Source: Isoptericola halotolerans (GTDB lineage Bacteria; Actinomycetota; Actinomycetes; Actinomycetales; Cellulomonadaceae). From it: a stretch of DNA of 64,000 nt. The position numbers and the translations under genes are program-made. Location: NCBI RefSeq assembly GCF_003003075.1, contig NZ_PVTX01000014.1, forward strand, positions 1-64,000, given 5' to 3'. This document shows, piece after piece, positions 1-64,000 of this stretch (the stretch's first letter is position 1; each line of letters opens with the position of its first letter). The notes under the pieces were generated by a model. It was not told the origin of the DNA. It saw only the letters and a list, made by a program, of their open reading frames with translations, and did not search any database.

Positions 1-1
1 C

Positions 2-280
2 GCCACACCGAAAGCCGCCCCCGACCCCACCAACCGAACCGACAGCCACGACCGGCTCCGCCGCGACAAGATCGACAAGACCGGATGCGTCACCCTGCGC
101 ATCGCTGGCAAGCTCCGACACATCGGCATCGGACGACCCCACGCAGGAACCCACGTCCTGCTGCTCGTCCACGACCACGACGTGCGCATCATCAACGCCG
201 CCACCGGCGAGATCCTGCGCGAGCTCACCATCGAACTCACCCGCGACTACCAGCCACGCGGCACCACCACCACCGACACA
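2..280 (+). pseudogene. 3' remnant of an IS481-type transposase (enters from left edge)
   Basis: The frame starting at base 2 reads without a stop and gives segments such as KIDKTGCVTLRIAGKLRHIG and INAATGEILRELT followed by TRDYQP. This is the well-known C-terminal end of actinobacterial IS481/IS3-like DDE transposases, after the catalytic core. The core itself lies outside the window. No stop follows at the usual place: the frame continues through the terminator hairpin and antisense through the tRNA to about base 526. The true C-terminus and the right terminal repeat therefore seem to be lost. I see no terminal inverted repeat. It could be a complete element with an unusual end, but truncation next to the tRNA gene is more likely. 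Confidence 0.6.
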
Positions 281-285
281 AGACA

Positions 286-319
286 AAGGCCCGAACCCAC
301 ATTCGTGGGTCCGGGCCTT
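286..319 (-). terminator. Hairpin terminator behind tRNA-Ser
   Basis: The arms at 286-300 and 305-319 pair over 15 positions around the loop ATTC, with one mismatch near the middle. It lies just 3' of the minus-strand tRNA gene, where a terminator is expected. The hairpin is symmetric enough to act also on plus-strand transcripts from the transposase remnant. Confidence 0.75.
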
Positions 320-341
320 GCCGATGTCCTGAGACATCACA

Positions 342-431
342 TGGCGGTAGCGGTGGGATTTGAACCCACGGTGGCTTTGACACCACACAGCATTTCGAGT
401 GCTGCACCTTCGGCCGCTCGGACACGCTACC
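342..431 (-). tRNA. tRNA-Ser (anticodon CGA)
   Basis: On the minus strand the acceptor arm GGTAGCG (431-425) pairs with CGCTACC. The gene carries an encoded CCA end (344-342), a T-arm GGTTCAAATCC, a long class-II variable arm as expected for serine tRNAs, and the anticodon loop ACTCGAAAT with anticodon CGA, which reads UCG codons. The length is 90 nt. It is followed by a strong hairpin terminator. The transposase remnant directly downstream suggests that the tRNA 3' flank has been a target for mobile DNA. Confidence 0.93.
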
Positions 432-714
432 TCGCCGGACCAACCGGCCCACCGAGGATACCGAACCAGGCGGCATCCACGAAATCCGCGGCGCTGCGAC
501 CTCGATCACCACGCAGCAGGCGATGAGGCACGCGCGCGCCGCATCGTGCGAGGCACCGAGACTCGAGCCCCAGCGGCGAGTTCCGGGGCCAGTACACGCA
601 CTGGTCCACAGGACTGGAACCTCGACGACGTCCAGCTGGACCGAGCCCGCCGCTGACGCCACGTGCCGCCGTCGGGCACGACGACGGGCGCCGAAGCGAA
701 CCCTCGCGGGGCTA

Positions 715-785
715 CTACCTCGGCGCCCGTCGCACTACCTCGGCGCAAGCGCCCCTACCTCGGCGAGCGGGGCCCTACCTCGGCG
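715..785 (+). repeat. 20-bp-phased CTACCTCGGCG array, 4 units
   Basis: The 11-mer CTACCTCGGCG begins at 715, 735, 755 and 775, exactly 20 bp apart, with 9-bp variable spacers. It lies just beyond the 3' end of the chitinase gene. Related arrays are found at 55102-55132 and 55538-55648. The rest of 432-798 has no convincing gene. The function is unknown. Confidence 0.85.
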
Positions 786-798
786 GAGGGTGCTGCGC

Positions 799-2544
799 TC
801 AGGCGCAGGGCACGCCCGCGTCCCACGCCCCGGTGACGGACGTGCCCGGCACCTCGCCGCGGGTCCACCACATCGCCGTGTGGTTCACGCCGGCCCGTGA
901 GACGACGTCGCCGGACGTGTAGGTCGCGGAGGCGTCGAACGCCTCGCGGCACTCCTCGGCCGCCACGGGGTTGTCTCCGTGCACCCCGACCTCACGCCAC
1001 GGGTCGCGCTTGGCATCGGCGCCCGGCTCCTGGTTCCGCGTCCACCACTTCGCCTCGTACTCGACGCCGTTGTGCGACACCACGTCGCCGGCGGTGTACA
1101 CCCCGGAGGCGTACCAGGGCGCGGCCCCGTCACCGGCCACGAGCGGTCCCGGTGCCGCAGCCCGGAAGGTGTCGGCCAGTGCGCCGCCGAGCTCGTTGCG
1201 GTAGTCCCCGGCGATGTCCCAGAAGTACGCGCCACCGAACCCGTTCTCGGCGAGCCACTCGGCCTTGGCCGTCACGGAACGCGGCGTGTCGAGGCTCCAC
1301 CACTGGTCGCCGTCCCACCGGTAGGCGGCCACGGCCTCGTCGTCGTAGTACTCCTCACCGACGGTGCGCAGCTCGGAGTAGTTCTTCACGCCGATCGCCC
1401 CGCTCGCCGGTGCGCCCGGCGTCGGGTCCTCCACGCCCTCCCAGCCCTGCCCGTAGGCGGCGAGGCCGAGCACGATCTGCTCGTCGCGGTACCCGGCGGC
1501 CCGGTAGGCGCCGAGCAGCCCGTCGGCCGCGAGCCCCCAGTTCGCGTCCTGGTCCGGCGCGTCCGGCCAGGAGTACGGGTGCAGGTTGCCCTGGTGCCCG
1601 GTCCGGTCCGCCACCCAGGTGCCGTGGTAGTCGTAGCCCTGGATGTTGAGGAAGTCGACGACGGCGGCGAGCCGGGGGTCCACCCAGCCTCCGTTGGTGC
1701 GCGGGGCCCAGCCGGCCGGCGCGAACCCGGTCAGCAGGTAGTCCTCGCCGTCGACGGCGGAGCGCTCGTCGAGCTCGGCGCGGAACAGCTCCATGAGGGC
1801 CAGGAAGTTCTCCTGGTCCACCTCGGGGTTCGGCGACGGGTGCTCGCCGGTGGCGGCCGGCCACTCCCAGTCGACGTCGAACCCGTCGAAGATCCCGGCG
1901 GCCACGCCCTCGCCGCCCTGGTCGCCGTAGACGGGCAGGTTGCCGTCGAGGTAGATGTCCAGGCAGGACTCGACCAGCCGCTCGCGGCCGGCAGCGGTCG
2001 AAGCCGCCTCGGAGAAGTTGTCGGACCAGGTCCACCCGCCCAGCGAGACCATGATCTTGAGGTCGGGGTACAGCTCCTTGAGCTTGCGGAGCTGGTTGAA
2101 GTTCCCGGCGAGCGCCTGCCCCTCGACGTCGGCCACGCCGTCGACGGCGTCCTCCGCGCCGACGAGGCGCAGGTAGTCGTTCTCCGGGTCGCCCTCGGGC
2201 TGGCCGGGGTCGACGCCGTCGTCGGGCACGACGCCGTCGCTGATGTCGCAGACGAGGTCGCTGGTGACGTTGCCGAACGCGTACGTGAGGTGGGTGAGGT
2301 CGGCGGCGGCACCGGTCCGCACGAGGTCGGCGACCTCGTAGTCGTGGGCGCTGCCGGGCGCCCAGCCCGGGAAGTAGCCGAGCGTGGTGTAGCCGTTGAC
2401 GCCGTCGGCGTCATGGGTGGATCCGGCGTCGGGCGTGGGGGTCGACTTCGCCGCGGCGGCGGGCGCGGCGAGCGCTCCGGCGGTGAGCGCGGTGACGGCG
2501 GCGGCGGTGGTCAAAGTGGTCAGGACGGACGTGCGCTGTTTCAT
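799..2544 (-). CDS. Secreted GH18 chitinase with two C-terminal chitin-binding modules
   Basis: This endo/exo-acting chitinase cleaves beta-1,4-GlcNAc polymers outside the cell. The 581-residue product starts with a Sec signal peptide (MKQRTSVL, then an Ala-rich hydrophobic stretch). The GH18 barrel follows, with SLGGW near residue 167 and the catalytic DGFDVDWEW near 220-228, where the Glu at about 227 is the acid/base. The end carries two CBM5/12-like modules, at about 475-522 (core AKWWT) and 530-581 (core AMWWT). I chose the ATG at 2544 because it begins the signal peptide; a longer in-frame start at 2607 would put 21 charged residues before it. The gene is monocistronic, with the phased repeat array immediately downstream. 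Confidence 0.95.
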   Translation of the reverse strand: MKQRTSVLTTLTTAAAVTALTAGALAAPAAAAKSTPTPDAGSTHDADGVNGYTTLGYFPGWAPGSAHDYEVADLVRTGAAADLTHLTYAFGNVTSDLVCDISDGVVPDDGVDPGQPEGDPENDYLRLVGAEDAVDGVADVEGQALAGNFNQLRKLKELYPDLKIMVSLGGWTWSDNFSEAASTAAGRERLVESCLDIYLDGNLPVYGDQGGEGVAAGIFDGFDVDWEWPAATGEHPSPNPEVDQENFLALMELFRAELDERSAVDGEDYLLTGFAPAGWAPRTNGGWVDPRLAAVVDFLNIQGYDYHGTWVADRTGHQGNLHPYSWPDAPDQDANWGLAADGLLGAYRAAGYRDEQIVLGLAAYGQGWEGVEDPTPGAPASGAIGVKNYSELRTVGEEYYDDEAVAAYRWDGDQWWSLDTPRSVTAKAEWLAENGFGGAYFWDIAGDYRNELGGALADTFRAAAPGPLVAGDGAAPWYASGVYTAGDVVSHNGVEYEAKWWTRNQEPGADAKRDPWREVGVHGDNPVAAEECREAFDASATYTSGDVVSRAGVNHTAMWWTRGEVPGTSVTGAWDAGVPCA

Positions 2545-2792
2545 CGGGAGCCTCGCTGCTTCCTCGGGGTGCGACCCGGAACCGGGTTTGTTCGGTCCCC
2601 TGCACATTAGCGGCGCGCGGTCGCGGGCGCTAGAGGCCCGTGAACCGCAGCGCTCGCCAGGGTCGCGTGAGGGCTTCGTGAAAGGGGGCCGCTCAAGACG
2701 CTCCGCACCACGGCTCTCGGTAACGTCCAGAACTCCGAGGGGGCGATCTGTTGCACGACCCGGCGGCGCCGGCCGCTACACAGGAGGAATCG

Positions 2793-3452
2793 ATGAAAGC
2801 AGGACCACCGACGAAAGCACTCGAGAACAGCATCGCGATGGGCGATCGCACGCCCGCCGGCCGTTACGCCGTCGAGCTCGCCACCGAGGAGTGGTGGTGG
2901 TCGGACGACACGTATCGCATCCACGGCTTCGAACCCGGCGAGGTCAGGCCGACCACCGCACTGGTCCTGGCCCACAAGCACCCGGACGACCGGCACCGCG
3001 TGGTCGGCCTGTTCGACGACGCCCAGCGCACCGGTGAGCCCTTCTCCACCGTGCACCGCATCGTCGACGCGCACGGTGCGCCCCGCGTGGTCTCGGTCGT
3101 CGGCGAGGCCCGGCACGACGCCCACGGGGCGATGACCAAGCTCGCCGGCTACGTGCTCGATCTGACGGGGAGCGTCGACCGGTTGGCCGCCGAACGGGCC
3201 GACTCCTCGATCCGAGCAGCGGCCCGCAGCCGTCGAGACATCGAGCAGGCCAAGCTGCTCGTCACGCTCGCTCTCGAGGTGGACGACGACGAAGCCTTCA
3301 GCGTCCTGCGCCACCACTCCAACACCACGAACGTGCCGCTGCGCGCCTTGTCGCAGCGGCTGGTGCGCGAGGTCGTGTCGGCGCCCGACCGGCCGTTCGA
3401 GGCCTCCCGAGTGCTCGCCGTGCTCGAGGCGCCGACGCCGGCCCTGCACTGA
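2793..3452 (+). CDS. PAS-ANTAR regulatory protein
   Basis: The protein has 219 residues. The N-terminal half is a PAS-fold sensor, with WWWSDDTYRIHGFEPGE and a PAS_3-like C-terminal strand region around VVSVVGEA. The C-terminal part (about 145-205) is an ANTAR helix bundle with AARSRRDIEQAKLL and the typical AF..LR..S...N..L...A pattern. ANTAR proteins bind paired hairpins in nascent mRNA and prevent termination. The ATG at 2793 has a strong AGGAGG seven bases upstream. The RNA target is not evident: I did not find the paired ANTAR hairpins nearby. The signal sensed by the PAS domain is unknown. Confidence 0.85.
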   Translation: MKAGPPTKALENSIAMGDRTPAGRYAVELATEEWWWSDDTYRIHGFEPGEVRPTTALVLAHKHPDDRHRVVGLFDDAQRTGEPFSTVHRIVDAHGAPRVVSVVGEARHDAHGAMTKLAGYVLDLTGSVDRLAAERADSSIRAAARSRRDIEQAKLLVTLALEVDDDEAFSVLRHHSNTTNVPLRALSQRLVREVVSAPDRPFEASRVLAVLEAPTPALH

Positions 3453-3712
3453 CGCCTCGCAAGGCCGTTCGTGGCACGAGCGCCCGGCGTCACGCACCGA
3501 CGCTGTCGGTGAGGTCGGCACCGGTGCTGACCCGTGCGCAGTGGCTGCAGCAGAACGTCTCGTCGTCGACGGCGTGCTAGCCCGGCCTCCAGCCGGCTCC
3601 CAGCCGCCCCAGCAAGACGCCAGGCCCGTCCCAGGTCCGGCCGGAGATCGCGGTGTCCACTGGGTGTCCGCCACACCCACGGACCGCACCGGTCCTCGAC
3701 CCGGGAGCCCTG

Positions 3713-4354
3713 ATGACACCCGCCCTCCTCTACGGCATCGACCTCGTCGCCGTCGCGATCCTGACCTTCGCGATCTACTTCCCCCGCCACCGCCGCCGTG
3801 ACCTCGTCGTCGCCTACCTGGGCGTCAACGTGGGGGTGCTCGCGGTGTCGGCGGTCCTCGCCTCGAGCTCCGTCGCCGCCGGCCTGGGCCTGGGACTGTT
3901 CGGCGTGCTGTCGATCATCCGGCTCCGCTCCGACGAGCTCTCCCAGCGCGAGGTCGCCTACTACTTCGCGGCGCTGGCGCTCGGGCTCCTGGGCGGGCTC
4001 GGCGAGGCGGTCGGCTGGCTGAGCATCGCCGGGTCGGCGCTCGTGCTGGTGGTCATGGCGGTCGCGGACCACCCGCGGCTGCTGTCCCGCCACCACAGCC
4101 AGACGGTCGTGCTGGACCGGGCCGTGACCGAGCACGACGCGCTCACCGCCACCCTCGAGCAGCTCCTCGGCGGCACGGTCCACACCGCCACCGTCCAGCG
4201 TCTCGACCTCGCCGACGACACCACCCTGGTCGACGTCCGGTACGAGCTCCCCCGCCGCTCCCGCAGGACCCGGTCCGACGGCGACGCCCCGGCCGGCCGC
4301 ACCGCCGTCGGCCCCCGGCCCGGCACCGTCGCCGAACCGGTGGCGGCCCGGTGA
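3713..4354 (+). CDS. DUF4956 membrane protein
   Basis: The 213-residue protein has about four membrane helices (ALLYGIDLVAVAILTF, LGVNVGVLAVSAVL and LALGLLGGLGEAVGW among them), then a soluble C-terminal domain. The conserved loop FGVLSIIRLRSDEL identifies the DUF4956 family. The ATG at 3713 was chosen because the first helix follows directly and it is preceded by GGGAGCC. It is the first gene of a three-gene operon: its stop overlaps the VTC gene start (GTGA). DUF4956 genes are commonly found next to VTC-domain and CotH or Cthe_2159 genes. The biochemical role is unknown. Confidence 0.85.
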   Translation: MTPALLYGIDLVAVAILTFAIYFPRHRRRDLVVAYLGVNVGVLAVSAVLASSSVAAGLGLGLFGVLSIIRLRSDELSQREVAYYFAALALGLLGGLGEAVGWLSIAGSALVLVVMAVADHPRLLSRHHSQTVVLDRAVTEHDALTATLEQLLGGTVHTATVQRLDLADDTTLVDVRYELPRRSRRTRSDGDAPAGRTAVGPRPGTVAEPVAAR

Positions 4355-5160
4355 GCGGCCCGGTGAGCGGGCCGGTGAACGGGCCCCGCGTGGAGCAGCA
4401 CGTGGCGAGCTGGCCCGCGGTCGGCCTCGACGAGCTCGACGACGTCGCCGCCCTCCAGACGCGCGTGGACCGCAAGTACGTGCTCGGCCCTGCCGAGGTC
4501 ACCGCGCTCCTGGACGGCGTGCGCGCCGACCGGCCGCGCGTGCTGGAGATCGACGGCCGCCGCACGTTCGCCTACGCCTCCACCTACCTGGACACCCCCG
4601 ACCTGACGACGTTCCACCAGGCCGCGCGGCGGCGCCGGCGGCGGTTCAAGGTCCGCACCCGCACGTACGTCGACACCGGCGGCACGTTCCTGGAGGTCAA
4701 GACGCGCGCCGCCCGCGGGGTCACCGTCAAGGAGCGCAGACCTGCAGACCCCGTGACGCTGACGCTGCGCGACGACGACGCCGCGTTCGTCGACGACCGA
4801 CTCGCCGCCGCCCGGCTCGCCGCACCGCCGTCGTCGGCCGACCTGGTCCCCGTGCTCACCTCGCGCTACCGCCGCACCACCCTCCTGCTGCCGGACGCGC
4901 GCCTCACCCTCGACACCGCGCTCACGTGGAGCCTCGCTCCGCGGCCCGACGGCGGCACGCACCCCGTGGCCGACGTCGGCGACCTCGTCGTGGTCGAGAC
5001 CAAGGCGGGGACCGCGCCGTCGTCGGCGGACCGTCTGCTGTGGCGGGCCGGGCACCGCCCCGACCGCATCTCCAAGTACGCGACCGGGCTGACGCTGCTC
5101 CGCCCGGAGCTTCCCGACCATCCCTGGCGCCGGCTCCGCCGCGACCGCCTCGCCGCCTGA
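4351..5160 (+). CDS. VTC-domain protein (polyphosphate-polymerase fold)
   Basis: The 269-residue protein has the VTC/CYTH-superfamily tunnel fold: RVDRKYVLG near residue 30, the basic strand RRRRRFKVRTRTYVD, FLEVKTR, TSRYRRTTLLL, and the C-terminal LVVVETK..RISKYATG. In the yeast VTC complex the equivalent basic residues bind triphosphate and polyphosphate and make polyP from ATP. The bacterial operon versions with DUF4956 are not well characterised, so catalysis here is inference. The GTG start overlaps the upstream stop by four bases, implying translational coupling. A second in-frame GTG lies at 4363. Confidence 0.85.
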   Translation: MSGPVSGPVNGPRVEQHVASWPAVGLDELDDVAALQTRVDRKYVLGPAEVTALLDGVRADRPRVLEIDGRRTFAYASTYLDTPDLTTFHQAARRRRRRFKVRTRTYVDTGGTFLEVKTRAARGVTVKERRPADPVTLTLRDDDAAFVDDRLAAARLAAPPSSADLVPVLTSRYRRTTLLLPDARLTLDTALTWSLAPRPDGGTHPVADVGDLVVVETKAGTAPSSADRLLWRAGHRPDRISKYATGLTLLRPELPDHPWRRLRRDRLAA

Positions 5161-5180
5161 CCACCCGGAAGGAACCCCTC

Positions 5181-6833
5181 ATGAACCGCAGCTCCCTGCC
5201 TCGCTGGGCCCGCACGGCCCGTACCCGCTTCCTCGCCCTCGTCGCCTCCGGCGCGCTCGCCCTCGGCGCGCTCGGCGCCTGCAGCACCCCGACCGGCGAG
5301 GCGGCGGCCGCCTCCGACGGCTCCGTGTCCCCGAGCGGCGCCGCCGACCAGGTGGTCACCACCTCCAGCTCCGGGCTCACCGCGGCCGAGGTGCTCGCCG
5401 AGAACCTCGACGCCTCGCAGACCGTCGCGCTCGCCGACACGGCGTGGGAGACGGATGACGAGGTCGCCGTCGACCTGGACGCGCCCGCAGCGACCGACGG
5501 CGTGGAGGTGGACGGCGAGACCGTCACCCTCACCTCGCCCGGCACCTACCGCCTCTCGGGGACGCTCGCCGGGCAGGTCGTCGTCTCCGCCGAGGCCGAC
5601 GGCGTGGTGCGGCTCGTGCTCGACGGCGCCGACATCACCTCGGCCACCGGCGCCGCGATCGACGTGCAGGACGCCGACCAGGTCTCCGTGGTTCTCGCGG
5701 ACGGCTCGGCGAACCGGCTGGAGGACGCGACCGAGTACGCCGACACCACCAGCGAGAACGCGGCGAACGCCACGCTCTACTCCACCGCGGACCTGGCGAT
5801 CTCGGGCTCCGGTGCGCTGGAGGTGGTGGGCCACGCGAACGACGGCATCACCGGCAAGGACGGGCTCGTGATCACCGCGGGCGACCTCACCGTGGACGCC
5901 GCCGACGACGCCGTCCGCGGCAAGGACTACCTGGTGGTCGCCGGCGGCACGCTCGACCTGACCGCGGGTGGCGACGGGCTCCGGTCCGACGACGACTCCG
6001 ACGCCACCGCCGGGTACGTCGCGCTGCTCGGCGGCGACGTGACCGTGGCCGCGGGATCGGACGGGGTCCAGGGCTTCACCGACGTCGCGGTCTCCGGCGG
6101 CAGCCTGACCGTCACCGGCTCCGAGGAGGGCATCGAGGCGGCGGTGATCGCGATCTCGGGCGGCACGGTGGACGTCACCGCCACCGACGACGCCGTCAAC
6201 GCGACCGTCAAGGAGGCCGGGTCCGACTCCGAGGAGTCCACCGCGGACGCCGACGCCGACGGGTCGGCCACGGAGGAGTCGGCCGAGCAGGCCGGTCCGG
6301 GCGGCGGAGGCGGCGAGGCCGTCCAGGCCGGGGCGTCGCTGACCGTCACCGGCGGCGTGCTGACTGCGTCCGGCGGCGGCGACGGGCTCGACTCCAACGG
6401 GGTCATCGACGTCTCCGGCGGCACCATCGCCGTCGCCACGTCGGCCGCCGGCGGTGGCGAGAGCGCGGTGGACGCCAACGGCACGGTGACCAGCACCGGC
6501 GGCTGGCTGCCGCTCGACGCCGCGGCCGACGCCGGTTCCACGATCACGGTGCTGGCCGACGACGGCACGCAGGTGGCGTCCGTCGACACCACCACCGCCG
6601 CGCTGCCCTCGCTGAGCCTCACCGCGGACGGCATCACCGCGGGCGAGAGCTACACCGTCGCCGTGGACGGCGAGGAGGTGGGCACCGCGACCGCCGAGGA
6701 GTCCCCGGCCAGCGCCATGGGTGGCATGGGCGGCGGCCCGCCGGCCGGAGAGGGCCGGCCGCCCGCCGACGGCGAGCTGCCCGACGGCGAGCTGCCCGGC
6801 GGGGCCCAGCCGCCGTCGGGCGCCGACGCCTGA
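5181..6833 (+). CDS. Cthe_2159-type beta-helix lipoprotein (carbohydrate-binding family)
   Basis: The 550-residue protein has a lipoprotein signal ending in LGALGAC, so it is probably anchored to the outer face of the membrane. Residues of about 80-430 are repeating beta-helix turns of the Cthe_2159 family (GTYRLSGTLAGQVVV, VVGHANDGITGKDGLVI, DAADDAVRGKDYLVV, GGDGLRSDD). The founding member binds cellulose and acidic sugars. An acidic insert lies near 350-385, and the tail is rich in Gly/Pro with the repeat DGELP. The start at 5181 follows GGAAGGA. It is third in the operon after DUF4956 and VTC, and this trio recurs in actinobacteria and firmicutes. Its joint role, perhaps polyanion or envelope polymer handling, is not established. 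Confidence 0.82.
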   Translation: MNRSSLPRWARTARTRFLALVASGALALGALGACSTPTGEAAAASDGSVSPSGAADQVVTTSSSGLTAAEVLAENLDASQTVALADTAWETDDEVAVDLDAPAATDGVEVDGETVTLTSPGTYRLSGTLAGQVVVSAEADGVVRLVLDGADITSATGAAIDVQDADQVSVVLADGSANRLEDATEYADTTSENAANATLYSTADLAISGSGALEVVGHANDGITGKDGLVITAGDLTVDAADDAVRGKDYLVVAGGTLDLTAGGDGLRSDDDSDATAGYVALLGGDVTVAAGSDGVQGFTDVAVSGGSLTVTGSEEGIEAAVIAISGGTVDVTATDDAVNATVKEAGSDSEESTADADADGSATEESAEQAGPGGGGGEAVQAGASLTVTGGVLTASGGGDGLDSNGVIDVSGGTIAVATSAAGGGESAVDANGTVTSTGGWLPLDAAADAGSTITVLADDGTQVASVDTTTAALPSLSLTADGITAGESYTVAVDGEEVGTATAEESPASAMGGMGGGPPAGEGRPPADGELPDGELPGGAQPPSGADA

Positions 6834-6840
6834 CGCAACG

Positions 6841-6874
6841 GGTGCGGAGCGGCCGGCGTCGGCCGCTCCGCACC
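6841..6874. terminator. Bidirectional terminator hairpin between convergent genes
   Basis: The perfect 15-bp stem has arms at 6841-6855 and 6860-6874 with a 4-base loop. It sits between the ends of the Cthe_2159-type gene (6833) and the convergent lyase gene (6884), so it can serve both. Confidence 0.85.
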
Positions 6875-6883
6875 CCGGGTGGC

Positions 6884-9800
6884 TCAGCCGATCCCGAGCA
6901 GGCGCCAGAGCCAGTCGAGCAGGCGGTCGGCGATGTCGCCGAGCCAGCCGCCATGGCCGCCGTCGTTCCCTCCGCTGTGACCCTTGCCCTCGACCGTCAC
7001 CGGTTCCGAGACCGCCACGACCGGGTCGGCGCCCGCGGCCACCGCGGTGACCTCGACGGTCAGCTCGTGGCCCACGTCCGCCCGCTTGACGCGGTAGGTC
7101 TCCTCGGCGCCCTTCCGTCCGATCGGCTCGCCGTCCCGCAGCCACCGGTAGGAGTACTCCGCCGGGACGGACCACTCGCCCGGGTCGGCGACCAGGCGCG
7201 CACCCTTGACCGCGTCACCGGTGATCGAGGGCGCCACCGTGTTCTCCAGCGGCGCCTGGACCTCCGGGAACAGCTCGATCTCGGTGGGTTCCGGGTTCGC
7301 CACGAGGCGCGCCCCGGTGTCCGACGGCGCCACGTCCGTCAGCTCGTACAGCCCGTGCATCTCGATCGAGCCGTCGGCGGCGATCTCGGGCCGCACCGCG
7401 GAGGAGTCGGTCGTGACGAACCAGTCCTCGCCCACCTCGGCCGGGCGCCCGTCGGAGGTGTCCGCCGTCGTGCCGTCGAAGTAGTTCGACGGGTCGGTCA
7501 GCAGCGACGTGTCGTCCTGGGCCAGCGCCAGCACGTCCGCCGCCGCGGACCGCCACGACAGCACCCCGGTGGCCTCGTACGCCGTCGAGCTCGCGTTGGT
7601 CTCCAGCCGGACGCCCCGCTCGTTGTCGACGGAGGTGACGCCGTCGAGCCGGATGTCCGGGCCCGAGTTGGACGTCACGCCCGTGGCGAGGTTGCCGAAG
7701 CTGACCGCGTTGCGCAGCAGGTGGTCACCCGGCATGGACTCGCCGCCGAGCTTGAACCCGTTGCCCTCGCCGGTCCGTGCCGGGTCGGCCTCGAGCCAGC
7801 CGTTGTCGTACGCGACCGAGTCCTCGACCACCACGGTGCCGATCGGACCGGTCGTGGACTTGGCGAACAGGTCCCAGCCGTCGTCGATGTTGTGGTGGGC
7901 GATGTTATAGCGGAACACGTTGCCCTCGCCGACGGTGAGCTTCGCCGCGAACCCGTCCGCGTCGTTGCCGCCGTCGTCGGCGTTGTTGTGCGACACCGAG
8001 GACACCACCAGGTTGTGCGACGGCCACATCGACGGCGGCTCCGTAGACCGGCCCGAGATCTGGATGCCGGTGTCCCGGTTGTGGTGCGACTCGACGCGCT
8101 CGACCACGTTGTGGTGCCCCTCGACGAGCATCGGCTTCTGCTTGTCCGCGGACCCCGTGATCTCGAGGCCGTACACGTGCCACCAGTCGCCGCGGATCAC
8201 GAGGCCGCCGTCCGGCGACGCCGACAGGTCGAGCACCGCGCGGGTGCCCGGCTCCGACATGATCGTGATCGGCGCGTCCTCGGTGCCGTCGCGGCCGCGC
8301 TCGGCCACGACCGCCCGCTGCGGCGTGTAGGTGCCGTCCGCCAGCACGATCTGCTGCCCCGGCTGGGCGAAGCCGACGGCGGTGTGGAGGTCGAGCGGGT
8401 CGGCCTGCGTGCCCGCACCGTCCGGCGAGCCGTCGGGCGCCACCCGGATCGACTCGCCCGGCTCACCGTAGGAGCGCACCGTGAACGTCAGCGGGACGTC
8501 GACCGGGTCGGTGGACTCGATCCGCTCGTACTCCCCGAGCTGCGGCTGCTCGGCGTCGGGCAGCAGCCGCGCGGTGAAGGAGTTCTCCCCCGGCTCGAGG
8601 CCCACGGTGACGAGCTCCCGCTCGCCCGGCGCGAGGTCCACGCCGTCGACGACGACGTCGCCGTCGGCGTCGAGGATCTGCCCCTCGCCGTGCATCGTGG
8701 ACACCAGCGGCACCTCGATCTCCCGCAGCGGCGTCGTGGACGTGACGTCGACCTGGAGGTCGGCCGGCACGTACTCGATCGGACGCTCCTGCGCGGGCTC
8801 GTCGTCGTCCGGGTGGATCGTCGTGAACTCCCAGTCGGTGACCGTCACCTGGATCTTGCGGGCGGCGGCCATGCCCACGTAGAAGGCGTCGGGGTCCTGC
8901 TGGAGCAGCATCTCCGGGTCGTACTGGATGACCTCGATGTCCTCGCCGTTCTCCCCGGCGCCGTTCCAGACGGCGTGGAACCCGGTGTTCGACCTGCGCA
9001 GCGTCAGCTCGTAGACGTCGCCGTCGCCGAACTTCGGGCCCGTGATCTCCGGCCGGTAGCCCGGGTCGAAGACCACCGAGTCGCTCTGGTCGCGGGAGCC
9101 GGCCGTGTTGTCGTCCGTGGCGCCGGTGTAGCCGTGCACGAACCGGGCGCCCGGCATGCCGTTCACCACGTCCTCGGTGCCGTCGCCGAACCGGGTGAGC
9201 AGCGCGCCCGCCGAGTTGAAGTACCGGTGGGGCGAGGACTCGGCCACCAGGTCGTCGATCGCCACGACGCCGAACCCGGACTGGTTGTCCTTGGCCGCCG
9301 AGTCGTCCACGCGGAACGTGGCGGTCAGCGTGAAGTTCTCCGTCGCCGGGTCGATCTTCGTGAAGTAGTACTGGAAACCGTCCTCGGAGGTGGCCAGCTT
9401 GGTGGAGCTGTCCCGGGCGTCGAAGGTGATCGTCCCGTCGCCGTTGTCCGTCACGGAGCCGCCGGATCCCGCGTTGGAGCCGACGTCCGCGATCTGCCAG
9501 CGCTCGACCGCGTCGGCCACGGTCACCTCGAAGGGTGCCCCGGCGGCCTCGTCGGTGCCGCGCTGCGCGACGACGCGCACCTGGTACGTCTGGCCCACCG
9601 TCAGGCCGGTGACCTCCGCGCCCGTGCCGGTCACGCCGTCGACGGCGGTGGTGAAGGTGGTGCCGTCGGTGCTGGTCTGCACGGCGTAGGTCTCGGCCTC
9701 CGGGGTGGCGCCCCACTCGACGGACACGGTGCCCTGCCCGCCGGAGACGGCGGTGGTGAGCGCGCCGGTGACCTCGGGGCCCACCAGGGGCAGCGAGAAC

Positions 9801-10651
9801 GCGCCGGTGGGCACCCGCTCCGAGACGAGCGCCTCCGCCTCGCCGGAGCGGGTCAGCCGCACCTCGACCTCGTACGTGCCGGAGGCCGGCGGGGTCAGCG
9901 AGATCGTGCCGGACGGCCCTTCGGCGGCGGTGAAGTCGCGGTCGACGAGCTCGCCGGCGCCGTCGAACAGCAGGGCGTGGGCGATGTCGGCGCCGTCGGT
10001 GCCGACCAGGCCGCTGTAGGTGACGTCGAGCAGGGCCGGGTCCTCCGGGTCGACGGTGACGCCGTCGACCACGGGGGCCGCGACGTCCGCCCACGGGGCG
10101 CGCGCCACGTCGTCGTCGGCACCGAGCTGGGCGGCGTAGACGTTGACGCCCGAGGAGGGCGAGGACAGCCAGTAGGTGCCGGCCGCGGGGACCTCGAGGA
10201 CCTCGGTCGCGACGGGGACGCCGGAGTCGTCGGCGAGGGCGGGCACGGAGTCGACGACGGTCCAGGACTCGTCGAAGAGCGCGAGCGCACGGTCGCTGCT
10301 CCCGCTGCCGGAGCGCGCGTGGACGACCACCTCGGTGGGGGCGTCGGCGGTGAACTGCAGCGACCGGTGCTCGGCCGTGCCGGAGCCGTTGAGCTTGAGC
10401 CGCTGGGTGAACTCGTCGCCGCGGTCGGAGGTGCGGCTGCTGCCGTCGACGTCGACGTCCTTGCCCTCTGCGGCCTTGACGGTGAAGTCGCCGGCGACGA
10501 CGTCGCTCGTGTACTCGCCGGCGGCGAGGTCGTCCGCGCGGAAGGCCGTCTCCGGGCCGGCGGCGACCGCCGCGACCGCGGAGCTGACGGTGAGGGCCGC
10601 TGCGGCGACCACCGCCCACGACGCACGGAACCTGGTGGCTGTCGGTGTCAT
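6884..10651 (-). CDS. Secreted pectate-lyase-like protein (PL9-type beta-helix) with FN3 and other modules
   Basis: The protein has 1255 residues. A signal peptide is followed by beta-sandwich-like sequence to about 285, an FN3 module at about 292-380 (TVSVEWGATPEAETYAVQ), a laminin-G-like region at about 382-610, and a right-handed beta-helix at about 735-1060. The helix carries NDADGFAAKLTVG and NIDDGWDLFAKS, the strings typical of PL9-type polysaccharide lyases. An immunoglobulin-like region and a Gly/His linker follow, and the protein ends in an amphipathic DRLLDWLWRLL tail. The ATG at 10651 has GAGGAG five bases upstream; an ATG at 10675 lacks a site. The expected role is cleavage of pectic or another uronic-acid polymer. 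A LacI-like palindrome lies 46 bp upstream. Confidence 0.82.
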   Translation of the reverse strand: MTPTATRFRASWAVVAAAALTVSSAVAAVAAGPETAFRADDLAAGEYTSDVVAGDFTVKAAEGKDVDVDGSSRTSDRGDEFTQRLKLNGSGTAEHRSLQFTADAPTEVVVHARSGSGSSDRALALFDESWTVVDSVPALADDSGVPVATEVLEVPAAGTYWLSSPSSGVNVYAAQLGADDDVARAPWADVAAPVVDGVTVDPEDPALLDVTYSGLVGTDGADIAHALLFDGAGELVDRDFTAAEGPSGTISLTPPASGTYEVEVRLTRSGEAEALVSERVPTGAFSLPLVGPEVTGALTTAVSGGQGTVSVEWGATPEAETYAVQTSTDGTTFTTAVDGVTGTGAEVTGLTVGQTYQVRVVAQRGTDEAAGAPFEVTVADAVERWQIADVGSNAGSGGSVTDNGDGTITFDARDSSTKLATSEDGFQYYFTKIDPATENFTLTATFRVDDSAAKDNQSGFGVVAIDDLVAESSPHRYFNSAGALLTRFGDGTEDVVNGMPGARFVHGYTGATDDNTAGSRDQSDSVVFDPGYRPEITGPKFGDGDVYELTLRRSNTGFHAVWNGAGENGEDIEVIQYDPEMLLQQDPDAFYVGMAAARKIQVTVTDWEFTTIHPDDDEPAQERPIEYVPADLQVDVTSTTPLREIEVPLVSTMHGEGQILDADGDVVVDGVDLAPGERELVTVGLEPGENSFTARLLPDAEQPQLGEYERIESTDPVDVPLTFTVRSYGEPGESIRVAPDGSPDGAGTQADPLDLHTAVGFAQPGQQIVLADGTYTPQRAVVAERGRDGTEDAPITIMSEPGTRAVLDLSASPDGGLVIRGDWWHVYGLEITGSADKQKPMLVEGHHNVVERVESHHNRDTGIQISGRSTEPPSMWPSHNLVVSSVSHNNADDGGNDADGFAAKLTVGEGNVFRYNIAHHNIDDGWDLFAKSTTGPIGTVVVEDSVAYDNGWLEADPARTGEGNGFKLGGESMPGDHLLRNAVSFGNLATGVTSNSGPDIRLDGVTSVDNERGVRLETNASSTAYEATGVLSWRSAAADVLALAQDDTSLLTDPSNYFDGTTADTSDGRPAEVGEDWFVTTDSSAVRPEIAADGSIEMHGLYELTDVAPSDTGARLVANPEPTEIELFPEVQAPLENTVAPSITGDAVKGARLVADPGEWSVPAEYSYRWLRDGEPIGRKGAEETYRVKRADVGHELTVEVTAVAAGADPVVAVSEPVTVEGKGHSGGNDGGHGGWLGDIADRLLDWLWRLLGIG

Positions 10652-10696
10652 GGCTCTCCTCGTCGAGATGCGCATCGCTCGGCGTCGAGCGTGCGA

Positions 10697-10708
10697 GAAA
10701 CCGGTTTC
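10697..10708. promoter_or_regulatory. LacI-type palindrome GAAACCGGTTTC
   Basis: This is a perfect 12-bp palindrome with a central CG step, 46 bp upstream of the lyase start. It has the half-site GAAACCG also seen in the operator region of the LacI/ABC locus at 61467-61499. The form is right for a LacI-family sugar regulator; the identity of the regulator is inference. Confidence 0.6.
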
Positions 10709-10767
10709 CCGTACGGTAATCGCATTCCCGGCTCGCGGTCAAGGGGCCACCGGCCGCGAGGCGCGCT

Positions 10768-12276
10768 TCAGCGCGCCGTGACCGCCACCTTGGCCTTCGA
10801 CGGCCGCAGGTGCGCCACCGGCGACCCGGGGTACTTCACGATCCAGGTACCCGACGCCCTCACCACGAAGGACCGCCGGAACCGCCCGTCCGCACCCACG
10901 GTGTCGGTCCCCTTGAACACCGGGCCGCGCGAGCCCTTCGGGTCGAAGTAGAACTTCACCTTCTCCCCCGCGGCACCGCGCCAGCCGCCCAGGTTCCACC
11001 GGTCCAGCTGCGACGGCTTGCGCAGCGTGCCGGACACGGCGACCCGCTCACCCTTGCGGACCGACGCGTCGCTCACCCGCACGTTCGTCCGCGTCGCCTT
11101 GCTGACCCGGAAGCTCCCGGTCCACGAGGTCGGGAAGTAGGTGAGCGACGTCCCCGACGACGTCCGGACCTCCGGGTCCGCCCACACCTCGACGTCGTAG
11201 ATCCCGGCAGGTTCGTCCGGCCCGAGGTACAGGTGTGCGTACACCTTGTTCGCACCGTCCTTGCGCACCTCCGAGCAGCTCCCCTCGTAGCTGCCGAGCC
11301 GGCTCTCCACACAGACGTCCGTCGTCCGGTGATCCAGCCGACCGGGTCCGGAGGCGGACCACTCGACATCGACACGGGTCTTCGTCGACGACCCCTTGAC
11401 GACCACGTCCCGCGTGCGGACCTTCATCGTCACCTTGGTGCCGTCCGTCGTCCGGCTGCGCGTGAACCGGTGGTCGACGGCCGGTTCCTTCGCCCCCGTC
11501 GGCCGTGCCCACGACGGCGCCTGCTTCGCGCTCCCTCGGTAGGAGGCGCTCCACCGCCCCTTGCCGCGGTCCCGGAGGACCTTGCGGAACCGGCCGTCGC
11601 TGTCGGTGCGGACGGTCGTCACGTACCGAGCCCCGGCCTTGCCCTGCGGGTCGAACGACAGCCGCACCGTGGCCTCCGCGACGGGTCGTCGAGCGAGCGC
11701 CGTCCGGTACTCGACGTCCTGCCAGCGCGTCACCTGCCCGGTGACGACGGCCTTCCCGCCCGACCGCTTCGCCGTCGCCGACGCCTGGGTGGCTCGTCGC
11801 ACCTGGAACGACACGGCGTTCTCGCGAACGATCTGGTAGGGCTGGCCGTCCACCGTCGTCCGCAGCTCCACGATGGCGACGTAGGTCCCGGGCCGGTCCT
11901 CGGCGGACATCACGAAGTCGGCGTAGGCGCGCCGCTCCGACGTCTTGACGAGGTAGACGGCCCCGAGCGAGCTGGAGCCAGGTCCCTGGGCGGACACCAC
12001 GCTCGTGCCGTCGCCGTCGAGCGACAGACGCTCGCGTGGGTGGTCGAACGTGAACCACATCCGGGCCACCCTCGGCGACGGTCCCACGACGACGTCGGCC
12101 ATCGACACGGTGACCTGGAGGTCGACCTCCCTGTCCGTGAACGTGCCGGTCCCCCGGGGCGCGGCCGCCTCGGCCGGCACCAGACCGACGAGGAGGAGCG
12201 AGAGGGCGGCGAGGACGACGGTGACCACACGGGACGCTCGATGCACGTCCAGACGATCCCAGCCCGCGCCCCGCAT
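10768..12276 (-). CDS. Secreted protein of unknown function with repeated Ig-like segments
   Basis: The protein has about 502 residues. A signal-peptide-like stretch (VVTVVLAALSLLLVGLVP, then AEAAA) is followed by all-beta sequence. Two similar segments can be seen: FDPQGKAGARYVTTVRTDSDGRF in the middle and FDPKGSRGPVFKGTDTVGADGRF near the end. Each is followed by a GxW.A.Y/GTWIVKY strand, so these look like tandem adhesin- or Ig-like domains often seen in actinobacterial exported proteins. I do not recognise a catalytic motif. The start is uncertain: ATG 12276, GTG 12282 and GTG 12246 all precede the signal peptide and none has a good ribosome site. It is separated from the lyase gene by the regulatory gap, so probably has its own promoter. 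Confidence 0.7.
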   Translation of the reverse strand: MRGAGWDRLDVHRASRVVTVVLAALSLLLVGLVPAEAAAPRGTGTFTDREVDLQVTVSMADVVVGPSPRVARMWFTFDHPRERLSLDGDGTSVVSAQGPGSSSLGAVYLVKTSERRAYADFVMSAEDRPGTYVAIVELRTTVDGQPYQIVRENAVSFQVRRATQASATAKRSGGKAVVTGQVTRWQDVEYRTALARRPVAEATVRLSFDPQGKAGARYVTTVRTDSDGRFRKVLRDRGKGRWSASYRGSAKQAPSWARPTGAKEPAVDHRFTRSRTTDGTKVTMKVRTRDVVVKGSSTKTRVDVEWSASGPGRLDHRTTDVCVESRLGSYEGSCSEVRKDGANKVYAHLYLGPDEPAGIYDVEVWADPEVRTSSGTSLTYFPTSWTGSFRVSKATRTNVRVSDASVRKGERVAVSGTLRKPSQLDRWNLGGWRGAAGEKVKFYFDPKGSRGPVFKGTDTVGADGRFRRSFVVRASGTWIVKYPGSPVAHLRPSKAKVAVTAR

Positions 12277-12353
12277 GTACACCAACCGCAGGTGAACTTT
12301 CCGGGGCAGCCGTCCGCCCGCCGTCCGCCCCGCGTCCGTCGTACGCTCGAACA

Positions 12354-13262
12354 GTGCAACCCGCCGCCCGTCCGCTCGCCCCCACGTACCAGGAACGCCG
12401 CTGGGAGCTGCCGCCGGACGCGGTGATCCACCACGGCACGGTGGACGACGCCGCCCGCCTTCTCGAGGGCCGCACGCTCACCGCCCTGACCGGCGCCGGG
12501 ATCTCCACCGACTCCGGCATCCCCGACTACCGCAGCCCCGACTCCCCGCCGCGCAACCCGATGACGTTCCAGCAGTTCGTGGGCGACGACGCGTTCCGCC
12601 GGCACTACTGGGCCCGCAACCACGTGGGCTGGCAGCACGTGCGCCGCACGCACCCCAACGCCGGGCACCGCGTGCTCGCCGAGCTGGAGGAGCGCGGCAT
12701 CGTGCGCGGCGTCATCACCCAGAACGTCGACCTGCTCCACGAGGACGCCGGCTCGCGCACCGTCATCGACCTGCACGGACGCTACGACAGCGTGATCTGC
12801 CTGCAGTGCGGGCGCACCATCTCCCGCGCCCACCTGGCCGAGCGTCTCGACGCGCTCAACCCGGGCTTCGTCGAGTCCGTGCTCGACGGCGGCACCACCG
12901 TCGCGGACATCGAGGTCGCCCCGGACGCGGACGCGGTCATCGCCAAGACCTCGCACTTCCGCCCGGCGGACTGCGAGTTCTGCGGCGGGGTGCTCAAGCC
13001 GGAGATCGTCTACTTCGGCGAGAACGTGCCCCGCGCCCGGGTGGACGAGGCCTACGCGCTGGTCGAGTCCGCCGACGCCCTGCTCGTCGCGGGCACGAGC
13101 CTGACCGTCATGAGCGGGCTGCGGTTCGTGCGCCGGGCCGCCAAGGCGGGGCAGCCGGTCGTCATCGTCAACCGGGGCGAGACCCGCGGCGACCCCCTCG
13201 CCACGGTCAAGGTGGACGCCGGCGTGAGCGAAACCCTCGTCGCCCTGGGTGAGATGCTCTGA
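12354..13262 (+). CDS. Sir2-family NAD-dependent protein deacylase
   Basis: The protein has 302 residues with all sirtuin landmarks: LTGAGISTDSGIPDYR (GAGIS at about 47-51), TQNVDLLH, the catalytic His in DLHGRYDSV, a zinc ribbon CLQCG...CEFCGG with a long insert between the Cys pairs, IVYFGENVP, and VAGTSLTV. It removes acyl groups from lysines using NAD+. The GTG start at 12354 is the first in the frame before the family homology and the upstream site is weak. The downstream acyltransferase gene begins three bases after the stop, so the two are probably cotranscribed, although a functional link is not obvious. Confidence 0.92.
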   Translation: MQPAARPLAPTYQERRWELPPDAVIHHGTVDDAARLLEGRTLTALTGAGISTDSGIPDYRSPDSPPRNPMTFQQFVGDDAFRRHYWARNHVGWQHVRRTHPNAGHRVLAELEERGIVRGVITQNVDLLHEDAGSRTVIDLHGRYDSVICLQCGRTISRAHLAERLDALNPGFVESVLDGGTTVADIEVAPDADAVIAKTSHFRPADCEFCGGVLKPEIVYFGENVPRARVDEAYALVESADALLVAGTSLTVMSGLRFVRRAAKAGQPVVIVNRGETRGDPLATVKVDAGVSETLVALGEML

Positions 13263-13265
13263 CGC

Positions 13266-15401
13266 GTGCCAGCACCGTCCTCCCCGCGGACCGACATCCA
13301 GGGCCTGCGCGCCCTCGCCGTCGCCGCCGTCCTCGGCTTCCACCTGTGGCCCGCGTCCGTCACCGGTGGCTACGTCGGCGTGGACGTGTTCTTCGTGGTC
13401 TCCGGGTTCCTCATCACGAGCCACCTGCTGCGCCGCCCGATCCGCAGCGGTCGTGACCTGCTCGGCTTCTGGGCCCGCCGGGTGCGCCGGCTCATCCCGG
13501 CCGCCAGCCTGGTGCTGCTGGTCACCCTGGTCGCGTCGGCGGTCTGGCTGCCCACCACCACGCTGGTGCAGGTCGGGCGAGAGGTCCTCGCCTCCGCGCT
13601 CTACGTCGAGAACTGGGCCCTGGCGAGCGCCGAGACGGACTACCTGGCCGCCGACCAGCTCCACTCGCCCGTGCAGCACTACTGGTCGCTGTCCATCGAG
13701 GAGCAGTTCTACCTGGTGTGGCCGCTGCTGCTCGCCGCGGTCGCGTGGGCCGGCCTGCGCGCCCGGCGCCGGCGCCGCGACCCGGAGCGCACGACGGCGG
13801 CACTGGCGGTCGCGCTGACCGGTGCGGTCCTGGTCGCCTCGCTCGGCTGGTCGGTGTGGATGACGTGGGCGGAGCCCGCCGCCGCGTACTTCGTGTCCAC
13901 CACGCGGTTCTGGGAGCTGGCCCTCGGCGGCCTGCTGGCGGCCGTGCTGGCGCGGCGGGCCGTCCGGGCGCCGGTCCCGGCCCAGGTGGGTGCCGAGCCG
14001 GGCACGCCGCGCTCGGCCGGCGTGCTGCGCGTGACCGCCGCGTGGGCCGGGCTGGCCATGATCGCCGTCGCCGTGCTGACCTTCGACGCCGCCACCCCGT
14101 TCCCCGGGTACACCGCGCTGCTGCCCACCGTCGGTGCGCTGCTGGTCATCCTCGCGGACGCCGACCGCCTGCGCGGCGGGCCCGGCGGTGCCCTGCGGTG
14201 GCGGCCCGTGCAGTGGCTGGGCGACACGTCCTACTCGGTGTACCTGTGGCACTGGCCGCTGATCGTCGTCGTCCCGTTCGCCCTCGGGCGCGACCTCGGC
14301 ACCGTCGACCTCCTCGCGATCCTCGTCGGGACCCTGCTGCTGGCCTGGTTCTCCCAGCGGCACGTCGAGGACCGCCTGCGGTTCCATCCGGCCCTCACCC
14401 GCCGCCTCGGGGCGACGTTCGCCCTGCTCGGGGCATGCGTCGTGGTCGTCGGGGGCGCCGCCGTCGGCGTCTGGGTGACCGCGAGCGCCGCGGAGCGGGA
14501 CGCCCTGGCCGAGGCGCGCACCGCCGTCGCGCAGGCTGCACCGTGCGTCGGTGCGGAGGTGGTGCGTGACGACGACTGCGCGGACCCCGGCCTGCTGCTC
14601 GGGCCGACGGCGGCCGCGCAGGACAAGCCCGTCGTGTACGCCGACGGTTGCTGGAACAACGCCCCGTTCACCACGCGGAACACCTGCACCTACGGCCCCG
14701 GGACGACAGACGACACCGAGGGCACCGAGGGCCCGACGGCGCGTCTCGCCCTGGTGGGCAACTCGCACGCCGGGCACTGGGTGCCGGCGCTGGAGGACGC
14801 GATCGCCACCGACGGCTGGCAGCTCGACACGTACCTGCAGTCCGTCTGCTACACCGTGGACGCGCCGATCGAGTTCCCCGGCGAGGGCGTCTCGGAGGCG
14901 TGCCAGGCCACGAACCGGTGGGCCGTCGGCAGCATCGTGGCGGGCGGCTACGACCTGGCGATCATGTCCGACCGCACCGACCAGCACCTGGCGGGCGTGC
15001 CCCGGGAGCAGCAGGACGCCGCGGCGGAGGACGCCTACCGCGAGACGCTGGCGACGTTCACGGACGCCGGCATCCCCGTGCTGGTGCTGCGCGACACCCC
15101 GGCGATGCCTGAGAACGTCCCCGACTGCCTCGCCCAGCACGCCGGCGACCCGGACGCGTGCGGCGCCCCGCCCGCGCAGGCGCTCGAGCCCGACCCGCTC
15201 GCGGCGGCAGCACGCGCCGACACCACCGGCCTGGTCTCCGTGACCAGCGTGGACCACCTCATGTGCGACGAGATCTGCCACCCGGTGGTCGGCGGCATCA
15301 CCGCGTACTTCGACCACGGTCACCTCACCGCCACCTTCGCCCGGACGCTGGCGCCCGAGGTGACGGGCGCTGTCCGCGCGGCGCTCGAGGGCCCGCCGTA
15401 G
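13266..15401 (+). CDS. Acyltransferase-3 / SGNH fusion (OafA-like envelope O-acetyltransferase)
   Basis: The protein has 711 residues. The N-terminal half (about 8-400) is a multi-helix acyltransferase-3 domain with DIQGLRALAVAAVLGFH, YVGVDVFFVVSGFLI, FYLVWPLL and SYSVYLWHWPL. The C-terminal SGNH hydrolase-like domain has VGNSHAGHW (block I) and the catalytic pair in DHGHLT near the end. Proteins of this layout acetylate surface polysaccharides, peptidoglycan or glycolipids using acetyl-CoA carried across the membrane. The substrate cannot be told. The GTG start at 13266 lies three bases after the sirtuin stop. Confidence 0.9.
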   Translation: MPAPSSPRTDIQGLRALAVAAVLGFHLWPASVTGGYVGVDVFFVVSGFLITSHLLRRPIRSGRDLLGFWARRVRRLIPAASLVLLVTLVASAVWLPTTTLVQVGREVLASALYVENWALASAETDYLAADQLHSPVQHYWSLSIEEQFYLVWPLLLAAVAWAGLRARRRRRDPERTTAALAVALTGAVLVASLGWSVWMTWAEPAAAYFVSTTRFWELALGGLLAAVLARRAVRAPVPAQVGAEPGTPRSAGVLRVTAAWAGLAMIAVAVLTFDAATPFPGYTALLPTVGALLVILADADRLRGGPGGALRWRPVQWLGDTSYSVYLWHWPLIVVVPFALGRDLGTVDLLAILVGTLLLAWFSQRHVEDRLRFHPALTRRLGATFALLGACVVVVGGAAVGVWVTASAAERDALAEARTAVAQAAPCVGAEVVRDDDCADPGLLLGPTAAAQDKPVVYADGCWNNAPFTTRNTCTYGPGTTDDTEGTEGPTARLALVGNSHAGHWVPALEDAIATDGWQLDTYLQSVCYTVDAPIEFPGEGVSEACQATNRWAVGSIVAGGYDLAIMSDRTDQHLAGVPREQQDAAAEDAYRETLATFTDAGIPVLVLRDTPAMPENVPDCLAQHAGDPDACGAPPAQALEPDPLAAAARADTTGLVSVTSVDHLMCDEICHPVVGGITAYFDHGHLTATFARTLAPEVTGAVRAALEGPP

Positions 15402-15410
15402 GCTGCAGAG

Positions 15411-16868
15411 ATGCTGGACGCCGTGGTGGTGGGGTCGGGCCCGAACGGGCTCACGGCCGCCGTCACGCTCGCACGCGCAGGCCTGGACGTCACGGTCCTG
15501 GAGGCACAGCCCACCGTCGGCGGAGGTTCGCGCACGCTCGACCTCGGCCTGGCCGACGGGATCGTGCACGACGTCTGCTCCGCCGTCCACCCCATGGCGT
15601 GGGCCTCGCCCGTCCTGCGCGCGTTCGACCTGCCGGCCCACGGTGTCGAGCTGCTGACCCCCGAGATCTCCTACGCCCAGCCGCTGCCCGGGGGGCGGGC
15701 CGGCCTCGCGTACCGCGACCTCGGGCGCACCGTCGAGCACCTCGGGACCGACGGCGCCGCGTGGCGCTCGCTGCTCGGCCCGCTCACGGAGCACTGGCAG
15801 GCCGTGGTCGCGCTCGCGATGAGCGACAAGCGCTCCTGGCCCCACGGACTCTCCGCCGGCGGCGGCGCGGTGGCGGCGGCACGCTTCGGCCTGGCGGTGG
15901 CCGAGCAGGGCACCGAGATGTGGGGGCGGCGGTTCCGCACCGAGGAGGCGGCCGCGCTCCTGACCGGGGTCGCGGCGCACGCCATCGCACCGCTGCCGTC
16001 GATGGGCGCCGCCGGGACGGCGCTGCTGCTCGGCACGCTCGCCCACGTGGGTCACGGCTGGGCCGTCCCGCGGGGCGGGTCGGGCGCGATCACCGCAGCC
16101 CTGCAGGCGGAGCTCGAGCTCCGTGGCGGCACCGTGGTCACCGACCACCCGGTGCGGTCGCGCGCCGACCTGCCGCACGCCGCGACCTACCTGTTCGACA
16201 CCTCGCCCGACACCCTGCTCGACGTGATCGGCGAGGACCTGCCACCGTCCCGGCGGCAGGGGCTGGCACGGCTGGGGCGCGGCGACGCCGCCGCGAAGGT
16301 CGACCTGGTCCTGTCCGGCCCGGTGCCGTGGACCGAGCCGGAGGTCGGCCGGGCGGGCACCGTGCACGTGGGCGGCACCCGCGCCGAGATGGCCCGGGCC
16401 GAGGCGGCCGTCGCGGCCGGCGACCACGCCGAGCAGCCGATGTGCCTCGTCAGCGACCCGACCGTCGTCGACCCCTCCCGGGCGGCCGGGGGCCTGCGCC
16501 CGCTGTGGACGTACGCGCACGTGCCCGCCGGCTCGACCCGCGACGTGACGGACGACGTGCTCGACCAGCTCGAACGCTTCGCGCCCGGCGTGCGGGACGT
16601 CGTCGTCGCCTCCCGGTGCACCCCGGCCGCCCGGCTGGCCGAGCACAACGCCAACCTGACCGACGGCGACATCGCCGGCGGGCGCGTCACCCTGTGGCGG
16701 ATGATCGCCCGGCCGACCGCCCACCCGAACCCCTACCGGCAGGGCGTCGGCGTCTACCTGTGCTCGGCGTCGGTGCCCCCGGGGCCCGGCGTGCACGGGA
16801 TGGGCGGCTGGCACGCCGCCCGGCACGCGCTACGGGAGGTCTACGACCTCCACCCGGCGGCCCTCTGA
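15411..16868 (+). CDS. FAD-dependent oxidoreductase, phytoene-dehydrogenase-like
   Basis: The 485-residue protein opens with the dinucleotide-binding motif VVVGSGPNGLTAAVTLARAG and VLEAQPTVGGGSRT, as in CrtI-like and PYROXD2-like oxidoreductases. The mid-region AVPRGGSGAITAAL and the C-terminal GVHGMGGWHAARHAL fit the same group. No other carotenoid gene is nearby, so a role in carotenogenesis is not supported. The substrate is unknown. The start at 15411 follows the acyltransferase stop by nine bases, suggesting the same transcript. Confidence 0.85.
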   Translation: MLDAVVVGSGPNGLTAAVTLARAGLDVTVLEAQPTVGGGSRTLDLGLADGIVHDVCSAVHPMAWASPVLRAFDLPAHGVELLTPEISYAQPLPGGRAGLAYRDLGRTVEHLGTDGAAWRSLLGPLTEHWQAVVALAMSDKRSWPHGLSAGGGAVAAARFGLAVAEQGTEMWGRRFRTEEAAALLTGVAAHAIAPLPSMGAAGTALLLGTLAHVGHGWAVPRGGSGAITAALQAELELRGGTVVTDHPVRSRADLPHAATYLFDTSPDTLLDVIGEDLPPSRRQGLARLGRGDAAAKVDLVLSGPVPWTEPEVGRAGTVHVGGTRAEMARAEAAVAAGDHAEQPMCLVSDPTVVDPSRAAGGLRPLWTYAHVPAGSTRDVTDDVLDQLERFAPGVRDVVVASRCTPAARLAEHNANLTDGDIAGGRVTLWRMIARPTAHPNPYRQGVGVYLCSASVPPGPGVHGMGGWHAARHALREVYDLHPAAL

Positions 16869-16884
16869 GCCGGGCGGTGCGGGC

Positions 16885-17814
16885 TCACGGACCGAGGTAG
16901 GCCACGTCACCGTTGGAGCTGCGGACCTCGACCGTGCGGGTGGCGGACGGGTCCGTGTCCCCCTCGACGGTCTCGCTGCCGTTCGACGTGCCGATCGTCA
17001 GCGCCACGGGCTCCCCGTCACCGATCACCGTGACCGAGCCGTTGCTCGAGCGGGCCACGACGTCCCCGCCGACCGCGGACACGTCCACGGACCCGTTGCT
17101 CGTCCGGGCCAGGACCCCCTCCCCGACGTCGAAGACCTCGACGTCCCCGTTGCTCGAGACCGCCGAGACGCGGCCCTCGACCCGCTCGACCTCGACCTCG
17201 CCGTTCGCGGATCGGGCGTCGACGTCACCGCCGATCTCGTGGAGCGACAGGTCCCCGTTCGCCGAGCGGGCCTCGAGGTCTCCCCCGATGGCACCGGCGA
17301 CCACCTCGCCGTTGGCCGAGCGCAGCTCGGTGTCGGCGTCGAGCCCGGACGCCCAGACGTCCCCGTTGCCGGTGCGGGCCTGCACCGCCGTCGCGGGCGG
17401 CACGACGGCGTGCAGCTCGCCGGAGCACACCCAGGAGAACCAGGCCCACGCCGGGCACTCGTTGGTCAGCACCAGCCGGTCGCCCACCTGCTCGACCGCG
17501 TACCGCGGGGAGACGAGGCCACCGTGGGCGACGACCTCCACCTCGATCCCGGTGATCGCGTCGTCGGCGCGGACCTCGACGTCGCCGCCGGCCACCAGGT
17601 CCAGGGCGGCCGTGGCGTCGTAGTCCTCGCGGGTGGTGGTCGTCGAGGACAGCCCCCAGTCGACGAGGTGCAGCGCGGCCCAGGCGACCAGCAGGCCGCC
17701 CAGTGCCAGCCCGACGGTGAGCAGCACGCGCCCCCGCGGGCCGCCCCGCGGGGCGGGCGGTGAGCCCCCCGGTGCGGGCTCGGCCGGTGCGAGGTCGGGG
17801 GTCGAGGTGGTCAT
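16885..17814 (-). CDS. DUF4097 beta-repeat membrane protein
   Basis: The protein has 309 residues. A Pro-rich cytoplasmic start and one membrane helix (VLLTVGLALGGLLVAWAAL) are followed by an exported beta-helix-like domain of short repeats built on S-A-N-G or S-S-N-G (GDLEARSANGDLSLHEIGGD, SSNGDVEVFDVG, TSNGSVDV, SSNGSVTV), the mark of DUF4097. The start codon overlaps the stop of the response-regulator gene (ATGA). It may be the output or a stress sensor of the adjoining two-component system, and such triplets are common in actinobacteria. Confidence 0.85.
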   Translation of the reverse strand: MTTSTPDLAPAEPAPGGSPPAPRGGPRGRVLLTVGLALGGLLVAWAALHLVDWGLSSTTTTREDYDATAALDLVAGGDVEVRADDAITGIEVEVVAHGGLVSPRYAVEQVGDRLVLTNECPAWAWFSWVCSGELHAVVPPATAVQARTGNGDVWASGLDADTELRSANGEVVAGAIGGDLEARSANGDLSLHEIGGDVDARSANGEVEVERVEGRVSAVSSNGDVEVFDVGEGVLARTSNGSVDVSAVGGDVVARSSNGSVTVIGDGEPVALTIGTSNGSETVEGDTDPSATRTVEVRSSNGDVAYLGP

Positions 17815-18470
17815 CGCAGGTCTCCGTTCAGGTCGAGCCAGCGCAGGACCACGAGGACGCGCCGGTGCGCGTCGGCGTCGGGCGGCAGGCCGAGCTTGCT
17901 GAGGATGTTGGTCACGTGCTTCTCGACGGCGGCCGGTCCGACCACGAGCCGGTCGGCGATCGCGGCGTTGGACCGGCCCTCGGCCATGAGCGCGAGCACC
18001 TCGCGCTCGCGGGGCGTGAGGTCGGCCAGGTCGTGGCGCGAGCGGGCGAGCACCTGGGAGACGACGTCGGGGTCGAGGACGGTGCCGCCGCCCTCCACGC
18101 GCTCGACGGCGTCCAGGAACTCGTCGACGTCGGCCACCCGGTCCTTGAGCACGTAGCCCAGGCCGCGGGTGCCGCGCGCGAACAGCTCGGCGGCGTAGCG
18201 CTGCTCCACGTACTGCGAGAGCACCAGGACCGGCAGGTCCGGGTGCAGGCTGCGCAGGTGCACGGCCGCCCGCAGGCCCTCGTCGGTGTGGGACGGCGGC
18301 ATGCGCACGTCCGTGACGAGCAGGTCGGGCAGGGCGGCGCCCGGGGCCGTCAGGGCGGCGACCATCTCCTCCGCGGTGCGGTGGCCCGTCACGGCGTGCC
18401 CCTCGGCCTGCAGCAGCCGGGTGAGGCCGTCGAGCAGGAGGACGGAGTCCTCGGCGATCACGATGCGCAC
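17811..18470 (-). CDS. NarL/LuxR-family response regulator
   Basis: The protein has 219 residues. The receiver domain has acidic EDS near the start, phospho-acceptor Asp54 in LVTDVRMPP and the Lys in VLKDR. The C-terminal LuxR helix-turn-helix (about 150-205) reads LTPREREVLALMAEGRSNAAIADRL. It overlaps the kinase gene by 13 bases and the DUF4097 gene by four, so all three are one operon. Confidence 0.93.
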   Translation of the reverse strand: MRIVIAEDSVLLLDGLTRLLQAEGHAVTGHRTAEEMVAALTAPGAALPDLLVTDVRMPPSHTDEGLRAAVHLRSLHPDLPVLVLSQYVEQRYAAELFARGTRGLGYVLKDRVADVDEFLDAVERVEGGGTVLDPDVVSQVLARSRHDLADLTPREREVLALMAEGRSNAAIADRLVVGPAAVEKHVTNILSKLGLPPDADAHRRVLVVLRWLDLNGDLR

Positions 18471-19849
18471 GGGAGCTCCACGGTCAGTCGGGTGCCGGCG
18501 TCGGCCGGGCTGGTCAGGTCGAAGGTGCCGTCGAGGGCGGCGACGCGCCCCCGCAGGCCCGCGAGCCCGCCCCCGGGCGCGGTCCCGGCACCGCCGCGGC
18601 CGTCGTCGGTCACCTCGACGCGCAGGGTCGGCCCCGCAACCGCGGGGTCGTCGGAGGCCTCCGGGACGACGACGTCCGCCCGCACGTGGGCACGTGACGC
18701 GCCGGCGTGCTTGGCGACGTTCGTCAACGCCTCCGCGACGACGAAGTAGGCGGCGGCCTGCGCCGTCGTCCCCGCCGCCTCGAGGCCGGACGTCTCGACC
18801 CGGACCAGAACCGGGCTGCGGGCCGCGAGCGCCGAGAGCGCGGCGTCCAGGCCGCGGTCGGAGAGCACGGCCGGGTGGATGCCGCGGACCAGGTCGCGCA
18901 GCTCGGCGAGCGTCTCCTTGACCTCGCCGTGCGCGTGCTCCAGCGCGGCGACGGCGGCGGCCGGGTCCCGTTCTGCCGCCCGCCGCGCGGTGCCCAGCGT
19001 GACGCCCAGGGCCACGAGGCGCTGCTGGGCACCGTCGTGCAGGTCCCGCTCGATGCGGCGCCGCTCGGTGTCCGCGGCTTCCAGGGCGGCGGCGCGGGTC
19101 TCAGTGAGGACGTCCGCGCGCCGGGCGGCCGCGGCGGCGGCCGACTCGGCCACGCGCGCCTCGGACTCGGCGACGGCCTGGGCGGCCCGCGCCTCCGCGG
19201 CGGCGGACGGGCCGAGCAGCGCCCGCGCGAGGCGCAGCGTGGTCAGCGTGCCGGCCTGGGCGCAGAACGCGGCGAACCAGGGGGCCGCCACGACGGCGAG
19301 CGCGCCGAGCAGGAGCAGCAGGGCTCCGGCCGTGGAGGCGTCGCCGGTGCCGCCGTCCAGGAGGAACCGGACGGCCAGCACCACGCCCCCGACGGCGCCG
19401 GCGGCGAGCGCCACGACGAACGCGAGGTAGACGCTGGTCAGCACCAGCACCACGGCGGCGTAGGCCGTGGCCCGCCAGCCGACAGGATCGGTCGAGGCCG
19501 CCCACAGCCGGGCGGTCCAGCGCCGTTGGGCGGGACGTCGTCGGGCGGGGGCAGGGACGACGACGCCGGTCTGCGCGGCGAGGCGGGCCCGCTCGACGTC
19601 GCCGTACGCCCGGGCGAGGGCGAGCGTGGCCGGCAGCAGGACGAGCCCGAGGCCGAGCACCGGGACCATGGCCGCCGCGGTGACGACGGCGATCACCACG
19701 AGGAGGCCGGCCGTCAGGGCCCAGGTCCAGCCGACGGCGAGCTGCGCGACACCGCGGTACGTGGCTGCGGCGAACGGGGCGCGGAAGAACCCGGGGTGGG
19801 TCGTCAGCGCCGGCGCGACCCGGTGGCCTACCGGCTCCGTGGTGGTCAT
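18458..19849 (-). CDS. Sensor histidine kinase (HisKA_3 type)
   Basis: The protein has 463 residues. The N-terminal half contains about four to six membrane helices (GLLVVIAVVTAAAMVPVL, AAVVLVLTSVYLAFVVAL, ALLLLLGALAVVAAPW). The HisKA_3 motif ERRRIERDLHDGAQQRLVAL contains His271, and a HATPase_c domain follows (ALTNVAKHAGA, VTDDGRG). It phosphorylates the regulator encoded next. The short extracellular loops suggest that it senses the membrane itself or a partner, perhaps the DUF4097 protein; that is inference. Confidence 0.93.
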   Translation of the reverse strand: MTTTEPVGHRVAPALTTHPGFFRAPFAAATYRGVAQLAVGWTWALTAGLLVVIAVVTAAAMVPVLGLGLVLLPATLALARAYGDVERARLAAQTGVVVPAPARRRPAQRRWTARLWAASTDPVGWRATAYAAVVLVLTSVYLAFVVALAAGAVGGVVLAVRFLLDGGTGDASTAGALLLLLGALAVVAAPWFAAFCAQAGTLTTLRLARALLGPSAAAEARAAQAVAESEARVAESAAAAAARRADVLTETRAAALEAADTERRRIERDLHDGAQQRLVALGVTLGTARRAAERDPAAAVAALEHAHGEVKETLAELRDLVRGIHPAVLSDRGLDAALSALAARSPVLVRVETSGLEAAGTTAQAAAYFVVAEALTNVAKHAGASRAHVRADVVVPEASDDPAVAGPTLRVEVTDDGRGGAGTAPGGGLAGLRGRVAALDGTFDLTSPADAGTRLTVELPCAS

Positions 19850-19919
19850 GCCATCGACCCTACGGAGGTGGGGACCCGAGCGGAATGCGGTGCACCCACG
19901 GGTCGGGGTCGGGTTGTCC

Positions 19920-20450
19920 CTACCCTCGGCGGGAGTCGAAGAACGCGCGCAGCACGGCGGCGCACTCCGCGGCGCGCACGTCCGCCACGACCTCGACCGC
20001 GTGCAGCGCGCGCTGGTCGCGCACCATGTCCCAGACGGACCCGGTGGCGCCGGCCTTCGGGTCCCACGCGCCGAGCACCAGCCGGTCGACCCGCGCCGCG
20101 ACCAGCGCCCCTGCGCACATCACGCACGGCTCCAGCGTGACCACGAGCGTGCAGCCGTCCAGCCGCCACCCGCCACGCGCCGACGCCGCCGCCCGCAGCG
20201 CCAGCACCTCGGCGTGGGCCGTGGGGTCGCCCGTCTCCTCGCGACGGTTGCGCCCGGTGCCGAGCACCCGTCCGTCCGGGCCGACGACGACGGCGCCCAC
20301 CGGCACGTCGCCCGTGGCGGTCGCGTGGGTCGCCTCGGCCAGGGCCACGCCCATGAGCTCGTCCCAGACGGCGCGGCGGGCACCGAGGGAGAGCGGCGGG
20401 AAGGCGTCGTCGCCGCCCGGGGCTGGCCGGTCGGCCGGGAGCTGCTGCAC
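19920..20450 (-). CDS. tadA: tRNA-specific adenosine deaminase
   Basis: The 176-residue protein converts adenosine 34 of tRNA-Arg(ACG) to inosine. The CDA fold has the catalytic HAE at 79-81 and the second zinc-ligand motif EPCVMC at about 107-112, with VPVGAVVV and TGRNRREETGDPTAHAE. The length and motifs agree with TadA rather than guanine deaminase. The GTG at 20450 gives an N-terminus about 20 residues longer than the minimal enzyme; no clear ribosome site is seen. The short gap to the divergent surface-protein gene holds both promoters. Confidence 0.93.
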   Translation of the reverse strand: MQQLPADRPAPGGDDAFPPLSLGARRAVWDELMGVALAEATHATATGDVPVGAVVVGPDGRVLGTGRNRREETGDPTAHAEVLALRAAASARGGWRLDGCTLVVTLEPCVMCAGALVAARVDRLVLGAWDPKAGATGSVWDMVRDQRALHAVEVVADVRAAECAAVLRAFFDSRRG

Positions 20451-20614
20451 ACCGCCAGGTTACCGAGCGCGGTCTGTTGCCCAGGACAATTTCAGCCAGG
20501 TCGGATCTTTCACCCAGGGTAGACATGATGCTCTAATAGCATGCGTCCCCGTTTCCTGCCCGCTGAGCGCCTCGGTCCGCGCTCGCGTCCACCCGCTGAA
20601 GGGATCACACAGCC

Positions 20615-22432
20615 GTGAAGAGAATGCTCGCGAGCGCCGCCACCGCCGCGCTCGCACTGGGGGGGCTCGTCGCGACCGCGATGCCCGCCTCCGCCCATAC
20701 GCCGAACGTCGACGCGAACTGCACGAGCCTCTCGCTCGACCTCAAGTGGTACCAGGAGGGCGGTGACGGCAAGACCAACACGGTGACGGTCACCGTCAAC
20801 GGCGAGACGGTGCACGAGGAGCCGTTCGGCGACGGGTACAGCACGTCGGTCCCGCTCGACCCGACCCGGGACAACAAGTGGGTCGTCCAGGTCGACGCCT
20901 GGGACGGCGACACCGGCACCGAGTACGACGAGACGCGGGACGGCACCACCACGGCCTGCCAGGAGCCCGAGCCCGAGCCCGAGAAGCTCGAGACCGCGTT
21001 CTACGTGTACCCGAAGCTGCGCGCGAACGAGCCCGCGGCCTGGCACAACTCGGGCTTCCAGACGCTGATCACGACGCGCGACGGCGAGGAGTTCTGGGAG
21101 ACCCTGCCGGAGGAGTACCCCGGCGACCACTTCAACATCGAGGACCTTCCGGCGGACGCCTGCGAGTCCTGGGGCGTCCAGCAGGACGTCGTCCGGACGC
21201 AGGGGGACTTCGCGTGGTCGGAGTTCATCCACATCACGTACCCCGACGGCCCGCTCTTCGACTGGCGTCTCAAGGCCGACCGCCACACCGACCTGAGCAA
21301 CTTCCTGCCCGAGTGCAGCGACGAGCCGACCGAGACGCCGGAGGAGCCCGAGAAGCCGGAGGAGCCCGAGCTCCCCGAGACGCCCGAGGCCTCTGAGCCG
21401 CCGGAGGCCCCCGAGCCCGTCACCCTGCCGGCGCCCTCGTCGGTGGAGGACTGCGAGGTCGGCAACTCGGTCGACCTGCCGGAGACCGCGCACGCCACGT
21501 ACACCGAGAAGTGGAACGACGACCGCACCGAGGTGACGGTCACCGCCACGCCGGCCGAGGGCGTCCAGCTCGCCGACGGCGCCGAGACCGAGTGGACCTT
21601 CACCTTCACCGGTGAGATCTGCGCGAGCGAGCCCGTGGTCGTGACGCCGGAGCTGCCCACCGTCGTCGACCTGTGCGGCACCGAGAGCGACGACATCCGC
21701 GTCCCGGTGGACTCGGACGAGGTCACCTACGAGAAGACCTCCGAGGGCATCGTCGCCACCGCCGCCGAGGGCTTCGCCTTCGACGAGCTGCCGGCCGGGT
21801 ACAGCGCGGTCGACACCACCTCGGCGCTGTACACCGTCTCCGAGAGCACCTTCACCGACGAGATGTGCGAGCTCGTCCCCGGGGACATCGGCGCCGTGTG
21901 CGACGCCGAGACGCCCTACCTCGTCTACGGCGTGACCCTGCCGGAGGGGGCCCCGGCCCCGGGCGAGAACCCGCTGACCGTCACGTTCATCAACCCGGGC
22001 GGCGGGAACGACCACGTCACCACCGATCTCCCGCTCGAGGGTCGTCTGCTGTGGCCGGGCGCCTCCGCCGAGGAGCCGCTGCAGTGGCCGGGCTGGGAGC
22101 GTCTCGAGGACGGCTCGTACGTCGAGACGGACGGCAACTTCGCCTGGACCCGCGACGGCGTCCAGGTCCGGTTCGAGGTCAACCCGGACTACTCGACCGT
22201 GGTCGAGTACCCGCCGGCCTCCGAGGAGTGCGCCGACGCGCCCGCGGACATCCGTGAGGCCGCCGCGCAGACCGTCGTCGACGTCCCCGAGGACGCGCCG
22301 GAGGTCGCCGCCGAGGAGGACGAGCTCGCCCTGACGGGCGCGACCGTCGGCGTCGCCGCCGCGGTGGCGCTCCTGCTGGTCGCCGGGGGTGCCGCACTGT
22401 TCATCGTGCGTCGCCGGCTCCACCAGGGCTGA
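20615..22432 (+). CDS. LALTG-anchored cell-surface protein
   Basis: The protein has 605 residues. A signal peptide (MKRMLASAATAALALGG, cut after ASA) is followed by acidic beta-rich domains, a Pro/Glu spacer (about 236-275, repeating PEEPEKPE), further Cys-containing beta domains, and a C-terminal sorting signal with LALTG at 571-575, a hydrophobic stretch and RRRLHQG. LAxTG is the signal used by class E sortases of high-GC actinobacteria. No sortase gene is in the window, so a housekeeping enzyme elsewhere is implied. The GTG at 20615 has GAAGGGA 10 bases upstream. The ligand is unknown; the spacer may span the wall. Confidence 0.85.
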   Translation: MKRMLASAATAALALGGLVATAMPASAHTPNVDANCTSLSLDLKWYQEGGDGKTNTVTVTVNGETVHEEPFGDGYSTSVPLDPTRDNKWVVQVDAWDGDTGTEYDETRDGTTTACQEPEPEPEKLETAFYVYPKLRANEPAAWHNSGFQTLITTRDGEEFWETLPEEYPGDHFNIEDLPADACESWGVQQDVVRTQGDFAWSEFIHITYPDGPLFDWRLKADRHTDLSNFLPECSDEPTETPEEPEKPEEPELPETPEASEPPEAPEPVTLPAPSSVEDCEVGNSVDLPETAHATYTEKWNDDRTEVTVTATPAEGVQLADGAETEWTFTFTGEICASEPVVVTPELPTVVDLCGTESDDIRVPVDSDEVTYEKTSEGIVATAAEGFAFDELPAGYSAVDTTSALYTVSESTFTDEMCELVPGDIGAVCDAETPYLVYGVTLPEGAPAPGENPLTVTFINPGGGNDHVTTDLPLEGRLLWPGASAEEPLQWPGWERLEDGSYVETDGNFAWTRDGVQVRFEVNPDYSTVVEYPPASEECADAPADIREAAAQTVVDVPEDAPEVAAEEDELALTGATVGVAAAVALLLVAGGAALFIVRRRLHQG

Positions 22433-22454
22433 CCCGCTCCCTGAGCACTGACGG

Positions 22455-22490
22455 CGAGGGGCCCGACCGGTGATCCGGTCGGGCCCCTCG
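22455..22490 (+). terminator. Terminator behind the LALTG protein gene
   Basis: The perfect 16-bp GC-rich stem has arms at 22455-22470 and 22475-22490 with the loop TGAT, 22 bases after the stop. Confidence 0.88.
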
Positions 22491-22513
22491 GCGTACTGGC
22501 GGCCGCGCCGCAG

Positions 22514-22543
22514 TACGCCCCGGTGCGCCCCGGTGCGCCCCGG
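22514..22543 (+). repeat. Three 10-bp tandem repeats in the upp leader
   Basis: TACGCCCCGG is followed by two copies of TGCGCCCCGG, ending 12 bases before the upp start. It lies next to an imperfect hairpin (22490-22519). It may be only slippage, or may set leader structure. Confidence 0.6.
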
Positions 22544-22555
22544 TACGGTGTGACC

Positions 22556-23191
22556 ATGCGCCTGCACGTCACCGACCACCCGCTGGTCGCCCACAAGCTC
22601 AGCGTCCTGCGGGACGAGTCGACGCCCTCCCCCATCTTCCGGCTGCTGGTCGACGAGCTCGTCACCCTGCTCGCGTACGAGGCGACCCGGGACGTGCGGA
22701 CCGAGCCCAAGGAGATCAGGACCCCGGTCACCACGACCACGGGGGTCAAGCTGAGCGACCCGAGCCCGATCGTCATCCCCATCCTGCGCGCGGGCCTGGG
22801 GATGCTGGACGGCATGACGCGGCTGCTGCCGACCGCCGAGGTCGGGTTCCTCGGCCTGCAGCGGGACGAGGAGACGTTCGAGGCGGTGACGTACGCCAAC
22901 CGGCTGCCCGACGACCTCACCGACCGCCAGGTGTTCCTGCTCGACCCGATGCTGGCCACCGGCGGCACCCTTGTCGCGGCGATCGACTACGTGCTCGAGC
23001 GCGGCGCCCACGACGTCACGGCCGTGTGCCTGCTCGCCGCGCCGGAGGGCCTGCAGGTGGTCCAGGACGCGATCGGCGACCGCGTGGACGTGCAGGTCGT
23101 CGTCGCCGCCGTCGACGAACGGCTCAACGACAAGAAGTACATCGTGCCGGGCCTCGGCGACGCCGGGGACCGCCTCTACGGCGTCGTCTGA
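22556..23191 (+). CDS. upp: Uracil phosphoribosyltransferase
   Basis: The 211-residue protein converts uracil and PRPP to UMP in pyrimidine salvage. The sequence starts [20 protein letters not shown], has [14 protein letters not shown], the PRPP-binding loop DPMLATGGT, and the uracil-binding [13 protein letters not shown] at the C-terminus, all characteristic of Upp. The ATG at 22556 gives the family's usual length; 11 extra in-frame residues upstream are not conserved. It is monocistronic and converges on the sigma-fusion gene, whose stop is three bases past the upp stop. Confidence 0.96.
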
Positions 23192-23194
23192 CCG

Positions 23195-26100
23195 TCAGCG
23201 GTACTCGCAGAGGCCGATCTTCTCCCACTGCCTCCACTGCCCCATCCACACGCCGTCCCACTGCCCGGACTCGTACCAGCGCTTGCCGTTGCCGTTGCCA
23301 TGGCCGTTGCCGTTGCCGTTGCCGTTCCCGCCACGCTCCCCGCCGGGCGGCGTGCCGTCCCAGCCGAGGTAGCGGTAGGCGTTCCCGTTCCACGACCGGA
23401 CGTCGCCGGGGGCGTAGGTCGATCCCCAGGCGACGCGCGCCGGGCACCAGCCGGCCTCCGCGGCGGTGAACGTCTCGACACCGAGCTGGGTCGACCAGTC
23501 GCCGGCGGACACCGTCCAGGTCGCTCCGCGTCGCCCGTCGACGCGTCGGCTCTCGACCGTCCCCGTCTCGCCGGCCGCCACGACGACCTCCTCGTCCAGG
23601 CCGTGCGGGCCCACCACGTGGAACGTGGTGCGCACGTTCGATCGGGTGTTGTCGAGGATCACGCCGGCCTCGCGCCACGACGTCGCGTAGTCGCCGTACC
23701 GGTCCATCTGGACGTCACCCTGGTCGAGACGCGCGTCGGGGTCACGGACCACGCAGCGGGCCGAGTCGTGCGACGCCTCGCGGTCCGCGGTGAACTGGTT
23801 CCCCTCGATGGTGCGCTCCAGGTGCACGGTCACGGTCCCGGGCTCGACGCTCAGCGACCCGGTGTCGACCACGAACCGGGTGGAGCCGTGCGCGGCGAGG
23901 TCCTGCGTCCCGACCGCCTCCCCGTGGCGCAGCAGCGTCGCCGCCCAGGACCGACCGTCGTCGCCGGCGACGTCCACGACGACCTGTGCCGTCCCGGCGT
24001 CGCACTGCGCGGTGGCGGACACGTCGACGGTGGCCGGCCACCCCGGGGCCTCGGCACAGCTGCCGAAGCCGACGTCGATCCCGCGCAGCTCGCCGCCGTC
24101 GGTGGACACCGTGCCGGAGCTCGTACCCCAGGGCACCCGGAGCTCGAGGGAGCCCTTCGCCCCCGCGGCGAGGCGGACCTCGTCGACGCTCCCGCCGGCC
24201 CGCGCCGTGAAGACCACCGGCAGCGTCGAGCCCGAGTTGTCCACCGGGACGGTGAAGGTCCGCCAGGAGGTCTCGCTCCCGGCGTCGTAGGTGCAGGTGC
24301 CCGCCGGCTCGGCCTGGCCGGCCGCCGGCGCGATGCGGGCGCCGTCGTGGGCCGCCGTCGGCGCGACGGCCGGGACGACGCCGGAGGTCGGCTGATCGCC
24401 GTCGGAGTCGGTCACCCAGCGGTACAGATGGAACGTCGCGGTGCCCCCGGCGAGGTCGGTGCCGCCGGTCGTGCGGCCGAGCGTGACCGTGTCGCCCGCG
24501 CCGAGGCGCACCGCGTCGGTCGTCCCGCCCGCGGCGGTCATCGAGGCCTGCATCGGCTCGCTCGTGCGGTTGGTGACCGTGCCCTCGACCCGGACCTTCC
24601 CGCCGTCGTTGAGCACGGTCGCGGCGGTCTGCACGTTCCAGCTCGGGTCGTAGCACTCCGCGGCACCGTGCGACCCGGCCGAGACCGTCCGGCTGTACGT
24701 GGCGCCCCCCACCGACGTGGACAGCGTCCACGTCCCTCCCCCGGAGGGGACCCGCAGCCCGTCGGGTGCCGTGAGCGTGACCGACTCGCCGGGCGCGAGG
24801 CTGGACGACGTCGAGACCGTGGTGCCTGCGGCCTCGAAGGTGGCGGAGATCGTGCGGCCGGTGAGGTTCGTGTAGGTCCCGACGACGACGGCGTCCGCGG
24901 TGGCCAGCCCGCCGGTGGCACGGCACGACGCGTGGATGGACGCCGCCCCGGCGTTGGCCCCCTCCCACGCCCGGGCAGCGGAGACGACGGCGACCGAGCG
25001 CACCGTCGGGCCGCCACCGGGCAGCTCGGGGACGATCTTGACGTCGTAGCTGCCCTGGGCCGTCGTGCCGTCCGCGACCACCGTCGCGCTGCCCGAGGCC
25101 GACTCGCCGGGAGCGAGCTCGTCACCCGTGCACAGCCAGACCGTGGCGTCGGTCCCGTCACCGTCCCCGGCACGGCACCCGAGCTTCCCGCCGACCCCCT
25201 GCGGCACGAGCCCGGCGGGGACCCGCACCTTCGCCGTCCACCCGGCGGCGACCGGACGGTCGCCGCTGTTGCGCACCGCGAAGGGGATCTGCGCGAGCCC
25301 GGGGTTGGCGACCGAGACGCTGCCGGCGGCCTCCGCGGTGAGCTCCGGACCGAAGTACTCGACCTGCACGGGCTCCAGCGCGGCGCTACGCGTCTCCACC
25401 CCGTCGGCCCAGGTCTGCGCGGTGACGGTGTACGAGCCGCCGTCGCGGACGACGAGCGGGACGGTGACCGTCCGCGTCTCGCCCGGCGCGAGCGTGCCGA
25501 GGGTGCAGAGGGCGTCCTGCGGCGCCGACGTGGGGGTGCAGGCGAGCGACTCCGACGTCAGCCGGACACCGGCGGAGGCCCCGGACGGCGACGAAGCCGA
25601 CGCGTACTGCACACCGGCGGGCAGCGTGAGGAGCACGTGGGAGCCGGCTGCCTCCGTCTCGCCGGGGTTGCTGACCCGCAGCGCCAGCTGGTTGGTGGCC
25701 CGCGGCGTCAGCGCGGCGTCCGGCTGGGCGACGGCGACGACCACCTCGGCGGGCGTGGGGACGACGACGTCGTCCATGACCAGGTCGGCGTCCGTCAGGA
25801 AGGGGAAGTTCACGGGGTCCGTCGGGTCGTCGCTCGGCTCCGGCGTCGGCTCGTCGCTCGGCTCCGGCGTCGGCTCGCCCGTGGGCCACGGCTCGCTCTC
25901 GGCCACGTGCAGCGGCGGGTCCGGGACCGCCGGCACCTCGTCGGAGCCGATCGCCCCGAGCACGCTGACCACGCCGGCGGTCGCGACGGCGACCGCGCCG
26001 GTGGACGCCGCGACCGTCGCTCCCGAGACACCGGCGGTGGTCGCGGCGACGGCGGTGGTCGCGGTCGTGGTGGTCACCGTGGTGGCTCCGGCGGCCGTGG

Positions 26101-27190
26101 CGGTGGCGGCCGTCGCAGCGCCTCCGGTCGCCGCGCTCCCGGTCGCCGCACCGGCGGTCGCCGCTCCGGCGGTGGTGGCGCCGGCGGTCGTGGCACCGGC
26201 GGTCGTGGCACCAGCGGTGGTGCTGCCGGCGGCCGCGCCGACCCCGGCCGAGGTACCCGTGGTGGCTCCCGCCGTCGCACCGCCCGCCGAACCCGTGAGC
26301 CCGACGCCGACGCCGCCGGCAGCGCCGCTCGCAGTCCCGGCAGCAGCGCCGGCACCGAGGGCTCCCCCGGTGACCAGGCCGAGGGGCAGCGCGCCCAGCA
26401 CGGCCATCCCCGCCACGCCGACGACCAGCGGTCCGATGACGCCGCGCATGCCGTGCGCGACGTCGGCGAGCTCGAGCGCCAGCGTCCGGCAGTCACCGCA
26501 CACCTCGAGGTGGGCGTCGACCTGCGCGACCTCGCGGGAGGCGAGGCTCCCCCGGACGTACCCCCCGAGCAGCGCGTTGACCTTGCGGCACGAGTCCGCG
26601 GGCTCGGTGGTGAGGTGCTCCTGCAGGTAGCCGACCCGCAGACCCTCGCGCGCGCGATAGGCGAGCGCCGAGACGCCGTTGGGGGTGAGGCCCAGGATCG
26701 GGGCCACCTGTGCCGGGGTGAGCTGCTCGATCTCGGTGTACCAGAGGACCGCCTGCCACCGCTCCGGCAGGCCCTGGTAGGCGCGGGCGACGACCGTGTT
26801 CTCGAACCCGGCCAGCGCGGGGTCCTCGGGCGAGGCCGACGGGCCCAGCGCCGACTCGAAGGTCCCGTCGTCCGCCGTCGGACGGGTGCGGCGCGCACGG
26901 CGGGCGAGGTCGGCGGCGAGCCGCCGCACGACGGTGAAGAGGTAGGCCCGGAAGTGCGTGTCCGGACCGTCGCCCTGCTGCAGGACCCCGAGCACGCGGT
27001 GGAACGCCTCGGCGACGACGTCGTCGGCGTCGCTCACCGTCCTGACGTACTGACGGGCGAGGACCTGGGCCGCGGAGGCGTGCCGCTCGTAAAGGGCACC
27101 GTAGGCGTCGAGGCTGCCGCCGCGCACCTCAAGGATCAGCTCACCATCGCTGGGAGCTGTTCCGTCCGAACCCACGTAGACGTCGGCCAC
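23195..27190 (-). CDS. ECF sigma factor fused to anti-sigma zinc finger, membrane segment and large exported region
   Basis: The single 1331-residue protein has sigma region 2 at about 25-100 (SDADDVVAEAFHRVL, FRAYLFTVVRRLAADLARR) and sigma region 4 at about 125-185 (LPERWQAVLWYTEIEQLTPA, LGLTPNGVSALAYRAREGL). A zinc anti-sigma motif follows with Cys201, His227, Cys231 and Cys234 (HLEVCGDC). A hydrophobic segment spans about 250-274, then an Ala/Thr/Gly-rich stretch to about 415, a PEPSDEPTPEPS stalk, and DUF11-like and other beta domains from 480 on. The C-terminal end resembles CBM5/12 (YAPGDVRSWNGNAYRYLGW) and is interrupted by a Gly-Asn repeat. A second hydrophobic stretch (390-414) makes topology uncertain. 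The GTG start is the first that includes all of region 2. Polysaccharide sensing with proteolytic release of sigma is inference. Confidence 0.85.
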   Translation of the reverse strand: MADVYVGSDGTAPSDGELILEVRGGSLDAYGALYERHASAAQVLARQYVRTVSDADDVVAEAFHRVLGVLQQGDGPDTHFRAYLFTVVRRLAADLARRARRTRPTADDGTFESALGPSASPEDPALAGFENTVVARAYQGLPERWQAVLWYTEIEQLTPAQVAPILGLTPNGVSALAYRAREGLRVGYLQEHLTTEPADSCRKVNALLGGYVRGSLASREVAQVDAHLEVCGDCRTLALELADVAHGMRGVIGPLVVGVAGMAVLGALPLGLVTGGALGAGAAAGTASGAAGGVGVGLTGSAGGATAGATTGTSAGVGAAAGSTTAGATTAGATTAGATTAGAATAGAATGSAATGGAATAATATAAGATTVTTTTATTAVAATTAGVSGATVAASTGAVAVATAGVVSVLGAIGSDEVPAVPDPPLHVAESEPWPTGEPTPEPSDEPTPEPSDDPTDPVNFPFLTDADLVMDDVVVPTPAEVVVAVAQPDAALTPRATNQLALRVSNPGETEAAGSHVLLTLPAGVQYASASSPSGASAGVRLTSESLACTPTSAPQDALCTLGTLAPGETRTVTVPLVVRDGGSYTVTAQTWADGVETRSAALEPVQVEYFGPELTAEAAGSVSVANPGLAQIPFAVRNSGDRPVAAGWTAKVRVPAGLVPQGVGGKLGCRAGDGDGTDATVWLCTGDELAPGESASGSATVVADGTTAQGSYDVKIVPELPGGGPTVRSVAVVSAARAWEGANAGAASIHASCRATGGLATADAVVVGTYTNLTGRTISATFEAAGTTVSTSSSLAPGESVTLTAPDGLRVPSGGGTWTLSTSVGGATYSRTVSAGSHGAAECYDPSWNVQTAATVLNDGGKVRVEGTVTNRTSEPMQASMTAAGGTTDAVRLGAGDTVTLGRTTGGTDLAGGTATFHLYRWVTDSDGDQPTSGVVPAVAPTAAHDGARIAPAAGQAEPAGTCTYDAGSETSWRTFTVPVDNSGSTLPVVFTARAGGSVDEVRLAAGAKGSLELRVPWGTSSGTVSTDGGELRGIDVGFGSCAEAPGWPATVDVSATAQCDAGTAQVVVDVAGDDGRSWAATLLRHGEAVGTQDLAAHGSTRFVVDTGSLSVEPGTVTVHLERTIEGNQFTADREASHDSARCVVRDPDARLDQGDVQMDRYGDYATSWREAGVILDNTRSNVRTTFHVVGPHGLDEEVVVAAGETGTVESRRVDGRRGATWTVSAGDWSTQLGVETFTAAEAGWCPARVAWGSTYAPGDVRSWNGNAYRYLGWDGTPPGGERGGNGNGNGNGHGNGNGKRWYESGQWDGVWMGQWRQWEKIGLCEYR
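23283..23327 (-). repeat. Hexamer microsatellite inside the sigma-fusion gene
   Basis: Tandem TTGCCG units with one interruption (CCATGG) encode the Gly-Asn run in the chitin-binding-like end. Units of six bases keep the frame when copy number changes. Confidence 0.8.
26135..26230 (-). repeat. 15-bp tandem repeats encoding AGATT units
   Basis: The degenerate 15-bp units, with GTCGTGGCACCGGCG as the clearest copy, encode AGATTAGATTAGATT and decay to AGAAT at the edge. They lie in the Ala/Thr-rich stretch after the membrane segment. This may be a glycosylated stalk; copy-number change would keep the frame. Confidence 0.75.
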
Positions 27191-27292
27191 GTCGCAACCC
27201 GCTTCTTCGTCTCTCCCCCGAGCGTGCCCGTACCCGGCAGGGCACGGACGGCGTCACTCTACGCCGGATAGCCGCCGGCGGGGCGGTCGCGG

Positions 27293-27325
27293 GCGGGTGA
27301 ATCGCCCGTGGCGCGATTCACCCGC
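27293..27325. promoter_or_regulatory. Perfect 13-bp inverted repeat in divergent promoter region
   Basis: GCGGGTGAATCGC (27293-27305) and its exact complement (27313-27325) are separated by seven bases. The element lies about 100 bp upstream of the sigma-fusion start and 53 bp upstream of the divergent gene. It has the form of an operator for a dimeric regulator; as RNA it would form a strong hairpin. Confidence 0.65.
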
Positions 27326-27345
27326 TCCTCCGGGCCAGAACTGCG

Positions 27346-27381
27346 TCATGATGGAGTCCTATGAAGGTCCCTCCATCATGA
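27346..27381 (+). promoter_or_regulatory. 11-bp inverted repeat enclosing the start codon
   Basis: TCATGATGGAG (27346-27356) and CTCCATCATGA (27371-27381) are exact complements. The chosen ATG (27378) lies in the right arm and the GAAGG ribosome site in the 14-base loop. In mRNA this would sequester the start codon; in DNA it could be an operator. Confidence 0.6.
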
Positions 27382-28139
27382 GCCTCCCCTCCAGCGGCGC
27401 ACCCGCCGCCGACACCCGTGAGCGCTGGCGCGCGGCCAGCCTCACGGAAGTATGGCTGCGGCCCGGCGACTGGTACCACCCTGCCGTCGACGCGCTGGTC
27501 GAGGCGGTCGAGGCGGGGCGTTCCCCCGAGGCGGCGGCACACCGCCTGGGCACCGCGCGCAGCGCCGCCGGCATCGGTCTCGACGAGACGCTGGACGACG
27601 TCGCCTGCCTGTACCGGGCCGTCGGTGCACCGCTCGACGTCGACGCCGTGCGCGGCGCCGCGCAGGGATGGGTGCTGGTGCGCGAGCGGGACCCGGCACC
27701 CAGCGGCGTCCGGGACCCGGCGACCGGGCTCCCGACGTCCGACTACCTCGGAGAACGGCTGCGGGAGACCTACGGGCGCGCCGCGGGCAACGAGCAGAGC
27801 GTCCCCGAGTCGCACTGCCTCGTGGTGCTCGACGTGGCGGTGGACCAGCTGGGGGCCTGGCAGCGGATGGCCCGGGCCGCCTCGGTGGGTCGGACGCTGG
27901 ACCAGGTGTTCGGCGACGGCCACCCGATGGCGTCGCTGAGCGACGGCGTCTTCGCGGTGCTCTGCGAACGGAGCCCCGAGACCGCGCGGCTGGCGCAGTC
28001 GGTCCGCAAGATCGTGGAGCGCAACGCCGAGGTGCTGGGCGTCTCCGGCAGCATGCGCCGACCGGTGCGCGTCTGGGTGGAGGGGCTGCCGGAGTCCCAC
28101 CAGCTCGCCCTCGAGCTGATCCGGCACCTGCGCCGCTGA
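27378..28139 (+). CDS. Degenerate GGDEF-like protein of unknown function
   Basis: The protein has 253 residues. I do not recognise a close family, but the C-terminal half follows the course of a GGDEF domain: DPATGLPTSDYLGERL (about 113-128) resembles the D-x-LTGLPNR start, HCLVVLDVAV the first strand, and SDGVFAVLCER the place of the GGDEF strand. The signature is lost, so diguanylate cyclase activity is unlikely and a sensor or binding role is possible. ATG 27378 has GAAGG about 10 bases upstream; ATG 27348 is an alternative without a site. It is divergent from the sigma-fusion gene across two inverted repeats. Confidence 0.65.
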   Translation: MSLPSSGAPAADTRERWRAASLTEVWLRPGDWYHPAVDALVEAVEAGRSPEAAAHRLGTARSAAGIGLDETLDDVACLYRAVGAPLDVDAVRGAAQGWVLVRERDPAPSGVRDPATGLPTSDYLGERLRETYGRAAGNEQSVPESHCLVVLDVAVDQLGAWQRMARAASVGRTLDQVFGDGHPMASLSDGVFAVLCERSPETARLAQSVRKIVERNAEVLGVSGSMRRPVRVWVEGLPESHQLALELIRHLRR

Positions 28140-28153
28140 TCCGTCCCTGAGCC

Positions 28154-28195
28154 GCGACGAGGGCCCCGGACAGTGGAGTCCGGGGCCCTCGTCGC
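28154..28195. terminator. Terminator between convergent genes
   Basis: The perfect 17-bp GC-rich stem has arms at 28154-28170 and 28179-28195 with an 8-base loop. It is placed after the GGDEF-like gene (stop 28139) and before the end of the convergent DUF1540 gene (28207), so it can serve both. Confidence 0.88.
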
Positions 28196-28206
28196 GTCCC
28201 GACCTG

Positions 28207-28515
28207 TCAGGTCGTGGCGAACGTGAGGCAGTCCGCGTGGCTCGGGTCCTGCGGTCCGGCACCGACGCGGATGGCGCTGGCGGCGCACTCGAGGTCCTCG
28301 TTGTGGACGCAGTCCGTGCGCTGGCAGGCACCGACGTGCGCGACGACCTTCTCGAGCCCGCCCTTGGTGCTGAGCGGGATGAACGTGGCGCAGGAGGCGT
28401 CGCCCGGCACGCCCGCGATCGTCACGGCCCCTGCATGACAGTCGTGGTCATGGTTGTAGCTGCAGCCGTCCACGGTGCAGCTGGTGACCTCGGGCATCTC
28501 CATCAGGGTGCTCAT
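28207..28515 (-). CDS. DUF1540 double-domain Cys-rich protein
   Basis: The protein has 102 residues with two DUF1540 repeats. Each has the pattern C-x4-C-x7-C followed later by a further Cys: CTVDGCSYNHDHDC with CATF, and CQRTDCVHNEDLEC with DCLTF. The His/Asp-rich loop in the first repeat (NHDHD) also suggests metal binding. DUF1540 proteins have no firmly assigned function. The ATG at 28515 follows GAGGAG; upstream in-frame codons are not conserved in character. A DtxR/IdeR-like box lies about 100 bp upstream, so iron-dependent expression is likely and the protein may store, carry or sense a metal. That is inference. Confidence 0.85.
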   Translation of the reverse strand: MSTLMEMPEVTSCTVDGCSYNHDHDCHAGAVTIAGVPGDASCATFIPLSTKGGLEKVVAHVGACQRTDCVHNEDLECAASAIRVGAGPQDPSHADCLTFATT

Positions 28516-28612
28516 GATTCCGCTCCTCGTGTCAGGTCTCGTCGTCGCCGATATCTCGATCATAGGCGCGAATTCGAATCCTGCACAGGTAGCGGCGACA
28601 TTCTCTCGACAG

Positions 28613-28631
28613 TAAGGAAAGCCTTACCAGA
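28613..28631 (-). promoter_or_regulatory. DtxR/IdeR-type iron box
   Basis: TAAGGAAAGCCTTACCAGA matches the consensus TwAGGTwAGsCTwACCTwA at 16 of 19 positions by my count and contains the exact repeat GTAAGG-N4-CCTTAC. It sits in an AT-rich island in the gap upstream of the DUF1540 gene. The hspR gene upstream is co-oriented and ends at 28676, so the box can act only on DUF1540 among neighbours. Confidence 0.7.
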
Positions 28632-28675
28632 GAAGAATTCATTAACGAAAGAATGTCATGCCGGAAAGCATGTCC

Positions 28676-29128
28676 TCAGTCCCGGTGCGGCGTCGGGCGC
28701 CAGAGGACCAGCGCACCGCCCTGCTCGCGGCGCGACTCGACGTACAGCTCCGTGCGCCGCACGCGCTGCCCCCGCTGCACGGCCACGACGTCGCCGCCCG
28801 TGCCGGCGGCGAACACGCGCCCCTCCGCACGCTCGCGCTCCGCCAGGAGGCTCGCCAGCTCGTGCAGCCGGTGCTCCAGCACCGCGACGTGCTGCTCGAG
28901 GTCGAGGATCCGCTTGACCCCGGCGAGATTGATCCCCTCGTCCTGGGCGAGGTGCTGCACCTCGAGCAGCCGGGCGACGTCGCGGCGGGAGTAGCGCCGT
29001 CCGCGGCCGCGCGTGCGCCGCGGCGTGACCAGCCCGAGCCGGTCGTACTGGCGCAGGGTCTGCGGGTGCATGCCCGTGAGCTGCGCGGCCTGCGAGACCG
29101 TCAGCACGGGTGCGTCGTCGGTGACCAT
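28676..29128 (-). CDS. hspR: HspR, MerR-family heat-shock repressor
   Basis: The protein has 150 residues. The MerR DNA-binding domain reads LTVSQAAQLTGMHPQTLRQY, then DRLGLVTPRRTRGRGRRYS, followed by a coiled-coil helix (LLEVQHLAQDEGINLAGVKR) and a variable tail. HspR represses the dnaK operon by binding HAIR sites and uses DnaK as co-repressor. It is the last gene of dnaK-grpE-dnaJ-hspR, 42 bases after dnaJ. The ATG at 29128 has AAGGAGGT at good spacing. Confidence 0.95.
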   Translation of the reverse strand: MVTDDAPVLTVSQAAQLTGMHPQTLRQYDRLGLVTPRRTRGRGRRYSRRDVARLLEVQHLAQDEGINLAGVKRILDLEQHVAVLEHRLHELASLLAERERAEGRVFAAGTGGDVVAVQRGQRVRRTELYVESRREQGGALVLWRPTPHRD

Positions 29129-29170
29129 CTGGACCTCCTTCGCTCCCGTCGTGGTCCGGCGGACCCGACC

Positions 29171-30175
29171 TTACTGGGCGGCCTTGGCCGCGAGCTCGGC
29201 GCGGACGTCCTCGCCGTCGGCCTCCGCGGCGAAGTCCTCCAGCGCCTTCTTCGCCGCCCGGCTCAGCTTCTGCGGCACCACGACCTGCACGGTGACGAGC
29301 AGGTCCCCGGTGCGCTTGGTCGTCGCCACGCCGCGGCCCTTGACGCGCAGCACCCGGCCCGACGGCGTCCCTGACGGCACCTTGAGCCGCACCGTCTCGC
29401 CCGACATCGTCGGCACCTCCACGGTGGTGCCCAGCGCGGCCTCCGCGAAGGTGACCGGCAGGGTCATGCGCAGGTTCGCGCCGTCGATCGAGAACACGGG
29501 GTGCTCGGTCACGTGCACCACGATGAGCAGGTCCCCCGCCGGACCGCCGGCCGATCCCGGACGACCCTTGCCGCGCAGCCGGATCTTCTGCCCGTCGTGC
29601 ACGCCGGCCGGGATGCGCGCCGTGATCTTCTTGCCGTCCACGGTCAGCTCGACCGTGGTGCCCTCCACGGCGGCACGGAACGGGAGCGTGGCGCGCGTCT
29701 CGACGTCGGCCCCCTTGCGCTGCTGCGGCCCGCCGAACCCGGCCGGGCGTCCGCCGCCCATGCTGCCGCCGAACATCGAGCCGAGGATGTCCTCGAACCC
29801 CGCCCCGCCGGACTGGTACTGCTGGTACTGGGGCCGGGCTCCGGGGCGCGCGCCGCCGGCGCCGCCGAACATCGAGCTGAAGACGTCCTCGAACCCGCCG
29901 GACGCGCCGCCGGGACCGGCGTTGAAGCGTGCGCCGCCGCCCGCCATCGACCGCACGGCGTCGTACTGCTGGCGCTGCTCGCTGTCGGACAGCACCGAGT
30001 AGGCCTCGCCGATCTCCTTGAACCGGGACTCGGCGGAGGCGTCGCCCGGGTTCTGGTCCGGGTGGTACTGGCGCGCCAGCTTGCGGTACGCCTTCTTGAT
30101 GGCCGCCTGGTCGGCGTCCTTGGGGACGCCGAGCGCGGCGTAGAAGTCCTTCTCGATCCAGTCCTGACCGGTCAC
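29171..30175 (-). CDS. dnaJ: DnaJ-family co-chaperone lacking the zinc-finger region (CbpA-like)
   Basis: The protein has 334 residues. The J domain carries the HPD motif in RQYHPDQNPGD, followed by a Gly/Phe-rich region (FGGAGGARPG, FGGSMGGG), then the two DnaJ C-terminal beta domains. The four CxxCxGxG repeats of class A DnaJ are absent; the sequence passes straight from ETRATLPFRAAVEGT to the second sub-domain. It is therefore a class B J-protein in the position where actinobacteria carry dnaJ1. The GTG at 30175 follows AGGAAGGG. It stimulates DnaK ATPase and delivers unfolded clients. Confidence 0.93.
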   Translation of the reverse strand: MTGQDWIEKDFYAALGVPKDADQAAIKKAYRKLARQYHPDQNPGDASAESRFKEIGEAYSVLSDSEQRQQYDAVRSMAGGGARFNAGPGGASGGFEDVFSSMFGGAGGARPGARPQYQQYQSGGAGFEDILGSMFGGSMGGGRPAGFGGPQQRKGADVETRATLPFRAAVEGTTVELTVDGKKITARIPAGVHDGQKIRLRGKGRPGSAGGPAGDLLIVVHVTEHPVFSIDGANLRMTLPVTFAEAALGTTVEVPTMSGETVRLKVPSGTPSGRVLRVKGRGVATTKRTGDLLVTVQVVVPQKLSRAAKKALEDFAAEADGEDVRAELAAKAAQ

Positions 30176-30202
30176 GACGTCCCTTCCTGGTCTGATCGGA
30201 CG

Positions 30203-30245
30203 CGGTGGGCGCGACCCCCGGCGAGGCCGAGGGCCGCGCCCACCG
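30203..30245 (-). promoter_or_regulatory. Stem-loop between grpE and dnaJ
   Basis: An exact 11-bp inverted repeat (30203-30213 and 30235-30245) occupies the only sizeable gap inside the chaperone operon. It may be a partial terminator or an mRNA processing element that lowers dnaJ-hspR relative to dnaK-grpE. Confidence 0.55.
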
Positions 30246-30248
30246 TCG

Positions 30249-30905
30249 TCACTCGGGTCCGACGACGCCCACGCGGGCGGCCCGGACCACCTTGTCACCG
30301 ATGCGGTAGCCGGGCTCGACCACCAGGTTGATCGTGGTGGCCTCGGCCTCGGCGTCCGTGTTGTGCATCAGCGCCTCGTGCAGCGTGGGGTCGAACTCCT
30401 CGCCCACACGGCCGAACCGCTCGATGCCGAACTTCACCAGCGACGCGTCGAGCTTCTCCGCGATGGCCGCCATCGGGCCCGACAGCTCGGCGTGCTGCTT
30501 GGCACGCTCGATGTCGTCGAGCACCGGCAGCAGCGCCGCCAGCACGTCCTGCGTGCCCTGGGTGCGCGCGGCCTCCTGGTCGCGCAGCGCCCGGTTGCGG
30601 TAGTTCGTGAAGCTCGCGCGCTCCCGCTGCAGGGCGTCGAGGTTCTCCGCCGCCTGGGCCTTGGCCCGCAGCAGCTCGGAGTCCTCGACCGCCTCGCCCG
30701 AGGGCTCGAAGTCGAGCGCCTCCAGCGGGTCGCCGGCGTCGGCCGCCCCGCCCGCGGCGTCGGACGCGTCCGACGGCGTGGCCTCCGGACGCTTCTCGCC
30801 CGAGGTGGGGTCGACCTTGCGCTTGTCCCGGAAATGGAAGGGGGTGTCCCCCGAGCGGCCGTCCTCCGGCCGCTCGGGGGTGCCCTGCGTGTCGTCAGAC
30901 GTCAC
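30249..30905 (-). CDS. grpE: GrpE nucleotide-exchange factor for DnaK
   Basis: The protein has 218 residues. A disordered acidic N-terminus is followed by the long dimerising helix ([20 protein letters not shown]) and the beta-wing domain with [20 protein letters not shown] and the final [16 protein letters not shown]. It exchanges ADP for ATP on DnaK. The GTG start overlaps the dnaK stop by four bases, indicating translational coupling. Confidence 0.96.
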
Positions 30906-32788
30906 TTGGCGTCCTTCTTGTCGTCCTCGTCGTCCACGATCTCGGCGTCGACGACGTCCTCGTCGGAGCTCTCGGGCTCCGGCGTGGTGCCGTCGGCCGG
31001 GGCGCCCTCCGCACCGGCACCGGCGCCCGCGGTCTGCTCGGCCGAGTAGAGCGCCTCGCCGATCTTCTGCGAGGAGGCACCGAGCTTCTCGTAGGCCGAC
31101 TTCACGGCGTCGGCGTCCTCGCCCTCCAGGGCGGTCTTGACGCCGGCGATGTCCGCCTCGACCTCGGTGACGACGTCGGCGGGGAGCTTGTCACGGTTGT
31201 CCGCGACCTGCTTCTCCATCGAGTAGGCGAAGGACTCCGCCTGGTTGCGGGTCTCGGCCTCCTCGCGACGCTTCTTGTCCTCCTCGGCGTGCTCCTCGGC
31301 CTCCTTGACCATCCGGTCGATGTCCTCCTGCGGGAGGGCCGACCCACCGGTGATCTTCATCGACTGCTCGGTGCCCGTGCCGCGGTCCGTGGCGGACACG
31401 TGCACGATGCCGTTCGCGTCGATGTCGAAGGTGACCTCGATCTGCGGGACGCCGCGCGGCGCCGGCGCGATGCCGGTCAGCTCGAAGGTGCCCAGCGGCT
31501 TGTTGTCCCGGGTGAACTCGCGCTCGCCCTGGAACACCTGGATGGCCACGGACGGCTGGTTGTCCTCGGCCGTGGAGAAGATCTCGCTCCGCTTGGTCGG
31601 GATCGCCGTGTTGCGCTCGATGAGCTTGGTCATCACGCCGCCCTTGGTCTCGATGCCGAGGGACAGCGGGGTGACGTCGATGAGCAGGATGTCCTTGCGC
31701 TCACCGCCGATGACACCGGCCTGCAGGGCGGCGCCGACGGCGACGACCTCGTCCGGGTTGACGCCCTTGTTGGGCTCCTTGCCACCGGTGAGCTCACGCA
31801 CGACGTCGGCCACGGCCGGCATGCGGGTGGAACCACCGACGAGGACCACGTGGTCGATCTCCGAGATGGAGACGCCCGCGTCCCGGATGACCGCGTGGAA
31901 CGGCTCCTTGGTGCGGTCGATGAGGTCCTGCGTCATCTGCTGGAACTGCGCGCGGGTCAGCTTCTCGTCCAGGTGGACGGGGCCGTTCTCGCTCATGGAC
32001 AGGTACTGCATCGAGATGTTGGTGCTCGTCGCGGACGAGAGCTCCTTCTTGGCCTGCTCGGCCGCCTCGCGCAGACGCTGCAGGGCGATCTTGTCCTTGG
32101 ACAGGTCGACGCCCGCGGAGTTCTTCACCTGCTTGATGAGGTGCTCGACGATGCGCTGGTCCCAGTCGTCACCACCGAGGCGGTTGTCACCGGAGGTGGC
32201 GCGCACCTGGATCGTGGAGAAGTCGTCCTCGTCCTTGCCCACCTCGAGCAGGGAGACGTCGAACGTGCCGCCACCGAGGTCGAAGACGAGGATGAGCTCG
32301 TCCTCCTTGCCGCGGTCGAGCCCGTAGGCGAGCGCCGCGGCGGTCGGCTCGTTGACGATGCGCTGCACGTTGAGGCCGGCGATCTGGCCGGCGTCCTTCG
32401 TGGCCTGGCGCTCGGCGTCGTTGAAGTACGCCGGGACGGTGATGACGGCGTCGGTGACGGCCTCGCCGAGGTACTCCTCGGCGTCACGCTTCAGCTTGCC
32501 CAGGATGCGGGCGCTGATCTCCTGCGCGCTGTACTTCTTGTCGTCGATCTCCTGCGACCAGTCGGTGCCCATGTGGCGCTTGACCGAGCTGATGGTGCGG
32601 TCGACGTTGGTGACGGCCTGCCGCTTGGCGACCTCACCCACGAGGACCTCGCCGTTCTTGGAGAACGCGACGACGGACGGGGTGGTGCGGGCGCCCTCGG
32701 CGTTCGCGATGACGGTGGGCTCGCCGCCCTCCAGGACGGCGACCACCGAGTTGGTGGTACCGAGGTCGATGCCGACTGCACGAGCCAT
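30902..32788 (-). CDS. dnaK: Hsp70 chaperone DnaK
   Basis: The protein has 628 residues. The N-terminus [20 protein letters not shown], the phosphate-binding [29 protein letters not shown], and the substrate domain with [14 protein letters not shown] are textbook Hsp70. The tail ends in the acidic [15 protein letters not shown], typical of bacterial DnaK. The ATG at 32788 begins the conserved sequence and has GGAG upstream; the longer in-frame extension to 32830 is not conserved. It is first in the operon with grpE, dnaJ and hspR, under two HAIR elements. Confidence 0.98.
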
Positions 32789-32814
32789 GGTGGTTGCTCT
32801 CCTTCGTGACGTGG

Positions 32815-32835
32815 ATTGAGTCGTCTGCACTCAAC
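32815..32835 (-). promoter_or_regulatory. HAIR element 1 (HspR operator)
   Basis: ATTGAGT-N7-ACTCAAC matches the HspR-associated inverted repeat CTTGAGT-N7-ACTCAAG at nearly every position. It lies 27 bp upstream of the dnaK start. Confidence 0.85.
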
Positions 32836-32876
32836 TTAGGACGCGGCGTCGGAGGTGTCCAGCCAGGGCGGTCAAA

Positions 32877-32897
32877 GTTGAGCCTGCTTCACTCAAC
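32877..32897 (-). promoter_or_regulatory. HAIR element 2 (HspR operator)
   Basis: GTTGAGC-N7-ACTCAAC is a second HAIR-like site, 62 bp further upstream than the first measured start to start. The pair probably brackets the heat-shock promoter. Confidence 0.78.
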
Positions 32898-32985
32898 CTC
32901 CACCGCGCGGCGACTATTCCGCCTGCTGGGAGTGCGTGTTCGCCGTGAGCGAACTGCGGCGCAGCCGCAGGGGCCGAAGCCCGGG

Positions 32986-33039
32986 CGCCGAGGACCGGCG
33001 ACGGCAGCCGAGGCCCGGCGTCGGCAGCCGAGGCCCGGC
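32986..33039. repeat. Short 20-bp-period repeat, possible divergent member of the phased array family
   Basis: CCGAGG occurs at 32988, 33008 and 33028, again 20 bp apart. The last two lie in an exact 18-bp direct repeat (33002-33019 and 33022-33039). The first copy reads CGCCGAGG, the reverse-strand core of the arrays at 715 and 55538, but the TAG that follows there is absent here. The rest of the 32898-33285 gap holds an inverted repeat with arms at 33122-33130 and 33148-33156 and no convincing gene. Confidence 0.5.
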
Positions 33040-33285
33040 CGAGCAATGGCACGGCGAGAGGTGTGCGCGCGGCGGCATTCGTGACGGCCGTGCGCACCTC
33101 AGATCACGCTGTGCATGAATCTCACGCGCAACGCGATTGACGTGCGCTGCGCGTGAGCCAGTCACGCCGAGCGGACACCTCTGATCCGCACACCGACAGC
33201 CCCGCGCCGCGGCACGACGACGCGCCGGACCCAGTCAGGCGGCGCCCGCGGTCCGGGCGGCGTCTGCCACCACCTCAGGCGGCGC

Positions 33286-34230
33286 TCACACCAGCTCGAC
33301 GCCGTCGGCCTGCGGCCCTCGGTCGCTCTGCCGCACCTTGAAGCGGACGCGGTCGCCCTCCTCCAGGATCTCGTCGCCCCGCACGACCGACACGTGCACG
33401 AACAGGTCGGCGCCCCCCGAGTCGGGCGAGATGAAGCCGAAGCCGCGGTCCGCGTCGTAGCGCGCGACCGTGCCCTCGCCGCCGCGCACCGGCCCGCCGG
33501 ACCGCGCGGGGCGGCTCGTGCGACCACGGTCCGCGGCCCGGTCTCCGCCACCGCGCCCACCGGAGCCGCGCACGAGCCGCACGTTGCGGGCGTTCGGCCC
33601 CTTGTCGCCGTCGACGACGTCGTACGTCACGCGCGCCCCCTCGGTGAGCTCGCTCAGCCCGCCCGCGAGCGCCTTGGCGTGGACGAAGACGTCCTCCCCG
33701 CCCGCCTCGGGGACGATGAACCCGAAGCCCTTGGTGCCGTCGTAGAAGGTCACCGTTCCGTCCGCGCCGTCCGCGGGGGCGGCACGCCGGGCGGCTCGAG
33801 CCCCGAGCGGGACCAGGTGGTCCGCCTGCGGGCCCTTCTCCCCGTCGACGACGAGGAACGCCACCTGCTGCCCCTCCGTGATCACACCGCCGGTGACGAT
33901 GGCCGAGCTGTGCACGAAGATCTCGCCGCGACCGTCGTCGGGCGTGACGAACCCGTACCCCTTGGCCGGCTCGTACCAGGAGACGGTGCCGAGCACGCCC
34001 ACGGGCGCGTCGGCGGCCACGTCGCCCGTGACACGCACACGGCGCGCCTGCGGGCCCCGGTCACCCTCGCCCACCTCGAACTCGACGACCTGCCCCTCCC
34101 GGAGCACCTTCGGTCCGTCGTCGCCGACGATCTCGGACGCGTGCACGAACAGGTCGTCGCCCTCGTTCCCGAGGTCGATGAAGCCGAACCCTCGGTCGGC
34201 GTCGAACCATCGGACTGTTCCCTGGGACAC
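33286..34230 (-). CDS. Protein with four tandem cold-shock domains
   Basis: The protein has 314 residues. Domains lie at about 1-68, 78-141, 157-220 and 251-314. Each keeps the RNA-binding pair of motifs: DRGFGFIDL with [16 protein letters not shown] with [16 protein letters not shown] with DVFVHAK, and DRGFGFISP with DLFVHVS. A basic Arg/Gly/Asp linker (221-250) separates the third and fourth. Single-domain Csp proteins are nucleic-acid chaperones; four linked copies suggest high-affinity binding to longer single-stranded RNA or DNA. The GTG at 34230 has GAGGAG 10 bases upstream. It is divergent from the AAA+ gene. Confidence 0.92.
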
Positions 34231-34416
34231 CTGGGACTCCTCACATCGGCAGACATTGCTGTCTCCCAGTGTCCCCGACGGAACCGCGGCCAGGCGGCCC
34301 CAGCCCCCTCCCGGGGCGAGACACTTCCCACGGTGTCGCGGCAGGCGCGGGCGGTAGCATCCACACCTGTCCGGTGCGCCACCCCGTGTCCTGCAGCCAG
34401 CCGAGGAGCCCCTCCC

Positions 34417-35697
34417 GTGTCCGACATCCTGGAGCACATGGCCGTGGCCGTGCAGGCCGCCCCCGAGAACGCGCCCCTGCGCGTCCAGTACGCCCGCCTG
34501 CTGCTGGAGCACGGCCGCCACACGGAGGCGCTCGAGAACGCCAGCACGGCCCTGCGTCTCGACCCGGCGGACGGCGCCGCGCTCGCCCTCGTCACCGAGG
34601 CCGCGACCGCGCTGACGACCCGAGCACCGGCGGACCCGCCGGCGCCGGCCGAGGACGCGACGTCGTCGGGCGCTCGTGGTTTCGACTGGGATCGGGTGGA
34701 GGCCGAGCTGGGCGTCGACGTGCCGCAACCGTTCGTGGACGACGCAATGCCCGCGGGCCCGGCCGACGAGGCGCCCCTCGTCCCCGCCCGCGACGAGAGC
34801 CCCTCGGCCGACGGCCTGCTCGAGGTCTCCCACGAGACGATCACGCTGGACGACGTGGGCGGGCTGGAGCCCGTGAAGAAGCGCATCCGCGAGGCGTTCC
34901 TCGAACCGATGCGCCACCAGGCCATCGCCAAAGCGTTCGGCAAGTCGCTGCGCGGCGGGCTCCTGCTGTACGGGCCGCCCGGGACGGGCAAGACGTTCAT
35001 GGCGCGGGCGATCGCCGGCGAGCTCGGCGCGCGGTTCCTCACCGTGACCCTCGCGGACGTCCTCGACAAGTTCCTCGGACAGAGCGAGCAGAACCTGCAC
35101 TCGCTCTTCCAGCGCGCCCGGGCGCTGGCGCCCGCCGTCCTGTTCCTCGACGAGGTCGACGCGATCGGGGGCAAGCGCACCCAGTACACCGGGTCGTCGG
35201 GCATGCGGACGGTCGTCAACCAGCTCCTGCAGGAGATGGACGGCATGGGGTCGGACAACGACGGGCTGTTCGTGCTCGGTGCGACCAACCACCCCTGGGA
35301 CGTCGACAGCGCCCTGCTGCGGCCCGGCCGGTTCGACCGCATGATCCTCGTGCTCCCGCCCGACGCGCCGGCACGCCGCTCGATCCTGCACCACTACCTG
35401 GAGGGCCGGCCCGTCGCGGGCATCTCGCTGTCCACGATCGTGGACCAGACGGACGGGTTCTCGGGTGCCGACCTCGAGCACCTCTGCGCCTCCGCCGCCG
35501 AGAAGGCGATGACCGACTCGATCGCCAGCGGCGAGATCCGCCCCATCTCCATGGACGACGTCCAGGCAGCCCTGGCCGAGGTGCGCCCGTCGACGACGGC
35601 GTGGCTGCAGTCGGCGCGCAACGTCGTGTCGTTCGCCAACAACGACGGACGCTACGACGAGCTGGCGGCGTACCTGCGCTCGCGCCACATGCTGTGA
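34417..35697 (+). CDS. AAA+ ATPase with N-terminal TPR-like segment
   Basis: The protein has 426 residues. Residues 1-65 form a TPR-like helical pair ([20 protein letters not shown]), and an acidic linker follows to about 140. The classic AAA module has Walker A GPPGTGKT at 186-193, Walker B VLFLDEVD near 241-247, sensor 1 in LGATNHPWD and arginine finger RPGRFDR, with a winged C-terminal lid. It resembles the Cdc48/ClpX-like unfoldase group rather than FtsH, as there is no protease or membrane part. The GTG start follows GAGGAG. Its stop overlaps the TPR membrane gene start, so the two products probably act together. Confidence 0.87.
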
Positions 35698-37442
35698 CCG
35701 CCGGGTCACCGCCCGGGCACGACCCGGTGGCCGGGCAGGTCACCCGTGCCGAGATGCTGGTCGACGCCGGCCGGCCCGAGCAGGCGCTCGACGGCATCAC
35801 CGCGGCGCTGGCCGAGCACCCGGACGACGTCCGGCTGCACCTGACGTCGGGCTGGCTGCACCTGCGTCTGCAGCGCTCCGCGGACGCACGGCGGATCCTC
35901 GAGCAGGTCGTGGCCGGAGCGCCGGACCTCGCGCAGGGCCACGTGCTGCTGTCCGTCGCCCTGCAGAACTGTGGACGGCTCGCCGAGGCGCGTGCCGCCG
36001 TCGAGCGCGCGCTCGAGCTCCGGCCCGACGACGCCGCGACGCTCGTGCAGCACGCTGACGTCCTCCTGAGCGGTCGCGCGCGGCCCCGGGACCGTGAGCT
36101 GGCGAGGGACCGGGTCGCCCGGGCTCTCGAGCTCGAGCCGGACAACCCGAGCCGGCTGCTCGGCGCCGCGTCGATCCACGTCCGGCTGGGAGAACGTGAC
36201 CGTGCCCGCGCCCTCGTGCGCCACGGCCTGGCGACGGCACCGCAGCACGAGGGCCTGCTCTACGCCGACGCCCAGCTCTCGGTGGACGACGGGCAGCACT
36301 CCCGCGCGCTCGTCGGGATCCTCGCGCAGAACCCCGAGCACGCCGAGGCGGGCTACGTGCTGTTCCTGCGCGTCTGGCAGCGGCTGCTCGCACCGATGGA
36401 CACCGCCGTCGCCGTGCTGACGGCCAGCGCGCTCCTCGTGGCGTGGTTCATGAGCGACTCGCTGCACGGCTCCCTGCGGGTCTGGGCCGTGGTGCTCGCC
36501 GTGGCCCTCGGCGTCTCCGCGCTGCGGTCCTGGTCGGTGCTGCGCCACGTGCCCCGTGTGCTGGTGCGCCGCAGCCTGCTGGACGGCACCTGGTCCGGAC
36601 GGCTCGGCGCGGCCGGGCTGGTGGTGGGCTGGGTGGGCTCGGTCCTCGCGCTGGCCGCCCTCCTCGGGCTGCGCGACGCCGTCGCCGTCCGGTGGTTCCT
36701 CGTCCTCCTCGCGCTCGCCCTCCTGGTCGCGGGGACCGGGTCGGCCGTGCTGGCGGGCACCATGCTGCGGCACGCGCGGAGCTCCGGGTACCTCGCCGCC
36801 TCGGAGCTCGGTCTGGCCCGCGCCGACGCGCTGCGCGGCAGCTACCGCGCGGCCACGGTGCGCCGGGCCGTGGTGGTGGCGCTCGTCGCGCTGCTCAGCG
36901 CTGCCGCCGCGGCGGGGTCTGCCCGTCCGGACGCGCTGCCCGTCGCGGCTCTCGGCGCCGTCGCGTGGCTCCTCCCGGGCGTCCTGGTCGTCTGGCGACT
37001 CCGTGCGCTCGGCACGGCGCTACGTCGCGAGGGTGCCGAACCCGCGGGCAGCGTGGGCACCGCGCGCACCGCGGTCGCCGGGCGTGCGCGCGGTGCCGGC
37101 GGCCTCGCGGTCCTCGCCCTGGCCACCGTGGCGCTCGGCGCGGCCGGGCTGGTCGCCGTCGCACACGTGCCCGTCCTGCCGAACGAGCACGACGCCGACG
37201 GGCGGTACGCCACGACGCCGGACTCCGGCGACTCGGACCCGACCTGCAGCGGGTCGCGCTACACCTGGATCAGCTGCGCCCTGCGGGACAACCGGGAGCA
37301 GATGGAGGACTGGGAGGATCGCGAGCCGATCGACATCCCGACCTTCGACCTGGAGGTCCCGGACATCCCGGAGCTCGACGTGCCCGACCTCCCGGAGGTC
37401 GAGGTCCCGGACATCGAGGTCCCGGAGGACACGACGAGCTGA
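35694..37442 (+). CDS. TPR membrane protein coupled to the AAA+ ATPase
   Basis: The protein has 582 residues. The N-terminal third is TPR-like helices ([40 protein letters not shown]). The middle has about six membrane segments ([50 protein letters not shown]). The exported tail ends in repeating acidic Pro-rich units ([20 protein letters not shown]). The GTG overlaps the ATPase stop by four bases. It may recruit the ATPase to the membrane through the paired TPR segments; the client is unknown. Confidence 0.75.
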
Positions 37443-37477
37443 GGCGGGTCGGAGCGGCACTGCGCTACATTGCGCCG

Positions 37478-37840
37478 ATGAGACCGCGGGCGCTGACAGC
37501 CACCGTCCGGGGAGCGGCGTCGACCGCCGCCGTCGCCGCGGTGGTCACCTTCGTCTTCCTCCTGCAACCCTGGCGGACCTGCCCCGACGACGACGCGCCC
37601 GCGGGCTGCCCCGCGCTCCCCCAGGACGCCGCGGTCGTGATGGTGGCGGGCACGGTCGCGCTGATCGCTCTCTTCGTGATGGTCGTCGCAGCGGTCGCGC
37701 GGCGTGATGCCGCCACGTCACCACCGTCGACGACGTCCCCGCGCCGCACGCGGCTGCGCGCCGTCGCTCTCGCGGCCTTCGCCGGACTGTGTGCCGCCGT
37801 GTACGGCTGGGGCTACCTCAGCGGCTTCTCGCCGTACTGA
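37478..37840 (+). CDS. Small membrane protein, unknown
   Basis: The protein has 120 residues with three predicted helices (ASTAAVAAVVTFVFLLQPW, VVMVAGTVALIALFVMVVAAVA, AVALAAFAGLCAAVYGWGYL). A loop between the first two contains two cysteines (TCPDDDAPAGCPALP) that could form a disulfide outside the membrane. No ribosome site of note precedes the ATG. It follows the TPR gene by 35 bases and could be in the same transcript. No family is recognised. Confidence 0.6.
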   Translation: MRPRALTATVRGAASTAAVAAVVTFVFLLQPWRTCPDDDAPAGCPALPQDAAVVMVAGTVALIALFVMVVAAVARRDAATSPPSTTSPRRTRLRAVALAAFAGLCAAVYGWGYLSGFSPY

Positions 37841-37941
37841 TCGGACGGCGGAGCGCGCCTGTCGGGAGACTGGCGCCGCCCGGTCGCAGGTGACATGTTG
37901 AGGACGGCGTCCGGACCCGCATCCCTCGACGAGAGGCACGC

Positions 37942-39165
37942 ATGAGCACCGTCCTGTTCTGCCCGGTGATGTTCAACCTGGCCGAGACCACGCGGATGAT
38001 CCAGGTCGCCCGCGCGCTCGACCCGGCGCACTCGCCGGTGTTCATGGGCTACGAGCACGACTACGTCGACCTGGTCCGCGACGCCGGCTTCAGCTACCGG
38101 GCGTGCGAGCCCGCCTGGACGCGTGCCGAGCGGGACCAGGCGCTCGCGTTCGACCAGGGGCGATCGTTCCGCAGCCCGTTCACCACGGAGCTGGTGCGCG
38201 AGCGGGTGCGGGTCGAGCGGGCCCTCGTCCGCGAGACCGGCGCCCGAGCGGTGGTCACCGGCTCGAACCTCACGTCGTTCCTCTCGGCGACGGCGGAGGG
38301 TGTCCCGCTGTACTACCCGGTGCCGTTCGCGCTGACCGCTCCGCAGGTCCGGCAGACGCCGCGGATGGGGTTCGTCGCCGGTTCGAGCGGTCTGGCCAGG
38401 ACCGCGGACCGGGCCGCGACGTCGGCCTTCCGCTGGGTCTACACGTCCGCACCGCTCGCCCCGAGGGCGTTCGCCACCGTGGCGCGGGAGAACGGCGTCC
38501 CCGCGCCGCGCAGCGTCGCCGAGCTGATCCGCGCGGACCACAACCTGCTCACCGAGATGGACTGGGAGCTCGACGGCTTCGACCTGCCGGACGACTTCGA
38601 GCGGGTCGGCCCGATCTTCGCCCACCTCGACACCCCCGTGCCGCCCGTCGTGGAGGAGCTGGCCGCGGCGCCGGAACCCCTGGTGTACCTCGGGCTCGGG
38701 TCGTCGGCGAGCAGGTCGCTCGTGCTGCGGACGGCGCGGGCGCTCGGCGACCTGCCGGTGAACGTCGTCGCGCCGGTGCGGCACTACCTGCGGGACGACG
38801 ACGTCCTGCCGCCCAACGTCCACGTCACCGACCTGCTGCCGGCCCACCGCCTCGGCGGTCTGGTCGGTGCCGCCGTGCTGCACGGCGGCCAGGGCACGGT
38901 GCAGACCGCGTGCGCGACGGGCGTGCCGTTCGTCGGCATGGGCCTGCAGCCGGAGCAGACCTGGCACGTGCGCCGCTGCGAGGAGCGCGGCAACGCCGTC
39001 GCGGTCTCGCCGCGCCGGGTCGGCACCCAGGGCTTCCGCACGGCACTTCACCGCGCGCTGTTCGACCCCGCCGTGCGGACGGCCGCCGCCGAGGTCAGCG
39101 AGGCCTACGTGGACGAGGACGGCGCGGCGGCCGCCGCCCGCGTCATCGAGCGGGATCTCGGCTGA
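37942..39165 (+). CDS. GT1-type glycosyltransferase
   Basis: The protein has 407 residues with a GT-B fold. The N-terminal domain is MSTVLFCPVMFNLAETTRM, and the C-terminal nucleotide-sugar site reads VLHGGQGTVQTACATGVPFV followed by EQTWHVRR, as in UGT/macrolide glycosyltransferases. The family glycosylates small hydrophobic acceptors such as macrolides or lipids. Its closeness to the erm gene makes drug modification conceivable, but it is not in the same transcription unit. The ATG at 37942 is preceded by GAGAGGC. Confidence 0.8.
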   Translation: MSTVLFCPVMFNLAETTRMIQVARALDPAHSPVFMGYEHDYVDLVRDAGFSYRACEPAWTRAERDQALAFDQGRSFRSPFTTELVRERVRVERALVRETGARAVVTGSNLTSFLSATAEGVPLYYPVPFALTAPQVRQTPRMGFVAGSSGLARTADRAATSAFRWVYTSAPLAPRAFATVARENGVPAPRSVAELIRADHNLLTEMDWELDGFDLPDDFERVGPIFAHLDTPVPPVVEELAAAPEPLVYLGLGSSASRSLVLRTARALGDLPVNVVAPVRHYLRDDDVLPPNVHVTDLLPAHRLGGLVGAAVLHGGQGTVQTACATGVPFVGMGLQPEQTWHVRRCEERGNAVAVSPRRVGTQGFRTALHRALFDPAVRTAAAEVSEAYVDEDGAAAAARVIERDLG

Positions 39166-39175
39166 GACCGGCCGC

Positions 39176-39844
39176 TCAGCGGACGCGCGCGATCGCGAAC
39201 CCGTCCCAGCCCTTCGAGCCGACGGTCTGCAGCGCCGTCGCCTCCAGCCTCGGGTCGGCACCGAGTGCGCGCAGGAACGCTCGTGCGCCCCGAACGCTCG
39301 GGTCGTCGCTCGAGGAATCGACGACGGCGCCCCGGCGCACCACGTTGTCGCCGACGACGACGCTGCCGGAGCGTGTCAGCCGCAGCGCGAGCTCGAGGTA
39401 GGCGGCCATGTTCGCCTTGTCGGCGTCGATGAAGACGAGGTCGTACGGCTCGTGCGCGGCGTCGGCCAGTTCGGCGAGCACATCGAGCGCCGGCCCCACC
39501 TGGATCCGCACCCGGTCACCGACACCGGCATGGTCGAGGTTCTCCCGCGCCACCTCCGCATGCCGCGGGTCCAGCTCGACGGTGGTCACGTGCCCCTCGG
39601 CGCCGACGGCCCGCGCGAGCCAGATGGTGCTGTACCCGGCGAGCGTCCCCAGCTCGAGGACGCGTCGCGCGCCCGCCATCCGTGCCACGAGCGCGAGGAA
39701 GGCGCCCTGGTTCGGTGCCACCTCGATCGGCGGCAGCCCCCGCTCCCGTCCCAGCGCACGCGCCGCGACCAGGGCCTCGTCCTCGGTGACCAGCTCACCG
39801 GCCAGGTAGTCGTCGACGTCGCTCCACTGCTCCCCGGTGTCCAT
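39176..39844 (-). CDS. Class I SAM-dependent O-methyltransferase
   Basis: The 222-residue protein is of the catechol/caffeoyl-CoA O-methyltransferase type: VLELGTLAGYSTIWLARAVG (SAM motif I), TVELDPRHAEVARENLDHAG, and LVFIDADKANMAAYLELALR with the metal-ligand Asp residues, then VVVGDNVVRRGAV. It would methylate a hydroxyl on a small aromatic or thioester substrate in a Mg-dependent way. I chose the ATG at 39844; the longer start at 39886 is not conserved in character. It converges with the glycosyltransferase gene and is divergent from erm. Confidence 0.88.
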   Translation of the reverse strand: MDTGEQWSDVDDYLAGELVTEDEALVAARALGRERGLPPIEVAPNQGAFLALVARMAGARRVLELGTLAGYSTIWLARAVGAEGHVTTVELDPRHAEVARENLDHAGVGDRVRIQVGPALDVLAELADAAHEPYDLVFIDADKANMAAYLELALRLTRSGSVVVGDNVVRRGAVVDSSSDDPSVRGARAFLRALGADPRLEATALQTVGSKGWDGFAIARVR

Positions 39845-39898
39845 GCCCCGATCCTGGCACGCGGCACGGCCCCGACGACGGCTCACCCCGATATCCGC

Positions 39899-39927
39899 TG
39901 GACCGGGTCTCGGCCCCGCCCTAGGGT
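39899..39927 (+). promoter_or_regulatory. Promoter of the erm leader (probably leaderless transcript)
   Basis: TGGACC (39899-39904), a 17-bp spacer and TAGGGT (39922-39927) form a plausible -35/-10 pair. The -10 ends seven bases before the ATG at 39935, the distance at which transcription would begin at the start codon itself. A short A/T-containing stretch (GATAT) lies just before the -35, the place where WhiB7-dependent promoters are AT-rich. Confidence 0.5.
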
Positions 39928-39934
39928 GCCGGCC

Positions 39935-39994
39935 ATGGGAACACTGTGCTGCGCGCCGTCGACGGCGCTGCTCTTCCGCGACCGCCGCGCCTGA
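39935..39994 (+). CDS. Leader peptide of the erm gene
   Basis: The 19-residue peptide MGTLCCAPSTALLFRDRRA lies directly downstream of a -10 box, with its stop inside the first arm of a hairpin. Residues 15-17 (R-D-R) match the +x+ motif at which macrolide-bound ribosomes stall in known Erm leaders. Stalling would prevent the first hairpin and free the erm start. It has no ribosome site, in line with a leaderless mRNA. Confidence 0.65.
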   Translation: MGTLCCAPSTALLFRDRRA

Positions 39995-40030
39995 CGGCGC
40001 GTCCGCGGGTCCACCACGCCACGCGCCGTC
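39993..40030 (+). promoter_or_regulatory. Attenuator stem 1 upstream of erm
   Basis: GACGGCGCGT (39993-40002) pairs exactly with 40021-40030. The left arm contains the last two bases of the leader stop codon, so a ribosome paused near the end of the leader would block it. Confidence 0.6.
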
Positions 40031-40090
40031 GTCCGGGACGTCCTCGCACCCCGGCCGCGCGTCACCTCGTCATGTCCTGACGCCTGTCGG

Positions 40091-40121
40091 GGTGCTCCGT
40101 TTCTCTCGTTCGGAGCGCACC
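40091..40121 (+). promoter_or_regulatory. Start-site hairpin of erm
   Basis: GGTGCTCCG (40091-40099) pairs with CGGAGCGCACC (40111-40121) with a small bulge. It ends two bases before the erm GTG (40123) and would mask the initiation region. Confidence 0.6.
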
Positions 40122-40122
40122 C

Positions 40123-40908
40123 GTGCCCACCCGTTCACACCATGGCGGCCGCCATGAGCTCGGCCAGAACTTCCTCGTCCACCGCCCCACGATCGACCGT
40201 CTCGTCGCCCTCGTCGTCGCCACCGACGGCCCCGTCCTCGAGATCGGGGCCGGGGACGGCGCCCTCACCGTCCCGCTCGCCCGGCTCGGCCGGGACCTGA
40301 CGGCGCTCGACCTCGACGAACGCCGCGTCCGGGCGCTGCGCCGTCGCCTCCCGACCGTCCGGGTCGAGCATGCCGACGTGCTGCGGCACCCGCTGGACCG
40401 ACCCGTCGTCGTCGGCAACGTCCCGTTCCACCTGACCACACCGGTGCTACGACGGCTCCTCGGCCGCGACACCTGGCGCCACGCCGTCCTGCTCACCCAG
40501 TGGGAGGTGGCCCGCAAGCGTGCCGGTGTCGGTGGGGCGACGATGATGACCGCCCAGGCCGCCCCCTGGTTCACCTTCGCGCTGCACGACCGGGTCCCGG
40601 CACGGCACTTCCGGCCCGTCCCCGGGGTCGACGGCGGCCTCCTGACCGCGACGCGCCGCCCGGAGCCGCTCGTCCCGGCCCGCGAACGCCGCGCCTACGA
40701 GGCGTTCGTCCGTCGGGTCTTCACCGGGCGGGGACGCAGCCTGGCCGACGTCCTCACCGGTGCGGCCGGTCTGCCCCGTCGCGCGTCGGCTACGCTGCTG
40801 GCCGACTGCGGCGTGACCGCGAGGGCGCTGCCGCGAGACCTGCGCGCGGAGCAGTGGGCCCGTCTGTGGCGAGCCGTCCCGCGACGCTCCGGCGTGGGCC
40901 GTGCGTGA
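40123..40908 (+). CDS. erm: Erm-family 23S rRNA (adenine-2058) N6-methyltransferase
   Basis: The protein has 261 residues. The start GRHELGQNFLVHRPTIDRLV, SAM motif I EIGAGDGALTVPLA (about 40-53), the acidic DLDERR, the catalytic NVPF (99-102, equivalent to NIPY), and QWEVARKRAGVGGATMMTAQ identify Erm rather than KsgA. Methylation of A2058 gives resistance to macrolides, lincosamides and streptogramin B. The start is GTG 40123, just past a hairpin. A leader peptide and attenuator stems precede it. The GC content equals the neighbours, so it looks like a resident gene rather than a recent import. Confidence 0.93.
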   Translation: MPTRSHHGGRHELGQNFLVHRPTIDRLVALVVATDGPVLEIGAGDGALTVPLARLGRDLTALDLDERRVRALRRRLPTVRVEHADVLRHPLDRPVVVGNVPFHLTTPVLRRLLGRDTWRHAVLLTQWEVARKRAGVGGATMMTAQAAPWFTFALHDRVPARHFRPVPGVDGGLLTATRRPEPLVPARERRAYEAFVRRVFTGRGRSLADVLTGAAGLPRRASATLLADCGVTARALPRDLRAEQWARLWRAVPRRSGVGRA

Positions 40909-40983
40909 GGACTGGGTGCGGCCTCGGTCGACCACGCGGTGCGGATAGCCTGCCCCTCGCCGGCCGAGGACGAGGAGACGGAC

Positions 40984-41808
40984 ATGGCGCGGGACATCGA
41001 GGACGCACAGCGGGCCGGACCTGCCGGAGCCGAGGTGACCGTCACCCCGGCCCGGCGGGCGCTCCGCCCCCTCGGCTACCTCCTCGTCGGGCTCGTGTGG
41101 ACGGCGCTGAGCGTCGTGGTGCTGGCGCTGGGTCCGGGGATCCTGGTCTTCGTCGCCCTCGAGGGCACCATGGAGGTCGGCGGGATCTGGGCGGACCTGA
41201 CCACCCAGCCCGGCGAGATGACGGCGTTCGCGCTGAGCGTGCCGCTGCTGGTGGCGATCTGGGGACCCGGGGTGCTCTGGTACCTGCCGTGCGCCACCTG
41301 GCCGCTGGCCGCGCTGTCGTTCGTGTACGTCGGCCGCTCCCTACGGCCCCGGTACGCCGCAGAGCCGCTGTCCCGCACGCGACGGGTCGGGCGCGGCGAC
41401 GCTCTGGGCCTGCCGACGGCGTCCGGCGTCGCGCTCTCGCTGCAGCCCGCGCACCCGTCGCGGACCACCCGCTCGCTCATGCGGTGGTACGCCTCGGGCT
41501 GGCTGCCGGACGGGCACATGTTCGTCGCGATGCTGCCGGCGGGCGGTGCCTGGTTGCTGACGCTGGTCGGTCTGGCCTCGGACGTCCCGGTGCCCGCCCG
41601 GACCGTCCTGCTGGTGAGCGCCGCGTGCCTGGCCGCGTGGAGCGTCGTGCTGGGCCGGCGGGCCTGGCGACGGCGCTTCCACGGCGTCGGTCCGGGCGAC
41701 GGGCCGGACGTCGCGCCGACGTCGCTGAGCCCCGAGGAGCGCCGGGCCCGGATCGCCGAGCTCCGTGCGCGCCGGGACGCGCGAGCCCGGGTGGGCCCGC
41801 TCGGATAG
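40984..41808 (+). CDS. Membrane protein, unknown
   Basis: The protein has 274 residues with about five to six helices (LGYLLVGLVWTALSVVVLAL, ALSVPLLVAIWGPGVLWYL, TWPLAALSFVYVG, MLPAGGAWLLTLVGLA, RTVLLVSAACLAAWSVVLG). The C-terminal tail reads LSPEERRARIAELRARRDAR, a charged helix. No family is recognised. The ATG at 40984 has GAGGAG. The AI-2E family gene starts 10 bases after the stop and is probably cotranscribed. Confidence 0.7.
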   Translation: MARDIEDAQRAGPAGAEVTVTPARRALRPLGYLLVGLVWTALSVVVLALGPGILVFVALEGTMEVGGIWADLTTQPGEMTAFALSVPLLVAIWGPGVLWYLPCATWPLAALSFVYVGRSLRPRYAAEPLSRTRRVGRGDALGLPTASGVALSLQPAHPSRTTRSLMRWYASGWLPDGHMFVAMLPAGGAWLLTLVGLASDVPVPARTVLLVSAACLAAWSVVLGRRAWRRRFHGVGPGDGPDVAPTSLSPEERRARIAELRARRDARARVGPLG

Positions 41809-41818
41809 GTTCAGGTCC

Positions 41819-42889
41819 ATGCCACCTGCCGCCGCCTCCGCCGTCGGGCACGACGGGTCCACCCTCGAACGCTGGGGACGCCGCGCCTGGGCGTTCGTCG
41901 GGCTGGCCCTGGCCTCGGTCGCGGTGTACCTCGGCACGTCGATGATCTCCGGGCTGGTGATCCCGCTGGTCGTCGCCCTGGTGGTCGGCGCGCTGTTCGC
42001 CCCGCTGTGCTCGTGGCTCGGCCGGTGGATGCCGCGGCCGCTCGCCGCGCTCGTCGTGCTGCTCGGGCTGCTCGCGGTCGCCGCCGGGACCCTCGGCCTG
42101 GCCGTCCGCGGCGTCGTGCAGCAGGCCGCCGAGATCGGCCGGCAGCTCACCGAGGGGTTCGAGGCCCTCCAGGCGTGGGCGGCCGACCTCGGGGTCGAGC
42201 TCCCGGACGTCGGCGCCGGCGAGGCGACCGGCCTCCCCGAGTGGGGCACGATGCTGCTCTCCGGCTTCACCGCTCAGCTCGGCAACGTGTTCTCGGGGAC
42301 CGCGGCGCTGGTGATGGGCACGTTCGTCGGCGTGTTCCTGCTCTACTTCATCCTGGCGGACTGGGACGTCCTCATGCGCTGGACGGCCCGCCATCTGGGG
42401 GTCGCCGAAGACGTCGGGGCCGGGATCATCGACGACGGCACCTGGGCGATGCGCCGGTACTTCCTGGCGCTGACCGCATCCAGCGTCGTCGTGTCCGTCA
42501 TCGTCGGCGTCGCCGCCTGGCTGCTCGACCTCCCGCTCGCCTTCACCATCGCGGTCGTCACGCTCATCACCTCGTACGTGCCGTTCATCGGCGCGATCGT
42601 CTCGGGCGCGTTCGCGGTGCTCATCGCGCTCGGGTCCGGCGGCGTGGTCCCCGCCCTCGTCATGCTCGTCGTCATCCTCGTCGCCCAGAACGGCGTGCAG
42701 ACGATCATCCAGACCTTCATGACCCAGGGTGCCCTGAAGATGCACCCCATCGTCATCCTGGGTTCCACCATCGCCGGCGGTGCGCTGTTCGGCCTGCTCG
42801 GGGCCGCGCTGTCCACCCCGGTGGTCGCCATCCTCATCAAGATCACCGAGCGGCTGCGCGCGCTCGAGAGCCCGCCGGCACCCGACTAA
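41819..42889 (+). CDS. AI-2E family (PerM-like) transporter
   Basis: The protein has 356 residues with about seven to eight helices. The N-terminal pair is VYLGTSMISGLVIPLVVALVVG, and a soluble domain lies at about 110-160. The conserved C-terminal block reads TLITSYVPFIGAIVSGAFAV, then MLVVILVAQNGVQTIIQTFM and HPIVILGSTIAGGALFGLLG. Members include TqsA and Na+/H+ antiporter-like proteins, so the substrate cannot be assigned. The ATG at 41819 is in a region without a good ribosome site. The acyltransferase gene follows after nine bases. Confidence 0.88.
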   Translation: MPPAAASAVGHDGSTLERWGRRAWAFVGLALASVAVYLGTSMISGLVIPLVVALVVGALFAPLCSWLGRWMPRPLAALVVLLGLLAVAAGTLGLAVRGVVQQAAEIGRQLTEGFEALQAWAADLGVELPDVGAGEATGLPEWGTMLLSGFTAQLGNVFSGTAALVMGTFVGVFLLYFILADWDVLMRWTARHLGVAEDVGAGIIDDGTWAMRRYFLALTASSVVVSVIVGVAAWLLDLPLAFTIAVVTLITSYVPFIGAIVSGAFAVLIALGSGGVVPALVMLVVILVAQNGVQTIIQTFMTQGALKMHPIVILGSTIAGGALFGLLGAALSTPVVAILIKITERLRALESPPAPD

Positions 42890-42898
42890 GATCGGTCG

Positions 42899-43474
42899 AT
42901 GCTCACCACGTTGCGACGCGCCGTCGCCGGCCTCTTCTGGCGGCTCAGCCGGTGGACCCTGCGGAGCGAGCCGGCGCCCGACCGGGCCGGCATCCTCATC
43001 GGTGCGCCCCACACGTCCAACTGGGACTTCGTGCTGATGCTCGCCATCTCGTGGCGGCTCGGCCTGGACATCCGCTGGCTGGGCAAGCACACGCTGTTCA
43101 ACGGCTGGAAGGGCCCGCTCATGCGGGCGCTCGGCGGCATCCCCGTCGACCGCCGTGACCCCTCGCGGGTGGTCGTCGACGTGCTGGACCACGTGTCCCG
43201 CGGCGAGGTCTTCCACCTCGTCGTCACCCCGGAGGGCACGCGCTCGGGCGACGGCTGGAAGTCCGGCTTCTACCGCATCGCCCGCGAGGCCGGCCTGCCC
43301 GTCACGCTCGGCTACGTGGACCGCACCACGATGACCACGGGGCTCGGGCCGACGCTCGAGCTCACGGGCGAGGTCGGCGCCGACATGGACCGGATCCGCG
43401 CCTTCTACGCCGACAAGTCCGGGTACAACCCGGAGCTGCGCACCGAGCCCCGGCTGCGCTCGGAGGAGGGCTAG
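42899..43474 (+). CDS. PlsC-like 1-acyl-glycerophosphate acyltransferase-type protein
   Basis: The 191-residue protein has the HX4D motif in PHTSNWDFVL, the second block GGIPVDRR and the third VTPEGTRS. It is shorter than PlsC proper and lacks the N-terminal membrane helix, so it belongs to the soluble or peripheral branch whose acyl acceptor is uncertain. It lies in a tight row with the AI-2E transporter and the GNAT gene (gaps of nine and four bases). Confidence 0.87.
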   Translation: MLTTLRRAVAGLFWRLSRWTLRSEPAPDRAGILIGAPHTSNWDFVLMLAISWRLGLDIRWLGKHTLFNGWKGPLMRALGGIPVDRRDPSRVVVDVLDHVSRGEVFHLVVTPEGTRSGDGWKSGFYRIAREAGLPVTLGYVDRTTMTTGLGPTLELTGEVGADMDRIRAFYADKSGYNPELRTEPRLRSEEG

Positions 43475-43478
43475 CACC

Positions 43479-44045
43479 GTGCCCGACGACGTTCCTCCGG
43501 TCGCGCTGCCGGCCGGCGTGACGCTGCGGCTCCTGCACCGCGACGACGGCCCCGCCCTCGCCGCCGCCTACCGCCGCGACCGCGAGCACCTGGAGCCGTG
43601 GGAGCCGGCCCGACCCGCGGCGTTCTACGAGGCCGCTTATCACGCCGCCCGCATCCCCGTGCAGCTGCTGGAGCACCTCAACGGGCGCAGCACGCCCTTC
43701 GTGCTGACCCGTGGGGCGGACGTCGTCGGGCGGGTCACGCTGAGCGACGTCGTCCGAGGATCGTTCTGCAACGCTCACCTCGGCTACTGGCTCGCCTCCG
43801 ACCTCACCGGACGCGGCGTGATGACCGCGGCGGTCGAGGCGGTCGCCGTCTTCGCCCGCGACGACCTCGGGCTGCACCGGCTGCAGGCGGCGACGCTCCT
43901 GCACAACACGGCCTCCCAGCGGGTGCTCGATCGCACCGGCTTCGCACGCATCGGTACCGCCCCGCAGTACCTGCGCATCGCCGGCCGCTGGCAGGACCAC
44001 GCGCTGTTCCAGCGCATCCTGCCGGACGACGAGGCTCCCGCCTGA
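43479..44045 (+). CDS. GNAT acetyltransferase (RimJ/RimL-like)
   Basis: The protein has 188 residues: VTLRLLHRDDGPALAAAYRR at the start, NAHLGYWLASDLTGRGVMTA (acetyl-CoA loop) and LGLHRLQAATLLHNTASQRV with the closing GFARIG, as in RimJ/RimL-type N-acetyltransferases. The substrate may be a ribosomal protein N-terminus or a small amine. The GTG start follows the acyltransferase stop by four bases with GAGGAGG inside that gene's last codons. Confidence 0.87.
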   Translation: MPDDVPPVALPAGVTLRLLHRDDGPALAAAYRRDREHLEPWEPARPAAFYEAAYHAARIPVQLLEHLNGRSTPFVLTRGADVVGRVTLSDVVRGSFCNAHLGYWLASDLTGRGVMTAAVEAVAVFARDDLGLHRLQAATLLHNTASQRVLDRTGFARIGTAPQYLRIAGRWQDHALFQRILPDDEAPA

Positions 44046-44090
44046 CCGCGAGGCGGTAGCGGCCAGACGGGAGGTTCGCGGGCGCCGGGG

Positions 44091-45002
44091 CTAACCGTGC
44101 GCCACGATGACGGGGCAGGGCACGTCGCGGGTGAGCCGGTCGGCCACCGACCGCAGGACGCGGCCGGTCAGCGGCGTGTGCCGGCGCCCGCCCACCACGA
44201 CCAGGTCGTGGCGGCTGAGGCGCGAGACCAGGACGTCGACGCACGATCCGTGCCCGAGCTCGACCGACCACTGCACACCGGGGTACTTCTCCCCCCAGCG
44301 CCGCATCTCGTCGTGCACGCTCGCGAGCGCCTCGTCCTGGTACTGGTGGACCCAGCCGCCCGCCGCGGCGTAGGGCCCCGCGACGAGGTCCCTGGTCAGC
44401 GCGTGCACGGCCGCCAACGGCGCCCCGGCGTGCCGGGCCTCGTCGAACGCCAGGTCCAGCACCCGGTTCAGGTGGTCGTCGAAGTCGACCGCGGCCACGA
44501 CCCGCCACACCGGCCCGACGGCGTCGGCCGGGCACGCGGACTGCAGCGCGACGGGGTCGATCGGCACCACCGCGACCGGGCCACGGGCCATCGCCGAGAC
44601 GGCCGACGACACCGAGCCCAGCACCAGCCGGTCGAGGGCGTGCCGCCCGCGCCGTCCCACGACGACCAGGTCCGCCACGGCCGACCGTTCGACCAGGACC
44701 CCCGCGGGCGCCCCCTCGACGACCTGGGCGTCGATGTCGTCGGGGACCGAGCCGGGCCGCAGGCGTCGCTTCTCCGCGAGGCGACGCAGCGCCCTGTCGG
44801 TCACGTCCTGCGCCTCCGCCCGCAGCGCTGCGGGACCGAGGCCGTACCCGTCGGCGGAGGGCGTCGCCGTGACCTCGTAGGCGGTCACCACGGTCAGGCA
44901 CGTCCGACGACGCACAGCCTCGGCCGCCGCCCATTCCAGGGCCTGGTCACCGGCCGACGACCCGTCGATCCCGGCGACCACTCCGTACCGCGTGGTGCTC
45001 AT
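44091..45002 (-). CDS. Tandem universal stress protein (USP 1)
   Basis: The 303-residue protein has two USP domains. The first has VVAGIDGSSAGDQALEWAA and the ATP-binding loop VVGRRGRHALDRLVLGSVS; the second has VVAAVDFDDHLNRVLDLAF and VVGGRRHTPLTGRVLRSVA. In mycobacteria such two-domain proteins belong to the DosR dormancy regulon. The ATG at 45002 follows AAGGAGG. A DosR-like box lies 78 bp upstream in the gap shared with the divergent dosS-like gene. It is about as long as, and closely similar to, the second copy at 47566-48486. Confidence 0.92.
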   Translation of the reverse strand: MSTTRYGVVAGIDGSSAGDQALEWAAAEAVRRRTCLTVVTAYEVTATPSADGYGLGPAALRAEAQDVTDRALRRLAEKRRLRPGSVPDDIDAQVVEGAPAGVLVERSAVADLVVVGRRGRHALDRLVLGSVSSAVSAMARGPVAVVPIDPVALQSACPADAVGPVWRVVAAVDFDDHLNRVLDLAFDEARHAGAPLAAVHALTRDLVAGPYAAAGGWVHQYQDEALASVHDEMRRWGEKYPGVQWSVELGHGSCVDVLVSRLSRHDLVVVGGRRHTPLTGRVLRSVADRLTRDVPCPVIVAHG

Positions 45003-45079
45003 GGCGTCCTCCTTCGCTCCTGGCACCAGTACGCCACGGCGCCGCAGGCCTCCGGCAGGGGCGCGCGCCCCCTCCCGGC

Positions 45080-45093
45080 GGGTCGAAGGTCCC
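45080..45093. promoter_or_regulatory. DosR-like box A
   Basis: GGGTCGAAGGTCCC lies between the divergent USP 1 (start 45002) and dosS-like (start 45129) genes. It matches boxes B and C except at one or two positions. Confidence 0.65.
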
Positions 45094-45128
45094 GGGCCGG
45101 ACAGCTCGCGCGCCGCTACGGTGGGCCC

Positions 45129-46754
45129 ATGACCGACGACGTGGACGTCCTGCTCGAGGCCGTGCTCTCCGTCGGTCGTGGACCCGAGCTCGAGGGCACC
45201 CTGCACCGCGTGGTGCAGACGGCCGCGGACGTGGCCGACGCCCGGTACGCGGCCCTCGGCATCATCGGTGAGGACGGCCGGATCGCCCAGTTCCTCACCG
45301 CCGGGCTCAGCGAGGAGGAGATCCGGGCCATCGGTCCCTACCCGCGTGGACGCGGGCTCCTGGGTGAGCTGATCCGGCACCCCGTCCCGCTGCGGCTGCC
45401 CGACATGAGCGCGGACCCCCGATCGGTCGGGTTCCCGGCCCACCATCCACCGATGCGGTCGTTCCTCGGGGTGCCGCTGCAGGTCCACGGCAGACCGTTC
45501 GGCAACCTCTACCTCACGGACAAGCGCGGCGGCGGGGAGTTCAGCCCGCACGACCAGCGCCTCGTCGAGGCGCTGGCCTCCGCGGCGAGCGTCGCCGTCG
45601 AGAACTCCCGGCTGTACGACGAGGCGACGCTGCGAGAGCGGTGGGCACGCGGCAACGACGAGATCTCCCGGCGGGTCCTGGAGGGCGATCCCCCGGAGCT
45701 CGTGCTCGACGCCGTGGCGCAGGAGGCGATGCAGGTCGCCGGAGCGGACGTGGCGGTCCTGGCGACCGTCGCCGTGGACCAGGACGACCACCTCCAGGTA
45801 CGTTCCGCCCACGGTCCCGGCACGGAGGGGCTGGTCGGCACGCTCGCCCCGCTGGAGGGCACCTTCGCCGCCGAGGCCTACGCCGCGGGCCGGCCGGTCG
45901 TCACGCACGACGCCGCGTCGGACCGCCGTCAGACCATCTCGTTCAACCCGCCGAGCGTCGTCGGTCCGTTGGCCGCGCTGCCGCTCGGCGGGCCGGGCCG
46001 GACGTCCGGCGTCCTGACCGTCGGGCGCCGGCTCGGCACGCCGCCCTTCCCGCGGGTGGTCATCGACGCGCTGGCGGCGTTCGCCGCGCAGGCAGCCGTG
46101 GCCCTCGAGCTCGCCGAACGACGCCACGACGCCGAACGGCTCGCGGTCGTGCGCGACCGGGACCGCATCGCCCGGGACCTGCACGACCTCGCGATCCAGC
46201 GTCTCTACGCCACCGGTCTGTCGTTGGAGGGTGTCGGCCGTCGCCTGCAGGACCGGTCCGACGCGACGGCCGACGCGGAGCGGGTAGGCCGCGCCGTGAC
46301 CGACCTCGACGAGACGATCAGCCTGATCCGCACCACGATCCGTGGGCTGCAGCCGTCCACGGGCACGGTCCGGCGGGTGGGCCTGCGCGCCCGCCTCGTG
46401 GCCGAGGTCGACGCCGCGTCGCACGCCCTGGGCTTCACCCCGGCGCTGCACATGGCCGGCCCCGTGGACACGCTGGTACCGCCCCCGACGGCGGACCACC
46501 TCGTGGCGGTGCTCCGGGAGGCGTTGTCCAACGTCGCCCGGCACGCCGGCGCCCAGCGGGTCGGTGTCGAGCTCGTCGCGGGCGACGACGTCGTCCTCAC
46601 CGTGTCCGACGACGGCCGCGGGATCCCCGCCGACGCCCGGCGCAGCGGTCTGGCGAACCTCGAGCGCCGCGCCCTCGAGCTGGGCGGGACGCTCACCGTC
46701 GCATCTGCGCGGCCGGGCACCACGCTGTGCTGGCGCGTCCCGCTGGACGGGTAG
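45129..46754 (+). CDS. DosS/DevS-like GAF-GAF sensor histidine kinase
   Basis: The protein has 541 residues. The first GAF (about 16-155) contains VGFPAHHPPMRSFLGVPLQV and FGNLYLTDKRGGG, strongly DosS-like; in DosS a His of this GAF is the heme ligand and one of the two His residues (about 105-106) may be its counterpart. The second GAF lies at about 175-325. HisKA_3 has His342 in RIARDLHDLAIQRLY, and a HATPase_c domain follows. It would sense oxygen, NO or CO, or redox, and phosphorylate the response regulator encoded convergently at 46809. The ATG at 45129 lacks a clear ribosome site. Confidence 0.88.
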   Translation: MTDDVDVLLEAVLSVGRGPELEGTLHRVVQTAADVADARYAALGIIGEDGRIAQFLTAGLSEEEIRAIGPYPRGRGLLGELIRHPVPLRLPDMSADPRSVGFPAHHPPMRSFLGVPLQVHGRPFGNLYLTDKRGGGEFSPHDQRLVEALASAASVAVENSRLYDEATLRERWARGNDEISRRVLEGDPPELVLDAVAQEAMQVAGADVAVLATVAVDQDDHLQVRSAHGPGTEGLVGTLAPLEGTFAAEAYAAGRPVVTHDAASDRRQTISFNPPSVVGPLAALPLGGPGRTSGVLTVGRRLGTPPFPRVVIDALAAFAAQAAVALELAERRHDAERLAVVRDRDRIARDLHDLAIQRLYATGLSLEGVGRRLQDRSDATADAERVGRAVTDLDETISLIRTTIRGLQPSTGTVRRVGLRARLVAEVDAASHALGFTPALHMAGPVDTLVPPPTADHLVAVLREALSNVARHAGAQRVGVELVAGDDVVLTVSDDGRGIPADARRSGLANLERRALELGGTLTVASARPGTTLCWRVPLDG

Positions 46755-46756
46755 GG

Positions 46757-46794
46757 CCGTCGTCGGCGGGACCGTCCGTCGTCGGCGGGACCGT
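46757..46794. repeat. Two perfect 19-bp tandem repeats between convergent dosS- and dosR-like genes
   Basis: CCGTCGTCGGCGGGACCGT occurs at 46757-46775 and 46776-46794. It lies in the 3' gap of the two genes, and the role is unknown. Confidence 0.8.
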
Positions 46795-46808
46795 TCAGGG
46801 CCGCGGGC

Positions 46809-47456
46809 TCACGGGCGCTGCTCGAGGCGGGTGGCGAGCACCGCCGCCTGGACCCGGCGCTCCAGGCCGAGCTTCGCCAGCACGCTGGAGACGTAGTTCT
46901 TGACCGTCTTCTCGGCGAGGAAGAGCTCGGCACCGATCTGGCGGTTCGTCAGTCCCTGACCGATCAGCGCCAGCACGCGCCGTTCCTGGGCCGTCAGGTC
47001 CCCCAGCGGGTCGGCCGCGGGGTGGTCCTGCGCCCGCATGCGCTCCATGACGAGGCGGGACGCCCGCGGGTCGAGCGTCGACCCGCCCGCCGCGACCGTG
47101 CGGATCGCCGACAGCAGGTCGTGCCCCCGCACCTGCTTGAGGACGTAGCCCGCGGCGCCGGCGAGGATCGCGTCGAACAGGGCCTCGTCGTCGTCGAAGG
47201 ACGTGAGCATGAGGCAGGCGACGTCGGTGCTCGACCGCAGCTCGCGGCAGACGCTCACGCCGTCGCCGTCCGGCAGGCGGACGTCCAGCACGGCGACGTC
47301 CGGCCGCAGGGCCGGGATCCGGGCCAGCGCCTCGGCGGCGGACCCGGCCTCGCCGACGACCTCGAGGTCGTCCTCCGCCTCGAGGAGGTCGGCGACACCG
47401 CGACGGACCACCTCGTGGTCGTCCACGAGGAAGACCCGCACGGCCCGTTCGCTCAT
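46809..47456 (-). CDS. DosR/DevR-like response regulator
   Basis: The protein has 215 residues. The receiver has DDHE at 12-15, phospho-acceptor Asp58 in [13 protein letters not shown] and Lys in YVLKQVRG. The LuxR-type helix-turn-helix reads [20 protein letters not shown], with [20 protein letters not shown], which is the DosR form (TVKNYVS). It is convergent with its likely kinase and next to two USP genes. The start MSERAV at 47456 was chosen over a six-residue-longer one. It is the probable binder of the shared box at three nearby promoters. Confidence 0.93.
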
Positions 47457-47514
47457 GGTGACCACGCTACGCACCCTGCGCTGGATCGGGTAGCCCCGGG
47501 CCGGGCAGACCCTG

Positions 47515-47553
47515 CCCGCCTGACCGTCTCAGGGGGATTCACGGTCAGGCGGG
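47515..47553 (-). terminator. Terminator behind USP 2
   Basis: The perfect 13-bp stem has arms at 47515-47527 and 47541-47553 with a 13-base loop, 12 bases after the USP 2 stop. Confidence 0.8.
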
Positions 47554-47565
47554 AGGCGTGAGTCG

Positions 47566-48486
47566 TCAACGCTGTTCGTGCGCGACGAGGATCGGGCACT
47601 CGACGTCCCGACCGAGGCGGTCGGCGTCGGACCTGAAGATCCGACCGAGGATGGGCGCGTGCGGCCGGCCGCCGACCACGACGAGGTCGTGCCGGCTGAG
47701 CCGTCGCGTGAGCACGTCGACGATCGACCCGCGGGCCATCTCGATGGTCGTCGGCACCGTCGGGTACTTCTGCTCCCACCGGCTCAGCTCGTCGTGGAGG
47801 CGAGCCGTCGCCTCCTCCGCGTACTCGTGCACCCACGCGGTGTCCATCGCGTACGGCCCGGCGATGAACTCCGAGTGGAGCGCGTGGACGAGCAGCAGGG
47901 GGACCCCGGCGTGCTGCGCCTCTTCGAACGCGATGTCGAGCACCCGCTCGAGGTGGTCGTCGAAGTCGACGGCGGCCGCGACGCGCCACACCGCACCGAC
48001 GACGTCGCCGGGGCAGGCCGTGGCCGCCGCGACGGGGTCGAACGGGACGATGGCCACCGGACCCTTCGCCCTGGCCGACAAGACCGCGGACACGGACCCC
48101 AGGACGACCCGGTCGAAGGCGTTCAGACCACGGCGTCCGACGACGAGCAGAGCGCTCGTCGCGGAGTGCTCGACCAGCACGCCGGCCGCTGACCCGCGCA
48201 CCGTCTCCCAGCTGATGTCGTCGGCCTCCGGCACCTGGCCGGCACACTCCTCGCGGGCCTTCGCCAGCCGTTCGGCCGCCCGTCCGACGACGACGGTGGC
48301 CTCGTCCCGCATCGCGTCCGGACCGATCCCGTAGCCGGCGCTGCCCGGGACCGTCGTGACGTCGTACGTGGTCAGCACGGTCAGGGTGGTCCCTCGGCGG
48401 ACGGCCTCCGCCGCCGCCCAGTAGAGCGCCTGGTCGCTGTCCGTCGAGCCGTCCACGCCGACGACGACTCCGTGTCGCTCGCTCAT
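47566..48486 (-). CDS. Tandem universal stress protein (USP 2)
   Basis: The 306-residue protein is a near relative of the product at 44091-45002: VVVGVDGSTDSDQALYWAAA, VVGRRGLNAFDRVVLGSVS, AAVDFDDHLERVLDIAF and VVGGRPHAPILGRIF. Two ATP-binding loops of the type G-2x-G-9x-G(S) can be seen. The ATG at 48486 follows AAGGAGG. Box B lies 79 bp upstream, the same distance as box A from USP 1, so both are probably controlled alike. Confidence 0.92.
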   Translation of the reverse strand: MSERHGVVVGVDGSTDSDQALYWAAAEAVRRGTTLTVLTTYDVTTVPGSAGYGIGPDAMRDEATVVVGRAAERLAKAREECAGQVPEADDISWETVRGSAAGVLVEHSATSALLVVGRRGLNAFDRVVLGSVSAVLSARAKGPVAIVPFDPVAAATACPGDVVGAVWRVAAAVDFDDHLERVLDIAFEEAQHAGVPLLLVHALHSEFIAGPYAMDTAWVHEYAEEATARLHDELSRWEQKYPTVPTTIEMARGSIVDVLTRRLSRHDLVVVGGRPHAPILGRIFRSDADRLGRDVECPILVAHEQR

Positions 48487-48564
48487 CACGTCCTCCTTGG
48501 TCCCTCTTCTCCATCGGACACGGCCGCCGGATCGGACCGGCAGTGCCGCATGTCCCGACCTCAT

Positions 48565-48578
48565 GGGCCGAAAGTCCC
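48565..48578 (-). promoter_or_regulatory. DosR-like box B
   Basis: GGGCCGAAAGTCCC lies 79 bp upstream of the USP 2 start and differs from box C at one base. Confidence 0.68.
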
Positions 48579-48683
48579 GGTCCGGGCACCGCGAGCCGCG
48601 GTCCCCGAACCTGGCTCACCGACGGCCTCGAGGTCGGGGACGACCCCGAGGCGGTCAGCGGCACGGACGATCTCGCTGCCCGC

Positions 48684-49226
48684 TCAGCGCAGGATCGGGT
48701 AACGGCGGACCAGGTCGGTCGCCGCCCAACGACGCCCGAGCCCGAACGTGTCCCCGGCCGCGACGGCAGCCAGACCGATCAGGACGACGGCTTCGATGAG
48801 GTGGTCGTCGAGGAACGGGTTGACGTCGATCGGCAGGGCGGCCATCCACATCATGACCAGCAGCAGCGCACCCGCGCCGGCGGCGATCCGCATCCCGATG
48901 CCGAGCGCGAGGGCCAGACCGATACCGAGCAGGCCGAGCATGAACAGCCAGTCGATGACGACGACCCCGGCCATCGCTCCGAAGAAGTCGGCGAACGGAC
49001 CCTCGACGTTGCTGAGGAAGCCCTCCGTCGGCGAGCCGCCGGAGATCCACGCGTTCTCGGCCGGCGTGGCCAGCCCCAGACCGAACGTCTTGTCCGCGAA
49101 GGCCCACAGGAACTGGAAGGCGATGAGCAGACGGAGCACCGCGAACGTGATCGCCGCGGTGGGCGACAACGCGGTGCGCTCCGGTGCGGTGGGTACGCTC
49201 TGCGCGCCCCGGACGGTGGTGGTCAT
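48684..49226 (-). CDS. DoxX-like membrane protein
   Basis: The protein has 180 residues with four helices (AAITFAVLRLLIAFQFLWAF, VVVIDWLFMLGLLGIGLAL, AGALLLVMMWMAALPI, LIEAVVLIGLAAVAAG). The arginine in the first helix, the F..DK motif and NPFLDDHLI fit the DoxX/TQO small-subunit superfamily, linked to oxidative-stress and sulfur/quinone membrane complexes. The ATG at 49226 follows GAGGAGGA. Box C lies about 140 bp upstream, placing the gene in the presumed DosR group. Confidence 0.83.
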   Translation of the reverse strand: MTTTVRGAQSVPTAPERTALSPTAAITFAVLRLLIAFQFLWAFADKTFGLGLATPAENAWISGGSPTEGFLSNVEGPFADFFGAMAGVVVIDWLFMLGLLGIGLALALGIGMRIAAGAGALLLVMMWMAALPIDVNPFLDDHLIEAVVLIGLAAVAAGDTFGLGRRWAATDLVRRYPILR

Positions 49227-49366
49227 GGCTTCCTCCTCCGGCCGGGGGGAGCCCGGCCCTCGCTGCCCGGTTCTCTCCCGGGCGACACGTTCAGCATCGC
49301 CGTCGGGCACCGCGCTACGGCAGGGTGCAACGGTCCTGACCTGCGGGTACGTCGGCCCTGCCGCGA

Positions 49367-49380
49367 GGGCCGAAGGTCCC
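49367..49380 (-). promoter_or_regulatory. DosR-like box C
   Basis: GGGCCGAAGGTCCC lies between the DoxX gene (minus, start 49226) and the ECF sigma gene (plus, start 49425). It could act on either. Confidence 0.65.
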
Positions 49381-49424
49381 GATCGGGGCACGTAAGCCCC
49401 GCGCGGCCGGGGACACTACGTGGT

Positions 49425-50009
49425 GTGAGCACTTCTTCCCCCGGTGACCCGGCACCGGCCGACGGCGATCCTGCCGAGCGCCTCGCCGCGCTCTGGGACG
49501 CCCACGCGGTCCGCGTCCAGGCCTACCTGCTGCGCCACACCGACCCGGACACCGCTCAGGATCTGCTGTCCGAGACCTTCCTCGTCGCGTGGCGGCGTCT
49601 CGACGACGTCCCGGCCGAGGCCCTGCCGTGGCTGCTCGTCGTGGCGCGCAACCTGCGGTACAACGCGGCGCGGTCCCAGGCGCGCCGGCGGCTGCTCACC
49701 ACCGAGCTGACCCGGCTCGAGAACGCGGCACCGTCGGTGTCCGGGTCGCCCGAGTCCCTGGCCACCGAGCGCGACCAGCTGCTGCGCGGGCTCGCCACGC
49801 TCACCGACCGGGAGCGCGAGGCGCTCCTCCTGGTCGCCTGGGACGGGTTGGCGCCGTCCCGGGCCGCGGACGTCGCCGGGTGCACGACGGCGGCCTTCCA
49901 CGTCCGCCTGCACCGCGCGCGACGCCGCCTGGCCGCGTTCGTCGACGACGACTCTTCCGCGCTGCGCGCTGTCGGCAGCAGCACACCAGCCACCCGGAGG
50001 TCCGCATGA
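49425..50009 (+). CDS. ECF-type RNA polymerase sigma factor
   Basis: The protein has 194 residues. Sigma region 2 has RVQAYLLRHTDPDTAQDLLS and ETFLVAWRRL with LPWLLVVARNLRYNAARSQARR. Region 4 has LATLTDREREALLLVAWDGL and the helix-turn-helix AADVAGCTTAAFHVRLHRAR. The GTG start at 49425 is the first in frame before region 2. The stop overlaps the next start (ATGA), and that product is the probable membrane-bound partner. Confidence 0.92.
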   Translation: MSTSSPGDPAPADGDPAERLAALWDAHAVRVQAYLLRHTDPDTAQDLLSETFLVAWRRLDDVPAEALPWLLVVARNLRYNAARSQARRRLLTTELTRLENAAPSVSGSPESLATERDQLLRGLATLTDREREALLLVAWDGLAPSRAADVAGCTTAAFHVRLHRARRRLAAFVDDDSSALRAVGSSTPATRRSA

Positions 50010-51319
50010 GCACCTCGAACATCGACGACCGGCTCGCCCGTCTCGCCCCGACGTCCTCCCCCGACCCGGAGCGTCTCGCGGCGGCGCGCTCCGCCGTCTT
50101 CGACACCACCGAAGACGAGCGGTGCGGCTCGCGTCGAGGCCGAGCGCACGACGGCGCCCACGTGGTCGACCTCCACGACGCGCCCGACGACGTCGTCACT
50201 CCGCTCGGCGCCGCCCGCCGGCGCCGGAACCGGCACCTCGGGGCCGCAGCGGCGGCTGCCGGGGTCGTCGGCGTGGTCAGCGTCGGGATCGTGCTCCTCC
50301 CCGGGGAGGCCGGGATCTTCCCCGCGTCGCCCGAGAGCACGTGCGAGGACCAGCTGCTGCGCCATCTCGGCCCGCTGCCCGAGGACGCCGAGGAGCCGGT
50401 CTGGCGCACCGTCGCGAGCGAGTCCACCGACACCACCGACACGACCCTCCTCGTGCTCGACGGCGGCGGGCTCGCCGGGGCGTGCTCCGAGATCCGGGGA
50501 GAGGGTGGCGGGTTCACCTCGACCGCCACCTGGTCGCTGCCCGACGTCGAACCGGCGGCGGACGAGATCCTCCCCCGCGGCATCACGACAGGCCGCGCCC
50601 CCGTCGTGTGGGGCGTCGCCGATGCGAACGTCACCGGCGTGGTGGTCACGCACGAGTGGGACCACGGCACGTCCCGCAGCGTCGTCGAGGCGCGGGTGAC
50701 CGACGACGGCTACTGGTCCGCGTTCTTCTCCCCGGAGGATCGCATCCCGCAGGACGCGGAGCCGAGGTTCACCTGGCAGCTCGAGGACGGCACCGAACGG
50801 TCGATGGCGCTCGACGAGGCCTGGCCGGGGGTCGACGCCAGCACGCCGCTGGCCGAGGCGCGGCGCGAGGCGTGCGGCATGACGTTTCCGTCCTCCTCGC
50901 CGCGGCTCGTCCTCGAGGAGGTGCGGGACGATGCCGGTGTCACGTTCCTGGCGGATGGCGCCGGGCCCTCGGTCCTCTGCCTCCAGGACGCCGGGCCGCC
51001 CTACAGCGTCCGGCTCGCCAGCGGCGGCACGACCCTCGAACCCGAGACATCTCCCGCCGAGGAAGAGGCTGTGGCGGACTACGGCGGCGCCGGGAGTCGC
51101 GGAGCGGCACTCGTCGGCCGCGCCGGGGACGACGTGGCGCGCGTCCAGGTCACCACGACCGACGGCCTGCCGTTCGACGCGGAGGTCGTCGACGGCTACT
51201 GGGTGGTCTGGGGCGCGGCCCTGGGCAGCGAGGAGGGCGACGACCCGTGGCAGGACGCCACGCTCCGCTGGTACCTCACCGACGGGTCGCCGGGCGGCGA
51301 GCGCACCGTCTTCGAGTAG
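50006..51319 (+). CDS. Membrane-anchored partner of the ECF sigma (putative anti-sigma factor)
   Basis: The protein has 437 residues. The cytoplasmic start (STSNIDDRLARLAPTSSPDP) is of the type found in sigma-linked CU044_5270-like proteins. One membrane helix lies near 75-95 (AAAAAAGVVGVVSVGIVLLP), and a large exported beta-rich domain with five Cys residues follows. No HxxxCxxC zinc anti-sigma motif is present, so anti-sigma function rests on the operon overlap and topology. The ligand is unknown. Confidence 0.7.
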   Translation: MSTSNIDDRLARLAPTSSPDPERLAAARSAVFDTTEDERCGSRRGRAHDGAHVVDLHDAPDDVVTPLGAARRRRNRHLGAAAAAAGVVGVVSVGIVLLPGEAGIFPASPESTCEDQLLRHLGPLPEDAEEPVWRTVASESTDTTDTTLLVLDGGGLAGACSEIRGEGGGFTSTATWSLPDVEPAADEILPRGITTGRAPVVWGVADANVTGVVVTHEWDHGTSRSVVEARVTDDGYWSAFFSPEDRIPQDAEPRFTWQLEDGTERSMALDEAWPGVDASTPLAEARREACGMTFPSSSPRLVLEEVRDDAGVTFLADGAGPSVLCLQDAGPPYSVRLASGGTTLEPETSPAEEEAVADYGGAGSRGAALVGRAGDDVARVQVTTTDGLPFDAEVVDGYWVVWGAALGSEEGDDPWQDATLRWYLTDGSPGGERTVFE

Positions 51320-51323
51320 GCGC

Positions 51324-53447
51324 TCAGCCGCCGACGGGCGCCTTCGCGTCGTCCGTGCCGCCGTCGGCCGCGTCCTCCGTAGCGTCCTCCGTCGCGTCCT
51401 CCGGCATGGTGCCGTCCGGCGCCGCACCGGGCGCAGGGATGACCGCCACCACCTGGGGTGCCGTCAGCCCGGCCGCTCGCCGACGACGACGGCGCCGGAC
51501 CAGCAGCACCGGCACGAGCACGACGAGCGCGAGCAGGAGCAGACCGCCGACGATCACGGCCAGGCCGATCCACAGCGCGCGGTCGGCCTGCGCGGTGGTC
51601 TCCTCCGCGAGCGCCGCCGCCTGGTCGAGCTCGCCGTCCGCGAGAGCGGCCCGCGACCCGGCCGCCGTGGCGTCGGCGTCGAGCAGCAGCTCGCCGAGCT
51701 CGGTGACCGGGTCGCTCTCTGCCGCCACGGCCGCCGAGGCGCGGCTGACCTGCTCCATCGTGGTGACGGTCTGCGGCAGCAGGCTGCCGAGCTCTTCGTA
51801 CTCGGCGGGGGTCTCGGCGTCCTCGTACGCGGCGCGCACCGTGTCCGGGACGCCGAGGCCGGTGGTCTCCGCCGCCTCCTGGACGGCGACGGCCTCCGGT
51901 GCGAGCACCTCGAGCGTGCCGACCTCGTCCGCGGCCTGGTCGAAGTTCCAGTTCGTCATGTCGCGCCGCAGCCCCAGCGGCACCTGCCACGCGCCGTCGG
52001 ACTCGTCGAGCTCCGCGTAGGCGTCGCGGGCGTCGGCGCGCTCGGCGAGGAGATCGGCCCCGTCGCCGTCGACCACCCACTTCTCGTAGGCCCGCGTGCC
52101 GTCGACGCCGCCCCGTTCGGCGACGAGGTCGAGGAACCGCTGCCAGTCGACCCGCCCGTGGTTGTTGCGGGTGCTGCCGGCCACCTCGTAGGCGCCCTCC
52201 CCCGCGTACGCCGCGGAGACGACGGCGGTGAACGTCTCGTCGTCGAGGTCCCCGAGCAGCCGGTGCACCGCGGTGTACGCGGCGGCGTAGGCGTACGTCT
52301 CGGTGGCCGGGTCGCGCTCCGTCTCGGACCAGTTCACCAGCGGCAGGGCGACCTTCGCCCGGCGGCTCGGCGCCGGGCGTGGCTCGCCCTCGCCGTCGAC
52401 GGCGTCGATCACGCGGTACGCCGTGGTCTCGGTCAGGCCCTCGTAGAGCCAGCGGCCCTCGAACCGTCCGTCGTCGAACCAGGCGTGGCCGAGCTCGTGG
52501 AAGAGCGTGGCCTCGTCGAGCTCCTCGCCCAGGACGATCTCGTCACCGACGTCGTCGAACCAGGCGTAGCCGAGGACCTGCGGGGAGACGTCCTCGCGGA
52601 TGACCGCGATGCGACCCGGCCACGGTTCGCCGAGGAACGACTCCAGGACGGGCAGGCCCACGGTGACGCGGTCGGCGGCGAACTTCCGCCACGTCTTGTC
52701 CCCGGGGAAGCTCTGCAGGGTCAGGGCGGCGTCGCCGACGGTGACCTGCTTCTCCTCGGTCTTGGCGGGGTCGCGCACCGACACGGCGGCCCAGACGCCC
52801 CACTCGTCGGTGGCCTCGTCGAGCGTGTACACGGTCTTCTTGCCCCGCTGGTCGGGCGTGAAGTCGGCGGTGGCGTCGAACGTCATCGCCTTCGGCACCA
52901 CGACCTCGACGCTGACGGCGCCGGGATCGCCGGTCGCCTGCGCGGCGAAGGTGCCGTAGCCGGGACCGACGCGGGTCCACCGCTCGGAGCGGATCGGTGC
53001 GCCCCCGATGTCGTACGTCCACACGATGGTGCGGCTGCGTCCGTAGCGCAGCGGCGAGAACCGGGCGGTGGCCCACTGGACGTTGGGGTCCTCGGGCTCC
53101 GCCTGGAAGCTCACCGGCAGCGACGACCCGCCGCTCGTGGCCCGCACGTTCTTGGCGCTCGCCGGCACGCCGATGCCGTAGGAGTCCCAGTAGTAGTACG
53201 TGTTGCCGCGGTCCGGGGTGACGTTGGTGATGGTGGTCGTGACCTCCGCCGTGACGCGGCCCTTGCCCTGGACGACGAACCGGGCGTGCGACTCCTCGGT
53301 GATCCCGTTCGCGGCGGCGGCGGGCACGACGGCGGCCGGTGCGACGAGCAACCCACCGAGCCCCAGCGCGAGGGCGAGCGCCGCCGTCGTCGTGCGGCGG
53401 AGCAGGCGCCCCGGCAAGCTCTGTCGGGTCCGGTCCGCGCGCGCCAC
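51324..53447 (-). CDS. Membrane-anchored gluzincin-like metallopeptidase
   Basis: The protein has 707 residues. A signal peptide is followed by an exported beta domain (about 40-250). The zinc motif LFHELGHAWF is followed by RWLYEGLTE; the WLYEG Glu is only 14 residues after the second His, against 18 in M1 aminopeptidases. A helical region, one C-terminal membrane helix (WIGLAVIVGGLLLLALVVLV), a poly-Arg stop and an acidic cytoplasmic tail (EDATEDATED) complete it. The GTG at 53447 gives a sensible signal peptide. The substrate is unknown. It converges with the sigma operon. Confidence 0.75.
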   Translation of the reverse strand: MARADRTRQSLPGRLLRRTTTAALALALGLGGLLVAPAAVVPAAAANGITEESHARFVVQGKGRVTAEVTTTITNVTPDRGNTYYYWDSYGIGVPASAKNVRATSGGSSLPVSFQAEPEDPNVQWATARFSPLRYGRSRTIVWTYDIGGAPIRSERWTRVGPGYGTFAAQATGDPGAVSVEVVVPKAMTFDATADFTPDQRGKKTVYTLDEATDEWGVWAAVSVRDPAKTEEKQVTVGDAALTLQSFPGDKTWRKFAADRVTVGLPVLESFLGEPWPGRIAVIREDVSPQVLGYAWFDDVGDEIVLGEELDEATLFHELGHAWFDDGRFEGRWLYEGLTETTAYRVIDAVDGEGEPRPAPSRRAKVALPLVNWSETERDPATETYAYAAAYTAVHRLLGDLDDETFTAVVSAAYAGEGAYEVAGSTRNNHGRVDWQRFLDLVAERGGVDGTRAYEKWVVDGDGADLLAERADARDAYAELDESDGAWQVPLGLRRDMTNWNFDQAADEVGTLEVLAPEAVAVQEAAETTGLGVPDTVRAAYEDAETPAEYEELGSLLPQTVTTMEQVSRASAAVAAESDPVTELGELLLDADATAAGSRAALADGELDQAAALAEETTAQADRALWIGLAVIVGGLLLLALVVLVPVLLVRRRRRRRAAGLTAPQVVAVIPAPGAAPDGTMPEDATEDATEDAADGGTDDAKAPVGG

Positions 53448-53613
53448 GTCTGCTCCGTCGTGTTGTCCGTCCGACGACCCGGCGGTCGTCGGGCCGATCG
53501 TAGCGGTACCGGGTGACCGGTCGGTATCCCCGGGCGCCGGAGATCGACGTCCCCGGCTCGCGCCACGCTCGCGCGTGGGGTAGACCGGAGTCACACGAGA
53601 CCGGGGGGTCGTC

Positions 53614-53874
53614 ATGTTCTCAGAGGCCGGATCTACCACCATCGCGCTGCTGACGGCGTGCACCGATCCCGACCTGGGCATCCGGTCACGGATCGTCCAG
53701 GAGCTGCTCGACGAGGCCAGCCAGGATCCCCGGCTCGCCCGCCAGGTGATGACGACGATGCTCACGGCGTCGGTCATGTCGCTGCGCGCCTACTCCGACG
53801 CCGCGGACCGCGACCCGCACGAGGTGCTCCAGGCGCTCGGCCTGTCCTGGTCCGCGCGGACGCTCGGCGTCTGA
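53614..53874 (+). CDS. Small helical protein, unknown
   Basis: The protein has 86 residues with no signal or membrane segment. The sequence is mostly helix-forming (IRSRIVQELLDEASQDPRLA, QVMTTMLTASVMSLRAYSDA). No family is recognised. Codon use is like that of real genes, and the frame starts 166 bases from the divergent peptidase gene, but the ribosome site is poor. Confidence 0.45.
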   Translation: MFSEAGSTTIALLTACTDPDLGIRSRIVQELLDEASQDPRLARQVMTTMLTASVMSLRAYSDAADRDPHEVLQALGLSWSARTLGV

Positions 53875-53905
53875 GCTCGCCGCCCGGCGCCCGACGCCCG
53901 GGCCC

Positions 53906-55042
53906 TCAGTCCAGATGGGCCGCCACGCCCTCCGCGGTGCGCATCACGCGCAGCATGTTGCGGCTGGTGAGATGCCCGAGATCGGTGTCCGTCCACCCGC
54001 GGTCCGCCAGCGCCTCCAGGAGCGCGGGATACCCCGAGACGTCGGCGAGCTCCGGCGCGAACCCGTCCGCGCCGTCGTAGTCCCCGCCCAGGCCGACGTG
54101 CTCGACGCCCGCCACCTCGCGCACGTGCTCGATGTGCGCGACGACGTCGTCGAGCCGGGTGGGCGGCGCCGGGTTCGTCTCCCGCCAGCGGGCCAGGAAG
54201 CGATGGAAGGCCGGGTAGTCGGTGGCCGAGACTCCCTCGGCCACGGCGGCCTCGGCGGCCTGCTCCTTCCAGCGAGCCACCTCCGGCGTCACGAACTGCG
54301 GCACGAAGGTGACCATGCAGACGCCGCCGTTGTCCGCCAGGCGGGACAGGACGTCGTCGGGCACGTTGCGGGGCACGTCGCAGACCGCGCGGGCGCTGGA
54401 GTGGGAGAAGATCACGGGTGCCTCGCTGACGTCGAGGGCCGCGTGCATGGTGCCGACCGCGACGTGGGACAGGTCGACGAGCATGCCGAGGCTGTTCATC
54501 TCGCGCACCACCTCGCGGCCGAACCCGCTCAGCCCGCCGTGGTCGCCCGGCTCGTCCGTGGCGGAGTCCGCCCACGAGGTGCTGTCGTTGTGGGTGAGCG
54601 TCATGTACGACACGCCCAGCGAGCACAGCATCCGCAGCACGCCGAGGGAACCGTCGATCGAGTGGCCGCCCTCCGCGCCGAGCAGGCTGGCGATCCGGCC
54701 GTGCGCCCAGGCCTCCTCGACGTCGGCGGCGCTGGTGGCGAGCTGGAGCTGGTCCGTGTTGCGGGCGACCATCCGGTGCACCGCGTCGATCTGCTCGAGC
54801 GTGGCGACGACGGCCTCCGCACCCGGCAGATTGGTCGGCACGTAGACGGACCAGAACTGGGCGCCCACGCCCCCGGCACGCAGCCGCGGGATGTCGGTGT
54901 GCGTCCGGCCCTTCGTCGAGCCGGAGATGTCGAGCCGGTCCCAGTCGTAGGCGACCTGCTCGCGGGCCTCCCACGCCAGGTCGTTGTGCCCGTCCCACAC
55001 CGGTTGGTCGGCCAGGAGGTCCCGCACTCGTTCACTCACCAT
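53906..55042 (-). CDS. M19-family membrane-dipeptidase-like peptidase
   Basis: The protein has 378 residues. The metal site HxD lies near residue 18 in WDGHNDLAW; bridging Glu in GAEGGHSIDG; LTHNDSTSWADSA, LVDLSHVAVGTMHAAL and VIFSHSSARAVCDVPRN supply the other ligands; and HVGLGGDYDG is the substrate-binding block. The M19 family hydrolyses dipeptides, including D-amino-acid ones. No signal peptide is seen, so it is probably cytoplasmic. The ATG at 55042 or the next GTG may be used. Confidence 0.93.
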   Translation of the reverse strand: MVSERVRDLLADQPVWDGHNDLAWEAREQVAYDWDRLDISGSTKGRTHTDIPRLRAGGVGAQFWSVYVPTNLPGAEAVVATLEQIDAVHRMVARNTDQLQLATSAADVEEAWAHGRIASLLGAEGGHSIDGSLGVLRMLCSLGVSYMTLTHNDSTSWADSATDEPGDHGGLSGFGREVVREMNSLGMLVDLSHVAVGTMHAALDVSEAPVIFSHSSARAVCDVPRNVPDDVLSRLADNGGVCMVTFVPQFVTPEVARWKEQAAEAAVAEGVSATDYPAFHRFLARWRETNPAPPTRLDDVVAHIEHVREVAGVEHVGLGGDYDGADGFAPELADVSGYPALLEALADRGWTDTDLGHLTSRNMLRVMRTAEGVAAHLD

Positions 55043-55101
55043 GCTGGCGACACTAGCCCTCGCGCGCTCCCGGCGTCGGCCGGGGGCCCGACAGCGCCCG
55101 T

Positions 55102-55132
55102 CGCCGAGGTAGTGGCTCGCGCGCCGAGGTAG
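55102..55132 (-). repeat. Phased array, 2 units in reverse orientation
   Basis: CGCCGAGGTAG at 55102 and 55122, again 20 bp apart, is the reverse complement of the 11-mer at 715 and 55538. It lies between the dipeptidase start and the stop of the S4-domain gene. Confidence 0.8.
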
Positions 55133-55142
55133 TGCGGCCGGG

Positions 55143-55502
55143 CTACCGCCGTCGTCCGCGGAGCTTGTCGATCTCCCGCCGCTCCCGCTTGGTGGGCCGG
55201 CCGGCACCGCGTTCCCGCAGCCCGACGGCGGCACGCTCCTCGCGCGTCGGCACCGGCGGGCTCTGGTCCTCGTAGGCCTTGACGGCGAGGGGCGCGCCGA
55301 CCCGCTTGGGGATCAGCTCGCGGACCACGACGACGCGTTCCCGCAGGGGGTCGCGCCAGGTGATGCGGTCGCCGACCGCCACCGACGTCGCCGGCTTGGC
55401 CACCGTGCCGTTCACCCGCACCCGGCCGGCGCGCAACGTGGAAGCCGCGACGGAGCGGCTCTTGAAGAGCCGCACCGCCCACAGCCAGATGTCGACCCGC
55501 AT
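55143..55502 (-). CDS. S4-domain RNA-binding protein (Hsp15-like)
   Basis: The protein has 119 residues. The S4 fold begins at once: MRVDIWLWAVRLFKSRSVAA and GRVRVNGTVAKPATSVAVGD. The length and the basic C-terminal tail (RPTKRERREIDKLRGRRR) match Hsp15/HslR, which rescues stalled 50S subunits carrying peptidyl-tRNA. The gene is flanked on both sides by phased repeat arrays. The start is ATG 55502. Confidence 0.87.
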   Translation of the reverse strand: MRVDIWLWAVRLFKSRSVAASTLRAGRVRVNGTVAKPATSVAVGDRITWRDPLRERVVVVRELIPKRVGAPLAVKAYEDQSPPVPTREERAAVGLRERGAGRPTKRERREIDKLRGRRR

Positions 55503-55537
55503 CCGTCTACTCTCCCACGACCCCGCGCCCGGCCGCC

Positions 55538-55648
55538 CTCCCTCGGCGACGGCCGCACTACCTCGGCGCGCGAGCCCCTACCTCGGGGGGAACCGCACTA
55601 CCTCGGCGACGGCCGCACTACCTCGGCGCGCGAGCCCCTACCTCGCGA
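55538..55648 (+). repeat. 20-bp-phased CTACCTCGGCG array, 6 units
   Basis: Units start at 55538 (one mismatch), 55558, 55578 (one mismatch), 55598, 55618 and 55638 (partly decayed), exactly 20 bp apart. Spacers of units 1, 2, 4 and 5 repeat pairwise (ACGGCCGCA, CGCGAGCCC), showing a 60-bp duplication. The CTA of the last unit is the TAG stop codon of the GH3 gene. Confidence 0.88.
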
Positions 55649-58091
55649 CGGCGGCGGTGGCGATCCGCTCGTCCACCGCCGTCACCGGATGGACCGGCCC
55701 GGTCAGCGTGAGCGTCGCCCGCGGCGTCGCCGTCCCGGGCAGGTCCCGGCGGGTGACCGCCTTCTCGTTGGTGATCGCACCGCCCGTGGCCTCCTCGAGG
55801 ACCTCCCGACCGGCGCCGTCCGTCGCGGCGGCGTGCGAGCCGACCCACACCTGGAACTCGCCCGGCTCGACGACGCGCTCGAGGCTGCGGTCGGTGAACG
55901 CGAACCGTGCGGTCGGCACGGCGAACGCGACGACCACCGACTCTCCCGGCGCGAGCTCGACGCGTTCGTAGGCCAGCAGCTGGGCCACCGGCCGCGGCAG
56001 CGAGCCGACGACGTCGCGCCCGTAGAGCTGGACGACGTCGGCGCCCGCCACGGCCCCCGTGTTCGTCACGCGGACGGACGCCGTGAACGAGCCGCCGGTC
56101 GGCGCCGAGGCGTCGACCGCCAGCTCCGAGTAGGCGAACTGCGTGTACGACAGCCCGAACCCGAACGGTCGCACCGGCGTGGAGTCGGTCGACGTGACGT
56201 CGCTCGGCCCGCCGAGGATCGGGTGCAGGTAGGTGTACGGCTGCGCCCCGGCCGAACGCGGCAGGGACACGGGCAGCCGTCCGGACGGGACGACCCCTCC
56301 TGCGACGGCACCGGCGATCGCCGTGCCGCCCTCCTCGCCGGGGAAGAACGCCTGGAGCACCGCGGCCGGTCGCCGGTCGCCGTCGAGCGCCCAGTCGATG
56401 GCGTACGGGCGCCCGGAGACCACGACCATGACGACGGGCGTGCCGGTGGCGACCAGCTCTTCGACGAGCCGGCGCTGCGCGCCCGGCAGGTCGAGCGACT
56501 CGACGTCGTTGCCCTCGCCCACGGTGCCCCGGCCGAACAGCCCGGCCTGGTCGCCGACGACGACGATCGCGACGTCGGCGGACCCCACCGCCGCCACGGC
56601 CTCGCCGAAACCGGACGTGTCCGTCCCCTCGACCTCGCAGCCGCGGGCGTGCACCAGCGTGGGCTGCTGCACACCGGCGTCGGCGAACGCCCCGCCCAGC
56701 GCCTCGAACACCGTCGGGATCTCGAAGCCCAGGGGCTGCTCCGGGTGGTGCGCCAGCACGTGGTTGGCGAACGAGTAGCACCCCATCAGGGCGTCGGCCC
56801 GGTGGGCGTTGGGCCCGACGACGGCGACACGGCGGGGCGACTGTGTCCACCCGCTCAGCGGGAGCACGCCGTCGTTGGACAGCAGCACCACGGACTCCTC
56901 CGCGAGCCTGCGGGCCACGGCGCGGTGCCGTGGCGAGTCCAGCTCGACGGTGCGGGGCGGCTCGCCCGTGAACGCGTCCAGGTCGAGCAGCCCGAGCTCC
57001 TCCTTCTGCACGAGGGCCCGCAGCACGGCCCGGTCCACGAGCGCCTCGTCGACCCGGCCGTCCCGCACCGCCTCGGCGAGCGGGGCGAGGTAGGCGTCAC
57101 CCGTCGGCAGCTCGACGTCGAGCCCGGCGGCGAGCGCCTGCCCGGCCGCGTCACCGCGGTCCGCCGCCACGGCGTGCATCACCTGCAGGAACGCGACGCC
57201 GAAGTAGTCGGCCACGACGACGCCGTCGAACCCCCACCGCTCCCGGAGGATCCCGGTGAGGTACTCGTGCGCCGCGTGGTTCGGCACGCCGTCGAGATCG
57301 TTGTACGAGGCCATGACGGAGCGCGCACCACCGTCGCGCACCGCCATCTCGAAGGGCGGCAAGTACGTGTCGGCGATCTCGCGCGGTCCGGCGGAGACGG
57401 GCGCGTGGTTGCGCCCCGCCCGCGAGCCGGAGTACCCGACGAAGTGCTTGAGGGTGGCGTGCACGCCGGCGCCCTGGAGGCCCCGGACGTACGACGTGCC
57501 CACGGTGCCCACGAGGTAGGGGTCCTCGGCGATGCACTCGTCGACGCGCCCCCAGCGGGGGTCCTGCACGACGTCGAGCACGGGCGCCAGGCCCTGGTGG
57601 ATGCCGAGCGTGCGCATCGACCCGCCGATCACGGCGCCCATCTCCTCGACGAGCGCCGGGTCGAACGAGGCGCCCCAGGCCAGCGGCGTCGGGAACGTCG
57701 CCGCCTTCCACGCGGCGAGGCCGGTCAGGCACTCCTCGTGGACCAGCGCCGGGATCCCGAGCCGGGTCTCCGCCTTGAGGCGGCGCTGCTCGTCCCACAG
57801 CCAGCGGGCGCGCTCCACCGGGTCCACCGGGCGGGTGCCGTACACCCGCGTGTAGTGGCCGATCCCGTGCCGGGTGACCTCGCCGAGCCGGTCGGACCCC
57901 GCCTGGCCGGCCGCCATCTCGCCCTGCATGGGCGCGACGACCTCACCGCCCTGGTCGAGCCAGTAGCCGACGATCTGGGCGAGCTTCTCCTCGAGGGTCA
58001 TCTCCGCGTGGAGCGCGGCGACCCGGTCGGAGACCTGGGGGCCGACAGGTGCCGGCCCGGGCGCGCCCTCGATCACGGTCTCGGTCGCCAT
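55638..58091 (-). CDS. GH3 beta-glucosidase/beta-xylosidase
   Basis: The protein has 817 residues. The GH3 barrel contains KHFVGYSGSRAGRNHAP (Lys215-His216) and the nucleophile Asp295 in GVVVADYFGVAF. The alpha/beta sandwich follows, with LLSNDGVLPLSG and VVGPNAHRADALMG, and then an FN3-like end (VTNTGAVAGADVVQLYG). There is no signal peptide, so it acts in the cytoplasm on oligosaccharides brought in by the ABC importer. ATG 58091 has AGAGAGGA at good distance; ATG 58115, overlapping the permease stop (ATGA), would add eight residues and is also possible. Its stop codon lies inside the phased array. Confidence 0.93.
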   Translation of the reverse strand: MATETVIEGAPGPAPVGPQVSDRVAALHAEMTLEEKLAQIVGYWLDQGGEVVAPMQGEMAAGQAGSDRLGEVTRHGIGHYTRVYGTRPVDPVERARWLWDEQRRLKAETRLGIPALVHEECLTGLAAWKAATFPTPLAWGASFDPALVEEMGAVIGGSMRTLGIHQGLAPVLDVVQDPRWGRVDECIAEDPYLVGTVGTSYVRGLQGAGVHATLKHFVGYSGSRAGRNHAPVSAGPREIADTYLPPFEMAVRDGGARSVMASYNDLDGVPNHAAHEYLTGILRERWGFDGVVVADYFGVAFLQVMHAVAADRGDAAGQALAAGLDVELPTGDAYLAPLAEAVRDGRVDEALVDRAVLRALVQKEELGLLDLDAFTGEPPRTVELDSPRHRAVARRLAEESVVLLSNDGVLPLSGWTQSPRRVAVVGPNAHRADALMGCYSFANHVLAHHPEQPLGFEIPTVFEALGGAFADAGVQQPTLVHARGCEVEGTDTSGFGEAVAAVGSADVAIVVVGDQAGLFGRGTVGEGNDVESLDLPGAQRRLVEELVATGTPVVMVVVSGRPYAIDWALDGDRRPAAVLQAFFPGEEGGTAIAGAVAGGVVPSGRLPVSLPRSAGAQPYTYLHPILGGPSDVTSTDSTPVRPFGFGLSYTQFAYSELAVDASAPTGGSFTASVRVTNTGAVAGADVVQLYGRDVVGSLPRPVAQLLAYERVELAPGESVVVAFAVPTARFAFTDRSLERVVEPGEFQVWVGSHAAATDGAGREVLEEATGGAITNEKAVTRRDLPGTATPRATLTLTGPVHPVTAVDERIATAAVAR

Positions 58092-58111
58092 GCGGTCCTC
58101 TCTCTGCGCGG

Positions 58112-59005
58112 TCATCCCTTCACCGCGCCCTGCAGTCCGTTGACGATGCGCTTCTGCATCGCCAGGAAGAACACGAGCGCCGGGATCATGGCGAGCGTGG
58201 TGAACGCGAACACACCGGCGGTGTCGGAGGAGTGCTCGGAGGAGAAGTCGGCGACGCCGAGCGGCAGGGTCTTCATGTCGCCCTGCAGCAGCAGGAGCGG
58301 CAGCAGGTAGGCGTTCCACGACCCGACGAACGCGAGGACGCCGACGGTGACCATGCCGGGCCCGGACAGCGGGATGAGGATCCGCCAGAAGAACCCGATC
58401 CGGCTGGTGCCGTCGAGCTGCGCCGCCTCCTCCAGCTCCTGGGGCAGCGCCTTGAGGAACGGCCGCAGGATGACCACGGTCATCGGCAGGGCGAACGCCG
58501 CCTGCGGCAGCGCCACGCCCCACCAGGTGTTGCCCAGCCCGAGGTTCTGCGTGAGCAGGATGAACAGCGGGATGACGGCGACCGTGGCCGGGAACAGCAG
58601 GCCGGCCACGAACACCATGAACAGCGCCTCGCGCCCCTTGAACGTGTAGCGGGCGAGCGGGTAGGCCGCCATGACGCCGAAGACGACGACGATCGCGGTC
58701 GTGACGACGGCGACCACCACCGAGTTGAACGTGTACTGCCAGAACGACGGGTTGGCGATCACGCCCGCGTAGTTGCTGAAGATCCACGGGTCCGGCAGGG
58801 CTGCCGGGTTCTGCGTGAGCTGGCCGTTGCTGCGGAACCCGCCCAGCACGCCGTAGACGACGGGGCCGAGCGTGGCGCAGACGACGACGAACGCGATCGC
58901 GTAGACGAGCGGGTTGCCGCCCTGGAACTTGCCCGCGCTGCCCCGGCGACGCCTGGCCGGCGGGTTCGGCGGGGTCACGGCGGGCATCTGAGTCGACGTG
59001 GTCAT
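58112..59005 (-). CDS. Sugar ABC transporter permease (MalG type)
   Basis: The protein has 297 residues with six helices and the EAA loop ELEEAAQLDGTSRIGFFWRI before the fifth. PLARYTFKGREALFMVFVAG and FPATVAVIPLFIL are typical of CUT1 permeases. It pairs with the MalF-type subunit encoded upstream, whose stop overlaps this start (TGATG). The ATPase subunit is not in the window; a shared MsiK-like ATPase is usual in such actinobacteria. Confidence 0.94.
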   Translation of the reverse strand: MTTSTQMPAVTPPNPPARRRRGSAGKFQGGNPLVYAIAFVVVCATLGPVVYGVLGGFRSNGQLTQNPAALPDPWIFSNYAGVIANPSFWQYTFNSVVVAVVTTAIVVVFGVMAAYPLARYTFKGREALFMVFVAGLLFPATVAVIPLFILLTQNLGLGNTWWGVALPQAAFALPMTVVILRPFLKALPQELEEAAQLDGTSRIGFFWRILIPLSGPGMVTVGVLAFVGSWNAYLLPLLLLQGDMKTLPLGVADFSSEHSSDTAGVFAFTTLAMIPALVFFLAMQKRIVNGLQGAVKG

Positions 59006-60024
59006 CACGCCACCCCCTTGGCGTCTCGACGCAGGATGAGTCGCTGGTAGAGCACCGCCATGACGAGCGCGATCAGGAACAGGATCACGGAGGCGGCACC
59101 GGCGATCCCGAAGTTGTTGCTCCGCGTGCCCTCGTTGACGAGGAACACCGCCATGGTGCTGGTGGCGTTGGCGGGACCGCCCTTGGTGAGGATCCAGACC
59201 ATGTCGAAGAGCTGCAGCGACCCGATCATGGACAGGAACCCCCAGGTCCGGATCGTCGGGCCGAGCAGCGGGATGGTGATCCGGCGCTGCACCTGCCACC
59301 ACGAGGCGCCGTCGAGCTGGGCGGCCTCGTAGAGCTCCTCCGGGACACCCTGGAGCCCGGCGAGGAAGAGGATCACGGCCAGGCCGAGGTACTTCCACGT
59401 CAGGATGGCGACGACGGTCCACAGCGCCAGGTCCATGTCGCCGAGCCAGCCCTGTGCGGGCGGCTCGATACCGACCGCGAGCAGGATCGTGTCGATCACG
59501 CCGTACTGCGGCTGGACCAGCTGGAACCAGATGACGCCGGCCACGACCTCGGCGAGGACGTACGGCACGAAGATGATCGTCCGCAGCGCGCCCTGGCCCC
59601 ACATCTTGCGGTTCAGCAGGAGGGCGATCGCCAGCCCCAGCGGGAGCTGGATGGCGATCGACGTCACGACGATGATCAGGTTGTTCACGAGCGAGCCGAC
59701 GAACACGTCGTTGCCCAGGATCGAGACGTAGTTCGCGAGCCCGACGAAGTCCACCAGGGGACCTCGCCCGTTCCACCGGAACACCGACATCTGGACGGCC
59801 GTGATGACCGGCCAGACGACGAAGAGGAGGAGCATCGCGAGAGCCGGCGTCACGAAGAACGCGATCTCGAGGTACTTGCGTCGTTGTGAGCGCTTCGCCC
59901 GTCGCCCCCCAGCCGACGGTCCGGCGGCCGGGCGACCCTCGCGGGTCGCACCGGCTGCCGGACCGGAGGAGGTGACAGGCGAGGCGGCCGTGGTGACGGG
60001 CGCGTCGTCTGTCATCTCGGTCAC
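59005..60024 (-). CDS. Sugar ABC transporter permease (MalF type)
   Basis: The protein has 339 residues. A cytoplasmic Ala/Pro-rich start is followed by a first helix (IAFFVTPALAMLLLFVVWPV), further helices, and the EAA loop ELYEAAQLDGASWWQVQRRI. The GTG start overlaps the binding-protein stop (GTGA); ATG 60015 is an alternative. It is the second gene of the binding protein - permease - permease - GH3 operon. Confidence 0.94.
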   Translation of the reverse strand: MTEMTDDAPVTTAASPVTSSGPAAGATREGRPAAGPSAGGRRAKRSQRRKYLEIAFFVTPALAMLLLFVVWPVITAVQMSVFRWNGRGPLVDFVGLANYVSILGNDVFVGSLVNNLIIVVTSIAIQLPLGLAIALLLNRKMWGQGALRTIIFVPYVLAEVVAGVIWFQLVQPQYGVIDTILLAVGIEPPAQGWLGDMDLALWTVVAILTWKYLGLAVILFLAGLQGVPEELYEAAQLDGASWWQVQRRITIPLLGPTIRTWGFLSMIGSLQLFDMVWILTKGGPANATSTMAVFLVNEGTRSNNFGIAGAASVILFLIALVMAVLYQRLILRRDAKGVA

Positions 60025-61349
60025 CCCTGCGCTGCCGCGGCTTCTTCGATGGCGGCGACGATGTCCTGCGGGGTCGCCTCACCGGCGAACATCAGGGCGA
60101 TCTCGTCGTTCATCGCGTTACCGACGGACTGACCCAGGCGGGTGTCCAGGTAGAGCTGGGTCTCGCCACCGCCGTCGCGGACGGGGATGAGCTGGGCCAG
60201 CGTCTCGTTGGCCACCGAGCCGGTCGCGGCCGGGTTGGTCGGCAGGCCCATGTCGAGCTCGGCGAACCCGGTCTGGACCTCGTCGGACAGCAGGTACTCG
60301 GCGAAGTCGACGGCCGCGTCCGGGGCGTCGTTGGACACCGCCCAGGCGTCGCCGCCGCCCATCTGGTCGCTGGGGTCGCCGGCCTGGCCTTCGAACGTCG
60401 GGAAGGCGAACCAGCCGAGCCAGTCCGGCACCTTCTCGTCCTCGCGCAGACCGCCCACGACGCCGGGCTCCCAGTGGCCGGCGAGCTCCATGCCGACGCG
60501 CTCGCTGGCCAGCAGACCGGAGGCCGACGTCGGGCCCTCCTGCGCTCCCGTGGCCAGGAAGCCGGGGTTGAACGGCTCCTTGGCGAGGATCTCCTGCACG
60601 TCCTCGCCGGCCTTGACGAAGCACTCGTCGGAGTAGTCGCCCGACTCGATGGCGGCCTCGACGGTCTCGAACTCGCACTCACGGACGACGCCGTAGTACC
60701 AGTAGTGCGCGGCGGGCCACTTGTCACCGGCGCCGACGGACAGCGGGTCGACCCCGGCGGCCTTCAGCTGGTCGATGTAGCCGTAGAACTCGTCGATCGT
60801 CGGGCTGTCCGAGACGTCGTCGATCCCGGCCTGCTCGAAGAGGTCCTTGTTGTACCAGAAGCCCACGAGGCCCATGGAGAACGGCAGCGCGTAGACGCTG
60901 TCGTCCACCGTGTACTGGCCGGTGAACGCGGAGATCGTCTCGACGGTGTCCGACGCGTCCTCGGTGAGGTCGCGCAGGAGCCCGGCGTCGACGTCGTTCT
61001 GCAGCTCGCCACCACCGCGGCTCATGAAGACGTCGGGGATGCCCGAGCCGGCCTGCATGGCGGCCTGGAGCTTGGTGAGCATGTCCTCGTGCTGCATGGC
61101 CTCGACCTGGACCGTCACGCCCGGGTTGGCCTCCTCGAAGTCGGCGGCGACCTGGTCGTAGTACTCCTTGCCCTCGCCGGTGTTCGAGTTGTGCCACCAC
61201 TCGACGGTGGCGTCGCCACCCTCGGCGGTGGTGGACTCGCCGTCCGTCGTCTCCTGGTCGGCCGTCCCCTGACCGGCGCAGGCGCCTGCCAGCAGAGCGA
61301 CGGTCGCCCCGAGCGCGACGGCGGTCGCGCCTCGCATCTTCCTCGTCAT
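60021..61349 (-). CDS. Sugar ABC transporter solute-binding lipoprotein
   Basis: The protein has 442 residues. The lipoprotein signal ends LLAGACAG with the acylated Cys near residue 24. It belongs to the family 1 binding proteins: EWWHNSNTGEGKEYYDQVAA, MLTKLQAAMQAGSGIPDVFM, ALPFSMGLVGFWYNKDLFEQ. It captures oligosaccharides at the cell surface. The GH3 enzyme downstream suggests beta-linked gluco- or xylo-oligosaccharides. The ATG at 61349 follows AAGGGG. It is the first gene of the operon, and the LacI operator region lies upstream. Confidence 0.94.
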   Translation of the reverse strand: MTRKMRGATAVALGATVALLAGACAGQGTADQETTDGESTTAEGGDATVEWWHNSNTGEGKEYYDQVAADFEEANPGVTVQVEAMQHEDMLTKLQAAMQAGSGIPDVFMSRGGGELQNDVDAGLLRDLTEDASDTVETISAFTGQYTVDDSVYALPFSMGLVGFWYNKDLFEQAGIDDVSDSPTIDEFYGYIDQLKAAGVDPLSVGAGDKWPAAHYWYYGVVRECEFETVEAAIESGDYSDECFVKAGEDVQEILAKEPFNPGFLATGAQEGPTSASGLLASERVGMELAGHWEPGVVGGLREDEKVPDWLGWFAFPTFEGQAGDPSDQMGGGDAWAVSNDAPDAAVDFAEYLLSDEVQTGFAELDMGLPTNPAATGSVANETLAQLIPVRDGGGETQLYLDTRLGQSVGNAMNDEIALMFAGEATPQDIVAAIEEAAAAQG

Positions 61350-61466
61350 CGTGGAACCCCTTGGTCGTCGTCGACAGTGGTGCTTCGGTGGTGCGGCTAC
61401 GGGCGGTCGGCAGGTGCACTCGGCGCTGCGGCAGCCCGTCCGATCTCTACCTTGGCAGGCCACCCG

Positions 61467-61500
61467 CGAAACCGTCAATCGTTTTCGATAACGGTTTCGA
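61467..61500. promoter_or_regulatory. LacI-type operator region between importer and regulator genes
   Basis: CGAAACCGT (61467-61475) and ACGGTTTCG (61491-61499) are exact complements 15 bases apart. The right part also forms an imperfect 16-bp palindrome with a central CG (TCGATAACGGTTTCGA, 61485-61500), the usual LacI form. It can control both divergent genes. Confidence 0.72.
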
Positions 61501-61563
61501 CACGGCCCGGCCACGGCCTGGCGACGTGCGCCGCGGGTCCTCGGTGCCGGATACTGTCGTCCT

Positions 61564-62622
61564 GTGAGCACCGCCGCCGACCCGCCGCCCGCGGGAACCC
61601 AGTCCGGACCCATCGTGGGTCGCGTGACGATCTCCGACGTCGCGCGGGTCGCGGGCGTCTCCGTCGCCACGGTCTCCAAGGTCGTCAACCACCGCTACGG
61701 CGTCTCGCCGTCGACGGCCGAGCGGGTCCTCGGGGTCGTCGCCGACCTCGGCTACGAGTCCTCGCTGGTCGCCCGCAGCCTGCGCCGGCAGTCGACCAAC
61801 GTCGTCGGGGTCCTGGTGGCCGAGTTCGAGCCCTACTCCACCGAGCTGCTCAAGGGCATCTCGTCCGCCGTCGACGGCACCGGGTACGAGCTGCTCGCCT
61901 ACTCCGGCGGCACCGACGGCGGAGCCATCACGGGGTGGGAGCGCCGGTCGCTCTCCCGGCTCGCGGGCACCCTCATCGACGCCGCGATCGTCGTCACCCC
62001 CACCATGGTGCTCTCCGAGGCCAACGGCATCCCGGTGGTGGCGATCGACCCGCACACCGGGCCCGAGGGCACGCACACCGTCGACTCGGACAACACCACG
62101 GGTGCGCGCGAGGCCGTCGAGCACCTGCTCGCGCTCGGGCACCGCCGCATCGCCCACCTCGGCGGGCGCCCCGACCTCGAGTCCGCCCGGCTGCGCGAGC
62201 TCGGCTACCGCCAGGCGCTCGAGGCCGCGGGGATCACCGTCGACCAGTCGCTCATCCGCGTGGGCGGCTACCGCCCCAACACCGCGGACACCCCGGCCCG
62301 CGAGCTGCTCGCGCCGTCGCGCGGCGAGCGTCCCACCGCCGTCTTCGCGGCGAACGACCAGTCCGCGATCCACGTCGTCGAGGTCGCGCACGACCTCGGC
62401 CTGCGCGTGCCCGAGGACCTGTCGGTCGTGGGGTTCGACAACGTGCCCGAGTCCATGACCACCACCCCCGCCCTCACCACCGTGTCGCAGCCGCTGCACG
62501 AGATGGGCACCGAGGCGCTGCGCATGGTGCTCGACCTCCTCGAGGGCTCGCCGCGCGAGCAGCACCTGCGGCTGCCGACGTCCCTCGTGGTCCGCGGCAG
62601 CACCGGCCCGGTCGGGGGCTGA
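61564..62622 (+). CDS. LacI-family sugar-responsive repressor
   Basis: The protein has 352 residues. The helix-turn-helix lies at about 20-65 (VTISDVARVAGVSVATVSKV, the hinge helix ending LRRQSTN). The periplasmic-binding-like effector domain has VVGVLVAEFEPYSTELLKGI, HLGGRPDLESARLRELGY and FAANDQSAIHVVEVA. It lies divergent from the importer/GH3 operon, the classic place for its regulator; the inducer is probably an oligosaccharide or its breakdown product. The GTG start at 61564 is 19 residues before the helix-turn-helix. Confidence 0.94.
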   Translation: MSTAADPPPAGTQSGPIVGRVTISDVARVAGVSVATVSKVVNHRYGVSPSTAERVLGVVADLGYESSLVARSLRRQSTNVVGVLVAEFEPYSTELLKGISSAVDGTGYELLAYSGGTDGGAITGWERRSLSRLAGTLIDAAIVVTPTMVLSEANGIPVVAIDPHTGPEGTHTVDSDNTTGAREAVEHLLALGHRRIAHLGGRPDLESARLRELGYRQALEAAGITVDQSLIRVGGYRPNTADTPARELLAPSRGERPTAVFAANDQSAIHVVEVAHDLGLRVPEDLSVVGFDNVPESMTTTPALTTVSQPLHEMGTEALRMVLDLLEGSPREQHLRLPTSLVVRGSTGPVGG

Positions 62623-62625
62623 CGC

Positions 62626-63840
62626 TCAGGCAGGGCGCCCGCTGAGCCAGCGCTCCACCGCGTCGAGGCGCCGCGAGGTCTGCCGGGGCCAGTCCACCTC
62701 CTGGACGCGGTGCGGTCCCGTCGCCAGGGACAGCAGCACCCCGGCCGTGCGGGCCGAGAGCTCGTCCGCGTCGACGACGTCGGCGAACCCCTTCGCGTAG
62801 TCCAGCGCGAGCCCGTGCAGGCGGTCCGCGTCCCAGCCGCGCAGCAGCGAGAGCGTCTCGACGTGCGCGACGAGGCACGCCAGGTCGTCCGCGCGCCGGC
62901 CCGGCCCGGCGGAGTCGACGTCGAGCAGACCTGTGATGCGCCCGTCGCGGCCCAGCATGATCTGCGACTCGTACAGGTCGCCGTGGGTCGGTTCCGACGC
63001 CGGCTGGCCCGCGATGCGGCCGGCGACCACGGCGGCCAGCTGCGCCGCCCGCTCGGCCTCGGCGGGCAGCGCCGCCCCGATCACCGAGGCGTAGTGGGCC
63101 GCGTTCTCGCTCCAGGAGGCCCGGTAGGGAAGCTCCGTGACGCCGTCGGGCAGCTGTTCCAGGAGGTCGACGACGTCGCCCGCCGCAGGGACCGGCCCGC
63201 CGTCGCGCACGGCGTGCCGCATCGACTCCCCCGCCAGCGGGGCGATCACCAGCAGCCCGTCCGTGTTGCGGCCGAGCGGCTTCGGCACCGGGAGGCCGGC
63301 GCCGGCCAGCAGCGCGTGCCGCGCGTACAGCTCGTCGCCCTTCTCGGGGCGCACCACCTTGAGGAAGACCCGGGCGCCCGGCGTGCTGGCCTCGATCACC
63401 GCCCGGCGCGTGGGCCGGTACGCGCGCACCCGCAGCGTCACCGGCCCCCGCGCCACCTCCGGCACGCCCAGGTCCCCGAGCAGCGTGCCGACCGCCTCGA
63501 CGTCGTAGGCGGTGGCCAGCGCCGGCAGCCCCGGGTCGCCGGGGAACCGCCACACCGCGACCGCGTGCTCGCCGTCGTCCAGGGTCAGCACACCGGGCAC
63601 GTGCTGGTCGCCCGGCCGCCCCAGGGACGCACCGAGGGTCTCGGTGCGCACCTGCGGCTCCATGCCGCCGATCACCCAGCGCACCCGCGCCCGGTAGGCG
63701 ACGGTCGTGGAACGGCCCGGGCGGTGGTCCACCTGGCGGACCGACCAGTCCACGAGCTCCCCGCCCGCGGTGGACACGGCCGTCGCGAGCAGCTCGGTGG
63801 CGTCGTCGCCGGTGAGGAGCTCGAGGTTGCTGGTTCCCAT
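62626..63840 (-). CDS. APH-fold phosphotransferase-like protein
   Basis: The protein has 404 residues. The N-terminal part is divergent with a likely kinase lobe (RVFLKVVRPEKGDELYARHA). The catalytic loop reads THGDLYESQIML, where Gln takes the place of the usual Asn of HGDxxxxN; the metal-binding motif is LLDVDSAGPG. Aminoglycoside/choline-kinase-like family, substrate unknown; the Asn-to-Gln change makes activity uncertain. The ATG at 63840 was chosen as the first codon after which the sequence reads as a normal protein. Confidence 0.8.
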   Translation of the reverse strand: MGTSNLELLTGDDATELLATAVSTAGGELVDWSVRQVDHRPGRSTTVAYRARVRWVIGGMEPQVRTETLGASLGRPGDQHVPGVLTLDDGEHAVAVWRFPGDPGLPALATAYDVEAVGTLLGDLGVPEVARGPVTLRVRAYRPTRRAVIEASTPGARVFLKVVRPEKGDELYARHALLAGAGLPVPKPLGRNTDGLLVIAPLAGESMRHAVRDGGPVPAAGDVVDLLEQLPDGVTELPYRASWSENAAHYASVIGAALPAEAERAAQLAAVVAGRIAGQPASEPTHGDLYESQIMLGRDGRITGLLDVDSAGPGRRADDLACLVAHVETLSLLRGWDADRLHGLALDYAKGFADVVDADELSARTAGVLLSLATGPHRVQEVDWPRQTSRRLDAVERWLSGRPA

Positions 63841-63918
63841 CACCCCATCCTCACCACGATCGGCCCGGAGCGCGCGGGCTCCGGGCCGCCGGGACGGCCC
63901 CGCGCGCAGCACCGGTGC

Positions 63919-64000
63919 TCAGCCGCCGAACATCTCCTTGAGCTCACGGCTCTCGGCGTCCGACAGGTTGGTGCTCACCAGCGTCGCCTTGATGCCGTGC
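63919..64000 (-). CDS. C-terminal end of a truncated gene (right edge)
   Basis: Only about 26 residues are in the window: HGIKATLVSTNLSDAESREL then KEMFGG and a TGA stop. The ending LSxxxxxxLxxxFG resembles the last helix of DUF1269-like proteins (predicted membrane or stress proteins), but this is too short for a firm call. Confidence 0.4.
   Translation of the reverse strand, partial: HGIKATLVSTNLSDAESRELKEMFGG

Follow-up and report, generated by a model that had tools for sequence, protein, structure and literature searches.

The design of the protein described here is already known in outline, from the ECF52 and ECF53 groups and from SCO4117 of Streptomyces coelicolor. ECF52/SCO4117 proteins likewise combine a sigma factor, a zinc finger, a membrane region, a Pro-rich spacer and an exported domain in one actinobacterial polypeptide, and release of the sigma factor via proteolysis has already been proposed for ECF52; besides this proposal, the available parts of the two papers describe a single member that was studied and had pleiotropic effects, and they give neither a ligand nor a mapped cut (PMC5826349, PMC8999054). 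IutY (ECF243) of Pseudomonas putida also has an anti-sigma part fused after the sigma factor and is activated by Prc and RseP proteolysis, but it serves iron-siderophore surface signalling in a Gram-negative bacterium (PMC8999054, partial text). In Clostridium thermocellum, RsgI is a substrate-sensing, membrane-spanning anti-sigma factor cut in the membrane by RseP, although SigI belongs to a different class of sigma factors and RsgI is not fused to it (PMC12203970, partial text). Finally, the RsiG-WhiG switch couples nucleotide signalling to an actinobacterial sigma/anti-sigma pair; RsiG is a c-di-GMP-binding coiled coil, whereas the neighbour of our fusion is GGDEF-like (PMC8325347, partial text, for RsiG-WhiG). 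A sequence-only reading of one Isoptericola locus had proposed a self-contained sigma/anti-sigma/receptor polypeptide, and here we compare that locus with its relatives.

A sigma factor and a zinc anti-sigma factor in one conserved frame

In the 64,000-nucleotide stretch analysed (the window), from the soil bacterium Isoptericola, a single unbroken frame of 1331 codons runs on the minus strand from a GTG at 27190 to a stop at 23195-23197. Its product combines an ECF sigma factor and a zinc anti-sigma part with hydrophobic segments and ~870 exported residues (Table 1). The sequence-only reading had placed sigma and zinc anti-sigma factor in one 1331-residue frame, and this arrangement proved real and uninterrupted. 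Of the two sigma regions it recognized, region 2 was confirmed by a Sigma70_r2 match at residues 33-102 (Pfam; 40.4 bits versus a cut-off of 24). For region 4, the Sigma70_r4_2 match at residues 136-182 fell under its cut-off (21.4 versus 25.7 bits), but the sigma70-ECF model TIGR02937 matched residues 29-185 above its own (66.1 versus 42.9 bits). The zf-HC2 model matched residues 201-235 (34.7 bits versus a cut-off of 22.2), and Cys201, His227, Cys231 and Cys234 were invariant in all 17 aligned proteins. The last three form the Hx3Cx2C motif of class I zinc anti-sigma factors, present in all 80 named loci.

Table 1. Positions of features of the fusion and its neighbour in the window
Feature	Positions	Strand	Basis
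Sigma region 2, residues 33-102	26885..27094	-	Pfam PF04542 above cut-off
Sigma region 4, residues 136-182	26645..26785	-	Pfam PF08281 under cut-off; TIGR02937 29-185 above cut-off
Zinc anti-sigma motif, residues 201-235	26486..26590	-	PF13490 above cut-off; four ligands invariant 17/17
Hydrophobic segment 1, residues 252-267; putative fourth anti-sigma helix	26390..26437	-	AlphaFold2 helix, pLDDT under 50
Uncharged Ala/Gly/Thr linker, residues 268-391; putatively cytoplasmic	26018..26389	-	
Hydrophobic segment 2, residues 392-417; putative sole membrane crossing	25940..26017	-	
Acidic Pro-rich spacer and beginning of exported part, residues 418-475	25766..25939	-	Sequence; net acidic after segment 2 in 13/13 Isoptericola
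About seven Ig-like beta-sandwich domains, residues 476-1243; DUF11 498-595	23462..25765	-	AlphaFold2, Pfam
End module, residues 1244-1331, weakly CBM5/12-like	23198..23461	-	Profile searches
Conserved TAGAGT upstream of fusion, possible -10 element	27256..27261	-	15-sequence upstream alignment, by eye
Partner gene, degenerate GGDEF-like protein, 253 aa	27378..28139	+ (divergent)	Start chosen by us; frame opens 27297

Genomes of the genus were searched with residues 1-260 as query. A frameshift artefact was ruled out, because each of the 12 further Isoptericola frames uncut by a contig end is uninterrupted, with a length of 1262-1385 amino acids. Across the 80 named loci, some of which repeat genomes from earlier samples, the sigma fusion was present in 72 of the 74 frames uncut by a contig end; among these 72, L131, L138 and L144 are on the short side, and by eye their tails look frameshifted. 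Neither a frameshift between sigma and the rest nor a consistent separation of the two halves into different genes was encountered, and the self-contained polypeptide proposed earlier is maintained as a fusion.

The first 260 residues are 36-43% identical to ten Streptomyces-type relatives (a genus assignment that we infer from size, kinship and domains), and the sigma and zinc parts are the best conserved region of the protein. This conservation bears on the idea that the exported rod serves chiefly for adhesion or for anchoring to the cell wall, with a minor part in regulation for sigma. The large exported part, made of generic Ig-like folds, would suit that idea, but the distribution of conservation does not, and we regard it as very improbable.

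With its ECF sigma domain and zinc finger on one polypeptide, the protein has the arrangement by which ECF52 is recognized, as judged against Streptomyces-type relatives and published descriptions. In a tree, the Streptomyces-type NPCBM clade did not include the window clade, which was placed next to it (bootstrap values of 84-86, unstarred, on the branches that join them).

Two hydrophobic segments and the membrane topology

The sequence-only reading had a single hydrophobic segment near residues 250-275, followed by an exported Thr/Ala stalk. That segment exists, but it is not the only one: two conserved hydrophobic segments lie at about residues 247-275 and 392-417, and the Ala/Thr/Gly stretch sits between them, inside an uncharged run from 250 to 416. 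In the window protein, segment 1 exceeds segment 2 in hydrophobicity (2.32 versus 1.89; Kyte-Doolittle and apparent free-energy scales were used), which speaks for a crossing at 250-275. Both hydrophobic helices were modelled by AlphaFold2 at pLDDT under 50, including the fourth helix at 252-267, whereas anti-sigma helices at 199-245 were modelled at higher confidence.

The charges flanking segment 2 point the other way. The 30 residues past this segment are net acidic in 13/13 Isoptericola, 34/36 other Micrococcales and 8/10 Streptomyces-type proteins; in Pseudonocardiales-type proteins they are acidic in 17 of 31, basic in 5 and equal in 9. On the other side, the linker is net basic in 29/31 Pseudonocardiales-type and 9/10 Streptomyces-type proteins. 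The Isoptericola linker is nearly chargeless (12 of 13 equal, one acidic), so that the positive-inside argument is drawn from relatives only. In other Micrococcales the linker tends to be acidic (12 acidic, 3 basic, 21 equal; n = 36), and in paralogues it is mixed (9 basic, 8 acidic, 4 equal; n = 21). Topology and neighbour counts cover 75 of the 80 named loci, L110-L114 (four Isoptericola repeats and one MAG) being excluded; topology scoring left out eight of the 75, i.e., five that were too short, and L124, L125 and L152, which had no second segment above threshold in the searched range.

We also compared 13 distant relatives, one of which (L205) lacked the motif and was unscored. In seven of them (L198-L202, L206 and L207), a charged linker of 58-226 residues and then a basic stretch separate the segment-1 counterpart from one membrane segment; in L200, L204 and L197 that counterpart scores above 1.5. 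The L198-L202 proteins resemble the window fusion in having a sigma-like part, a zinc-type motif, one membrane segment and an exported lectin domain (a ricin match in all four that were scanned), but differ in their very divergent sigma part, charged soluble linker and type of exported domain. Perhaps they are ECF53, although this is a guess.

The cysteines are distributed in the same sense. Residues 1-417 contain only the three zinc cysteines, and the other 12 of the 15 in the protein lie after residue 417. Ten of the 12 are invariant in 15/15 rows of alignment A4, which excludes L037 and L039 because of their short exported parts; in the 17-row alignment A2, which includes both, only C551 and C562 are invariant among the exported cysteines.

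Because of the charges, the distant relatives and the cysteines, we favour a reading in which residues 252-267 form the fourth anti-sigma helix, the one that binds sigma, and residues 392-417 make the sole membrane crossing, in which case the Ala/Thr/Gly "stalk" is probably cytoplasmic. Class I anti-sigma factors of the zinc type have a three-helix bundle and a fourth helix that lies on sigma region 2, and the role of helix 4 has been described (PMC7406223, partial text). The conserved second segment, the linker charges, the distant relatives with their soluble segment-1 counterparts, and the uncharged run and cysteines all speak against a simple membrane crossing at segment 1, which we therefore discarded. 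The exported stalk and the site-2 protease cut at 250-275, both of which had been proposed, likewise lose ground to a crossing at 392-417.

An Ig-like rod with a weakly CBM5/12-like end

A short Pro-rich acidic spacer, at about residues 424-459 in the sequence, leads into the largest exported element, i.e., about seven Ig-like domains with a DUF11 match at 498-595 (Pfam). The description made from sequence had not mentioned these domains. The AlphaFold2 model of the rod had a mean pLDDT of 85.9 and a pTM of 0.44. In Foldseek, the best 50 rows for the exported model were generic Ig-fold chains of unrelated systems, with query TM-scores of 0.09-0.25, so that little was learned past the fold. NPCBM (smart00776) had no match in the window protein. 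For ECF52/SCO4117 the available text describes one NPCBM (PMC5826349, PMC8999054), in place of which the window protein has its Ig-like domains, about seven in number, and its CBM5/12-like end.

The likeness of the end module to CBM5/12 is weak, and decays within the genus. No protein of the 17 in A2 matched PF02839 (CBM5/12) above cut-off, the end of the Oerskovia orthologue reaching 22.6 bits against a cut-off of 26.2. A mixed end-module profile did retrieve chitinases and NodB/chitin-deacetylase-type proteins as the first 12 of 17 PDB rows (best E 1.7e-4), but Isoptericola-only profiles gave no significant chitin-binding match. By eye, against the chitin-binding consensus, the aligned Trp is absent from 4/12 Isoptericola end modules, and L035 lacks the whole module. 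Since relatives also bear different end domains, chitin sensing was set aside as the family function, and the case for chitin as the ligand is weak.

The window also contains a GH18 gene with CBM5/12, which is suggestive of chitin, and GH3 gene(s). GH18, PL9-like and GH3 genes had been suggested as natural targets of the sigma factor; the GH18 and GH3 genes exist, but nothing linked them to it, and PL9 had no match in the 17 other window frames scanned (of 73 listed of at least 330 amino acids, many overlapping). Taking topology and ligand together, a protein that crosses the membrane at 250-275, exports a Thr/Ala stalk, senses chitin through its end module and is cut by a site-2 protease near 250-275 seems to us quite improbable.

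A degenerate GGDEF-like protein encoded beside the fusion

A second gene adjoins the fusion, usually divergently, in Isoptericola, other Micrococcales and Pseudonocardiales-type genomes. For a profile (A11) built from 41 of the partner proteins found, the top PDB row was 7e6g (E 8.5e-5), which is annotated as a putative GGDEF protein. Nine of its 12 PDB rows (E up to 2.1) were labelled GGDEF or diguanylate cyclase, and the others were FimX (two) and PA0861, which carry GGDEF domains. Pfam GGDEF did not match the partner above cut-off, and the catalytic motif of GGDEF domains, GG(D/E)EF, was present in 0/41 partner rows.

The partner has the look of a further component of the switch, one hitherto undescribed. 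An alternative, compatible with our main model, is that it stands outside the switch and merely shares the divergent promoter region. This would fit the order sample, in which 51 of the 99 genomes that carry a sigma fusion lack a partner, and its absence from the Streptomyces-type loci (0/9, unlike the window locus), which implies that the sigma fusion can manage without it. However, partner matches lay beside a sigma match in 51/51 cases in a 297-genome sample and in 41/42 in a 394-genome sample, the remaining one lying beside a diverged fusion recognized by eye. Moreover, other neighbours are not retained in Pseudonocardiales-type loci, two genomes (G665 and G632) have two partner copies, each beside a sigma fusion, and in G782 and G856 partner and fusion lie on the same strand. 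A neighbour outside the switch is therefore somewhat unlikely. We tentatively propose, at a little short of even odds, a two-gene actinobacterial switch in which the sigma/anti-sigma/receptor fusion is joined by a dedicated, catalytically dead GGDEF-fold protein that would bind the sigma or the anti-sigma part, perhaps with a nucleotide, as an intracellular second input besides the surface cue. No such two-gene switch was found in the literature searched.

A model for release of the sigma factor

Our main reading, which is based on sequence evidence throughout and to which we give a probability of roughly 60%, is of one polypeptide in which an ECF sigma factor is tethered to the membrane and carries its own class I zinc anti-sigma domain. 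Sigma would be released by proteolysis, and the partner would act on the same switch. At rest, anti-sigma helices 1-3 would grip sigma region 4, while helix 4 (252-267) would cover sigma region 2 on the face that meets RNA polymerase. The linker (268-391), flexible and uncharged, would remain inside the cell, residues 392-417 would make the sole membrane crossing, and the exported rod would feel a surface or polysaccharide cue. The cue would lead to a cut outside and then to an intramembrane cut near 392-417 by a site-2 protease, after which removal of the anti-sigma part would free sigma. The partner, a GGDEF-fold protein that is probably catalytically dead, would most likely exert its effect on this switch from the cytoplasm.

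Release by proteolysis, also suggested by the sequence-only reading, had been put forward earlier as a proposal for ECF52 (PMC5826349, PMC8999054, partial text). An M50 protein encoded in the genome is a strong candidate for the site-2 protease (151.5 bits), but the M50 family was also matched in 14/14 control genomes. Sigma might instead act uncut and still tethered, becoming exposed when the zinc or helix-4 part changes conformation. No cleavage is reported for any ECF52-type protein in the available text of these papers, and other ECF groups that carry C-terminal extensions are described as activated by a conformational change (PMC5826349 and PMC8999054 for the former, PMC8999054 for the latter). 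Yet a membrane-bound sigma factor must find promoters at the membrane, and IutY, itself a fused sigma/anti-sigma protein, is activated by proteolysis (PMC8999054, partial text); we consider uncut activation quite unlikely.

Autoregulation was set aside: by eye, the 15-sequence upstream alignment shows TAGAGT and no evident ECF-type promoter motif, so that autoregulation is unsupported.

For the family, the proposed arrangement provides a testable topology, i.e., a crossing at 392-417 and not at 250-275, and a clear domain dissection. The linked gene could be a missing cytosolic component and, if the partner acts on sigma, a dead diguanylate-cyclase-like protein would join the known modes of sigma control.

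A conserved fusion of sigma factor, anti-sigma domain and probable receptor

The genome measures 3.85 Mb, and the fusion gene (see the table) is found on its contig 14. In its product, sigma region 2, an ECF superfamily model, a zinc finger and one DUF11 domain scored over their cut-offs (Pfam, NCBIfam), and sigma region 4 scored under its own. AlphaFold2 modelled most of the sigma factor and zinc bundle well, two helices (252-267 and 395-415) at low confidence, and the exported 872 residues as beta sandwiches with a mean pLDDT of 85.9. The model contains about seven sandwiches, counted from the strand list by eye; with a pTM of 0.44, it does not fix the mutual arrangement of the exported domains.

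Features of the window discussed here
Feature	Position	Strand	Details
Sigma fusion gene	GTG 27190 to stop 23195-23197	-	1331 codons
GGDEF-like neighbour gene	27378-28139	+	253 residues
Inverted repeat	27295-27323		11-base arms; by eye
GH18 gene	799-2607	-	Domain match; two CBM5/12 stretches
GH3 gene	55638-58787		Domain match
Putative exported protein gene	20615-22432	+	Cadherin-like match below cut-off

A search of 17 other genomes of the genus gave sigma matches of at least 66% identity in 15 (one partial, at a contig end) and no such match in two (G006 and G007). Over 260 residues, identity was 88% in I. halotolerans, 74% in I. sp. 4D.3, 72% in I. luteus and 69% in I. cucumis. All 12 same-genus frames not cut by a contig end were single, of 1262-1385 residues, with neither a frameshift nor a split into two genes. 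The zinc ligands were invariant in 17/17 aligned proteins, and Hx3Cx2C was present in each of the best 80 named loci, which overlap in part with the same-genus genomes. Six of those frames run off the locus, leaving 74 scored for length, and at least 200 residues followed the zinc motif in 72; the other two (L113 and L143) both stop near the locus end. These frames bear out the proposal of the sequence-only reading that sigma and anti-sigma parts are joined in one polypeptide, and show that the fusion is genuine.

The central idea of that reading, a self-contained sigma factor, anti-sigma factor and sensor, was right but not new, because the ECF52 design and its proteolytic release are already in print. 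ECF52 proteins, of which SCO4117 is the characterised member, combine a sigma factor and zinc finger with a membrane region, a Pro-rich spacer and a carbohydrate-binding domain, and PMC5826349 and PMC8999054 propose proteolytic release for the group. The module of SCO4117 is listed as smart00776 (PMC5826349). According to PMC10766802, some ECF52/53 proteins are predicted to carry hydrolase or carbohydrate-binding domains, but these predictions lack validation by experiment. The window fusion likewise joins a sigma factor, zinc finger, membrane region and exported part. A tree of 65 rows placed the Isoptericola sequences inside a Micrococcales clade. The clade beside it comprised Pseudonocardiales, Streptomyces-type NPCBM and ricin-lectin types, and support for the branches that join the two was not strong. 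Because of these branches, and because the likeness to SCO4117 rests on its published description rather than its sequence, we say that the fusion works like ECF52, and claim no membership of that group. Of the 30 relatives scanned, 8 matched NPCBM (L090 among them); we take these to fall among the nine Streptomyces-type proteins of that set; the ninth, L097, is taken to have lost the module. Two related sigma fusions, L120 (Actinotalea, 2149 residues) and L205, had DUF3344-type matches under the cut-off; their exported part was apparently swapped, with the sigma, zinc and membrane parts retained.

A probably degenerate module at the C terminus

None of 17 proteins, the window protein and 16 orthologues, matched PF02839, and a CBM5/12 search of the same genome listed 23 other places (two in the GH18 gene) but not the fusion end. 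The last 95 residues of an Oerskovia orthologue matched PF02839 with E 1.1e-4, below the cut-off, and four Cellulosimicrobium ends gave no match. With a mixed profile of 12 ends (eight Isoptericola, one Oerskovia, three Cellulosimicrobium), the first 12 of 17 PDB rows were chitinases and NodB/chitin-deacetylase-type proteins (best E 1.7e-4). An Isoptericola-only profile of nine ends found nothing; one of 12 ends found such proteins in four of five rows, with E from 0.15 to 1.2. By eye, the Trp aligned to the chitinase C motif was retained in 8/12 Isoptericola modules, and L035 has lost the end module. The chitin-binding resemblance noticed earlier is weak, and we read the end as a CBM5/12-like module that has degenerated and whose function is uncertain.

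One membrane crossing or two

Both hydrophobic segments (252-267 and 392-417) occur in 13/13 Isoptericola proteins and most others scored. Segment 1 scored over 1.5 in 35/36 other Micrococcales, 31/31 Pseudonocardiales-type and 9/10 Streptomyces-type proteins, and 14/21 paralogues. If both crossed the membrane, the exported rod would end up inside the cell, an outcome disfavoured by several observations. Twelve of 15 cysteines lie after residue 417, residues 1-417 holding only the three zinc cysteines; ten of the twelve are invariant in the 15 rows of one alignment, and when the short-ended L037 and L039 are added only C551 and C562 of the exported cysteines remain so. The 30 residues after segment 2 are acidic in 13/13 Isoptericola and 34/36 other Micrococcales proteins, and a basic linker precedes segment 2 in 29/31 Pseudonocardiales-type and 9/10 Streptomyces-type proteins. 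In seven relatives (L198-L202, L206, L207), the segment-1 counterpart leads into a charged linker of 58-226 residues and then a basic stretch, ahead of a single membrane segment. Class I anti-sigma domains contact sigma region 4 through three helices and region 2 through a fourth (PMC7406223). The simplest reading of the sequences is that 252-267 would be the fourth anti-sigma helix, 268-391 a cytoplasmic tether and 392-417 the membrane crossing. Against a single crossing, the Isoptericola linker is nearly uncharged, acidic linkers outnumber basic ones in other Micrococcales (12 to 3, with 21 equal; n=36), paralogue linkers vary (9 basic, 8 acidic, 4 equal; n=21), and segment 2 is weaker than segment 1 in the window protein. 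A hydrophobic segment near 250-275 is present, but charges, cysteines and relatives favour 392-417 as the crossing.

A divergent neighbour linked to the fusion

The neighbour's product had no Pfam match over the cut-off. Searched against the PDB, a 41-row partner profile picked out GGDEF-type proteins, with E 8.5e-5 for the top row, 0.0036 for the next and weaker values below. The GG(D/E)EF motif occurred in none of the 41 proteins. Among the open-licence PMC papers searched, we found none on the pair.

A divergent, adjacent homologue, 73-486 bp off between matched parts, was present at 12/12 Isoptericola, 43/43 other named Micrococcales, 30/32 Pseudonocardiales-type, 0/9 Streptomyces-type and 2/21 paralogue or other loci. 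The named loci were chosen as best matches to the sigma part and not at random. With the partner profile, L188 and L099 also gave a match, as did L106 very weakly. Homologues of tadA, upp, hspR and dnaJ were absent from all 32 Pseudonocardiales-type loci (flanks up to 6 kb), so the pairing is not passive synteny.

In an order sample of 297 genomes (E 1e-30 or better for sigma, 1e-10 or better for partner), 99 genomes had sigma matches and 48 had the partner. The 51 partner matches, one G449 partner being counted as two pieces, all lay no more than 0.7 kb from a sigma match, in divergent orientation (Fisher p 7e-28, uncorrected for relatedness). The converse linkage fails, the partner being absent from 51 of the 99. 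A class sample of 394 genomes, overlapping the first in G000 and G008, had sigma matches in 130 and partners in 42: 39 in the usual divergent layout, two on the same strand just upstream of the sigma fusion (G782:C9:231952-233437 and G856:C7:167150-168635), and one, in G769, adjoining a sub-threshold sigma/zinc frame recognised by eye in L215.

Between the fusion gene and its neighbour in the window lies an inverted repeat, with looser versions, again by eye, upstream in some other Isoptericola; it is a possible operator for both.

Candidate targets and a proposed switch

The GH18 and GH3 genes suggested as targets do exist in the window, but nothing links either to the sigma fusion. The putative exported protein (see the table), with a homologue at 6/12 Isoptericola loci, ends in LALTG and a hydrophobic tail, presumably a sortase-type signal.

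Beside the observed anatomy, conservation and fusion-neighbour linkage, we propose a switch in which the sigma factor would be inhibited by its own anti-sigma part, with 252-267 acting as the fourth helix and a single membrane crossing, and would be released by a site-2 protease. The genome has a strongly matching M50 candidate, which lends weak support, because the family was also matched in 14/14 control genomes. The neighbour protein may act on this switch in some way.
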